In this document: positions 1 through 46,591 of the stretch, in pieces | Layout of the letters: every line of letters starts with the position of its first letter | Numbering within the stretch: the stretch's first letter is position 1 | From: Hondaea fermentalgiana | Taxonomy: Eukaryota > Sar > Bigyra > Thraustochytrida > Thraustochytriidae | Assembly (NCBI GenBank): GCA_014084085.1 | Contig: NPFB01000013.1 | Span: forward strand, 193,679-240,269 | Length of the DNA stretch: 46,591 nt | Reading direction: 5' to 3' | The notes under the pieces: generated by a model | The model's input: only the letters and a program-made list of their open reading frames with translations | Databases searched by the model: none | What the model was told of the DNA's origin: nothing | Program-made: the position numbers and the translations under genes

Positions 1-2
1 CA

Positions 3-1952
3 GGCCTGTCGCCGCCGGCGGCCGCGGCGCGCGGTACGGCGCTCATCGCGTGCTCGCTGCAGGACGCCGAGGAGGGCGCGCTCGCGGAGGACGCCGAGGA
101 GGCGCGCGCGGTGCTGGACTTCACGGAGACCGAGCTCGTGAAGCTCTTCGAGCGCCTCGACAGGGACCACGACGGTACGTTTCTCTCGCGCAACGAACAC
201 GGCAAGGCGCGCCTGGGCCAGCCTGGCCCGTTTCGTGCGGGCTCAGCGCCTCAGGCTCGGGGAGCCAGGCTTCCCAGGCGCCACGGCACGATTTGCAGGT
301 CGAGGTGCGAGCCGAGGCCAGGCGATGATGCGGGCCAAGATCTGGGCGATGACCACGCAGACTTTGTGCGGCGCATGAGGAAACCTCAGCACATTCGCTC
401 GAGAATTTGTGTGTGTGTGTGTGTCGAAAAATCGCGAGCGAGACTGACACGCGCGAGCAATTTGATTTCTTCTGACGAATGAATGGACACAGAGTTCCTG
501 TCGCGGGATGAGGTAGTGGTGGGGCTTGGGGCACTAGGGCTCCCATGTACGCCAGACATTCTCGATGAAATTTTTGGAAGAGCAGACTCCAATATGGATG
601 GTCTATTGTACGTTCTAACAAGTCATCTACTTCTTGTCGACCGGCCTGTCCTCGCTCTCTGGAAGTAAATGGGCCACTCACGTGTGCTCGTCAACGAGTG
701 ATGAAAACTAACGCAACCGATGGTCTCCTCCCTCCTTTTTCGATGAACCATACATAGAAGCGCGGCGGAATTTAAAGCGTACGCCGGCGCGAGGGAAGCA
801 GAACTTCGTTCGTTGTTCGGATACATGGACCGCAATAAAGACGGTCGCATCGTGCCTGAGGAACTCAAGCGTTCCCTCTTGGACCTGCAACTGAAAGCCT
901 CGGATGGTCAAATCGATAAAATCGTTCGCCGCATGAGTCGCGTCGACACAAGCGACGTGCGGTTCGGGGAGTTCCGCAAGTTTCTTTTGCTCCTTCCTGG
1001 AAACTCGTTGCGCCATGTTTTTGATTCTTGGGCCAAAGACTCGTCCGTTGATGTAGGTCTCGGCGAGGACTTTGGCGTTCCTGACGAGGTCGAGGGCGGC
1101 AAGCCCGCATATCTCGTGAATTTTATCGCCGGCGGCGTTGCCGGCGCTGTGTCCCGCACGCTGACCGCACCCCTCGATCGACTCAAGGTGCTCATGATGA
1201 CCGGCAATGTTTCGGGGCGTACGATCACGCAGGGCCTGCGGTCCATATATAAAGAGGGTGGTTTTGTCGCTTTTTACCGAGGAAATGGCTCCAATGTGGT
1301 CAAGATCATTCCGGAATCTGCAATGAAGTTCTTTACCTATGAGCGTCTCAAGAATGAAATTGCAGAAGACCCTGACAATATTCGTATTCGTGAGCGCTTT
1401 ATTGCTGGTGCTGGCGCCGGCATTGTCAGTCAAACACTCATTTACCCTTTGGAAATCGCCAAGACCCGTCTTGCCGTGGCGAAAAAGGGCGAATACCGCG
1501 GTATTTTTCACTGTCTCAATCGCACGGTGCGCTACGAGGGCGTGCGCGCCCTCTACCGTGGCCTCGGTGCCTCGCTCGCCGGCGTGGCCCCCTATGCAGG
1601 TATTGATCTCATGGTCTTTATGACTCTAAAGGAGAGCTGGATCCGCGCGCACCCACATGAGGTCGACGGCCCGGGTGCCTTGACGCTTCTTCTCTTTGGC
1701 GCCACATCTTCGACAATTGGAGCTACCGTGGCTTACCCCTTGCAGCTCATTCGAACCAAGCTACAGGCGCAGGGCATGAATGCCAGTATGCCTGTTACCT
1801 ATTCTGGCCCGCTCGACTGTTTCCACAAGACCATACGGGATAACGGTGTGCGCGGTCTCTATCGGGGTCTTTTGCCAAATCTTTTGAAAACACTGCCTGC
1901 AGTTGCAACCTCGTATCTCGTCTACGAGGAGACACGAAAGGCGCTTTCCTAA
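3..1952 (+). CDS. Calcium-binding mitochondrial carrier (SCaMC / ATP-Mg-phosphate carrier type), 5' partial
   Basis: Likely an inner-mitochondrial-membrane carrier of the SLC25A23/24/25 type, exchanging ATP-Mg for phosphate under calcium control. The best model joins 3-174, 493-607 and 758-1952 and gives 493 residues with no frame break. The N-terminal half holds EF-hands. Loop 1 (DRDHDEFLSRDE) is rebuilt exactly across intron 1 and loop 2 (DSNMDGLLSAAE) across intron 2. Loop 3 is DRNKDGRIVPEE, and a fourth (around RVDTSDVRFGEF) is degenerate. The C-terminal half has three carrier repeats with signatures PLDRLK, PLEIAKTRL and PLQLIRTKL. Both introns begin GTACGT and end in AG. The frame is open to the left edge without an obvious start, so the N-terminus is probably missing. 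Family assignment is strong; the exact substrate is inferred. Confidence 0.92.
175..492 (+). other. Intron 1 of the SCaMC-type carrier gene
   Basis: The donor is GTACGT at 175 and the acceptor is ACACAG ending at 492. Removing it restores a 12-residue EF-hand loop in frame. It contains a (GT)8 run at 409-424. Confidence 0.85.
608..757 (+). other. Intron 2 of the SCaMC-type carrier gene
   Basis: The donor is GTACGT at 608 and the acceptor is CATAG ending at 757. Removing it restores the second EF-hand loop and joins to the long third exon. Confidence 0.85.
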
Positions 1953-3025
1953 TGCGTACTTTTCGGTCCTTCTTCTTCTTCTTCTTCTTCTTCTTCTTCT
2001 TCCTCGTCGTCATCCAAGCTGCCCCCCTCTCTTCCCCATGTGTATGCGGAGGAATGGGGGAGAAAGGAGAACTTCCGTGGTCGCGTGCGTCTCTCTCTCT
2101 CTTTCTCTCTCATGGACGACAAGTCCCTTGCGCCAAGGGAGGGAGCTCATGCTGGCACGTTTTGTAGTTCGTCCCCATGTCATGCCGTTCGTCCGTGCAT
2201 CTTCTGTATACCCTATACTGTCTTCTTTTGATCTACATCGCTGGAACATTGACCGCGCAGGCGAGATGTATCACAAATGATTGATTTGTTCTGTCCACCA
2301 CCATTTCTTGTTCTTGCTTTTCGTCACAACACGATCAGCGTGGCCTTGCCATCTTTTCAATTGCTTCGCTTTGCTTTGCTCGCTTGCGAATACTTTTCTT
2401 TAGCAAAAGAGTCAAGGCTTTGCAAGCAACATCTGGTCCCATCAAATTTACTAACAGTTTGGGCTGCATGAAAAAAATGAAGAAAAAAGGACTTCGAGAT
2501 CTCGCTCACCAAGAACGACAGACTTGTCACCAAAAAAGTCTTCTCTGCAAACATACAACAACTGGCTATACATCACATCCAAGATTGCGCTGCATAAGAA
2601 AAGCACGTCAAGGTCTCGCTCGCCAAGAAAGCATGTCTCGCCACGCTACGCCACTCACTCACATGTCAGGCCGCTGCTGCTGATCCAGCGCAGAACGGTC
2701 CAAAGAGGATTCGGAAAGCGATTACCTTGCAATGCGCAAATGGCGCATCCAGGTGACGCCGCACATTCTGAAGCTGGGACGCGCTGGGTCGGCGCCAAGG
2801 CAATGCTTCCCAAGCGGCAAGCAGACCAGCAGGCGGCGGCGGTGGCGTACCTTCCGTCGGCAATGGCACGATTGAGTGTAGGTCCACACTCTCACCCTCG
2901 AGTCCTAAGGACCGTCGTGCGCCGACGTGCAACCCTGGCTGGCGGCTCGTGCTTGCCAAGCGACGAGCAGCAGAGGCGTATCACGACGTGGACGCGCTGG
3001 TCTTGTCAAGCGCCTTCAAAGAAAG
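1953..3025. other. Intergenic region, 1.07 kb, no gene seen
   Basis: It holds the presumed 3' UTR of the carrier gene, a (TTC)n tract at about 1970-2002, a CT-rich stretch near 2090-2112 and two diverged direct copies of a 33-base segment (2485-2517 and 2599-2631). Short open frames here show no recognisable protein. Confidence 0.6.
1970..2002. repeat. (TTC)n microsatellite
   Basis: An almost perfect TTC tract lies just after the stop codon of the carrier gene, probably within its 3' UTR. Confidence 0.9.
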
Positions 3026-5326
3026 ATGTCGTCGCCGGCGTCGTTCTCGTCGTCAAGACCAACCGCGACGTCCAGCTCTGCGAGTCCTGCGCTTGGGAAA
3101 AGGCAACTCCCTGCTGAAAAGGCGGAGACCTGGCACGCAGGTCTCGAGCAGCTGCTCAATACCCTTTATGAGCCAGACGTGGTCAGCGCCGTGCCGGGGG
3201 CGATATGGCTTGCAGATTTACTCGAGTACACGCAACCCGGACGCAGAATTGATGTTGGCGCGTTGCAGGGCGCTCTTGAGATTGGACGCGAGACGCATCA
3301 GACGTCTCCGTGGCGTCAGCGTGGCGCATGGCCTCAATGTGGAACCACCAGGCCCGTGCAATGGCAAGCAGCGCAGCGAGAGCTGGTCGCTCTCGAAGTC
3401 GAACTTTTTAGCATTTTGCGTCGCAGGGGTGACCCAGTGGCGCACTGGCCGAGCCAGAGAGATACCTTTACAAGTCCCGTGTCGGCATCGAACACGCAAG
3501 CCATGTGCATGCCGCGCTCGTATGTTTTAAGTCGACTCGCAACACAGTCAGGCATTTCTGGGGGAGCCCAAGAGGGCGCAGCGCAGCTCGTTCTCCGCAT
3601 GCAAGCAAGCGCTCTTGAGGTGGCCGAACAGATCGAGACATGTCTGGTCATTGCAGATCGTCTGGCGTCAAGTTCTGACGCAATTGACGCGCTCTGGGAA
3701 CATGGCGTCGCGAAATTTATCATCAAGGCCATGAAATCCTTCCCGGAGAGTGGCCCGATGCAAGTCGCTGGGGCTCGCGCGCTGAGCGCCCTCGTCCGCG
3801 GACAGTCGAGCGTCACTAAAGAGCGTGCAATGTGGCAAGGTGCCGGCGTCGACCTTGTCAAGGCAATGGAGCATCACGAGGATGCTTTTGATGTCCAATT
3901 CGCTTGCGTCGAAGCGTTCGTGGCTTTTGCGGAAACCGAAAACCCCAAAGACCAGGATGCGAGTGATGCGGGGAGCGTACTCGGCGCGGTATCGAGGGTC
4001 ATGGGGACTTGGACGTGGCGCAGGCGAGGATGGAGGCAGCTGGGAGAATGTGAAAGAATGGAGGAGGGCGAGAACTCGAATGGCGACCCTTCTGAACACG
4101 AGCAAGAGCCGCGAGAAGCTGCTGCTGCGTTGAATGAACGTGTTCGGGGCGCACTTGTAGCGCTAAACGTGCTGGCGCTCGCCATGGAGGCTGCGGCCGC
4201 ACCCGAGCAAGATTGCGAGGCCTTGAGCAGCAACATGTGCTATCTCGTTGCTTTACTGACTGGCGAGCCGCAGAGGGTGGACGAGGCTATGCTTGCAGGA
4301 GCGGGGGGCGCCGTGCTGCGCGCCATGCAAGGCTACGAGCAGAGTGCCACCTTGCAAAGCCGTTCGTGCCAAGCCTTGAGCCAGCTCGCAATTCGTCACC
4401 ATCGCGAAACTCTGCTGAGTCTCAACGCTGCCGCTTCCATCGTTCAGGCGATGCGGCAGCATCCCCGCAGCGCAGATGTCCAAGTTCACGGAGCCAGGGC
4501 GCTCGAGTCTCTTGCAGGCAAAGTGTCGGAGAATTTTGCGTTGCAACCGTTCACGGACGCGGTCGCTGACGCCGAAGCGCGCCAGTCTTCGGCGCGTGTC
4601 GTTTATGCGGCCGGTGCGACGGGCCAAGTCTTGCTGGGGGCAATTGAGTTCCATGAGACGAATGAAGACGTTGTGCAGGCTGCGGCGCATGCCTGCGCGC
4701 GATTCACCTGTGTGGATACCATTGCCAGCGCCCTCGTTCGCCTCGGGATTGTCGAGACTTTGCGCGGCGCCTCAGAAAAGCTGCATGGGCGGGCTCCTGA
4801 AGCTCATGCGGCACTTTGCCTCGCCCTCTGGAGCTTGGCGCGACATGAGGCCGTTGCGACTGCCCGGGTGGCACCACATCTCTTGGCGACGGCGATTCAT
4901 GCATTTCCTCGCAGCGCTAACGTGCAACGGTGTGCGTCGGGAGCTTTGTGGGCTCTGTCAAGCGATTCACATGTTGCGTCTTCGAGTTTGTGCGACCCTG
5001 AAACCTTTGAGGCTCTTTTTGCAAGCGTGAGCTCGCAACCAGAGGACAACTTGACGATGCAGCGTGCATGTACAGCGCTTCTTTTGCTGACTCCCAACGC
5101 CCCTCTTGAGTACACGTCGGTGGAGCGCATCAAATTGGTTTTGCAAAAAGCTGCAAGCTCGTCGAAACTTTCGCACAAGGCAAATCAGGCTGCGGGCCAG
5201 GCGCTCTCGCACCTCATCTCCAATGCTGCGAGTGAACGTCGTCTGCGGCGTAGTGTTTTCAGGTTGCGGAAGCCATCTTTGCTGAGTGGGGGTGGTAATG
5301 CCTCAGATTCAAGTCTCGTCGCCTGA
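3026..5326 (+). CDS. Armadillo/HEAT-like repeat protein
   Basis: A 766-residue single-exon protein. From about residue 170 it repeats a helical pattern: an (I/L/V)xxAM helix start, a spacer with HP or FP, a VQ pair, then an AL-containing helix. Examples are VQAMRQHPRSADVQVHGARA, VLRAMQGYEQSATLQSRSCQ and AIHAFPRSANVQRCASGALW. This is the usual look of armadillo repeats in protist proteins and suggests a protein-binding solenoid. The first 60 residues are Ser/Ala-rich and probably disordered. I chose the ATG at 3026; the frame is open further upstream to 2927 but without an ATG and with low-complexity content. No signal peptide, membrane segment or catalytic domain is visible. The partner and pathway cannot be read from sequence. 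Confidence 0.85.
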   Translation: MSSPASFSSSRPTATSSSASPALGKRQLPAEKAETWHAGLEQLLNTLYEPDVVSAVPGAIWLADLLEYTQPGRRIDVGALQGALEIGRETHQTSPWRQRGAWPQCGTTRPVQWQAAQRELVALEVELFSILRRRGDPVAHWPSQRDTFTSPVSASNTQAMCMPRSYVLSRLATQSGISGGAQEGAAQLVLRMQASALEVAEQIETCLVIADRLASSSDAIDALWEHGVAKFIIKAMKSFPESGPMQVAGARALSALVRGQSSVTKERAMWQGAGVDLVKAMEHHEDAFDVQFACVEAFVAFAETENPKDQDASDAGSVLGAVSRVMGTWTWRRRGWRQLGECERMEEGENSNGDPSEHEQEPREAAAALNERVRGALVALNVLALAMEAAAAPEQDCEALSSNMCYLVALLTGEPQRVDEAMLAGAGGAVLRAMQGYEQSATLQSRSCQALSQLAIRHHRETLLSLNAAASIVQAMRQHPRSADVQVHGARALESLAGKVSENFALQPFTDAVADAEARQSSARVVYAAGATGQVLLGAIEFHETNEDVVQAAAHACARFTCVDTIASALVRLGIVETLRGASEKLHGRAPEAHAALCLALWSLARHEAVATARVAPHLLATAIHAFPRSANVQRCASGALWALSSDSHVASSSLCDPETFEALFASVSSQPEDNLTMQRACTALLLLTPNAPLEYTSVERIKLVLQKAASSSKLSHKANQAAGQALSHLISNAASERRLRRSVFRLRKPSLLSGGGNASDSSLVA

Positions 5327-5631
5327 CGATGAGTGCTTTGAACGAGGCCAGTTTGCGATAATGTATCACCCTGATTATTTTGTGTATACGTATACTTTCT
5401 GAGCCTGATCATGAAATAGAACCGAAAGATTGGAGCACACAGAGTAGTTTGATTTTCTTGGTTTAGAAAAAAGAGGGGGGGGGGGGCATCATGATGCGAC
5501 ACATGATTATAGATAGGATGGAAAAAGTCAGATCAACAACGAGAGGTTGGAAGCCCCAAGTCAGCAATCGTTTCCTTGACGACTCCGATTTGGGCTGATC
5601 CCCTTGCTCGCTGGCTCGCTCACTCTCACAC
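5327..5631. other. Convergent 3' region, no gene seen
   Basis: The short gap between two genes that converge tail to tail. It holds a 12-base G run at about 5475-5486 and no coding or RNA signal that I can support. Confidence 0.6.
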
Positions 5632-6732
5632 TTACTCGGACGAAGGATTTGCGACGAGAGCTTGCGATTGCGCAGGAAAGGCACGCTTGTACTTGGCAGT
5701 CTTTTTGAAACCTTTGACGCCAAGTTGTAGGCAACCATGGACGTGTTCGACGACGCTTTGAGCAGAATCACGAAAGTCCATACCAAGCTCTGTGCGGGCC
5801 TTGCTGTTGTTAAAATTGGCCAGCTTGAGTCCAATTTCGGGCAAGATGGAGCGCGCCTCCTTGTCATATAATGAAGCAAACCAGAGAAAGAGGTACGGAA
5901 GACGAAAGGTGGGCACATTGTATCCGTACTGAGAAAACTCAGCCTTGAGCGCTTTTGCGATCTGGAGAAAAGAGATTTGACCAGCAACAAGAGCAAAGCG
6001 CTTACCGTCTGCATCGGGCTTTTCCAAGGCCAGACGATGACCAATGGCGACATCGCGAACGTCCACGACGTACTGCGAGTAGTCTGGAATGGCGGGAAGT
6101 TCGTGCATGATGAAGCGACGCACGATGCGATGGCTCTGCGCGTCCCCGCTGGACAGGGGTGGGCCGATGACCAGCCCCGGATTGACGACGGAGAGCTCGA
6201 AGCATCCTGGGTTTTCGTCGACAAAGTCCCACGCAGCCTTTTCGGCCATGGTCTTGGAGCGCAGATAGGGCTCACACTTGTCCTCATCGCTCCATAGGTC
6301 TTCGGGCTGGGCCTCGAGCTCGGCATTGGTGTGGCCGACCATGATGGCTGCAATGGAGCTCGTCAACACAACGCGCTTGACGGAGCCGGCGTCCTTTGCG
6401 GCGCGTAGGACGGTGAGCGTGCCCTCGCGCGCAGGCTTGTAGAGCTTTTCCTCTGCCTCGGAGGGCTTGCATCCCATAAAGAACGGGCTGGCGACATGGG
6501 CCACGAGGTCGCAGCCCTGGCAGGCGGCGGGCCAGCCCTGGGGCTCGCCAAGGTCCGCCTCTACGAGCTCGAGCGCGTCGCCGTTGGCGATCCACGCCTC
6601 GAGGTGGGGGGCGGGCTTTTTCAGGTTCCGCACCGTGCCGCGGACCCGGTACCCGTTGTCGAGCAGCTCGCGGATGACATGGCTCCCAATGTATCCCGTG
6701 GCCCCGGAGACGAGAACGAGGGCTCCCGGCAT
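5632..6732 (-). CDS. Extended short-chain dehydrogenase/reductase (dihydroflavonol 4-reductase / cinnamoyl-CoA reductase-like)
   Basis: A 366-residue NAD(P)H-dependent reductase of the extended SDR superfamily. A Rossmann glycine motif (SGATGYIGSH, residues 9-18) follows the start directly. An Arg in TVRN (about 35) fits NADPH preference. The catalytic set is Ser in VLTSSIAAIM (about 125) with YLRSK (Tyr156, Lys160). The order NADP fold, TSS, YxxxK, then NPGLVIGPP matches the DFR/CCR/carbonyl-reductase branch. The substrate cannot be told; in protists these are often called NAD-dependent epimerase/dehydratase. I chose the ATG at 6732 because the glycine motif starts eight residues later; the frame runs on to 6996 but is low-complexity and lies in the promoter region. 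Confidence 0.9.
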   Translation of the reverse strand: MPGALVLVSGATGYIGSHVIRELLDNGYRVRGTVRNLKKPAPHLEAWIANGDALELVEADLGEPQGWPAACQGCDLVAHVASPFFMGCKPSEAEEKLYKPAREGTLTVLRAAKDAGSVKRVVLTSSIAAIMVGHTNAELEAQPEDLWSDEDKCEPYLRSKTMAEKAAWDFVDENPGCFELSVVNPGLVIGPPLSSGDAQSHRIVRRFIMHELPAIPDYSQYVVDVRDVAIGHRLALEKPDADGKRFALVAGQISFLQIAKALKAEFSQYGYNVPTFRLPYLFLWFASLYDKEARSILPEIGLKLANFNNSKARTELGMDFRDSAQSVVEHVHGCLQLGVKGFKKTAKYKRAFPAQSQALVANPSSE

Positions 6733-7464
6733 GGTGATGGGTGGCACGCTAGGCTCCGTAGTATACGTGTAGTACTGGGCAGAACAGAGCAAGGCAGAGC
6801 AGAGCGAAGCGAAGCGATCGACGCTGCTGCTGGCCTTGCGCGCGGTGCAGGTGCGTGGCGCGGCTTGTTTGAAGGTCTGCCCGTCCTCGCGACGCAACGC
6901 TCGCCTTCCTCGGCCGCAGTCTGAATTCTCCGCGCGCGAGGGTCGTGATGACGGAAGGACTTCTGTGTTCACTACACTATGCTCGCACCGTGCCATCCAT
7001 CATAATACCTACCCTGTGTGTGTGTAAGATGCACCGCGGCATCTCACATCCATCATCCTGATGGAATACAGGCAGTTGATGATCACAATCCAGGCCAGCC
7101 TGCATCAACCATGGCAACTCTCGCGACCCGTCACACGCCGTCGCACGCCGTCGCAAGCAAGAAGATCTAGCTGGCGATCGCCCGCATCGCATCGCATCAC
7201 ATCGCATCTTGCATTTCATCGCATCCCACCTCCCAACACGCACGCCGCGCTCACGGTCAAGAACGCCGCGGCTGCCGGCGCTTCCTGCGGCGGCGAGAAA
7301 GTCAGCTAGCCGGCCGGCCGCCGAGCGCGGAGGCGGTACAGGCGGCGGGCTGCAGGTCCCTCTCGGCCGGGTCGAGGTCGAGCGCGGCGTCGAGTCGAGT
7401 CGCGATACACCAAACCGCCTTGCGAACGGGCGGGCGGGCGAGCGAAGCCAGCGAGCTCGGCCAG

Positions 7465-7500
<36 letters not shown>
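7465..7500. repeat. (AAGC)n microsatellite
   Basis: Nine tandem AAGC units in the 5' region of the SLC25-like gene. Confidence 0.92.
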
Positions 7501-7814
7501 ACGAGCCACGCGAGCGAGGAGCAGCGCAGACGGCGAGGCTGCTCTCGGAAACGCGGTGCGAGTCGAGGCGCCGATCGATCGGGAGGGAGGCACCAGCTGC
7601 AGCAAGAAGCAGCCGCGCGCTGGCTTCGAAGGGAGAGGAAAACACGGGCCTCGCGTGCCCCCGGGAGCGGCGCGTGGCCGCGGGCGGGAGCAGGGCGGGC
7701 GCGTGCAGCGGGGGGCAGCGGGGGAGAGGCCCGCGGCGAGGGGGCGGGCGCCATTCCCCTTCCGCGCGCACGAGCACGGGCACGGGGACGAGCAGCAGGA
7801 CGCGGAGCAGGACC

Positions 7815-7860
7815 GCAGCGGCAGCGGCAGCGGCAGCGGCAGCGGCAGCGGCAGCGGCAG
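7815..7860. repeat. (AGCGGC)n microsatellite
   Basis: About seven to eight tandem hexamers, about 200 bases before the start codon of the SLC25-like gene, probably in its 5' UTR. Confidence 0.92.
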
Positions 7861-8060
7861 GCGGCGAGGAGGAGAGGAAGGAGCGCGTCGCGGAGAAGGG
7901 CGCGGCAGATCGCCTTCGCGGCGGCAGCAGGCGAGGGAGAGAAGGGAGGCGACAGCGAGCGCCGGCGGCAGCGAGGACGCGCACGCGCACGCGGAGAACT
8001 CGAGTATCCAGCCAGAGAGCGAGCGAGGGACGGAGCTGTACAGGCAGGCGGAGGAAGACG

Positions 8061-9077
8061 ATGATAGCGACGGCGCGCGGAAAAAACGCGTGGCGCGGAC
8101 GCGCGCTAGCAGCGGCGGCGGTGCTCGCGGTGCTCGTGCAGACCGCGCAGGCGCGAACGTACTACGAGGAGGACGAGGAGGAAGAGGAAGAGGCGCACAC
8201 CAGTATGGGCGCGATGCTGGTGAAGAGCTTGATCTTTGCGGTCGTTGCGACGCTGGTGGGGTTCTTTATCATGTACCCGTTCGAATTCGTGCGACGCAGC
8301 TCAGAGTTCCAGCGGCAGCTGCGCAGCTCGGGGAGCAGCGCGGTTGCCTTTCTTCAAAGCACGCCCGTCGTCATGCCGCAGGCCCTGAGCCCGAACGCGA
8401 TCGAGTTCATGCTGCAGAGCCTGCTGCTCTTTGCGCCGCGGCTTTTGATCAAATTCACCATCTATGGCATGCTCCGCGGGTCGGGCCACGCGAATGTGGT
8501 CAAGGCATTTATTGCCTCCATCGCGGCGGGCCTCGTCACCATGTTGTATGCATTTCCCTTTCGCAAGGCAGAGCTCAACAACTCAATCAACACCGGGAGA
8601 TACCAGGATCTTGTGTACTATCTTCAACGTAAGGCCTCTCGAGAAGGTTTCACCTCACTGTACGTGGGCATGGCGGCCGAGCTTCCGTACATGATCACGT
8701 ATCACGTGCTGCTTTTCATGACGATGGAGATTTGCAGCAACGTTGTCAAGCACAACCCGGGTCTCAATCTTGTTGTCTCTGCCCCCGTGGCTGTGGTGCT
8801 CGCGTCTGTGCTGGGGGCGCCGCTCGAGCAGTTGCGCCGCGTCATCGTGGCGAACCCGTTTGACCTTCATGACTTCATTTTTCGGATCAATTCGCGTGGG
8901 GAGCGTGTGGTGCGATGGCCTCTCCGATGGGACCGAGTATGGGACTACATTGTCTTTATCTGGGGCCGTTGGAGCGATGGTGGCATTTACAAGATGCTGG
9001 GCTACGTGAGCTTTCGTAGCAACACTGTGGCTCTCATTGTCGCCCTTTATCTTGACCACACGCTCTTGAGCTTGTGA
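8061..9077 (+). CDS. Divergent mitochondrial-carrier-family (SLC25-like) membrane protein with N-terminal signal sequence
   Basis: A 338-residue membrane protein with three degenerate carrier signatures: YPFEFVRR (72-79), FPFRKAEL (165-172) and APLEQLRRV (253-261). The second repeat keeps the family's REGFTSLYVG pattern followed by a proline-containing helix. This supports the six-helix carrier fold, though each signature departs from PX(D/E)XX(K/R). Unusually, residues 1-31 look like a cleavable signal peptide (basic start, Ala/Val/Leu core, TAQA-R end). A run of Asp/Glu at 36-44 follows. Plastid, ER-derived or mitochondrial destinations are all possible. I chose the ATG at 8061 because the upstream open frame is repeat-derived. 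The substrate is unknown. Confidence 0.82.
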   Translation: MIATARGKNAWRGRALAAAAVLAVLVQTAQARTYYEEDEEEEEEAHTSMGAMLVKSLIFAVVATLVGFFIMYPFEFVRRSSEFQRQLRSSGSSAVAFLQSTPVVMPQALSPNAIEFMLQSLLLFAPRLLIKFTIYGMLRGSGHANVVKAFIASIAAGLVTMLYAFPFRKAELNNSINTGRYQDLVYYLQRKASREGFTSLYVGMAAELPYMITYHVLLFMTMEICSNVVKHNPGLNLVVSAPVAVVLASVLGAPLEQLRRVIVANPFDLHDFIFRINSRGERVVRWPLRWDRVWDYIVFIWGRWSDGGIYKMLGYVSFRSNTVALIVALYLDHTLLSL

Positions 9078-9801
9078 CAGTGCAAGGTGGAGTTGTCCCT
9101 GCCTGCTGATCGGCAAACGTAAAATAGCCCCTAAAAACTGACACCACAGGGAAAGTAAGTAACATGTTCATTTTGTTTCCTAATACTTTGTTGAACTTTC
9201 GGGTTGGATCTGGAACTCTCTCACAGTCAAACCTGGCAACTTGCCATTGCGTGGTGCAACAGAAACCAAGCCTCTTGATCTTGATTGACAGTGATCGCGT
9301 TGTGGGCACAAGCATGCCAGAAAGCTCATGTTCATTGTTGTTGTTTTATGTGGTGCGGGGAGGGGGAGGATGGGGGGGTTATAAATTCCCCCGACCATTC
9401 TTCTCTCGAGCGAGACCTGAAACCAACTTCAAGACTGTCAATTCTGCCGGTCACTTTTGATAGACCTTTTTTTTTTTGTTTTGTTTCCGGATCTCGTTGT
9501 TTGCACCAAATTGCTTTCGTGCATTCGTTTTTCATTCGTTTTTGAGATGATGTACAACTTGAAAGACACAGAATTTATTTTTGTTCATTGATGACTTGCT
9601 TTCAGGGTTCTGATGAAGCAGGGCAGAAATTGTTCTGGATAAAGTAGGTTCGGTTTTGAGATCACATACACGGCAGGCAGGACAAAAATCAGGCGATCGG
9701 GTCAGACACGGAAGACAAGCAGCTCGCCAAGCAGCTCGCTACACACAGACAGATGGACAGAGGAGCACAAAAAGGGCACGACGGTCGAAATACACATCAA
9801 A
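9078..9801. other. Convergent intergenic region, no gene seen
   Basis: 3' flanks of two convergent genes. It contains a G-rich patch near 9355-9380 and a T run near 9468. No conserved coding frame or RNA structure was recognised. Confidence 0.6.
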
Positions 9802-10923
9802 TCAGAGCACACGCTGGTAGGCGTGCTGGCTAACACTCGTGTACGAAGGATCGTAGCGGAGCGAGCGTTGCTGATACGTCTGATGTGAGTCCGAGACTCG
9901 CATGGACTTTTGCTGTGATGAAGACGACGACACCAAGGAGTGGTCTGCCTTGCGCTTTCTTGAGTGCATCGAGGTCGACGCGTTCACGGGCTGGGCGGAG
10001 CGCATGGCGGCGATGACCGAGGGCACCGGGGCGATAGCCGTCGCCTGCGCGGCAGCCTCCTCACCGAGTGCCACGACCTCGACGACCTCGTTGTCGATCA
10101 TGACCTTTTGCATCTCGCCCTTGGAGTGCGCGATGCACAGGTCTCCGGAGCCCCGGGCCGCCGAGTGGCAGTCGTGCACAATGCACAAGCGGCGCCACTG
10201 GCGTCCATCCCAACGTTTGGCCTCGCCGGCGATGACATAGACGACACCCTTGACGCGGTGCTCCTTTTTCGGAATGGATGCGCACTCCTTGACCTCGGCC
10301 TGCTTGGCGCGGTTGGACTTGATGGTGGACAAGACCTTACCGTACGGCTTGACGACCTTGCGCTTGCGGCCGTCCCTGCTCGAGCGGCGCTCCGCGTTTG
10401 CGTCATGGGCAACATCGGCGGTCGAGGGGTGTGCGCGAGGATGAAGGCAGTGTGCGTGCACCTCCCGGTGGTGAATCTGCGTTGGCGCCGGGGCGAGGTC
10501 GGCGGCGATCTTCTTGTACGACTCGACGTGTTCTGCGGCGTTGTGTGCGGTGAAGTAGTCTGAGGAGGAGGATCCGTCGGAGAGCGGCGTGGATGGCGCG
10601 GTGGCGACCGATCCGCCGGGCACGGCCTGGTCTGCGTCGTCCTCGCTGTGCCAGTGATCGCTACCGTCCTCGATGTGATGATGGTGGTTCATGTGCATGT
10701 GCTCGTCCTCCTGCAGCGACGGCATGATCATGCTGTCGAAGGCATCTTGCTGCATCTGAGCCTCGAACAAGAGCGCTGGCGTGGAGTCGAGGTCATCATC
10801 GACGGCGAACATCCCGTTCAGGTCGATCTCCTCCTCGTCCTCCTCGAGTCCGAGCGTGTGCTCCTGGCCCCACGACGTCATGCCGTGCTGCTGCTGCTGC
10901 TGATGCTGAAGTACCGCGTCCAT
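9802..10923 (-). CDS. Acidic putative nuclear protein with a C/C/C/H metal-binding-like motif
   Basis: A 373-residue protein with no certain family. The first 125 residues are acidic and rich in Gln, His, Met and Ser (QHQQQQQHG, a His run at 80-83), like an activation region. A basic stretch, RRSSRDGRKRKVVKPYGK (179-196), looks like a nuclear localisation signal. The only folded-looking part is about 222-270. There KRWDGRQWRRLC is followed by Cys247, Cys252, Cys263 and His266 (C-x4-C-x10-C-x2-H). That resembles the small C-x4-C...G-x-C-x2-H zinc repeats found near WRKY-like proteins in stramenopiles. The C-terminus is Ala/Ser-rich. The start ATG at 10923 has a good AAGATGG context. A transcriptional or RNA-linked role is inference. 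Confidence 0.72.
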   Translation of the reverse strand: MDAVLQHQQQQQHGMTSWGQEHTLGLEEDEEEIDLNGMFAVDDDLDSTPALLFEAQMQQDAFDSMIMPSLQEDEHMHMNHHHHIEDGSDHWHSEDDADQAVPGGSVATAPSTPLSDGSSSSDYFTAHNAAEHVESYKKIAADLAPAPTQIHHREVHAHCLHPRAHPSTADVAHDANAERRSSRDGRKRKVVKPYGKVLSTIKSNRAKQAEVKECASIPKKEHRVKGVVYVIAGEAKRWDGRQWRRLCIVHDCHSAARGSGDLCIAHSKGEMQKVMIDNEVVEVVALGEEAAAQATAIAPVPSVIAAMRSAQPVNASTSMHSRKRKADHSLVSSSSSQQKSMRVSDSHQTYQQRSLRYDPSYTSVSQHAYQRVL

Positions 10924-11436
10924 CTTGCGAGCGGCGAAGTACGAAGGCTCGAAGCAAGCAGGGAAGGTCTGCGGCTCCGGGTTGGGGTTCTGCTCACCTG
11001 CCTGCTCCTGCTCCGCGTACCTCGGACCGTATTGCGCTGGCCGTAAGTCTGCCTACGTACGGCTTTCTTAGGTCGGTCAAGGTTGGAAGCGCTACACTGC
11101 AGTGTTGCGGAAGTAGCCCACGACTTGGGGTGTGCGCGTGCAAACTTGAGCCAAAGCCAAATAAACAACCAGGCACCAGGCGGCGAGCTAACTAGGTGCA
11201 GAGGGAGATGCGGGACGAGTTCTACCTCGAGCGACAGCAAAAGGCGTGCGTGCGCGCGTGCGCAGAGCAAGGAGCAGCTGCGGCGTCCCGGCCGACTGGA
11301 TGGATCTGGGCGTGCGCAAGCCGCAGCCGAGCCGGCAAGAGGACAGACCTCGCGAGGCCCTGACTCTGCGTCGCGCCTTGACTTGCACCTGCAGCTCGTG
11401 GCGCCTGTGCACACGCTCTGTAGAGCTGATTTTCTG

Positions 11437-11452
11437 GCTAGCTAGCTAGCTA
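11437..11452. repeat. (GCTA)n palindromic microsatellite
   Basis: Four GCTA units, self-complementary. Related GCTAGCTAG blocks recur at 13371-13379 and 13383-13393, where they form an imperfect palindrome. Confidence 0.85.
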
Positions 11453-12126
11453 CTGCCCGTCGGTCGTTCGGTCGGTCGCCGCCTCTGGTACGAGGCGTCG
11501 ACTCCTCACCTCCGTGGGCCGCACGCGCTCTTCGGACGCGGCGCGCGCCTGCTCGCGGCTCGCGGGCCGCAGCGCAGCAGCGAGCTGCGCAACGCGACGC
11601 GCCTCTAAAGGGCCGCGGGCAAGGCAAGGCTAGCGAGCTCGTGTGGCTGGCTGCCTGCACGTGCTGGCAGCGCACACAAACAGCACGTGCGCTTCCCCAA
11701 CCTTACTTTTCTCGCGTGCCGTGAACGCGGCGCGAGATCGCGCTCGGGCGGTCGGTCGCTTGATCGAGCGACGGAGGGATGGACGGGCGGGTCGATGCAG
11801 ATGCGATGCCGTGCTGCGCTGGGCTGAGCTGCGCTGGGCTGTGCTGCGCGGTACGGCGCAGCGCTGCGAGGCGGGGCGAAAGGCGTTCCTCCGGCGCGTA
11901 CCGCCTGCGAGACTCTTTTTGGCAAAGAAGAGCTAGTATGCAGGCGCTCCTTCTCCAAAGTGGCGTGCGCCGCTTTTGCAGGCGTGCACGGGAGGAAGCG
12001 GCGCCGCGCTGTCCTCGCGACGAAAGAACTAAACCGGGCGCGCGCCTGCGTTGGTTCGTTCGTTCGTGCTGGCCTGCGCTGTGCGCGAGAGGGCTGTATT
12101 TATGTGATGCCTGCCGCGGAATGAAC

Positions 12127-12144
12127 GAATGAATGAATGAATGA
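12127..12144. repeat. (GAAT)n microsatellite
   Basis: Four to five tandem GAAT units. Confidence 0.85.
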
Positions 12145-12786
12145 ACCAAGGAGCGAAGGCGCGGCACGTGCACGGACGGGGTCGCGGCCGCGAAGGACGA
12201 CGTCGAGCGCGAGGTCGAGCGCGACGCAGCGCGGGTTTGTCGGCGCGGGCCGCGGCGAGGTTCCGCGCGTACGGTCAGTCGGGCGGTCGCCGAAAGGACG
12301 CGCGAGCGGGCCGTGTGTATCTCTGTCGCGCTCGCGCTCTCTCTGGCTAGCCGTCAGAGGAGACGAGAAGCGCGTGCACGCAAGAGCTCGCGAACGAGGC
12401 GAGGTGCGGAGGGCTCGCAGCGTGCAGGGGATGAATGCACGCGGTGGGCACGCGGGAACTAGCGAAGGAGGCGCGAGAGCACGGAGCAGGCTCGAGGTAC
12501 GTGGCCGGGAGAGGCGGCCTGCGGAAGGCGCAAGTGACCTCCGGCTGTGCTTTGCGTACCGGAGACGCGGGGCGAGTGAACGCGAGGCGAGTGCAGGCTA
12601 TGGAGCACGCGCTCGGATCTGTGCGTGGCTACGGCCTGTGGAGCGGGAAATGAATGTATTGGAGGAATGTGCGAGCGGCGCACGCTCGAAATTGCGACTG
12701 GGCAAGCGTGCGTGCGTGGTCACGTGCTCTCGCTGGCTTGACTTCTGCTTCCTTTCTTTCGTACACGGCGTTCCGAGTCTGCCGGG

Positions 12787-12810
12787 CGACGACGACGACG
12801 ACGACGACGA
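12787..12810. repeat. (GAC)n microsatellite
   Basis: Eight tandem trinucleotides. In one frame they would give an Asp run, but the surrounding frame is not protein-like. Confidence 0.88.
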
Positions 12811-13434
12811 TGCTGATGATGGGCGACTGACTGGCTCGTGGGCTTCGGCAGTGCAGGTTGTTTGTGGTCTGTGCTGGTGCTGGTTAAGGTTCTGCTTTGG
12901 AAGATGGCCGGGAAGTGCGCAGGGCACAGTGCACGAGGTACGCAAAAGCGCTTTGCTTGCTTCCTTCCGCACGACCCGCCAGTTCAACTTCAACAATCGC
13001 AGTAGCTGGACGGAGAAGAAAAGAACTATGTACTATGGACTAGCCAGCCGGCCCAGCCTCGGAAGGGACGCGGGGAAAACAAAACGCACGGGACGAGCGA
13101 TACCGGCGCGGACGAAACGTGTCCCTTCCGCCGGTGATCTGTCGCAGTCGCGGGCAGTGGCTCTTCGGTGACCCGACCGGCCCTGGACTCTCTTATCTCT
13201 CGACGAAGAGGAGGGAGGGAGGCAAGGCTTCGCGCCGATCTCGGGCTGCCCTTGCTGGCTGCCGGCTGCTCCAGGCTGCTTCTTGGGCTGCTGCTCAGCG
13301 TTCAAGAGAACGAACGTTCAAGCAAAGCAAGCCTTTCGATGAACCAATCGCGTGCTTTGCTAACTATTTAGCTAGCTAGTTATAGCTAGCTAGAGAGGAT
13401 AGTGGCGTAGAGTCCTTCCTTTATCCTTCTCTGC

Positions 13435-13465
13435 CTGCGTTCCTAATACTGATAGGAAACCGCAG
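13435..13465. other. Strong imperfect hairpin of unknown role
   Basis: CTGCG plus TTCCTA (13435-13445) pairs with TAGGAA (13453-13458) and CGCAG (13461-13465). The loop has seven bases and there is a two-base AC bulge. This could be a structured RNA element or chance. Confidence 0.4.
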
Positions 13466-14001
13466 ATAAGGAGAAGTCTCTAAAGCACTAAGTACTTGCT
13501 AGTAAAAACGCTAGAGAGAGGCGTTGAGGCTGCTCTCCCTTGCGGGTCCTCCTCGCCTAGAACTCTGCCTGCCGATCACAAGTTGGCGTTGTCGCGAAAG
13601 GCAGGCAGGTAGAGCAGGCAGAAGATCAGATAAGGGCGGACGGCTGTCTGGGTAGGTAGGAGGTGGTTTGCTGGCTGCTCCGCGCCTTTGAGAGGCTGCG
13701 GATGCGACGCCGATGCGGTACGCGTAGTAGTGGTCGGTTTCGTGCGACTCGTTGCAGATTTGCCACAGGAATCCACGGCCGCCAACCAACTTACCGATGA
13801 TGGCCCGCGGAAAAGGGAAAGAGAGAGAGAGAGCGCGCGCGCGCGGTCTGCCTGTCTATGGGAAAAAAGGACATAAACATGGCCCGCAAAGTGCCGTGGT
13901 CCTCGCGGCCAAAGGAACTGGACTGCTGGCGGAGAATCAAGGTTGGCTTTGCAAAGTCGACATCGATTAACTTTAATAGACAGTCAGTCAATCAGGTAGG
14001 G

Positions 14002-14034
14002 AATCAATCAATCAATCAATCAGTCAGTCAATCA
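14002..14034. repeat. (CAAT/CAGT)n microsatellite
   Basis: Tandem tetramers AATC and AGTC, followed by an A run. Confidence 0.88.
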
Positions 14035-14282
14035 AAAAAAAAAAATCCAGGCCTCTTTCGGCCTGCTTCCCTGCTCGCTTCAAGTTCTTTGCTTGCTTGC
14101 CTGCCATCTTGCCTGATTGTCCAATCCAATTCCGTGTGACGCACTCTTTCCAGCGGAGCGGTGTCCTTTTGCACTTTCTGCGGTTGGTCAGGACGCGGCA
14201 GACGTGCGGCCATGGCCCCAGAGAGATAGATAGCGATCCTGTCAGGTCCTATTCCGTCTGACTTGTCCTGCCAGCCAGCCTC

Positions 14283-14312
14283 ACAGTCAACGAGACCATA
14301 AATCGGTAATTA
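14283..14312 (+). repeat. Left arm of a 30-bp perfect inverted repeat
   Basis: This segment is the exact reverse complement of 14459-14488. The two arms flank the assembly gap at 14336-14435. Confidence 0.95.
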
Positions 14313-14335
14313 TAAAGGCAATGGACGGAGCTGCA

Positions 14336-14435
14336 NNNNNNNNNNNNNNNNNNNNNNNNNNNNNNNNNNNNNNNNNNNNNNNNNNNNNNNNNNNNNNNNN
14401 NNNNNNNNNNNNNNNNNNNNNNNNNNNNNNNNNNN
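14336..14435. other. Assembly gap (100 N)
   Basis: Exactly 100 N, the conventional size for a gap of unknown length. Confidence 0.98.
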
Positions 14436-14458
14436 GGACGGAAGGAAAAATGAGAGCC

Positions 14459-14488
14459 TAATTACCGATTTATGGTCTCGTTGACTGT
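14459..14488 (-). repeat. Right arm of a 30-bp perfect inverted repeat
   Basis: Reverse complement of 14283-14312; identity ends sharply just beyond this arm. Confidence 0.95.
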
Positions 14489-14691
14489 CAGTTTCGGCCG
14501 CCGCAGCGAAATAAGAGAAACGATGTAAAAAGAAAGAAGCAAACGAAAGCAAAACAATCCAAAGTTTTCCTCTCGTGTTCGCGTCCCTACCTCAGCCGTG
14601 CCGACAGTCCAGACTGATCTCTCAAAAGAATTATACGCCATGCAGGCCTGGTTGGCCTGGAGGCCGTGCCTCCGTGCATGCAACATACCTC

Positions 14692-14710
14692 CATGCATGC
14701 ATGCATGCAT
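14692..14710. repeat. (ATGC)n palindromic microsatellite
   Basis: Tandem CATG/ATGC units, self-complementary. Confidence 0.88.
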
Positions 14711-15574
14711 AAGTGGAAGCACAGATGGATGAGTACGCGCGCGCGTGAGCAAGAATGAAACAGTTTGTTGGCGGCGCCGCCGCCAAGGAAGAAGATCACT
14801 GCGCGGCCGTCTGATCGGTGCGCGGCGCGGCGACGGCCGAGGAAGCATCTGCAGGCAGCCTCTGTTGATAGCGTGCCCACACCTACGAACCTCTTGCAAA
14901 GAAATAAAAAGAAAAGAAAAGAAAAGAAAAATCAAAACAAGTTTTGGTTGATTTTTTTTTCCCGCTGTCTACTGCTGCACCATCATCCTCATCGCCAGCC
15001 AGCGCGAACGCCGGCCGAGCATACGCAGTCAAAGAGCGTTTCTCAGCCTCTGTTGCTTTGTTTCGCCTCGCCCCGCTTCGACCGATATCTCACCTGCCCA
15101 ACACGCCACGCTTTTGGAATAGAAAGAATGAAAAAAAAAACGCAAAGGAAAAAGTAAAGATGAGCGCTCTCAAAACGAAGTGAGCTTCGACGTTTTCGCG
15201 CGCCGCGATTGTCGGAGCGCCTGCGCGCCGCCGAGCATAGCCGCGGAACTGCCACGCCATCGAATTCAAGGACGGCGCTTCATCTCCGATCAAGCAAACG
15301 CGCGTAAGTCGGCGCAGCGCGCATGCCGATTTCACGTGCGTGCCTGGTTGTGGTCTCGGTGGTGGTAGCGTCGGTCCCCGCACTCGATGGGGTCCGCGCC
15401 AACGAAGATGGTGTGTACCCAAAGCATGGCGCGGATGGCTGGATGAATGGATCCACGCCACGCAGAAGAAGAGGTGAAGAGGGGCGACAGAGCCAGACAG
15501 ACATCCGGCCGTGCCTACGTGTAGTTGTATCAGGTCTTGGTCTTGCCTAGGCCTCTGGATTGTTTTCGGCAAAC

Positions 15575-15603
15575 AGCCAGCCAGCCAGCCAGCCAGCCAG
15601 CCA
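15575..15603. repeat. (CCAG)n microsatellite
   Basis: Seven tandem CCAG units. Confidence 0.9.
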
Positions 15604-16180
15604 AATGTTGAGCCGACTGGGAAAGATCAAAGAACAGAGAGAGCATCCGACCGCTTCCCCCGGGATTCATGTCAAGCTACGCTGACCACAGAGAAAAAGC
15701 CAGCAGCTCTTACTCATACGTACATGCCAGAAGAAATGTCGGCCGCGGGATCTTACAGTTAGCCCTGGAAAACACGGGCTTCCGATCCGGCCAAATCCAC
15801 TTTCATGAGGCTTCGAAATTTGCTAAACAAAATGAGTTGCGGTGGCCCTACAAGACCTAGGCCTCTAAGAGGAGATTCAATCCAGTTTGACGGCCGGGTC
15901 TTCGTCGACTTGATCCAAGAAGCTCTAAGAAACGGGCCATCAAAATCCAGGATTAGCATGTGAATGAGGAATAGCATGTGAATGAGGAAAAGCCGGAGAG
16001 GCTTGACACTCTGATACATATAAGATTAGCTTAAGCCCCTTTGGGTTGGCCGAGCTCACACCTTTCCGCGCGATCTTTTCCCGCAAATGCGGCCCGCTGT
16101 CCCATGGCGCGTCGTCAAATGGGCTTAACTCACACCATTTGTTTTTATCCTGGTCCAGAACGAGACTGTGCATTTTCCAA

Positions 16181-16500
16181 TTTCCACACCAATCGCGTGC
16201 CGACAAGCGGGCCAACACAGTGCCAGTGTCAAAAGATGCTCGTGGGCAAAAGATGCATTTGGACAAAAGATGCTCTTATTCAAAATCAAAGATGCTCTTG
16301 GACAAATGCTTTCCACGCCAATCGCGTGCCAACAAACGGGCCAACCGCGTACCGGTTTAAAATCAAACGATGCTCGTGCATAAATGATACTCTTGTACAA
16401 GTTCTGGAAACAAAAACTCTTGGAAAATTACTTTCCACACCAATTGCGTGCCAGTTTTTTCTCAAAAATGCTCTTGGACAAATGCTTTCCACGCTGATCC
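16181..16500. repeat. Degenerate interspersed/tandem repeat array
   Basis: A 36-base unit beginning TTTCCACRCCAATCGCGTGC occurs at 16181-16216 and 16310-16345 (33 of 36 bases equal). Shorter copies lie at 16432-16453 and 16486-16500. Between them a second unit, roughly AAAGATGCTCKTGGRCAAA, is repeated several times (near 16231, 16266, 16288, 16367 and 16466). The array sits just past the stop codon of the minus-strand deaminase gene and is AT-richer than its surroundings. Confidence 0.8.
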
Positions 16501-16527
16501 GACCTTAACAAATGGCAACGCCATTTT

Positions 16528-18219
16528 CTACTCTAGGTTTTGGCCCGTGACAAAACCACGCTTTAATGCTCTCCACGCAGAGAATGGCCCGTCCATAAAG
16601 TCCTGGACCAAGCTCGTGTGCGTAGAACTCGCCGCAGCCCGTTTCAACCCCTTGTACCGGTCCAGAAACGATGCTGGCTTGGATTCGCTTGCTCCGGCAT
16701 CTAGACTTTCGGCTATTTCAAGTATGCTTCGTTTGCATGTGAGGGGCCGCGGAGCAGGCCTGGCACTTTCCGTGCTGCCTTCTAAAGTCTTCTTCTCCTT
16801 TCTTTTTTTCTTCTTGTCCTGGGAATCTCCGCGCGTCTGCACGATCGTTTGAGCCACACCTTGCTCCTTGCCGCAAATTGCAGCGTATTGCACATCCGCG
16901 GGAAGGCTTTCAAGATCAACAAAGGAAGGCGCAGCAATCCACTGCAGAGCGAGACCTGCGGCAGGCGCTGCTCGACGTTTTCGTTTCTTGCCAATTTCAG
17001 CACCGCCTTGCTCGCCGGCTTCGAGAGCAGCTTCTGCTCTTGCTTTCGAGCGTGAAAACGATCTTGACGAGATGGCCACCGTCCAAGGCGCGTCACGCTG
17101 CGTATCGCGCGGTAGTCTTTCGTGCGTAGCACGCCAACAGGCGGCCAACGCGGCACGAGCTGTTTCGAAAACCTTGGCGTCTGCACGTGCCCCTGTCATT
17201 TTGCAATCCTGCGTCGCTGCAGACGACTGCAATGTTGTCTGAGCGTCTTTTTCATCATTATAATTTGATGTATTGAAATGATCCGCATGAAGTTCTCGGG
17301 GGATTGTTGATGCGACTTGTGTTTTCACGTTGAAGGCCTTGGTCTCGCCAGCATCTTGACTAGGATTTTCGTGGCGGCAGTCTCCTGCCGCTACACTGTC
17401 AGCGATTCGCTGTCGGCTTCCCCCTTGATTGCTCTGTATGGCCAAGATTTCATTGCTCGAGGGAAGCGTTGCTTGCAAGCAGTCCCCGCTGACGACAAGT
17501 CCACGCAATGGAACATTATCCACGAGATGCGATGACACGAGCGCGCTCTGCAGGCCAACGGCTCGCCAGCGCGCGATTTTGTCGCTGCACGACATCGAAA
17601 GTGAGCGATCTTCAGGATGCAAGTTGCTTCGACTGCTCTTGGCGCGCAATTGGCCGACAGCCTGCTCAGACTCGCGCAGATCCCGGTCAGCAACGAGCTT
17701 GGCGCCAGAAAATTTGTCGGCAAGAACGGAGCAATCTCCGCATGGTAACTCGGAGACAAAGAGGTAGAGCGCAACATCAGGTCGGAATCGCCATCGCTGG
17801 TCGCTTTCACCACCTCCGATGGCAACGAGGAGCGCGTCCTCTTCTTTCACGGCCGAGGAACCACCTTTTCTGCGCGCTTGCACCTCTTGCAGGATCAACC
17901 AGCACAGCCCTCGTCGCGCGAGTACCTCTGCGTGGCAGTCATCAAGTACAAGACCTTGGGGCGACATTTTACGAGGCCCAAGGCACTTGCTTCCCGTCGC
18001 CATGGACACCACGCGCAGGTCCTCACCTGGCTCGTGCGCAACGAGCGCTGCCAGGACCGTCCATTCGGTCGCCCGCGCAGTCTGCCATCGCGACGCAAGG
18101 CTCGCGTACGCTTCGAGAGCCTTGGCCGCCACGTCTGCTTCGAGGTTCCTGGTCGCCACGTCTGCTTCGCGAGTCCTCGCCCCGTTGTCCGTCTCGTGCT
18201 CGCGCGCACGGCTTTCCAT
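16528..18219 (-). CDS. ADAT1: tRNA-specific adenosine deaminase (ADAT1/Tad1 type)
   Basis: A 563-residue single-exon enzyme. By homology it deaminates A37 of tRNA-Ala to inosine. It has the adenosine-deaminase domain of ADAT1/ADAR. The zinc His and proton-shuttling Glu lie in DDCHAEVLARRG, the first zinc Cys in ELPCGDCS and the second in SMSCSDKIARW. Then follow LVSSHLVDNVPLRGLVVSGDC and, near the C-terminus, LALQWI and a conserved-looking tail (SFLDRYKGLKRAA). No double-stranded-RNA-binding domain is seen, which favours ADAT1 over ADAR. A 150-residue Ser/Gln/Thr-rich insert separates the catalytic blocks. The N-terminus contains a short duplicated stretch (EADVA repeated; DNA at about 18118-18175). 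The start at 18219 is the first ATG in frame. Confidence 0.93.
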   Translation of the reverse strand: MESRAREHETDNGARTREADVATRNLEADVAAKALEAYASLASRWQTARATEWTVLAALVAHEPGEDLRVVSMATGSKCLGPRKMSPQGLVLDDCHAEVLARRGLCWLILQEVQARRKGGSSAVKEEDALLVAIGGGESDQRWRFRPDVALYLFVSELPCGDCSVLADKFSGAKLVADRDLRESEQAVGQLRAKSSRSNLHPEDRSLSMSCSDKIARWRAVGLQSALVSSHLVDNVPLRGLVVSGDCLQATLPSSNEILAIQSNQGGSRQRIADSVAAGDCRHENPSQDAGETKAFNVKTQVASTIPRELHADHFNTSNYNDEKDAQTTLQSSAATQDCKMTGARADAKVFETARAALAACWRATHERLPRDTQRDAPWTVAISSRSFSRSKARAEAALEAGEQGGAEIGKKRKRRAAPAAGLALQWIAAPSFVDLESLPADVQYAAICGKEQGVAQTIVQTRGDSQDKKKKRKEKKTLEGSTESARPAPRPLTCKRSILEIAESLDAGASESKPASFLDRYKGLKRAAASSTHTSLVQDFMDGPFSAWRALKRGFVTGQNLE

Positions 18220-19048
18220 GGGCCGCCAACTTTGCCTTCCGGCGCTTTGCAGACTCGAATGATTGCCTTTGTTATTCGTTCACAACCCAACTTGGCCTCG
18301 GTCGTCAGCGCTTGGTTGATCTTACCGCAAACTGCGCGTCATGCGATGCGAACGACACCCCGCAAGAGGTCCTTTCCTCCGTCCCTGTTCTTGCAAGCTT
18401 TGCAAGAGCTTTGCAAGAGCTTTGCAAGAGCTTTGCAAGAGCTTTGCAAGCTTTGCAAGCACCGCTGTGCTCACGATGACCCTCGCTGCAGAAGTGAACG
18501 ACCTCGGGACCTGGCTGGCCAAACCTGCCTGCCCAGTGAGCCCCGGCCCTACAGTGGCGCGAGGCGGCCCCGGCAGTCGAGCAAACCGCCATTCTCCACT
18601 TGTGCGCGCGGCGCTACACTGCGCACGAGCAGGGATGGATTGCAGAGCGTGCGCGTGGCGAGGAAACCTGCGACGCGCAGCCGAGGCTGCCCGACACACA
18701 AACATACTCCAGACCCGGAGCGTTGCCGCGACCGCGATCGCGACCGCGGGCAGAGGCGGACGCAGACGCAGACACGCCGCGGCGGCGAGCGGCCAGGACC
18801 GGTGCCCAGCCGAGCCGGAGTCGCGGCGCCAGAGGCACACCGATTGCAACTGCAACGCTGTAAGACTCACACCTTTGCAGCGAGGACCAGCACGCACGCA
18901 CGAGCAGCGCGAGCAGTGCGGGCAGCGCGTCGCGTCGACTTGGAGCAGACCTGCAAAGACTGGAGCTTGACGTCACGCCTGCGCCGACTGCGAGAGGTCT
19001 TCGCTCGGCCCCGACCGGGCAGCCGGCTGGCCCTCTACGCGAGCGAAG
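18220..19048. other. Divergent intergenic/promoter region, no gene seen
   Basis: It separates the divergent deaminase and SulP genes and should hold both promoters. An 11-bp tandem repeat lies at 18391-18461. The rest is GC-rich, with open frames of Arg/Ala/Thr bias and no motif. Confidence 0.6.
18391..18461. repeat. 11-bp tandem repeat (TTTGCAAGAGC unit)
   Basis: About four full TTTGCAAGAGC units, flanked on each side by a shortened 9-base TTTGCAAGC version. It lies between two divergent start codons. Confidence 0.92.
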
Positions 19049-22015
19049 ATGAGCGGCAACGCCAGAGCGCCGCTCCTGGACGACCACGACTCGAGCTATG
19101 ATGCAGACGATCACTTCGAAGGCCCAGACATGACGCAGGAGGATGTTGACCAGAGCATGCCCCCCGTCGGCGCTCGGCTGTCGAGCGGAGCGGCCATGTT
19201 TGGCGGTCTGTCAACATCACCAGTCATGAGCTCGCTGCGACGTCAGCCGTCCGGGTCCTTTGTTGCCAACACGCCACTGTCAAAGAGCCCCTTTGCCCAC
19301 TATCTCGACAGCGCCAAGCTGCGCAGAAAACCGGGTCGTGGCGACGACGCCAAGGCCTCTGCAATGGCTGGCGCGGGTCGCGCCGTCGCCTTTGGGTGCA
19401 TCAATGGCGCCGTCATGATTCCCACCATGGTGGGATTCGCCTCCATCATCTACAAGGACCCCTTTTACACGGACGAGGCGCACAACTACTTGCCGCAGGC
19501 CATCAAGCTCGTCTTTCTCAGCTCGGCTATCCATCAAGTTTGCTTCGTCATCTTTAGCACCCTGCCCTTTGCCGTGGGCCAAGTCCAGGATGCCGGTCTC
19601 ATCTTTCTCTCTTCCATGGCTGTCACCATTGTGAGCAATATGGGCAATGTTGACAACCCAAAGGATGTCATGACCACCACGGTCGTGAGCCTTTCGCTGT
19701 GCACGACGGTCCTTGGACTCTTGCTCATTATCACAGGAAAGCTGCGCCTTGCGCGTCTCATTCAGTACCTGCCACTGCCCGTCGTCGGTGGGTACTTGGC
19801 CTTTATCGGTCTCTTTTGCGGCCTGAGCGGCCTCCGACTCACGACGGGCGCCCGCGTCGAGTCGGTGCTCCAGCTCGGCAAGCTCTTTACGGGTCATTAC
19901 ATGAAGCTCTTGTCACCTTGCATTGCGGCCACTGCCTGGCTCTTTTACATTAGCAAGTACGCGAAACAGAACAAGTTCGCGCTCCCTTTGTCGCTGGCGG
20001 CCATGCCCATTCTCTTTTACGTTGTTGTCTTCATTTCAGGCCATACGTTGCAAGATGCCCGAGATGCGGGCTGGGTTTCGCACCAAGTCGACGTGCCTCC
20101 GTTTTACGAGGTGTTCAGTCTCTTTGACTTTTCTCGCGTGCACTGGGGCGCCGCCTTTCCTCAGGTCATCCCAACCTTCTTTGCCATGTTTGCCGTTGTG
20201 GCCTTTGGCTCCTCGCTGGACGTGGCGGCCATTCAGTTTGAGCTTGGTAAGCCCATGGACTATGATAGCGAGCTTGTGACCGTGGGCATCTCCAACACCA
20301 TCAGTGGCATGACGGGCGGGTACACGGGTTCGTACATTTTCAGCCAGACCATCTTTACGCTGCGGAATGGGATTCAGCGCCGCATTTGTGGCCTCATCGT
20401 CGCCGGCGTCGAGATCTCGCTCTTTCTCTTGCCTGTGGATCTTCTCAGCGTGCTCCCCCGCTTCTTCTTCGGGTCGGTTCTTTTGTTTGTTTCCGTGGAC
20501 CTCTTGCTGGAATGGCTTGTGCACTCGTACTTTAACATTGAAGTTCGTGAATACGCGCTCGTATGGCTCACTTTTCTCGCCATCAACGTGTGGGGACTTG
20601 AGCTGGGCATGACACTGGGCGTCATTCTTTCCGCGCTGCTCTTTGTGTACTCGTACAGCCGTTCAAGCCGCCTCGAGCACGTTGATAAGCCCGTGAGCCA
20701 CGCCGTGCGCAGCTACCACGACCGCAAGATCCTCGTGCGCTATCGGCCTCGCATCGTGGCTCTCCGCGTGCTCGGATACCAGTTCTTTGGCAATGTCATT
20801 GGAACGATCCTCAAGGTACAGACGCACGTTGCTATCCGCAAACCGGTGGCGCAGCAGTCAAACGCTCAACAGCGTGCACAGCAATCTGCACAAGCGCGCG
20901 CGCTGGATCTGGCAGTCGCCCAACAGCGCGCTCAGCGCTTGCAAGATTCTCTTGGAGGCAATGGAGATGGCCAAGGTCTTGAAGCTGTAGCGGCGGGTCA
21001 AGTTTCGCCTTTTTCGACACACTCCACCTCTTCATCCAAAGATGGCCGGCACCGTCTCCGTGGTGCCGCCGGAGCCGTGGGCGGCAACGGAGACAATGCC
21101 CGCATGAAGTCTCGCACCTACAGCGACGGAGGCACGGACAATGGCCCGCGCTCGAGCAATCTTACCGTGGCATCGATGCCCGGGGCCTTTTCGTCCTCCA
21201 AGGGGGAAATGCACCGTCTTTATACGCCGGCGCCCAATACGGAGATGGCTCAGAACTTGCCGCCACTTCCCGAAGTCGACACGAGGTACGTCATCTTGGA
21301 CATGACCAATGCATCAGGTGTCGATGCTACCTCGGCGCGCGCGTGCTTTCTCACCATTTTGCAGAGTCTCAACAACCACGACATTCAGCTCGTCTTTGCC
21401 GGGCTCACGCCGCACATGGAAGACGTCTTGCGCACAAATGGTGTCTTGGCGCCGCGTGTTTCGTATGCGAGCAGCGAGGCTGGTAGCAGCTTTGTTGACC
21501 CTTTCAGCGCCTCGGAGCAAAGCGAGGACGATGGAGAGAGCATCCAGCTGGACGACTCTGGTGATTTTGCCATCACTTTTCAAACGTTCGATGATGCCGT
21601 CCAGTTCTGCGAGGATCGTATCTTGGGCGCCGTCGTGCAAAAGCGACAAGAGTCGCGAGATGACTTTTTTTCCAACTCGCGACTGAAGGCTGCTCGGTCC
21701 AAGTACTTTACGCAAGTTCGCGTCGCGCCGGGCGGTGCACTTTTCCAAAAGGGCGAGCGCCCTGACCGACTCTTTGTCATTGAGTCTGGACGCGTATCTC
21801 GCCGAGACATGGACCGCATGTACTCTGGCGGTTCGATTGTGGGCATGGACGACTTTTTTCTGCAGCAGAACTACTCGTACACTGCTCAAGTGCTCGGCAC
21901 AGATGCGACCGTAGCTCGGACTTTGGAGCGTGCGCAGTTTGACCGTATGTCCCGTGAGGACCCGGAGATGGCGCTGGCGCTCCAAGACGCGCTCATCAAG
22001 GCTGTGATTCGCTAA
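19049..22015 (+). CDS. SulP-family transporter with STAS and cyclic-nucleotide-binding-like domains (Vsb1/YGR125W type)
   Basis: A 988-residue membrane transporter. After a cytosolic Ser-rich N-terminus of about 105 residues come about a dozen hydrophobic segments (about 110-560). They include LIQYLPLPVVGGYLAFIGLF (about 238-257), typical of the SulP/SLC26 branch that contains yeast vacuolar Vsb1. A long Gln/Ala- and Ser/Gly-rich linker (about 615-715) follows. Next is a STAS-like domain (RYVILDMTNASGVDATSARA onward), which has a Ser-rich acidic insert. The last 120 residues resemble a cNMP-binding beta-roll (GGALFQKGERPDRLFVIESG), but I cannot confirm a working phosphate-binding cassette. 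A vacuolar or acidic-organelle anion or amino-acid role is inferred from the family. The start is the first ATG (19049). Confidence 0.9.
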   Translation: MSGNARAPLLDDHDSSYDADDHFEGPDMTQEDVDQSMPPVGARLSSGAAMFGGLSTSPVMSSLRRQPSGSFVANTPLSKSPFAHYLDSAKLRRKPGRGDDAKASAMAGAGRAVAFGCINGAVMIPTMVGFASIIYKDPFYTDEAHNYLPQAIKLVFLSSAIHQVCFVIFSTLPFAVGQVQDAGLIFLSSMAVTIVSNMGNVDNPKDVMTTTVVSLSLCTTVLGLLLIITGKLRLARLIQYLPLPVVGGYLAFIGLFCGLSGLRLTTGARVESVLQLGKLFTGHYMKLLSPCIAATAWLFYISKYAKQNKFALPLSLAAMPILFYVVVFISGHTLQDARDAGWVSHQVDVPPFYEVFSLFDFSRVHWGAAFPQVIPTFFAMFAVVAFGSSLDVAAIQFELGKPMDYDSELVTVGISNTISGMTGGYTGSYIFSQTIFTLRNGIQRRICGLIVAGVEISLFLLPVDLLSVLPRFFFGSVLLFVSVDLLLEWLVHSYFNIEVREYALVWLTFLAINVWGLELGMTLGVILSALLFVYSYSRSSRLEHVDKPVSHAVRSYHDRKILVRYRPRIVALRVLGYQFFGNVIGTILKVQTHVAIRKPVAQQSNAQQRAQQSAQARALDLAVAQQRAQRLQDSLGGNGDGQGLEAVAAGQVSPFSTHSTSSSKDGRHRLRGAAGAVGGNGDNARMKSRTYSDGGTDNGPRSSNLTVASMPGAFSSSKGEMHRLYTPAPNTEMAQNLPPLPEVDTRYVILDMTNASGVDATSARACFLTILQSLNNHDIQLVFAGLTPHMEDVLRTNGVLAPRVSYASSEAGSSFVDPFSASEQSEDDGESIQLDDSGDFAITFQTFDDAVQFCEDRILGAVVQKRQESRDDFFSNSRLKAARSKYFTQVRVAPGGALFQKGERPDRLFVIESGRVSRRDMDRMYSGGSIVGMDDFFLQQNYSYTAQVLGTDATVARTLERAQFDRMSREDPEMALALQDALIKAVIR

Positions 22016-22479
22016 AGATGGGAGAAAACAAATGAAAACAGAAAGGCTACTGGCTCGAAGACGATTGTCGTTTGTGCACACGGCGGAAGATGGAAGACTT
22101 TCGAAAGTCTGTTCAAGCGGCAATGTTTGATCGAAGCGGAAAGCGTCCGTTTCCGTTTTTTTTTTTTTTTGCTTTGTTCTCCTTCCCTCCCCTTTCTTCT
22201 CTTTGGTAAACACAAACACAAATATAGTCATTGTCTTTCGTTTTTCTTTTATGGCTCCTCGAGACTGGCTCGACCTTGCGCGAGCGATCAAATCTGCAAA
22301 ATCAATTTCCCCCTTTCCCCCCAAAAAAACAATTTTCTGATTAAATTCGAGAAAAGAGAAAAATTGAGACAACGCAAGGCAGAGCATCATTATTTTGTGC
22401 TTGGGTGGGTGGGGGAGAGGGACGGGAGAAGGTTGATTGTAGCGGGTCTAAAGAACATTTCAAAATCGAGTGAATTGAT
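22016..22479. other. Convergent intergenic region, no gene seen
   Basis: 3' flanks of the SulP and PNP genes. It contains a T run near 22157 and pyrimidine-rich sequence, and nothing coding. Confidence 0.6.
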
Positions 22480-23487
22480 TTACTTGGAGACGAGCTTTTT
22501 AAGCTCGGCGAGCTCCGCCTCGAGCGTCTGGAGACGCTGCGAAACGGAGGCGGCCTTGATCTGAGCGTCAGCGGCGGTGCCCTCCTCTGTGAGGCGCGAC
22601 TCAATCTTGGACAGAGAATCCTTGTCAAGCTTGGAAAGCACGCTGCGGACGAGCTGCTGGATTTGCTCACCACGCATGTTGACAGTATCGAGAACCTCCT
22701 CATGCGAGGCGACGGGACCCTCGTCGCCGGGCAGGCGCACTGAGTTGGTGATGAGGGAAAGACCGAGCACGCGGATGCCGCAATGACGGGCCACGACCAC
22801 TTCTGGGACCGTGGACATGCCAACAGAGTCGCCACCCATGTTGAGGACCATCTGAGACTCGGCGCCGGTCTCGTACGTGGGGCCGGACACCATGACGTAG
22901 GTGCCGAAGCGCTGCATGAAGGACTCCATGCCCATGTCCTTGGCCGTTTCCCAGATGAGCTGACGAAGAGTCACATCGTAGGCGTCAGACATGGGCGGGA
23001 AGCGAGCACCGCCAAAGGTGTCATCGTTGAGACCCACGAGCGGGTGCTTGCCTGCGAGGAGCGGGAAGCCAATGTGGTCCGAGATGATCATGAGGTCACC
23101 GACCTTGAAGTTCCGGTTGACGCCTCCGGCGGCGTTGGTGACAATGAGGAACTCGACGCCAATGTGGCGCATCAGCTTGACGGGCAGCGTGACAGTCCTC
23201 ATGGAGTGGCCCTCGTACGAGTGAAACCTGCCGCGCATGAGGACGACCGACACATTGCCGACCTTGCCGAAGACGAGCTCGCCCGTGTGGCCTGCGATGG
23301 TGGTCTGCGGAAAGTGGGGGATCTCGCTGTAGTCCACGACGAGCTTGTCGTCGAGCGCGTTGACAAGGCCGCTGAGTCCGGACCCGCAAATGACGCCCAC
23401 GGTCGGCTTGGCGCCCTGCGACTTGGTCTCCAGAAAGGCCGCGGCCTCCTTCAGGTTCGCCTGCTCTCTCTCCAGCTCGGCCTGCAT
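22480..23487 (-). CDS. PNP: Purine nucleoside phosphorylase, trimeric type, with C-terminal coiled coil
   Basis: A 335-residue enzyme. By family it splits inosine and guanosine with phosphate to base and ribose-1-phosphate in purine salvage. Motifs run in order: phosphate loop CGSGLSG (35-41), GRFHSYEGH (86-94), TNAAGGV (117-123), GPTYETGAE (202-210), GMSTVPE (223-229) and SLITNSV (244-250) with the base-binding Asn248. This is the mammalian-type trimeric PNP/MTAP-fold family, and GPTYET plus LITN favour PNP over MTAP. Human PNP is about 289 residues. The extra 40-45 C-terminal residues here form a clean heptad pattern (Val315, Leu319, Leu322, Leu326, Leu329, Val333), which suggests a coiled coil. 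The start is the ATG at 23487. Confidence 0.94.
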   Translation of the reverse strand: MQAELEREQANLKEAAAFLETKSQGAKPTVGVICGSGLSGLVNALDDKLVVDYSEIPHFPQTTIAGHTGELVFGKVGNVSVVLMRGRFHSYEGHSMRTVTLPVKLMRHIGVEFLIVTNAAGGVNRNFKVGDLMIISDHIGFPLLAGKHPLVGLNDDTFGGARFPPMSDAYDVTLRQLIWETAKDMGMESFMQRFGTYVMVSGPTYETGAESQMVLNMGGDSVGMSTVPEVVVARHCGIRVLGLSLITNSVRLPGDEGPVASHEEVLDTVNMRGEQIQQLVRSVLSKLDKDSLSKIESRLTEEGTAADAQIKAASVSQRLQTLEAELAELKKLVSK

Positions 23488-24887
23488 CTTTCCCGCCTGC
23501 TCGCTGCCGCTGCTTCTCCCTCTCGCTCTCTCTCTCGCTTGCTCGCTCGCTCGCTCGCTCGCTGCGCGTCTCTCCGCGGTGCGCGTGCGTCCGAGCAGGT
23601 CTCTCCGTCGATGCGCGTTTGCTTTGCGTTCGAGCGCGACGCGCAGTATCTTACTAGATGATCTCTATCCTTGCCGTAGCCGCCTTCCTCCTCGTCTCGC
23701 CCTTTCCCAACGCGCTTTTGCTCTTGTCCCAGTCGCTTTTCTTGACTGTGACTTTGAGTTGCTTTGCTATTCCTGACTGTGTGTGAGGTGCTGTTCTTGA
23801 TCTCCAATCGGGTCTCTCCTCCGGGGCGGAACATCCACCGGGGATGAGGAGATGGCCGGCGCGGCGCGTGCCGCGGCGCCGGCAACGGGTGGCGGCGGCG
23901 GCGACCGTCGACCGCGCGGCGGGCGGAGAGAGGAGCAGGGCGGGCGTGGGTGGAGGAGAGAGAGCAGGCGCAGGCGGCAGCGGAAGCGGCGCGCCGTCGG
24001 GATCGTGGGCCTGGCTGGGATTCTTCTGGCTTACGCGACCAGGGACCGACCGAGTGAGTCCCACGTCGTGGGCCCGTCGAAGAGGTCGCGCGGGGAAAAG
24101 GTTAGAACGCGCGATGGCGAAGCGAGCCAGCAGCAGCAGATGCAGGCTGGGCTCAGTGAGGGAGGGCGCGGACCGGATTTATTCCGAATAGCCAAGAGAG
24201 CTGGGCTGGATGACTCCCTCTGGAACTTGAAGGACCCCCCAAAAAGCGCCGGTTCATGCAACACTCGAGTATGCATGCATGCAGGCTGGCTGGCAGTCTG
24301 TTCTGACCGCTGCGGCCACCTCGAGAGATGAAATCGAGAGAACCACCTTTCTTCACTCACTTATCGTTGAACTTGTCAAATCGGACAACTTGTCCAATCG
24401 AAATTGGCCGTCGGTGGCTTAATGTGTGTGTCATCGTTCTTGACGTCAGCCAGAATTTCTATCAGCATCTGATATTCTCTTTATTGGCATGAAATGAAAA
24501 CCAAGTGGTCTTTGGGTGCGAGCTTGTGAACTCTTTGCGGATGGATCGTCACGCGTCAAGACCAACTTGATCGAAACGAGACGATCGATATTCAAAGGAG
24601 CCTGGGGGGATCGAAGCGAGAGTTAAATTTTTCATAGACGTGGACAATGCATGCGAGAGAGAGTATGAAACTCCGCGCACATTCTTATCATCTTTGACGA
24701 AACAGAAAATAATCAAAGACCTGTCATGAAAGAAAGAGGTGATGTGCGAAAAGTGTGCACCCTTCGAGGGGACAGCATCGGGGACCCCCCCCCCCTTTCC
24801 ATCTCCAGCGATAACTCGCGGAGGCCGAAACGCGACAACAAAACCAAGCGCGCGGTACTACCCACCCACGGAGCGACGCCGAGCACC
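23488..24887. other. Divergent intergenic/promoter region, 1.4 kb, no gene seen
   Basis: It lies between the divergent PNP and TRM13 genes. Near PNP it has CT-rich and GCTC-repeat sequence (23510-23570); near 24270 a short ATGC palindrome; and at 24785-24795 a C run. The Trm13 frame is open from 24726, but the 54 residues before 24888 cross the C run and look unlike conserved protein. Confidence 0.6.
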
Positions 24888-26537
24888 ATGGAGGAGACTG
24901 GCGCGGCGCAAGAAAGAAGAGGCGACGGGGAGAAGGACCATGACCATGCCAAGACTGATGCCAAAGCCGACCTGAAACGCGAAAAGGCGCAGCGGAGGAG
25001 GGAGCGCCGCGAGCGCGAGCGGGTGGACGCCATGAACGGCAAGAGCGGTCCTCGACCAGGGTGCTGCGAACACTTTCTCAAGGGCAAGAAGCGGTATTGC
25101 GGCATGAAGAAGCTGGAAGGGCAAAAGTTCTGCATCAACCATGGCGGAATCAAAGAGAATGAAACGAGAATCCCGTGTCCCATCGACCCGACCCACTCGG
25201 TCTTTGCAGATCAGCTTGAATCGCACCTGAAAAAGTGCGCCACGAGTCGACAGGCAAGCCGATGGACATCCAAGGTATATTACTCTGCTGGACTGCATAA
25301 TCGACCTGCTCAAGGCCCAGACTCAGAGGCGCCGGCACGCAAGCTTGCTGATTTCTCCGACGATGAGCGCGCTGCCATGATCGCCCGTCTCGATGGACTC
25401 GAGGCGGCCATGGAGGCGCAGGTCAAACCGCAAAGAGTCGCTCTAGACGCAATTGCAAGCTCCGGGGCTCTCAACAAGTCTACTCCTGCGGCAGAGGAAC
25501 CAACAGCAGGCCGAAAGCTTGCGCCATCCATCAAACATCGCGCCCAAGAGGCAATTATTATCCGGTGTACGCGCGCGCTGCTCGCGCAGAGTGGTGAGAT
25601 CCCGGCGCGCCTCTGTCTGCTTGACATGGGCGCAGGCAAGGGTGCTCTTTCTTTGCACGCGCAAGAGCATTTTGACGACGTCAAAGAGCTTTCGCATGTG
25701 CTTGTGGACCGTGGGGCCTTTATGGCAAAGCGTGATCCGGCCATTGCAAAAGGCGCGCATGCATTTGAGCGCATTCGGATGGACCTTCGTGACTTGGACC
25801 TGTGGAAGGTGCCAACGTTGGTGAGTGGCCGTTCAAGCGGGGCGCAAGTCGCACTTTTTGCAAAGCATCTTTGCGGAGTGGCCACATGCTATGCTTTGCG
25901 TGGTGCAGCTTCGCCTAAAACGTGTGATGGACAGGCTGTTGATGCTATTGTTGTGGCGCTGTGCTGTCATGGCGCTTGTTCTTGGGACGGCTTTCTTGAT
26001 CGTCCTGCTCTCGAGCGAGTGGGAATCACTCGTTCCGACTTTGAACTCATTCGGTGCATGGCTGCTTGGGCCGTGGACCACGATACACGACGACCGCAAC
26101 AGAGCTCCACCAAAAAGGTCAAGAGGGTTGATGATTGTGAGGAGGAGGAAGAGCAAGAAGGAGAAGACGGAGAAGACGGAGAAGACGAAGAAGACGATGG
26201 AGAAGACAAGGGGGGATCTCACGAGAGGAGAGCGGCCAAGACCGCGAAGCTTTCTCACGAGCATGATGATGGTGATGATGATGATGATGATGATGATGAG
26301 ACTGGCGGAAATGAAGCCGAGGTTGCAAACGTTGACGGCGGCGAGACAGGTTTGTCGGCAGAGGTCCGCCACCGTATCGGTTTGCAGTGCAAGAAGATCC
26401 TCAATCTCGCTCGCGTTCACTATTTGCAGTCTCAGGGCTATGACGCCGCTCTTCACACATTTGTCAATGCCGGAACGACCAAGGAGAACACCTTGCTCGT
26501 CGCGCTTCGTCGTCCCAGCGGAGTCGCAGCGTCCTGA
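24888..26537 (+). CDS. TRM13: tRNA 2'-O-methyltransferase Trm13
   Basis: A 549-residue enzyme. By family it 2'-O-methylates position 4 of certain tRNAs with S-adenosylmethionine. Domains in order are a charged N-terminus, a CCCH zinc finger (Cys60, Cys71, Cys82, His85), and a U11-48K-like CHHC finger (Cys97, His103, His113, Cys117). The methyltransferase domain has its SAM loop at LLDMGAGKGALSL, then FAKHLCGVATC, ALCCHGACSW and the C-terminal NAGTTKENTLLVALR. A 60-residue run of Asp/Glu/Lys sits inside the last domain (about 425-485). The start at 24888 has a CACCATGG context; an in-frame ATG at 24726 is possible but weaker. This is the full domain set of the family. Confidence 0.93.
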   Translation: MEETGAAQERRGDGEKDHDHAKTDAKADLKREKAQRRRERRERERVDAMNGKSGPRPGCCEHFLKGKKRYCGMKKLEGQKFCINHGGIKENETRIPCPIDPTHSVFADQLESHLKKCATSRQASRWTSKVYYSAGLHNRPAQGPDSEAPARKLADFSDDERAAMIARLDGLEAAMEAQVKPQRVALDAIASSGALNKSTPAAEEPTAGRKLAPSIKHRAQEAIIIRCTRALLAQSGEIPARLCLLDMGAGKGALSLHAQEHFDDVKELSHVLVDRGAFMAKRDPAIAKGAHAFERIRMDLRDLDLWKVPTLVSGRSSGAQVALFAKHLCGVATCYALRGAASPKTCDGQAVDAIVVALCCHGACSWDGFLDRPALERVGITRSDFELIRCMAAWAVDHDTRRPQQSSTKKVKRVDDCEEEEEQEGEDGEDGEDEEDDGEDKGGSHERRAAKTAKLSHEHDDGDDDDDDDDETGGNEAEVANVDGGETGLSAEVRHRIGLQCKKILNLARVHYLQSQGYDAALHTFVNAGTTKENTLLVALRRPSGVAAS

Positions 26538-27168
26538 TACACCATGCCATACTAAAAAACAATCTCCCCCCTCTGATCGCCGCACTCTGCTAAGGTTTTC
26601 CATCCCGACCGCCTTCGGACGGTTCCTGCGCGAGCGCCATGCCAGCCCCGGCGTACGTTCCAAGAAGGCGAAATGGAGAAAAACCGCATCTACGTCCAAG
26701 GGAAGTCTCGTACGCGCCCCGCCGCCTCGCCCCGCCGTCGGGCGTCGTACAGGACCCGGGCCGAGCGACACAGGATAGACCGCTGGTCGCTGCTACGGTG
26801 CACCCGCCCGGCGAGATAGGCCTGTTTGCGCCGGTACCACGCGCTTGCGCATGCCAGCTCACCGCCGCCGCGCGGCCTCGCGACGGCCGCCCGCGCGGCT
26901 CTCGCGGCGGTCTGCGCGCAGAGCCGCCGCGTTCCCTCCGCAAGAACCTGCCCGAGCCGCAGCCCGGCCGGCGTCTGCGTCTGCGGCCCTGCCGGCCGCG
27001 TGCCGCGGCGTGGCGGAGCTGGCCGGTGTTTCTGGCGCCTCGGAGGCGGGACGCGGAGGGAGACTCTTGTGCGTGCAGCAAAAGCACAACGCGGAGCAGA
27101 TCGTTGGCACGGACGGCGGCGCGCGCAGGGACAGAGCTCGGAGGCAGGTCGTTCGCTCGCGCGCGGAG
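26538..27168. other. Intergenic region and probable 5' UTR of the desaturase gene
   Basis: Very GC-rich, especially 26830-27168. The desaturase frame stays open upstream to 26845, but as Arg/Ala-rich low-complexity sequence. No separate gene is supported. Confidence 0.55.
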
Positions 27169-28547
27169 ATGGCGCCGGCCGTGAGGAGCGCTGCCGCCAG
27201 CGAGAAGATGGGCGCCGCCAGCGTGGCCGGCGTGAGCAAGGCGGCGGCCGCCGGCGGCGGGACTGCCGGCGCGAACAAGGACGGCAAGGTGGAGATCAAT
27301 GGACGCCTCTACAGCAAGGCGACGCCGCTGCCGCGCGAGGGGACGGAGAACTATGACATTATCAACGGCGACCACGGTCTCCCCTCGGCCGCCGACCTCC
27401 AGGACTCGCTGTGGACGCTGACCGACGAGCCGCACGCGCAGCGCCGCAACGAGATGATGAAGGAGGTCTCGGAGGAAGTCCGCAAGCTGCAGGGCTACGA
27501 GCCTCTCACCAAGTACATTGTTGTGCTGCTCATGTCGGCGCAGCTCGGCATGGGCTACTACTTGCGCGAGGAGGCCCTCTACGGCGGAACGCTCAAGTTC
27601 TGGGTCATTTCTTATGTATTTGGCGCCATTATGGCGCAGGCGCTCTTTTTGGCTGCCCACGAGATCAGCCACAACCTCGCGTTCAAGTCGCTCAACGCGA
27701 ACCGCCTTTTTGGCATGTTCACGAACCTGCCGCTCGTGCTCCCTTTTTTTATCGCCTTCAAGGAGTACCACCGTCTGCATCGTACGTTTGCTTTGTTTTC
27801 CTCGTTCACCCATCTGGCTCACGTGACGAGAGAGAACGGAGAGAGAGAGAGGGAAGAAGGAGGGCAATGAAGGTAAAAGAGAAGTAGAGATGTGAGAGAG
27901 AGAGGAAAACGGTGTTTTCGAGAACCTGTTCAACTAACGACTTGACGCTCTTGTCAACCAAACACACAGACAAGTACCAGGGTTCCGAGCTGGATGAGGA
28001 TCTGCCCTCGGACTTTGAGATCTGGCTATGCCAGACAACGCCCGGCAAATGGTTCTGGCAGTTTAACCAGGTGTGGGCGTACGCGCTTCGTCCTGTGATC
28101 CAGCACCCTCTGCCGATGAACCGCTGGCTGTTTGCGAACGCGGTCATCCAGATTATCTTTACGGCCGCCGTTGTCCACTTTATTGGCTGGGGCCCCATTT
28201 TTTACTTTTTGCTGTCTGACCATTTTGCCGGATCGATTCACCCGATTGCGGCGCACCACATTGCCGAGCACTATGTGTTCGCCGGCGAGCATGAGACCGG
28301 AAGCTACTATGGTCCTCTCAACTGGCTCACCTGGAATGTGGGCATGCACGACCCGCACCACGATTTCCCCAATGTGCCTTGGTCGAACCTTCCCAAGCTG
28401 CGCGCTATTGGTGACAAGTGGTACTCGAAGATCCCATACCACAAGAGTTGGACCGGTGTTCTGTGGTCTTTCCTCATGGACCCCTCCATCACGCTCAACA
28501 ACCGTGTGCGCCGCCATACGACCGAGAACAAGCCCAAGACCGAATAA
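27169..28547 (+). CDS. Sphingolipid delta-4 desaturase (dihydroceramide desaturase, DES1-like)
   Basis: A two-exon gene (27169-27781 and 27970-28547) giving 396 residues. By family it is an ER membrane di-iron enzyme that introduces the delta-4 double bond into dihydroceramide. The family's N-terminal block is present (WTLTDEPHAQRRNEMM, 82-97). The histidine boxes are HEISH (164-168), HRLHH (201-205) and HDPHH (331-335), with an extra HIAEH (301-305). The splice falls inside the second box: exon 1 ends C and exon 2 begins AC, restoring the last His, followed by KYQG, the expected family sequence. Several hydrophobic segments flank the boxes. The first 40 residues are Ala/Gly-rich. A bifunctional delta-4 desaturase/hydroxylase cannot be excluded. 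Confidence 0.95.
27782..27969 (+). other. Intron of the sphingolipid desaturase gene
   Basis: The donor is GTACGT at 27782 and the acceptor is CACACAG ending at 27969. Splicing rebuilds the HxxHH iron-binding box. The exon 1 frame runs on into the intron to a stop at 27870. Confidence 0.92.
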
Positions 28548-29208
28548 CCCCAAGGGTTACATAGGCGCCGTTGTCTGCTAGGACATGACAAAAGGGGTCA
28601 AGCCAAGCCAATTCAAGCCACCATGGCTCGGCCGGCCTGCCTCCCTCCCATGGCCAGTAACTTGCTTATAATTGTTTTGTATGCCAGAGTCTTTTATTCG
28701 AGTCTTTCCGTTTGGCCGGTTCGCGAGCTAGCTAGATCGCTCCTTCGGCAGAACGCCCTTTTTCGCTCTGCCCTCGCATCCTTGATTCACAATCAGCCGA
28801 GGTCGGTGCTTCCTCTTCAGGTCCGCCAGAATTCTGAACCGCAGCGCGGCCACCACTCCACGCAGCAGCCGCAGAGGCCACTCCAGCCTCGCAGGAAGTC
28901 TATCTTACAACCAACTGCTGTGCCGCGACCGCGACCACCACCCACCCACCCACTTACCCACTTCCTTGCTCACTCACTACCCAGCCCCCCTGGCTGTCCG
29001 TGGACGCTTGGCCGACCGGCCAGGGGTTTCGTACAGTACGTCGTCGCACACCTCGCGGAAAAGCAAAGCCATGCTGTGCACGCACGCAGCATTCACGTTA
29101 TAGCCATCGTCGTCGACGTCGCGCTTGTCCTTATCGTACTGCCCTTGCTTGCATCCAGAATACGCACAATACTTTACACATTTTTTCCTGTTTCCTCTGT
29201 CGCGGAAA

Positions 29209-29253
29209 CCAAGCCAAGCCAAGCCAAGCCAAGCCAAGCCGAGCCGAGCCGAG
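29209..29253. repeat. (AAGCC)n to (GAGCC)n pentamer repeat
   Basis: About six AAGCC units passing into two to three GAGCC units. Confidence 0.9.
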
Positions 29254-29868
29254 CGAGCCGCGCCAGCCGCCTCGAGCCCGCGAGGGCGAGGCGCCCGCAC
29301 GAGGCTGCGCCGCGGCAGAGCGCTGGCGGCGGCCGCGGCAGGCGCGGCGGCGCGCGGCGCAGGCGGAGCGCGCGCGAAGGCAGCGCGAGGGCGCGAAGGC
29401 CCGAGCTCGCGGCCGCAGAAGAGCAGAGGCAGGCAGGCAGGCAGGCAGACCCAGACGCACCCGAGCCGCTTGCGCCCCTCCCGGACGGAACGCGCGGCGG
29501 CAGGCGAGGAGCGCGGGCAGCGGCGCGCGCGAGGAGCGCGCGAGGCCGCAGCGAGCGGCGGCGCGGCGGCCTCCGTGCGTGGCGTGCGTGGAGGCAGGCG
29601 TCCATCGGCTCGACAGGCGGGCGGGCATTCAAAAAACCATCGATCCATCCTACATCCGCGGCTTCCCCGCGGCAGCCGCGCGCAGAGACGAGCCCCGAGC
29701 GCGCGCCGCGCCGGATTCTTCCGCGCGTAGCTGCGCAGCGCAGCGCGGCGCGGCGTGGAGCGGCGCAGGCAGGCGGGCATCGCCATCAGATTTCATTCCA
29801 TCCTCGATCGCGACCGATTCCGCCGCACTCCGCGCGACTCCGCTCGAGCCCGCGGCGCCACGCCCCGC

Positions 29869-29968
29869 NNNNNNNNNNNNNNNNNNNNNNNNNNNNNNNN
29901 NNNNNNNNNNNNNNNNNNNNNNNNNNNNNNNNNNNNNNNNNNNNNNNNNNNNNNNNNNNNNNNNNNNN
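29869..29968. other. Assembly gap (100 N)
   Basis: Exactly 100 N. It ends 14 bases before the first visible ATG of the Myb gene, so the 5' structure of that gene is uncertain. Confidence 0.98.
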
Positions 29969-29982
29969 TCCTGGCTGGCAAG

Positions 29983-30158
29983 ATGCTCGCAAAGCAAAAG
30001 GTAGAGTTCGGTGCCGCCGAGGACATGATCGACGTGAGCCAGCTGCACAGCGCGGGCCGTCAGCGCCAGCAGCAGGACCAAACAGAGCAAGGGAAAATGC
30101 AACACTTTCAGCTCGACATGGCGCGGCAGCAGCAGCAACATCAGCCACCGCCGCCGCC

Positions 30159-30213
<55 letters not shown>

Positions 30214-30559
30214 CTTTCTCTTCAGACCCGACAGCCTCAGCATCAAGCGTCACTTCACGACACGCAACAACTTCAACAACAGAATCAGCAGCATATTTCC
30301 CATGATCAGACCCAACATTCTCAGCAGCAGCAGCAGACGCAACAGCAAACAAACCCGCACTTGATCCACAATGCACTGCAATTGACAGGATCACAACAAC
30401 AACAACAACAGCAGCAGCAACAACAACAACAACAACAACAACTGCAGCAAATCCAGCAGCAACAACAACTGCAGCAACAGCAACAACTCCAACAGCAGCA
30501 GCAGCAACAACAACTCCAACAGCTGCAGCAGCAACAGCAAATGCAGCAGCAGCAAATGC

Positions 30560-30599
<40 letters not shown>

Positions 30600-33051
30600 G
30601 GCGCTCCATCACCCGCAAGGCATCAACATGGGAACCGAAGAATCACAAACGCGCCGCGTACCCCTGGGAAGAAGCGTTTCGTATCACCTCCCCAACCGGG
30701 AAATACCCGTGGTCAATGCTGCCACGCAGCCACAGCTACAGCATTCGTTCATCTCGCAAGTACCCAGCACTAACACAGATGATCCAAACGCATCCGTCGC
30801 AGCAGATACGCTTGCTGAGCTGGGCCGGACAACGCGGTCTGGCCGCGTGTCCAAGCCGCCACCTGGTCACCCTGACATGATGGACGTCAGCATGTCGAAC
30901 GGAGGCGACGAAGAACCGGCCGCCAAGCGAGTTGCAACGCAGTCCAGGCAGAGATCTTTGAAGAAACGCGTCCGTTCCGAGCCTCTGAAACCATCCCGCA
31001 CCAAGGCAGTACGTCCTCCGATCTCGCGTACGAGCCAGAATCATGGACAGCGGCCCGCCACGGCCTCGCCAGGGTCGTCAGCGCCGCCTGCCACAGGTTC
31101 TAATGGATCATCAGCTTCGGGCGCGACACCCTCGCAGCAAACGACATGGTCAGAGCCGCCCTCGCAGGCTTCCATGGACAAGGAGCTCGTCAAGTACCCC
31201 CGTGCTGTCCAATTGGCAGTGACAGATACGCTAAACGCGCTTGGTGGAAATCGGGCGCAGGCAGAGGTGATCCGAGCTGTGCTCTTGGCCGCAGAAAAGG
31301 TATATCATGCTTGTATCTCAACGCCTGGTGCTGCCGCTGCAGCTGCCGCCACCGCCGCAACGGCCTCGCAGAGTCAGTCTGGAATCTTCATGGCCACACC
31401 GCCCACGTCTGGTGCATCGCATATGCACCAGGGTCACCCATCACACGGGGGTCCTTTATCATCGACGTCGCAGCAACCACACCATCTCCATCGGCATTCG
31501 AGTCAGCATGCGGGCCAACAGCAGCAGCAACAGCAGCAGCAACAGCCGACGCATGACGGGCAGCCAACGTCAAACAATATTCTCGTCTCGCTACTTACTT
31601 CTCCAAAGAGCGCGCCGCACTCTTTGCAAGGCGCAGCGAAACTCCCCTACGCAAACGATGCTACGGCTGCCAGTGCTGCTGCTCACGCAGTTCCACCTTC
31701 GAATTCTCCCTTCCCTATGCAAATGCACGGTAATAGCTTGGCCAATCTTTCGTTGCCGAGTCCTGCAGGAGGCGCTGGTCCTCGTCGCGGGGGCACCGGG
31801 TACAATCTGCAATCTCACATGTCTGCATCCAGTGTCCCCAATAGTCGTCGGCCGCACGCTACCTTTTCCGGGATGCGCGCCGAGAGCGATTCCAAGGTCG
31901 TGTCTGGCGATAGTAACCACGGCAGCACTGCCGCAGCCATGAGTCGTTTGCAAAGCACTTGGTCTGCACCTGGGAGCTCCAATACAGCGGCCATGCAAAA
32001 CGTTTTGCGGAACGCATCGGATGGCTTCAAGACATCGCCACGAAATTTTCCCGCCTCGTCTGGGTTTCTCTCGCTGCAGCATAACGTTCTCAACCACGGA
32101 AGCGGAGCTGAGCCGCCGCAGCAACAGAAACAGCAACAGGGCCAAGTGCAGCAACGCTCCCCCTCGGGAACTTCGTTGACGAGCGCCTCGTCGGCTCCCG
32201 TCGGCACCTCACTGGAACCGGCAGTCGGCGAGCAACTTCCTCCATCTCTCGATGGTAGTTCCACCTCGAGTGGCGGCACTTTCGGTAATGGCAACGGAGC
32301 TGCAAGTGCCGCAAATGTGCCGCAGGACATTGCCTCCGAGGCGGATCGTATCAAGGCGTCCTCAAAGCACCGCGCAGGCGCCAAGTGGACAAACGAGCAA
32401 GATGAGGCCCTCCGACGCTCCGTGGAGCAACATAATGGAACAGGTTGGAAAAACATTGCAAAGTTTGTTCCTGGCCGCGACCACGTGCAGTGTTTGCAGC
32501 GCTGGAAAAAGGTTCTTCGACCTGGGCTGGTCAAGGGGCCGTGGACACCAGAGGAAGACAGTCATCTCTTGGAACTCATCAAGGAAGATCCGACGATGCA
32601 TTGGGGCAATATTGCTGCAAAAATCAAAGGTCGAACGGCCAAACAATGCCGTGAACGCTGGGGCCTCAACCTCGACCCGAACATTAACCACTCCAAATTT
32701 ACACCCGAGGAAGACGATCTTCTCATGCGCCTGCATGAGCAAATGGGAAGCAAGTGGGCCGAGATTAAATGCCAGTTTGAGCGTCGTACTGAGAACGCTG
32801 TGAAGACTCGATTCAAGTCGCTCATGCGCGCACGTGCGCGGCAATGGTCACCGGATCAGGATGCAAAGCTTCGTCAGCTCGCCACGCAGTACAATCAGGA
32901 TTGGACGGCTATTGGCAACGCGTTGCAGCGATCTAAACTCATTGTCCGAAGCCGATTCAAGTACCTCAAGTCACTTCCTCCTTCGGCGACACCGGCCATT
33001 GTCACACCGCCGATGAATACGAAAAAGCGCGCAACTTCGGCGCCTTCGTAA
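29983..33051 (+). CDS. Four-repeat Myb/SANT DNA-binding protein with long polyglutamine tracts
   Basis: A protein of 1022 residues or more, probably a nuclear transcription factor. Residues about 45-210 are dominated by Gln runs coded by mixed CAG and CAA (30158-30209, 30396-30600). A Ser/Pro/Ala-rich middle follows. At the C-terminus (about 795-1000) are four Myb repeats. R1 is KWTNEQDEAL...GWKNIA...QCLQRW; R2 is GPWTPEEDSHL...HWGNIA...QCRERW. In R3 (KFTPEEDDLL...KWAEI...VKTRF) the first and third Trp are Phe, and R4 (QWSPDQDAKL...DWTAIG...VRSRF) ends in Phe. R1-R3 resemble animal/plant 3R-Myb; a fourth repeat recalls SNAPC4, an alternative identity. The ATG at 29983 is the first after the gap, so the true start may lie in it. 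Confidence 0.87.
30158..30600 (+). repeat. CAG/CAA polyglutamine-coding repeats
   Basis: Three main glutamine-coding blocks inside the Myb gene: mainly CAG at 30158-30209, and mixed CAA/CAG at about 30396-30441 and 30556-30600, with shorter Gln/Leu-Gln runs between. Confidence 0.93.
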
Positions 33052-33447
33052 AAGTGGATGATAACTTTTTGACTTCTTGGCTGTCTCAATGCGCCCCTCG
33101 CCAAAGCTGACGTGCCTGTGCTTCGAATCGATGCGTGCTTTTCCTTTTTCTTTCTTACGTATATAAACCGAATCTTCCTGTTCAAAGACTCAACGTTGGC
33201 GTTGGCTGTCCTGGCGCACTCGAGACATGAAAATAAGCTCTAAGAGAGATCCTAACGAGAACGCTGAAAACTAGGCTTCAAAGCCTGCGCCAAGCAAAGC
33301 TGCAACATACACGTGCAAGCTTGCTCTTTGATTAACGACCATCTAAATCTACACGCTTACTTTTGCACAAGTGCCTGATCTCGAGCTGCTGCGCCATGTC
33401 TACTTAAACGTTGCGCAGGAGCGTTTGATCATGTGGGTCGCAGCATG
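33052..33447. other. Convergent 3' region, no gene seen
   Basis: 3' flanks of the Myb gene and the minus-strand BTB gene. No repeats or coding frames of note. Confidence 0.6.
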
Positions 33448-34977
33448 TTACGGATTGGTATCGATGCCAAGCGCTGCCTCAAAGTTATCCGTAATGGCAT
33501 CACGACGCTCAATCGAGACCTCGAGAGGCAGCGCCTCGACAAAGGCCTCACGCACTTCAGCGACAATGAATTCTCTCTCGACAGCATCGTCTCCACAGAA
33601 TGCCTCTAGAAACTGGTCAAGAGCCTCGACAAGAGGCTCGATCGAGACGCCAGAAAGCTCGTCGTGAGCCATGGCTTGACCCAGTGTGTCAAAGCAGACC
33701 TTGCGTAGCGAAGCCGACTCGTACGAGTAGTTAAGTGAAAGCCAGTCCCACACATTCGAGCGATCGAGCAGACCGTGAGAGACGAGGCAGTCGGCGATCC
33801 ACTGGGCAAGTCCTGGAATCAGGTAGGCAGTTGCGAGGTCAAGGAGGGCTAAAAGCTCCTCGCGCGCCTTTTGGTCGTCGGCCCAGGAATCTAAAAGTAC
33901 CTCATCACAACCCGGGCCGCCTGTGTACAGAAACATGAGCGCGCAGTGCAGGATGTTCGCTCCGTATGTGTGAATGGTCTTGGTATCGCGAAAGTTCTGC
34001 ACTGTGCTATCTTTGAGCAGATTGCCCAAATACGAGCTGCGGGCTGCGACAATGGCTCCGTGGACTGGAAACTGTTTTCCTTGGCAGCGCAGCGTGTGAT
34101 CTGCCAGAAAGGAATGGAGGACAAAACCTCGGCCGAGATCCTCGGGCAGCTTTCGTCCAGCAGGGTACATTTTGAAAATGACCTTTCCGCTGGTCGACGT
34201 ATGTGAGCGCTGCCTATGTGCTTCCGTTTGGGGAACAGAGCGCAGGAGCAGCCGTTCGACATCAATGGCAAGTAAAAGTTTGCGAAGGCGAAGATGCTTG
34301 CATAATTCCGTCAGCGCGTTGGCATCCTCGGCGGGGCACTCGAGGACATCAGTGTAAATGTAATGGCGAAGTGCCTCGAAAGCCGGCGCTGTTGTTGGCT
34401 TCTCTAGACGCACGCGCGCCGACCCGGCCCAGGGTCCACCGGGGCGAAGCCAGCGAGCCAGCCGTGGGACGCGCGCAGCGAGCATGAATCGGTGACACGG
34501 AAAGGACTCGTCGCCCACTTCGATTGTGATGTCGGCAGATGACAGGTCCTTTTCAAGCTTGGCAATATCCGTGCCCAGCGGTGACAGCACGACGGTCCTA
34601 CGCTGTGAATATTGTCGTAAAAGATTCCGGATGCTGTCATTGAGGGCACCGTACAGACATCTGTCGCCGTCGTAGCTATCCTCTGCGCAGTTTGCGCCGC
34701 GCTCAAGCAGGAACTCGCACACCTCGTAGTGGCCGGCCATGCACGCATAATAAAGCGGCGTGGCATCGAAGAAGCGCAGGTTGACGCTCTCGGGGTTCTT
34801 TTCTACGATGGAGACGACGCGCGGATAGAGACCTGCTTTGCAGGCCACGAATATATCGTCGGTCGTTTCCATCCACACCTGCTCGCGTTGGCGCCTCTCG
34901 AGGTACTGCTGTTGCACCCGTTCGTGTTCGCGCCAGTCGTCCTCCTCGGAGTCATCGGCAAAGTTGTAGCCCTCCAT
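33448..34977 (-). CDS. Ankyrin repeat and double BTB/POZ protein (ABTB1/BPOZ-like)
   Basis: A 509-residue protein. After an acidic start (about 1-35) come two ankyrin-like repeats (about 39-120; DATPLYYACMAGHYEVCEFL is textbook). Then a first BTB domain (about 147-245; SADITIEVGDESFPCHRFML) and a second (about 295-400; GKQFPVHGAIVAARSSYLGN and FLYTGG). A helical C-terminal segment follows. This order, ankyrin-BTB-BTB, matches ABTB1/BPOZ, whose members act as cullin-3 adaptors or translation-factor partners. Adaptor function here is inferred. The start ATG at 34977 gives MEGYNFADD. It is single-exon and of the expected length for the family. Confidence 0.92.
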   Translation of the reverse strand: MEGYNFADDSEEDDWREHERVQQQYLERRQREQVWMETTDDIFVACKAGLYPRVVSIVEKNPESVNLRFFDATPLYYACMAGHYEVCEFLLERGANCAEDSYDGDRCLYGALNDSIRNLLRQYSQRRTVVLSPLGTDIAKLEKDLSSADITIEVGDESFPCHRFMLAARVPRLARWLRPGGPWAGSARVRLEKPTTAPAFEALRHYIYTDVLECPAEDANALTELCKHLRLRKLLLAIDVERLLLRSVPQTEAHRQRSHTSTSGKVIFKMYPAGRKLPEDLGRGFVLHSFLADHTLRCQGKQFPVHGAIVAARSSYLGNLLKDSTVQNFRDTKTIHTYGANILHCALMFLYTGGPGCDEVLLDSWADDQKAREELLALLDLATAYLIPGLAQWIADCLVSHGLLDRSNVWDWLSLNYSYESASLRKVCFDTLGQAMAHDELSGVSIEPLVEALDQFLEAFCGDDAVEREFIVAEVREAFVEALPLEVSIERRDAITDNFEAALGIDTNP

Positions 34978-35234
34978 GCTCGCGTGCGCGTCAGTCAGTC
35001 AGTCAGTTGGTCTATCTGCCACTGCGCTCGCGAGCCCCCCGCTGGATCCGCGTGCTTGCTACGCTTGCTTCCTTGCTTCCTTGCCGGCGCCCGCCGTCGC
35101 CCCAACGTGTTGTGATTTTGCATGGCGCGTAGTCGCGCGTAGGCAGGCTAATTCACGCTGCCCGGTACTATACGATACTACGTATGTATGCTCTGGGTTC
35201 CGGGCACGATCGGCGAGGATTCTTGTCAGCTAGA

Positions 35235-35393
35235 ATGGCCACCTTCTTTCCCTTCGGCGAGGCGGAGGATTCGAAGTGCTTGCTTCTTGAAGTCTTTGCG
35301 TCGGACGATCGTAGCGCAGGTGATCTGGGCAGCGCGAGTGATATTTCTGGTTTGCACTTTGGCGTAAAGGACGAGCTCGTCTCACTTATATAA
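35235..35393 (+). CDS. Possible small ORF (52 residues), function unknown
   Basis: The ATG in AGAATGGCC context starts MATFFPFGEAEDSKCLLLEV and ends at a TAA within a TATATAA sequence. Its composition is more protein-like than neighbouring frames, but I recognise no family. It could be a first exon, an upstream ORF or chance. Confidence 0.2.
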   Translation: MATFFPFGEAEDSKCLLLEVFASDDRSAGDLGSASDISGLHFGVKDELVSLI

Positions 35394-35866
35394 AAATTGC
35401 TACAGGCTGTTGCTGCTGCTACGCGCAAGACCCTGCATCAGCGTGGTGGGAAATAGACAGTAGTTGACACTGCGAGCCCCGGAACGTAATCTTCATATAT
35501 ATTGTCGTCGTCATCGGTGGTCATCATCGAGCCTGTGTGGAGACCCTTTCAGAATCAAGCTTTCTTTATCATTTGCGCATTTTTGGTAAGGTGCCCCACT
35601 TCTGATCGCGCCAGTCGCCAAGGTAGTCCGCTTCAGGTCTTCTGCAGTTGCTGCTGCGGCCCCTTCCCTCCCATAAGCTCTCCAGCGCCTCCAATCTCAG
35701 CCGTCGTTCTCTTGCTCTTTCCCCCTCGCCACCCCTTCCTGCCCACACCGCTCCCCGACCCCACGTTGCCCTGCACGTTCCTCCTGCGCTTCCTCGCCGC
35801 GCTGCCGCACCTCCGCCACGCGCAAGCTGCGCTCCCTGCATCCGTTCTCCATCTCGAACCCCTCCT

Positions 35867-35898
<32 letters not shown>

Positions 35899-36246
35899 TC
35901 GCAGCTCTGGGCCCAGCTCTCTTCCCTTCTGGTCTCTTCGAGTTCGCGCCCTGCCTTGTTCGGCCTTATTGCGGCAGTCCTACCCCGCCACGAGCCGCGC
36001 CGCGATCCGCGCCGCGATCTGCGCCGCCGGCCTCAGACAGCGCGCGCGGCGCGCGGAGTCCGACACCGCGGGGCCGCCTGGCCTGCCGCGGGCGCGCACG
36101 CGCGGAGCCGAGGCGGTGCTGCCGCGGTGCTACGACCTGCATGGCGCGTGGAGAAGGATAATGGCTTGATGGGGGTGGATAGCGAGCGACAAACGCGAAG
36201 CGCGACGCGACGCCAACATACCCGCAACGCCGAGCATAGCAGGAGC

Positions 36247-36277
36247 AGGAGCAGCAGCAGCAGGAGCAGCAGCAGCA

Positions 36278-36317
<40 letters not shown>
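36247..36317. repeat. (AGC)n / AGGAGC microsatellite
   Basis: Tandem AGC with interspersed AGG, ending about 25 bases before the start codon of the small membrane protein; probably 5' UTR. Confidence 0.9.
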
Positions 36318-36321
<4 letters not shown>

Positions 36322-36342
36322 GAGGAGAGGAGAGGAGAGAGA

Positions 36343-36747
36343 ATGTCGGGCTTCGTGACGAACCACCTGGGGAAGATCCTCATTGGTAATGGCGCGCTGG
36401 ACTGCCTCGCGCTCTTCGCGCCCGGAGTAGCGGCGGGCTTTCGCGAGAGCCTGGCGCCGCTCCAGGCCACGCTGGGCACGAGCACGGACGCCGTCGACGA
36501 GTGCATGCGGTCCACGGGACACCTGCTCTTCCTGCACGGCGCAGTGCGCATCCTCGCGGGGCTCAACGTCGAGACCAAGCTCGCGCGCCAGCTTGCCATC
36601 ATCTCGTACGCGCTCGAGATGGCCTTTGCCCTTGGCCCCATTGTCTCTGGAAGCCCCAAGCATGATGGATCCAAGCTGTACCCAATCGTCTTTCTCACCT
36701 CGCTCGGCATCCTGGCCACGTCCTCGTACAAGTCCAAGATGGACTAA
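36343..36747 (+). CDS. Small integral membrane protein, function unknown
   Basis: A 134-residue protein with three to four hydrophobic stretches: ILIGNGALDCLALFAPGVAA, HLLFLHGAVRILAGL, LAIISYALEMAFALGPIV and LYPIVFLTSLGIL. The C-terminus is the short basic tail SYKSKMD, which could act as a di-lysine-like ER signal but does not match KKXX exactly. The general shape (about 130 residues, four helices, an invariant-looking HGAVR) recalls small ER scaffolds such as Erg28, but I cannot claim homology. The start ATG at 36343 follows a GAGAGA purine-rich leader; the open frame further upstream is the AGC repeat. Confidence 0.65.
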   Translation: MSGFVTNHLGKILIGNGALDCLALFAPGVAAGFRESLAPLQATLGTSTDAVDECMRSTGHLLFLHGAVRILAGLNVETKLARQLAIISYALEMAFALGPIVSGSPKHDGSKLYPIVFLTSLGILATSSYKSKMD

Positions 36748-37186
36748 AGTACTTTTACTGCGGCAGGTAAAACCGAAAAAAAAAAAGGCGGCAGCGGCTC
36801 GTGGCAGCGCAGCGCGAGCCAGCCGCAATTCTGCAAGACTTGAAACGAATTCTAAAGTCGAATCATTTTACCTCTTATTCGAACTGCTGTAGGCCTATAG
36901 ATTGGCACGAGATGTGCCCTCCGCAGCGCGCGTAGGTCGTGATCTTCACGCGTACTTTTTTGTAAAAAGATCGACGCATTAGGAAGTTGCGCATTCGTGT
37001 CGAAGCTTCGAAGAGAAGATTTTTCTTCTCTCCAATGTCGAAACAATTCGAGTCATCCCAAATCCATAACTCAGTCTTCCGCTCTTTGATCACAACCAAC
37101 ACCATCATCACAAAAGGGTTACTATGCTTTCGAGCCAGGACCATTTTCCTGCACGTGTGATTCACATCTTGCCAGGTAGGTGCATA
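36748..37186. other. Convergent 3' region, no gene seen
   Basis: 3' flanks of the small membrane gene and the first 7TM gene. Sequence becomes AT-richer from about 36850 onward. Confidence 0.6.
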
Positions 37187-38140
37187 TTATTTTACATTCA
37201 GTTTCTTGCCTTCTTGACAGTTTTCTAAAAGTCCGCCAGACGCAACCTTAGTTCGCTTCCTCTGTGATGGAAAAAGGAGCTTTCGAAACATGATAAAGCT
37301 ACAAATCGTGTTGATGAGCTCATCCGCCGATCCACCAAAAAGCTCCAGGTAGGGTACGGACTTCGTGCTGCCTTCGTTGTGTGAAGTTATCCCCGTGGTG
37401 ACCGATATAAGCGCCATGAGCGTCATCGTTGAAATGTTTGGGATCGAAGAAAGCACAAGGTTCTCTCGCACAAGCTTGCGGAATGAATTCGCCTGCTCCG
37501 AGCTTCGATCGCTGATGTCCCGATCCATTCTTGACGATTCCTGCAAAACAGGCCACACAAAGAGAGAAATTAAGGTCAGAGAGAGCATACCATCAGCGAT
37601 GGCCATCACAATCGGCAGGAGATTGTGTGGACGCACAATGCAAAACTCCTCGGCGTAAATGAGTTTTCCTGAAAAGGCAATCATCGGAAGAATAGCAATT
37701 CCTATAAATGAGTAGATCGAGTACCATATAAGGTTGAGCAATGCTGAATACCAGTCTGGCATTATGTTTGACACAGCCATTGCGCGTACAGTAAGCACCC
37801 TGTAGCAGAAAAAGTGCTGGCAAACGTAAATTGTGGCGCCAATCGATCCGACCACGGCGCAGCCTTGCCAGTTCCCATCGAGGCCGAGCAATGCAAGATT
37901 CCATGCGCACTGTGCAATGCTGGAAAGAATCTGGCCGGAAATTTCACGTAGTGCTTGTCTTGCCCCGGCTTTTGCTTTTCGCAGTCTATCCCAAACAATC
38001 ACCAGGCATATCGGAAAGACAACGGAGAGTATCACGCTCACCACAACGGCGACTCTGTGGAGCGTGTGCACGCTCGGTGGCGCGCGGAGCCCCGGAAAGA
38101 GGCGCGTCCCTGCCTCTGTTCTGTTTGCCACAAAATCCAT
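37187..38140 (-). CDS. Seven-transmembrane GPCR-like protein, paralogue A
   Basis: 317 residues, family not recognised. Hydrophobic segments fall at about 28-50, 67-87, 94-118, 131-156, 175-199, 226-249 and 267-289, giving seven helices. Basic residues crowd the loops that would be inside if the N-terminus is outside (RLRKAKAGARQ after TM1, QRKRTK after TM7). An N-glycosylation site (NRT, Asn6) lies in the short N-terminus. Cys94 at the top of TM3 and Cys167 in the TM4-TM5 loop are placed like the class-A GPCR disulfide, and FCYR (111-114) sits near the inner end of TM3. It is the most diverged of the four copies, aligning without gaps to B and D over 290 residues. Receptor function is inference. 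Confidence 0.8.
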   Translation of the reverse strand: MDFVANRTEAGTRLFPGLRAPPSVHTLHRVAVVVSVILSVVFPICLVIVWDRLRKAKAGARQALREISGQILSSIAQCAWNLALLGLDGNWQGCAVVGSIGATIYVCQHFFCYRVLTVRAMAVSNIMPDWYSALLNLIWYSIYSFIGIAILPMIAFSGKLIYAEEFCIVRPHNLLPIVMAIADGMLSLTLISLFVWPVLQESSRMDRDISDRSSEQANSFRKLVRENLVLSSIPNISTMTLMALISVTTGITSHNEGSTKSVPYLELFGGSADELINTICSFIMFRKLLFPSQRKRTKVASGGLLENCQEGKKLNVK

Positions 38141-38621
38141 TGTGCTTTGGGAATGTCTCGCAAAGCTAAGCCCAGTTCTGGGTCACAGAGCCGTTGAGCC
38201 TAAATTTATGGATGTTTTGTAGGCTAGGCCCATAGGACCACCGTCTGTCGCTCGGAGTTCGACATGACGAACTCTCGCCGACAGTAATCCGGGTGACTCT
38301 GTTGACATGCACAGTGACTTTACAAGGGACTCGTGCCGTCAGGGCACGTTGACAAAGGCTGAGTGAGTGACTTCGCGATGCTGAGGTGCATCGATTGCGT
38401 GGTGTAGTTTTATTATTGGTACTTGAGGGACATGCGACGCTGATCCGGGGCGGAGGCGGGCAGGATGGAAAGGGCGTTTGCTCTTGTGCAGGCGTAGAAT
38501 GTTGTCTGGGACTGGCAGAAATTAAGACAAGCGTCAAAAATCGCGTGGAACATGCCGAAAAGAAGAACGTCACCACGGCGAGCACGAGCAAACAACAAAT
38601 CATGATGTCCATCAACCAAAT
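38141..38621. other. Spacer between 7TM paralogues A and B
   Basis: 481 bases with no gene. It should carry the promoter of paralogue A and the terminator of B. The 17 bases before the A start resemble those before D (14 of 17). Confidence 0.6.
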
Positions 38622-39551
38622 TTAAGGCTTTATCGATCCCTCGGTGGTCCTCACTGACTTTCTGCTGTGGCTCTGTGAAGGGAGAAGAAGTTTCCGAAAC
38701 ATGATGAAGCTGCTGAATGAGTTGATAGTTTCGTCGCCCAATCCTCCTAAGAGGTCCATGTAAGGTATAAACTCTGTACTGCCCTCATTATAGGAGTCTG
38801 CTCGCGTGGTCACCGCGAGAAGAACCATAAGCATCATTGTTGAAATGATTGGGATCGCGGAGAGCACAAGGTTCTCTCGCGCGAGCTTGCGCAAAGCTCT
38901 TGCCTGTTCAGAGATCTGTTCTCGTCGGCCATTGCCGACTTCACCCGACTGACGTAGGACGGGCCAAATAAAAAGAAAAAGCAAAGTCGAGGAGAGAAGA
39001 CAGTCAGCAATCGCCCCCACGATTGGTAGCGTGTTGTGCAGACGCACAATGCAGAACTCTTCGGCATACATGAGTTTTCCCGAAAAGGCAACGATTGTTA
39101 GGATAGAAATTCCAATGAACGAGTAAATGAGGTACCACACGAGGTTGAGGAGAATCACATACCAGCCTGGCATAATATTTTTCACAGCCATAGCGCGCAC
39201 AGCGAGCACTCGATAGCAAAAGAAGTGCTGCAAAACGTACAGCGCTGCGCCAAAGGACCCGACAACGGCACACCCTTGCCAGTCTTCATCGAGACTAAGC
39301 AACGCCGAAGCCCATGCGCACGTGGCGAGACTCAATAGAACCTGGCCCAAAATCTCACGCAGTGATCTACTTGCTGCGGCCTTTGCTTGTCGCACCGCCC
39401 GCCATACAACTGCAAGATATCCTGTAAATATAACGGTCAAGACTACGCTCAGCGTGATGGCGAGTCTGCGAAGCGCGCGCACGTTCGATGGGGCGCTCGA
39501 GCTTGAAAAGAGGTAAGTCCCCGCCTCCGTTCGATTCGCCACAAAATCCAT
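38622..39551 (-). CDS. Seven-transmembrane GPCR-like protein, paralogue B
   Basis: 309 residues, same architecture and numbering as paralogue A: N-terminal MDFVANRTEAG with the Asn6 glycosylation site, seven hydrophobic segments, WQGCAVVGSFG (91-101), HFFCYRVLAVRAM, AEEFCIVR and RKLARENLVLSAIP before TM6. It is much closer to D than to A; long stretches such as LRKLARENLVLSAIP are identical in B and D. The third inner loop (about 200-225) is charged and Gln/Arg-rich. The start at 39551 is the first ATG and aligns with A and D. Function is unknown; receptor-like topology. Confidence 0.82.
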   Translation of the reverse strand: MDFVANRTEAGTYLFSSSSAPSNVRALRRLAITLSVVLTVIFTGYLAVVWRAVRQAKAAASRSLREILGQVLLSLATCAWASALLSLDEDWQGCAVVGSFGAALYVLQHFFCYRVLAVRAMAVKNIMPGWYVILLNLVWYLIYSFIGISILTIVAFSGKLMYAEEFCIVRLHNTLPIVGAIADCLLSSTLLFLFIWPVLRQSGEVGNGRREQISEQARALRKLARENLVLSAIPIISTMMLMVLLAVTTRADSYNEGSTEFIPYMDLLGGLGDETINSFSSFIMFRKLLLPSQSHSRKSVRTTEGSIKP

Positions 39552-40012
39552 CGCGAATCAGAAATGAGTGCAAAGTAATCATCCCGGCGCTTTTTTTTTG
39601 GCCGTTGAACTTTGCACTACACTGCACGGGGCCGGGGCAGGAGCGTAGCCGGGCAATCTGGCGGCCCCGGTCTGACAGTAGACCTAGGCAAAAGTTCAAT
39701 GGTAGGAAGTGATCCGAATTCCCCCCCTGTTGGTCGCTGTCGATGCCTTTGTATTATCACTGTGGTGCCGGTCATGACTGTTTGATTGATTCGCGATCCT
39801 GATGTCGAAAGTGTACAGTTCTCTACTTGATGATCAAAGGATGCATGCCAGGGAGGCCAGAGCGGGAGGGACGGAGAAAAAAAAAAAGAGAAAAGGACAC
39901 TGAAGCGCTTGCAAAGATTATTTGTTTGCAGGCGCAGCATTTTGGGGGAAGAAAATTTTTACAAGTATCTTGATGCACAATGTAAAGTCATGTTTTGAGG
40001 TGCTTTCAAAGA
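39552..40012. other. Spacer between 7TM paralogues B and C
   Basis: 461 bases with no gene. It includes a T run near 39590 and a G-rich patch near 39628. Confidence 0.6.
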
Positions 40013-40996
40013 TCAATTCGCTGAAGAAATCTCGCTGGGCTTTGCCAGTTTTCTGCCAGTGCTTAGTGGGGAAAGCGAGATGATGGGTTTAACTAATCTT
40101 CTACCATTTCGCTGTGCCGAGAAAAGAAGTTTCCGAAACATGACGAAGGTGCTGCACGTATTGACAAATTCGTCAGACAAGCCTCCCATCAATTCCATGT
40201 AGGGAATGAAGTCTGTGCTGCTCTCGCTGTATGATTCTGCCCGCGTAGTCCCCGCGAGGACTACCATAAGCATCATTGTGGTAATGATGGGGATCGAGGA
40301 GAGAAGAAGGTTCTCTCGAACGAGTTTGTGCAGAACTCTCGCCTCCTCGGAGTTCTGATCGTTCCTTCCATTCCTGACCTCGCTCGAATGGCGCAACACA
40401 GGCCACACAAAAAGAAAAAGTAGAGTGGAGGAAAGAATAGTATCGCCGATCACCGCCATAATAGGAAGCAATCTGTTTAGATGCACGATACAGAACTCCT
40501 CGACATACATGAGCTTGCCCGAAAAGTTTAAGAGCGCAAGAACAGAAAGTCCCCAAAACGAGTAAATGACGTACCACACGATATTCAGCAGTGTCGCATA
40601 CCATTCTGGCATGGCATTTTGCACGGATAAGGCGCGTATTGCGAGCACTCTGTAGCAAAAGAAGTGCTGCAAAACGTACAGAGTACCGCCAAAGGAACCA
40701 ACAATGGCGCAGCCTTGCCACCTTCCGTCGAGACTAAGCAGCGTCAAAGCGTACGCACATGTAACGAGACTCACTATGACCTGGCCTAGCAACTCGCGTA
40801 GTGTTCGCCTTGATTTTGCATTGGCTTTCGCTTGTCGCACCGCTCGCCACACAACTGCAAGACATACTGCAAATAAAACAGTTAAGACTGCGCTCAGCGT
40901 GATGGCGAGTCTGCGGAGCGCGAGCACGTTTGATGGCGCGTGCACGCCCGTGAAGAAGCGCGACCCCGCCTCTGATCGATCCGCCACGACAGACAT
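40013..40996 (-). CDS. Seven-transmembrane GPCR-like protein, paralogue C
   Basis: 327 residues from the ATG at 40996, which aligns MSVVADRSEAG with the other copies. An in-frame ATG at 41035 would add 13 residues but has no counterpart in the paralogues. A two-residue insertion in the first inner loop (KANAKSRRTLRE) shifts later positions, so the TM3-top Cys is 96 and the second-outer-loop Cys is 169. WQGC, HFFCYRVLAIRAL and EEFCIV are kept. The N-terminal glycosylation sequon is lost (ADRS). The C-terminal tail is longer and Ser-rich (SLSPLSTGRKLAKPSEISSAN), a possible phosphorylation region. Function is unknown; receptor-like topology. Confidence 0.81.
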   Translation of the reverse strand: MSVVADRSEAGSRFFTGVHAPSNVLALRRLAITLSAVLTVLFAVCLAVVWRAVRQAKANAKSRRTLRELLGQVIVSLVTCAYALTLLSLDGRWQGCAIVGSFGGTLYVLQHFFCYRVLAIRALSVQNAMPEWYATLLNIVWYVIYSFWGLSVLALLNFSGKLMYVEEFCIVHLNRLLPIMAVIGDTILSSTLLFLFVWPVLRHSSEVRNGRNDQNSEEARVLHKLVRENLLLSSIPIITTMMLMVVLAGTTRAESYSESSTDFIPYMELMGGLSDEFVNTCSTFVMFRKLLFSAQRNGRRLVKPIISLSPLSTGRKLAKPSEISSAN

Positions 40997-42183
40997 TCTG
41001 TAATTGGGGGAACAAAATAAATTGAAGTGTAACACAAAATTTGTCCGTTGAGGTGCTCACCAACCGTGACTTGAACTTGAACCGTGACTCGATTTGAAGA
41101 ACTGACTTCCTGTAACAAGGCTAGAAGTCTGTCAGTCGCCCGTAGTAAGTGGCTAAGATGCGTCGAAAGCACCGTACACATGTTTTGGTTGAGGAAATGT
41201 GACCTGCGTCACACGGACTCGGATCAGGCAAGGACGAATAACCTTCCGAGTCGTTCGCACTGTTCTTGTCTTTCCTCCAGCACGGGCCTTGCCGCGTAAC
41301 CACGAAGCTTTATAAGAAGCGCGATAGCTAATTATAGAGAAAGCGGCGCAGTGGTACACGGGCGGTCCGACTTTCAGCGTCGGAACTGTACGTCCCTTTT
41401 TTTGTGTTCGAGTCACGGTCAGAATGAAAAAAGTAGCCCCTTTGAGTTTACCAGTACTCGCTGGGCGACTCGTTGCGTAGGCCGGCCGATGGACGCTTGA
41501 TGTTACTTGGAGACCTAGAAAAGGCAAAGGTGCAATGAGGCAGCACTGTCCTCAAGAACAATTTTTATTTTGAACTCTCTAGAGAAAAGGAGAAGATCAC
41601 GTATGAGCGCTTTTGTAATTCTTATGATTTGCAAACTGGTCGGCAGATAGTCGCTGATGATGAGATCCGAATTTCTTCGTTTTGTCTTGTTTGTTTTTCT
41701 CGCGCAAACGAGCAAAAATGGGACGAGAAACGAGCAGCTATTTGTTTGTCCCGCCCTCATAAGATTGTACACGTTGCCGCGTTTTCTCATCCGTGCCAGA
41801 ATATCGTCATTGTGCCATTGCGTCGCACAGACCCAACCTCATCTTCCATACTACTTTACCCAACAGCATTCTTCAACTACCGCAGAAACATCGGAGACAA
41901 TTTCCCCTCACGTCTTCTTCTTCTTCTGCCTTGAATTGAGGTCGCACAAATTTGCGATTTTCCATTCTGCAAGAACGACAGCAAGCGTACTTTTCCTCTT
42001 TCCCAGCTCCTTGCAAAAGAGCTCTATATCCGACCAAAGCTCAAATTGCTGATTGGCTTCCTTCTTGTCGTGGAAGCGCAGAAAGCAGAAAGAGAAAGAG
42101 TCACAGAACACACTCTCAATTTACAAGAATTTACACAAAACCATAATATTCAGTCAGTTGTGTCTGTGACTCTGCTACCGAGA
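40997..42183. other. Spacer between 7TM paralogues C and D, 1.2 kb
   Basis: No gene is supported. A tRNA-like patch at about 41343-41425 fails on the D-stem and acceptor. I found no remnant of a fifth 7TM copy by eye. Confidence 0.55.
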
Positions 42184-43113
42184 TCAACGTTTCATTGGGC
42201 CTTTGATGGGTCTCACTATTTTCTTCCTGGGGTTTTGAGACGAAAAAAGAAGCTTGCGGAACATGACGAAACTGCCAATCGTATTGATAAACTCGTCGCC
42301 CAATCCTCCTATTAAGTCCATGTAAGGAATGAACTCTGTGCTGCCCTCGCTGTATGATCTTGCCTGCGTGGTTGCCGCGAGGAGAACCATGAGCATCATT
42401 GTGGAAACAATTGGGATCGCGGAGAGCACAAGGTTCTCTCGTGCGAGCTTGCGCAGCGTTCTCGCCTGATCGAAGGCGTTATCGCTCTGACCATGACTGA
42501 CTTCGCTCGACTGGCGTAAAACGGGCCACACAAAGAGAAAAAGCAGGCTCAAAGACAGAATCCCATCAGCGACCGCCATAAAAATGGGAGGCAGATAGTG
42601 TAGACGTACAATGCAAAACTCCTCCTCATACATGAGTTTGCCAGAAAAGGCGATAACTGCGAGGACAAACGCCCCCAAGCACGAGTGGACAGCGTACCAC
42701 ACGATATTGAGCAGAGTCACATACCAGTCTGGCATGATATCCCTCACAGCCATGGCGCGAACAGCGAGCACTCGATAGCAGAAAAAATGCTGCAAGACGT
42801 ACAGAGCGGCGCCAAACGACCCGACAATGGCGCAACCTTGCCAATTTCCATCGAGACTAAGCAACGCCGAAGCCCATGCGCATGTAGCGAGACTTAATAG
42901 AACCTGGCCAAATATCTCGCGCAGCGTTCGCCTTGCTTTGGCCTTTGCTCGCCGCACTGCTCGCAATACAAATGCAAGACATATTGCAAATAAGATAGTC
43001 AGGACCGTGCTCAGCGTGATGGCGAAGTTCCGGAGCGCGCGCACGGTTTGTGGCGCGCTCAAGCTCGAAAAGAGGCGCGTACCCGCCTCTGATCGATCCG
43101 CCACGAAGTCCAT
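42184..43113 (-). CDS. Seven-transmembrane GPCR-like protein, paralogue D
   Basis: 309 residues, aligning without gaps to paralogue B along its whole length. It has seven hydrophobic segments; Cys94 (WQGCAIVGSFG) and Cys167 (EEEFCIVR) as the putative outer disulfide; FCYR at the inner end of TM3; and a basic first inner loop (RAVRRAKAKARRTLRE) and basic tail (PRKKIVRPIKGPMKR), both matching N-out topology. The N-terminal sequon is changed to ADRS, as in C. It lies 1.2 kb beyond C and 1.1 kb before the TIR-ROCO gene, all on the minus strand. Each gene has its own flanks, so the four are probably separate transcription units. Function is unknown. Confidence 0.82.
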   Translation of the reverse strand: MDFVADRSEAGTRLFSSLSAPQTVRALRNFAITLSTVLTILFAICLAFVLRAVRRAKAKARRTLREIFGQVLLSLATCAWASALLSLDGNWQGCAIVGSFGAALYVLQHFFCYRVLAVRAMAVRDIMPDWYVTLLNIVWYAVHSCLGAFVLAVIAFSGKLMYEEEFCIVRLHYLPPIFMAVADGILSLSLLFLFVWPVLRQSSEVSHGQSDNAFDQARTLRKLARENLVLSAIPIVSTMMLMVLLAATTQARSYSEGSTEFIPYMDLIGGLGDEFINTIGSFVMFRKLLFSSQNPRKKIVRPIKGPMKR

Positions 43114-44237
43114 TGCGTTTTAGGAATGTCGGAGTGCCATTCGCTTTCTTCGCAACCAAGCGACCTTTTTGGCCGTTGTGGCGACTGCAAATTGAGGCTG
43201 TGTGAATCGAGTATGCTGAAGGGCCGAGTGAGAAAAGGGCGAGGCGAAGTGACGCAGTCACAAAGATGGGAAAGGCTAGGCGAGGGGGCGGCTGCGGCTG
43301 GCTCATCACCCGCTTCCTTCCACCTGTCGCACTTTCGCGCGAGCTGCTCCTCAGGCTAGCGAGGAGACCTTTGGTGGCTTATTCCGTGGAGATTGTTGAC
43401 CTTGCAAAGCGCAGTCCAGCTCGGAGATAGTAGCGCGTCTCGGGATGCGAGCGTCCTTCGCGGGCGGTCGAGACCTAAGGCCTTGGGCGTTGCCGGTCGT
43501 CCGTTGGCCCTAATTTTCGCCGACGGCCGGGCCGCGGCCGGGCCTGGACTGGGTTGTTACATTAGGGTTGCCTTTGAGCACCACAGCGACCGCAGAGGCT
43601 TCCAAAAAATAGTATGAAACGAACCACCTGTTTCGTAAGACTCTACGGCAGCAGCTAGCAAGTTGAAGATCGACAACACCTGGTTGCTTACGTCTGTCGC
43701 GTCGCGGCTTGACTTTAAAGATTGATCTGGTCATTGTTATGAATCAAGCTGGCAAACAGGCAAGAGCCGTCTTTGTCATCGCATGCATCGAACTAAAAAG
43801 AGCTTTTGAAGCGCTTCTTGAAAATTTAATGCCACCGTGTGGCAGTTCTTTGCACAAGAGATTTGTGAATGGCGCGGGGGAACTTTAGTGATAGGCCCAG
43901 CATGATATCGTTCGTAGTGAAGATGACCTGAGCATTTCTCCAGCAGCAAACATGTACTTGTCGTCTGCCATTCGATCGCTGTCCAGCAACCAAACCTTTG
44001 CACCAATTGCTTGCCTCAAAGCTACGGAGTCAGTCCGATTGCCGTTCCTTCAAAAAGAGAAAAGGGCATTTGCAACTGAAAGAGTCAGACGCGGCAGCCT
44101 TTGAGTTTCCCCATTTTATGCCATGACTGATAACCAAGCCGCAGTAAATGAAAGACCTGATCAGGGTCCATTACGCGAGCACTGGCCTACCATGCATAAC
44201 AATCAAAAATCAATTTATGTTCATCTCAGGGGGTTGA
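43114..44237. other. Intergenic region between 7TM paralogue D and the TIR-ROCO gene
   Basis: 1.1 kb with no firm gene. A minus-strand open stretch at 43885-44049 has protein-like composition but no start in a good place; it might be a gene relic. Confidence 0.5.
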
Positions 44238-46589
44238 TCACATGGCATTGATCCGTGCGATGAGCTCCTCGTAAAAGGCCTCGGCCAAGTATAAGCGACG
44301 CTGAAATGGCATGGACTCCGTCTCGCGAAAGAGGTGCTTGGCAGCATCTGGAGCCGACTTCATGTAACTGGAAAAGGTGTCGAAGCCGACTCGATTGGGA
44401 TCGCTCTCGTGCACGAGCAAGATCGGTTTCTCCTCTTGTAGCGCCGTCTCGAGCTCCATGCGCACCGCGCCCTCGAAGACTGTCTTGGAGAGGAAAAGAA
44501 GGTAGCACTTTGACGCGCGAATCCCACGGCGCATGGCGTCCTCTGCCAAATTGCCCTGACTCTCCTGATCAAACCAGACCTTGAGACCTCGATTTTGCAA
44601 TTTTTCAGCGATGAGATTGCATGTGTCGCCGGCGTCCACTTGTCGGTGGCTCAAAAAGACATGGTATGTGAGACCTGCAGGCAAATCTCGAAGTGAAGCC
44701 TGCTCGATGGTCCCGGTGTCTTTCTCGTCTTCTTTCAGCGATCCGTCTCTGAAGAATGGCTCAAAATCTGCAACGTTGACAACTTTGGTGCCCACTGACT
44801 TGACAAATTCTATGCCAGATGATGCAAACCCACGCGCAGCTTCATCGTAAGAAACCAGCACGGATGCATTTTTCGGCGACTGAAGAAGGAGCTCCCATGG
44901 CAGATCTTGAAAAACTGCGTCACGGGCGTCTCGAAACATACTCACCAACGTCTTTAGCGTACTTGCTGGCTCTCTGGAGTCGCGCTCTACGCGTATCCAG
45001 ATCTTGTTCTGGGTCTGCTCAAGCGCAAAGACGGAGAGACCGAAGTGAACGATGGCCTCGTTTCCCGCCAGCTGAGGTGCACGCGAAATGGCCCCAAAGT
45101 TCCCACTGTACTGAGCGCAAAGCGAGAGCAGGCGCGCAAAGACGCCGTCCGGAAGAAAGAACTCGGAAAAGTCCAGAACGCATGTCAGACCGAGGTCCAT
45201 GTCTGCGATTTCGGCGTCAAGATCAGCGTCGGTCGAGTTCTTGAGCAGACTGCTCACCAGATAGAGCGGCTCGCCTTGGCGGCCTTTGGGGAGAGCCTTT
45301 ACGGGAAAATTCCAGTTTGACAGTAGCATGACGCCGCGCATGAACTCCACAAGATATTCAACTTCTTCATCGTCCCAGAGGAACCTCAGGAGACTGAGCG
45401 TGGCAATGCCGTGTTTGCGCAGCACCGCAAAGTCTACTTTGAGACCAGCCTTTTGAAGCTCGCGATTGTATCGCATCTGCCTGACATGGATCTTGTCCGC
45501 AATCACGCGCGAAAGCTTGTCCAGAAGCCATTGCGGATTCAGGATGACCTTGTCGTGCAAGGTGTCTGTTGCGCGGAGATGGACGAGCATGCCAAGCTCG
45601 TGGAAAAAGCTCAAGAGCTCATCGGTCTGATCACCGGCGTGGTACTTGGTGGCGAGTTCTTGCGCCGTATCAAAAGGGACATAATCGCAGTCAAGCTTCA
45701 GCAGGTCGTCCAACACCTTGAGCCAGCGCAGTGAAATCTTTCGCGAGACGGTCTCGAGCGACGACGCGCTTGCTTCGACAGCAGCGCGCAATTCCGAGGC
45801 ACGATTTGGCTCAGGGCTCATGTTGTCGATGGGGAAGAAGCTCAGGTTCTCCTCAGAGTTCGTGACAATGTTGGCATTCTCATCAACCGACAGATGTTCG
45901 ACGAGGATGTCCTCCACCTCGTTGACGTCAACTGACACCTGGTCATAGTGCGTGCCCACGAGAATGATGGGTCCAGTTGGTGCATGCAGCTTGACCGAGT
46001 TGAGCCAAAAGGAAAGATACGCCACGGCTTGGTCTTGCTTGATGAGGAGTTCCTGCATGTCGAAGACGACCATGAAGACGCCGCCCTCGCGCGTGAGGAA
46101 AATGTGGTGCAGCGCGTAAAAGACCTCCTGACCCGCATAGTCCCATATCGTAAAGAAGATCTTCTCGCCCGACTTCGTCTGGCCGGCCAATTCCTCGATC
46201 TCGGCGAATTCGAACCGCTGCGCCATCTCGGCCTCGGGCACCAGTTCCACTTGCTCCTCTGCGACGAAGGTCTGTGCCGCAGAAGAACGCCGGCGTCCAA
46301 AGACGACATTTGAAATGCCTTGAGAGACGCGCTTGGGCAGCGATTGCCTCTTCTTGCTTCTGGCTTGCTCCGCTTGCATGGCCATGCGCAGCGCCGCCAC
46401 GCGGTACGCCTGGCGTTCGAACCCGCTGTCGAAGTCCTTGCTCTATTTCCAGGACTCTGCATCGGTGCGCGTGAGCTCGACGCCCACCGTTGACTTGTGC
46501 GTTGGCTCGGGCTTCATGCCCAGCAGCGAGCGCACCACGGACGTCTTGCCGGCGGCGCCCTGGCCGACGACCATGAGCTTGCAGCGGCC
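44238..46589 (-). CDS. ROCO protein: Roc GTPase, COR and C-terminal TIR domain; 5' partial, with an in-frame TAG
   Basis: 783 visible codons. The Roc domain has its P-loop at VVGQGAAGKTSVVRSL at the window edge, STVGVEL (switch I), WDYAGQE (DxxG motif, 'DYAG') and VGTHYDQ (G4, THxD). The COR region follows (RWLKVLDDLLKLDCDYVPFD, GMLVHLRATDTLHDKVILNP). After a linker comes a TIR domain (about residue 638 to the end): YHVFLSHRQVDAGDTCNLIA, LKVWFDQESQGNLAEDAMRR, LLFLSKTVF and RMELETAL. The Glu in RMELETAL lies where TIR NADases carry their catalytic Glu. An in-frame TAG at 46443-46445 lies between switch I and the DxxG motif, with the same frame and clear coding sequence on both sides. The gene may be a nonsense allele, a sequencing error or read through; otherwise translation could restart at an ATG at about 46385 without the P-loop. 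Upstream domains lie outside the window. Confidence 0.85.
46443..46445 (-). other. In-frame TAG interrupting the Roc domain
   Basis: Codons before it read TDAESWK and after it SKDFDSGFERQAYR in one frame. No GT-AG intron can remove it. A single-base change from CAG (Gln) would explain it. The deaminase gene in this window ends with TAG, so codon reassignment is unlikely. Confidence 0.9.
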
Positions 46590-46591
46590 CA

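Follow-up and report, generated by a model that had tools for sequence, protein, structure and literature searches.

Four neighbouring genes of the thraustochytrid Hondaea fermentalgiana probably encode members of a G-protein-coupled receptor (GPCR) family that no model in the copy of Pfam searched describes. The genes (A–D) lie at positions 37187–43113 of the window, by which we mean the whole 46,591-nucleotide stretch of DNA analysed (contig NPFB01000013.1, positions 193,679 to 240,269), and are intact, single-exon paralogues on the same strand, each with a conserved N-terminus (Table 1). An earlier note on this DNA had described four minus-strand genes of 309–327 residues, three of them aligning without gaps and the fourth bearing a two-residue insertion. 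Re-reading the open reading frames (ORFs) confirmed the coordinates and the size range; A, B and D are gapless through TM7, and C carries its two additional residues in the first intracellular loop. Pairwise BLASTP identities are 72% for B–D, 67% for B–C, 66.6% for C–D, 62% for A–B, 61% for A–D and 54.5% for A–C, with all E-values below 4e-119, far beyond chance.

Table 1 Features of the receptor array, in window positions. Gene C is counted as 327 residues, beginning at its conserved Met; the ORF as listed opens at a GTG and reaches 41035. Codon coordinates in gene D were computed as 43113 − 3 × (residue − 1).
Feature	Position	Strand	Length (aa)	Description
Gene A	37187..38140	minus	317	Intact ORF; predicted 7TM GPCR-like receptor, the least similar to the other three
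Gene B	38622..39551	minus	309	Predicted 7TM GPCR-like receptor; covered in part by public model FCC1311_018162
Gene C	40013..40996	minus	327	Predicted 7TM GPCR-like receptor; two-residue insertion in intracellular loop 1
Gene D	42184..43113	minus	309	Predicted 7TM GPCR-like receptor; modelled by AlphaFold2
Codon of D Cys94	42832..42834	minus		Start of TM3, C3.25-like, invariant
Codon of D Arg119	42757..42759	minus		Invariant R3.50-like residue at the end of TM3, exactly 25 positions on from Cys94
Codon of D Cys167	42613..42615	minus		Predicted ECL2 hairpin, invariant

The array holds no inverted repeats of at least 16 bases within 600 bases, no Rfam families and no tRNAs, and the 450 bases upstream of A–D have nothing in common better than E 0.027 (13–24 bases). 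One stretch of the C–D spacer (window 41340–41520) looks tRNA-like by eye; it occurs once in the genome by DNA search, neither ARAGORN nor Rfam supports it, and we set it aside. Adjoining the array on the minus strand (window 44238–46400) is an ORF of at least 720 residues that may begin outside the window. Pfam recognises in it the GTPase domains Roc (E 7e-13) and COR-A (1e-12) and, at the C-terminus, a TIR domain (1e-13), a combination that is, to our knowledge, uncommon. By eye, window 29983–33051 (plus strand) encodes a glutamine-rich protein with apparent Myb repeats, and 33448–34977 (minus strand) a protein with apparent ankyrin and BTB domains.

Genome searches with D and one distant member found the family at no fewer than 19 places on seven contigs of H. 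fermentalgiana, a lower bound to which further queries added none: four on C25 (A–D), five on C71 (where one copy appeared as two rows), four on C214, two each on C172 and C102, and one each on C14 and C212. All copies of any one cluster lie on one strand, and 17 of the 19 places are intact single-exon ORFs of 309–366 residues. The C14 copy is broken by an in-frame TAG, with its N-terminal part in another frame (by eye), and the fifth C71 copy is split over two frames with a TGA. In a midpoint-rooted tree of the 17 intact members and the proteins P0005 and P0008, A–D and P0005 form one group (support 100/100); its neighbour is the first copy on C71, at a support of 93/92 that falls short of the star threshold; the copies on C214, C172 and C102 form a second group with P0008 (100/99), and the C212 copy sits on a very long branch. 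P0005 (H. fermentalgiana FCC1311_064182) is a partial protein, 62–74% identical to A–D, from a contig of 117,783 bases; it was not found in the assembly analysed, where its best match is 74%. Because P0008, a relative 50% identical to a C214 copy, comes from a 2,361-base contig of a separate dataset, the family is not confined to the H. fermentalgiana assembly analysed. The lineage-specific expansion proposed in the earlier note is partly supported, by the clade of A–D and P0005; the family as a whole is older and wider, as judged from the genome searches and P0008 and within a limited database reach.

Each protein search was limited to scoring about 8,000 candidates. The one with gene D drew on about 5.8 billion proteins, of which 7,998 were scored, and yielded two, both from H. 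fermentalgiana, and no record identical to D. A search with alignment A3 found nothing and is uninformative, because it missed even P0007 (identical to L013, a member of A3) and P0008, both found by a second search; against the sequences of solved structures, A3 gave three chance-level matches (best E 0.52) and alignment A2 none. Public annotation of the loci includes at least one chimera: FCC1311_018162 (P0009, 130 aa), on the same contig as A–D, is identical to gene B over its residues 11–117 (39341–39021), whereas its first 11 residues match an out-of-frame stretch within gene C (40604–40572) and its last 13 the A–B spacer (38380–38342). P0006, on C71, seems to be fused in a comparable way, with residues 232–498 identical to one copy and its start and middle matching the next copies by eye. 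For one of the C214 copies the public model is correct (P0007, 336 aa).

The predicted structures point to receptors. AlphaFold2 folded gene D into seven helices and an ECL2 hairpin (pLDDT 83.3, pTM 0.80), and D and the distant paralogue L014, a member of the second clade, gave the same architecture at pLDDT 83–84 and pTM 0.80, from only 17 and 19 input sequences. Both models have the GPCR helix arrangement, and of the 50 PDB matches listed per model every one is a GPCR, most of them of class A, with moderate TM-scores. The seven hydrophobic segments first described from the letters are thus borne out as predicted helices, by the models for D and L014 and by alignment for A–C; a hydropathy scan agreed for A and D, with the seven expected peaks, and missed TM7 in B and C, giving one spurious peak instead. 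A and D also have a predicted positive-inside pattern. Where the genes had been put down as 'surface receptors or transporters', the predicted fold favours the first and speaks against the second. Neither a confident match to a known non-receptor family nor a helix number other than seven was found, the two outcomes set beforehand as refuting.

At the level of sequence, no Pfam family passes its cut-off in A–D, P0007 or P0008, and L029 matches nothing even when E values up to 1 are allowed. The best Pfam match among the 17 members of A2 is DUF6350 (E 0.0047; 16.7 bits versus a cut-off of 30.8), and the remaining families stand at E 0.021 or worse (best 25 of 27 families), so that 'unrecognised family' remains an apt description. 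Conservation within the family is sharper. Across the 18 full-length members (the 17 intact ones and P0008), six residues never vary (W91, C94, R119, G158, C167 and P197 in the numbering of D): every member has a Cys at the start of TM3, an Arg 25 residues on and a Cys in ECL2. The pattern W-x-x-C-x24-R arose in 62 of 9,500 shuffles of the 19 proteins. In class A receptors C3.25 and R3.50 are likewise 25 residues apart. P197 falls in the inner part of TM5, near its end, and we claim no identity with P5.50. Class A receptors also carry Asp or Glu at 3.49, CWxP in TM6 and NPxxY in TM7; here position 3.49 is acidic in 2 of 18, and the two other motifs are absent by eye. N277 of D, kept in 16 of 18, stands nine residues before R286, a spacing that by eye we take to resemble that between the Asn of NPxxY and the basic residue of helix 8.

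These features bear on whether the proteins are class A receptors proper that have diverged beyond sequence recognition, a reading that overlaps with our own, differs from it in class only and strikes us as rather unlikely. The class of most structural matches, the Cys–Arg spacing and the ECL2 Cys are all as class A would have them, and the two 7tm_1 receptors of this genome share the 25-residue distance (C126, R151), with no acidic residue before the Arg (by eye). Those two genes lie head to head at C186:259000–263200 (L046) and are 44% identical. On the other side, the array family lacks D3.49 in most members as well as NPxxY and CWxP, and it has no Pfam match over the cut-off: 7tm_1 matches 1 of the 17 A2 members, at E 0.3 and not over the cut-off, and a genome-wide 7tm_1 search gave no family member among the matches listed. 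Profile comparison showed no similarity to the 7tm_1 pair, for which hhalign returned a probability of 0.3% (0.2% for an unrelated transporter as control) against a target of only two sequences; for the genome's Dicty_CAR protein, a single-sequence target, the probability was 0.1%. With targets of two sequences and one, both comparisons have low power.

The missing motifs also bear on G-protein coupling. Eleven G-alpha matches over the cut-off lie on contigs C26, C91, C70, C203, C114, C163 and C58 (three each on C26 and C91; one match has an in-frame TGA), and the P-loop and DVGGQRNER motifs can be read in several of them. RGS domains match at 32 places, which are not a count of genes, and one G-gamma match is over the cut-off; the genome further has 24 7tm_3, two 7tm_1 and one Dicty_CAR match. 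The oomycete Phytophthora sojae is said, in the accessible part of the source, to have a sole G-alpha (PMC7010300). Proteins with a GPCR fold might nonetheless not couple to G proteins and instead be intracellular trafficking or adaptor 7TM proteins, or signal by another route. The lack of D3.49, NPxxY and CWxP would fit this, as would the invariant ECL2 Gly and TM5 Pro, which as placed are not known class A marks, and the 6 of 17 intact members without an N-terminal glycosylation sequon. The invariant TM3 Arg and the many G-alpha and RGS matches argue the other way, as does a sequon within the first 25 residues of the other 11 intact members (N-R-T in gene A; C and D have none). Repeated tandem expansion is, in general, also commoner in receptors than in housekeeping trafficking proteins, and we consider the non-coupling alternative improbable.

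That AlphaFold2 drew a transporter, a channel or a microbial-rhodopsin-like seven-helix protein as a GPCR is very unlikely; the small number of sequences behind the models, the moderate TM-scores and a weak match of one member to MFS_1 (E 0.021) would be compatible with such an error.

Across all six pairs of A–D, dN/dS is 0.20–0.32 and synonymous divergence 0.70–1.34 (values above 1 are near saturation), and so the copies are old and have been kept by selection. With these ratios, and intact ORFs at all but two places (the C14 and fifth C71 copies), it is scarcely credible that the family consists of decaying, functionless gene copies. The claim that B and D are closest and A most diverged is correct for protein identity; at synonymous sites C–D is closest (pS 0.45 versus 0.49 for B–C and B–D). 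The best tree joins C with D at a support of 44/39 and does not reject B with D (AU p = 0.39), so that the tree does not resolve the two groupings. The suggestion that the B/D pair is not explained by simple neighbour duplication is not supported: with these distances and this tree, no puzzle is left. Low pS in codons 1–50 (B–C 0.27, B–D 0.35, C–D 0.22) might reflect gene conversion. We also asked whether the outer half is hypervariable, as diversification of ligands might make it, and found no clear excess of variation over the inner half (p 0.10 for all 18 members, 0.30 for A–D and 0.33 for clade 2); the p of 0.012 for outer versus inner half in the eight C25 and C71 members comes from one of four groups tried and is not counted.

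Among known systems, class A (7tm_1) is nearest in predicted fold, TM3 spacing and ECL2 Cys. The class C (7tm_3) receptors of thraustochytrids, which we take to be the enriched receptors of the study cited below, likewise represent an expansion of 7TM receptors within these organisms. Their 24 H. fermentalgiana matches, however, lie in open frames of 371–3431 aa and pass the Pfam cut-off, whereas the array proteins are short, have a short N-terminus and pass none; the genome-wide 7tm_3 search found no family member. Dicty_CAR, the family of the Dictyostelium cAMP receptors, also comprises protist 7TM receptors, but shows no profile similarity to the array family (against the single target sequence), is absent from the 25 families (of 27) listed for the 17 members and, searched genome-wide, hits one place and none of the receptor family. 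Nematode serpentine chemoreceptors such as Str are short 7TM proteins in same-strand tandem clusters, as here, and offer a functional analogue, although the only Str match is a sub-threshold one in gene B (E 1.2). A latrophilin-like receptor has been named in H. fermentalgiana, according to the accessible part of PMC10445921; it is a GPCR of the same species but a secretin-like one, of another family. The sole comparison touching secretin-like receptors is that with the genome's Dicty_CAR/7tm_2 protein (L047), which has no similarity to the array family. Oomycete GPCR-PIPK proteins and GPCR-bigrams are stramenopile GPCRs too, and carry a C-terminal catalytic domain in the accessible parts of PMC5784254, PMC6033456 and PMC12716839; A–D, by contrast, end about 25–41 residues past TM7, whose end was taken from the model of D and transferred through the alignment, without a Pfam domain over the cut-off. 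The titles surveyed on thraustochytrid or labyrinthulomycete GPCRs, the H. fermentalgiana genome, stramenopile G proteins, zoospore chemotaxis and GPCR evolution, subscription papers and supplements lying outside this set, do not describe the family, and the main text of the eLife GPCR survey (PMC12716839), as far as accessible, contains none of 'thraustochytr', 'labyrinthul' and 'Hondaea'.

Our tentative reading, then, is of a separate labyrinthulomycete GPCR family with a class-A-like fold and a TM3/ECL2 signature, lacking the usual activation motifs, that may form the organism's chemoreceptor repertoire of about 17–20 genes, wired to its large set of G-alpha subunits; it would have gone unnoticed because it has no domain model and at least one locus is annotated as a chimera. 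In the topology, disulfide, G-protein coupling and chemosensory role that we infer, each protein would cross the cell's surface membrane as seven helices with its short N-terminus outside, and a disulfide would tie the ECL2 hairpin to the top of TM3. The conserved Arg would lie at the inner end of TM3, where class A receptors make contact with G-alpha. The helix bundle would take up a ligand from outside, most likely a nutrient or another chemical cue, and the occupied receptor would then act on at least one of the organism's G-alpha subunits as a switch. Such signalling might steer zoospores or settling cells; chemotaxis of thraustochytrid zoospores has been the subject of published work, and a chemosensory role is the leading candidate function of the family, about as likely as not.

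Thraustochytrids are abundant marine decomposers and industrial producers of DHA, and little is known of how they sense food and surfaces. Clustered, single-exon receptor genes in a sequenced strain are directly testable candidates. Because thraustochytrids have already been reported to be enriched in G-alpha and class C GPCRs, in what is accessible of PMC6050695, the array family would add a branch rather than a new kind of system. With 7tm_1 finding two receptors over its cut-off against 17 intact, unmatched class-A-like genes, our results suggest that counts of protist GPCRs based on domain models can miss whole families.
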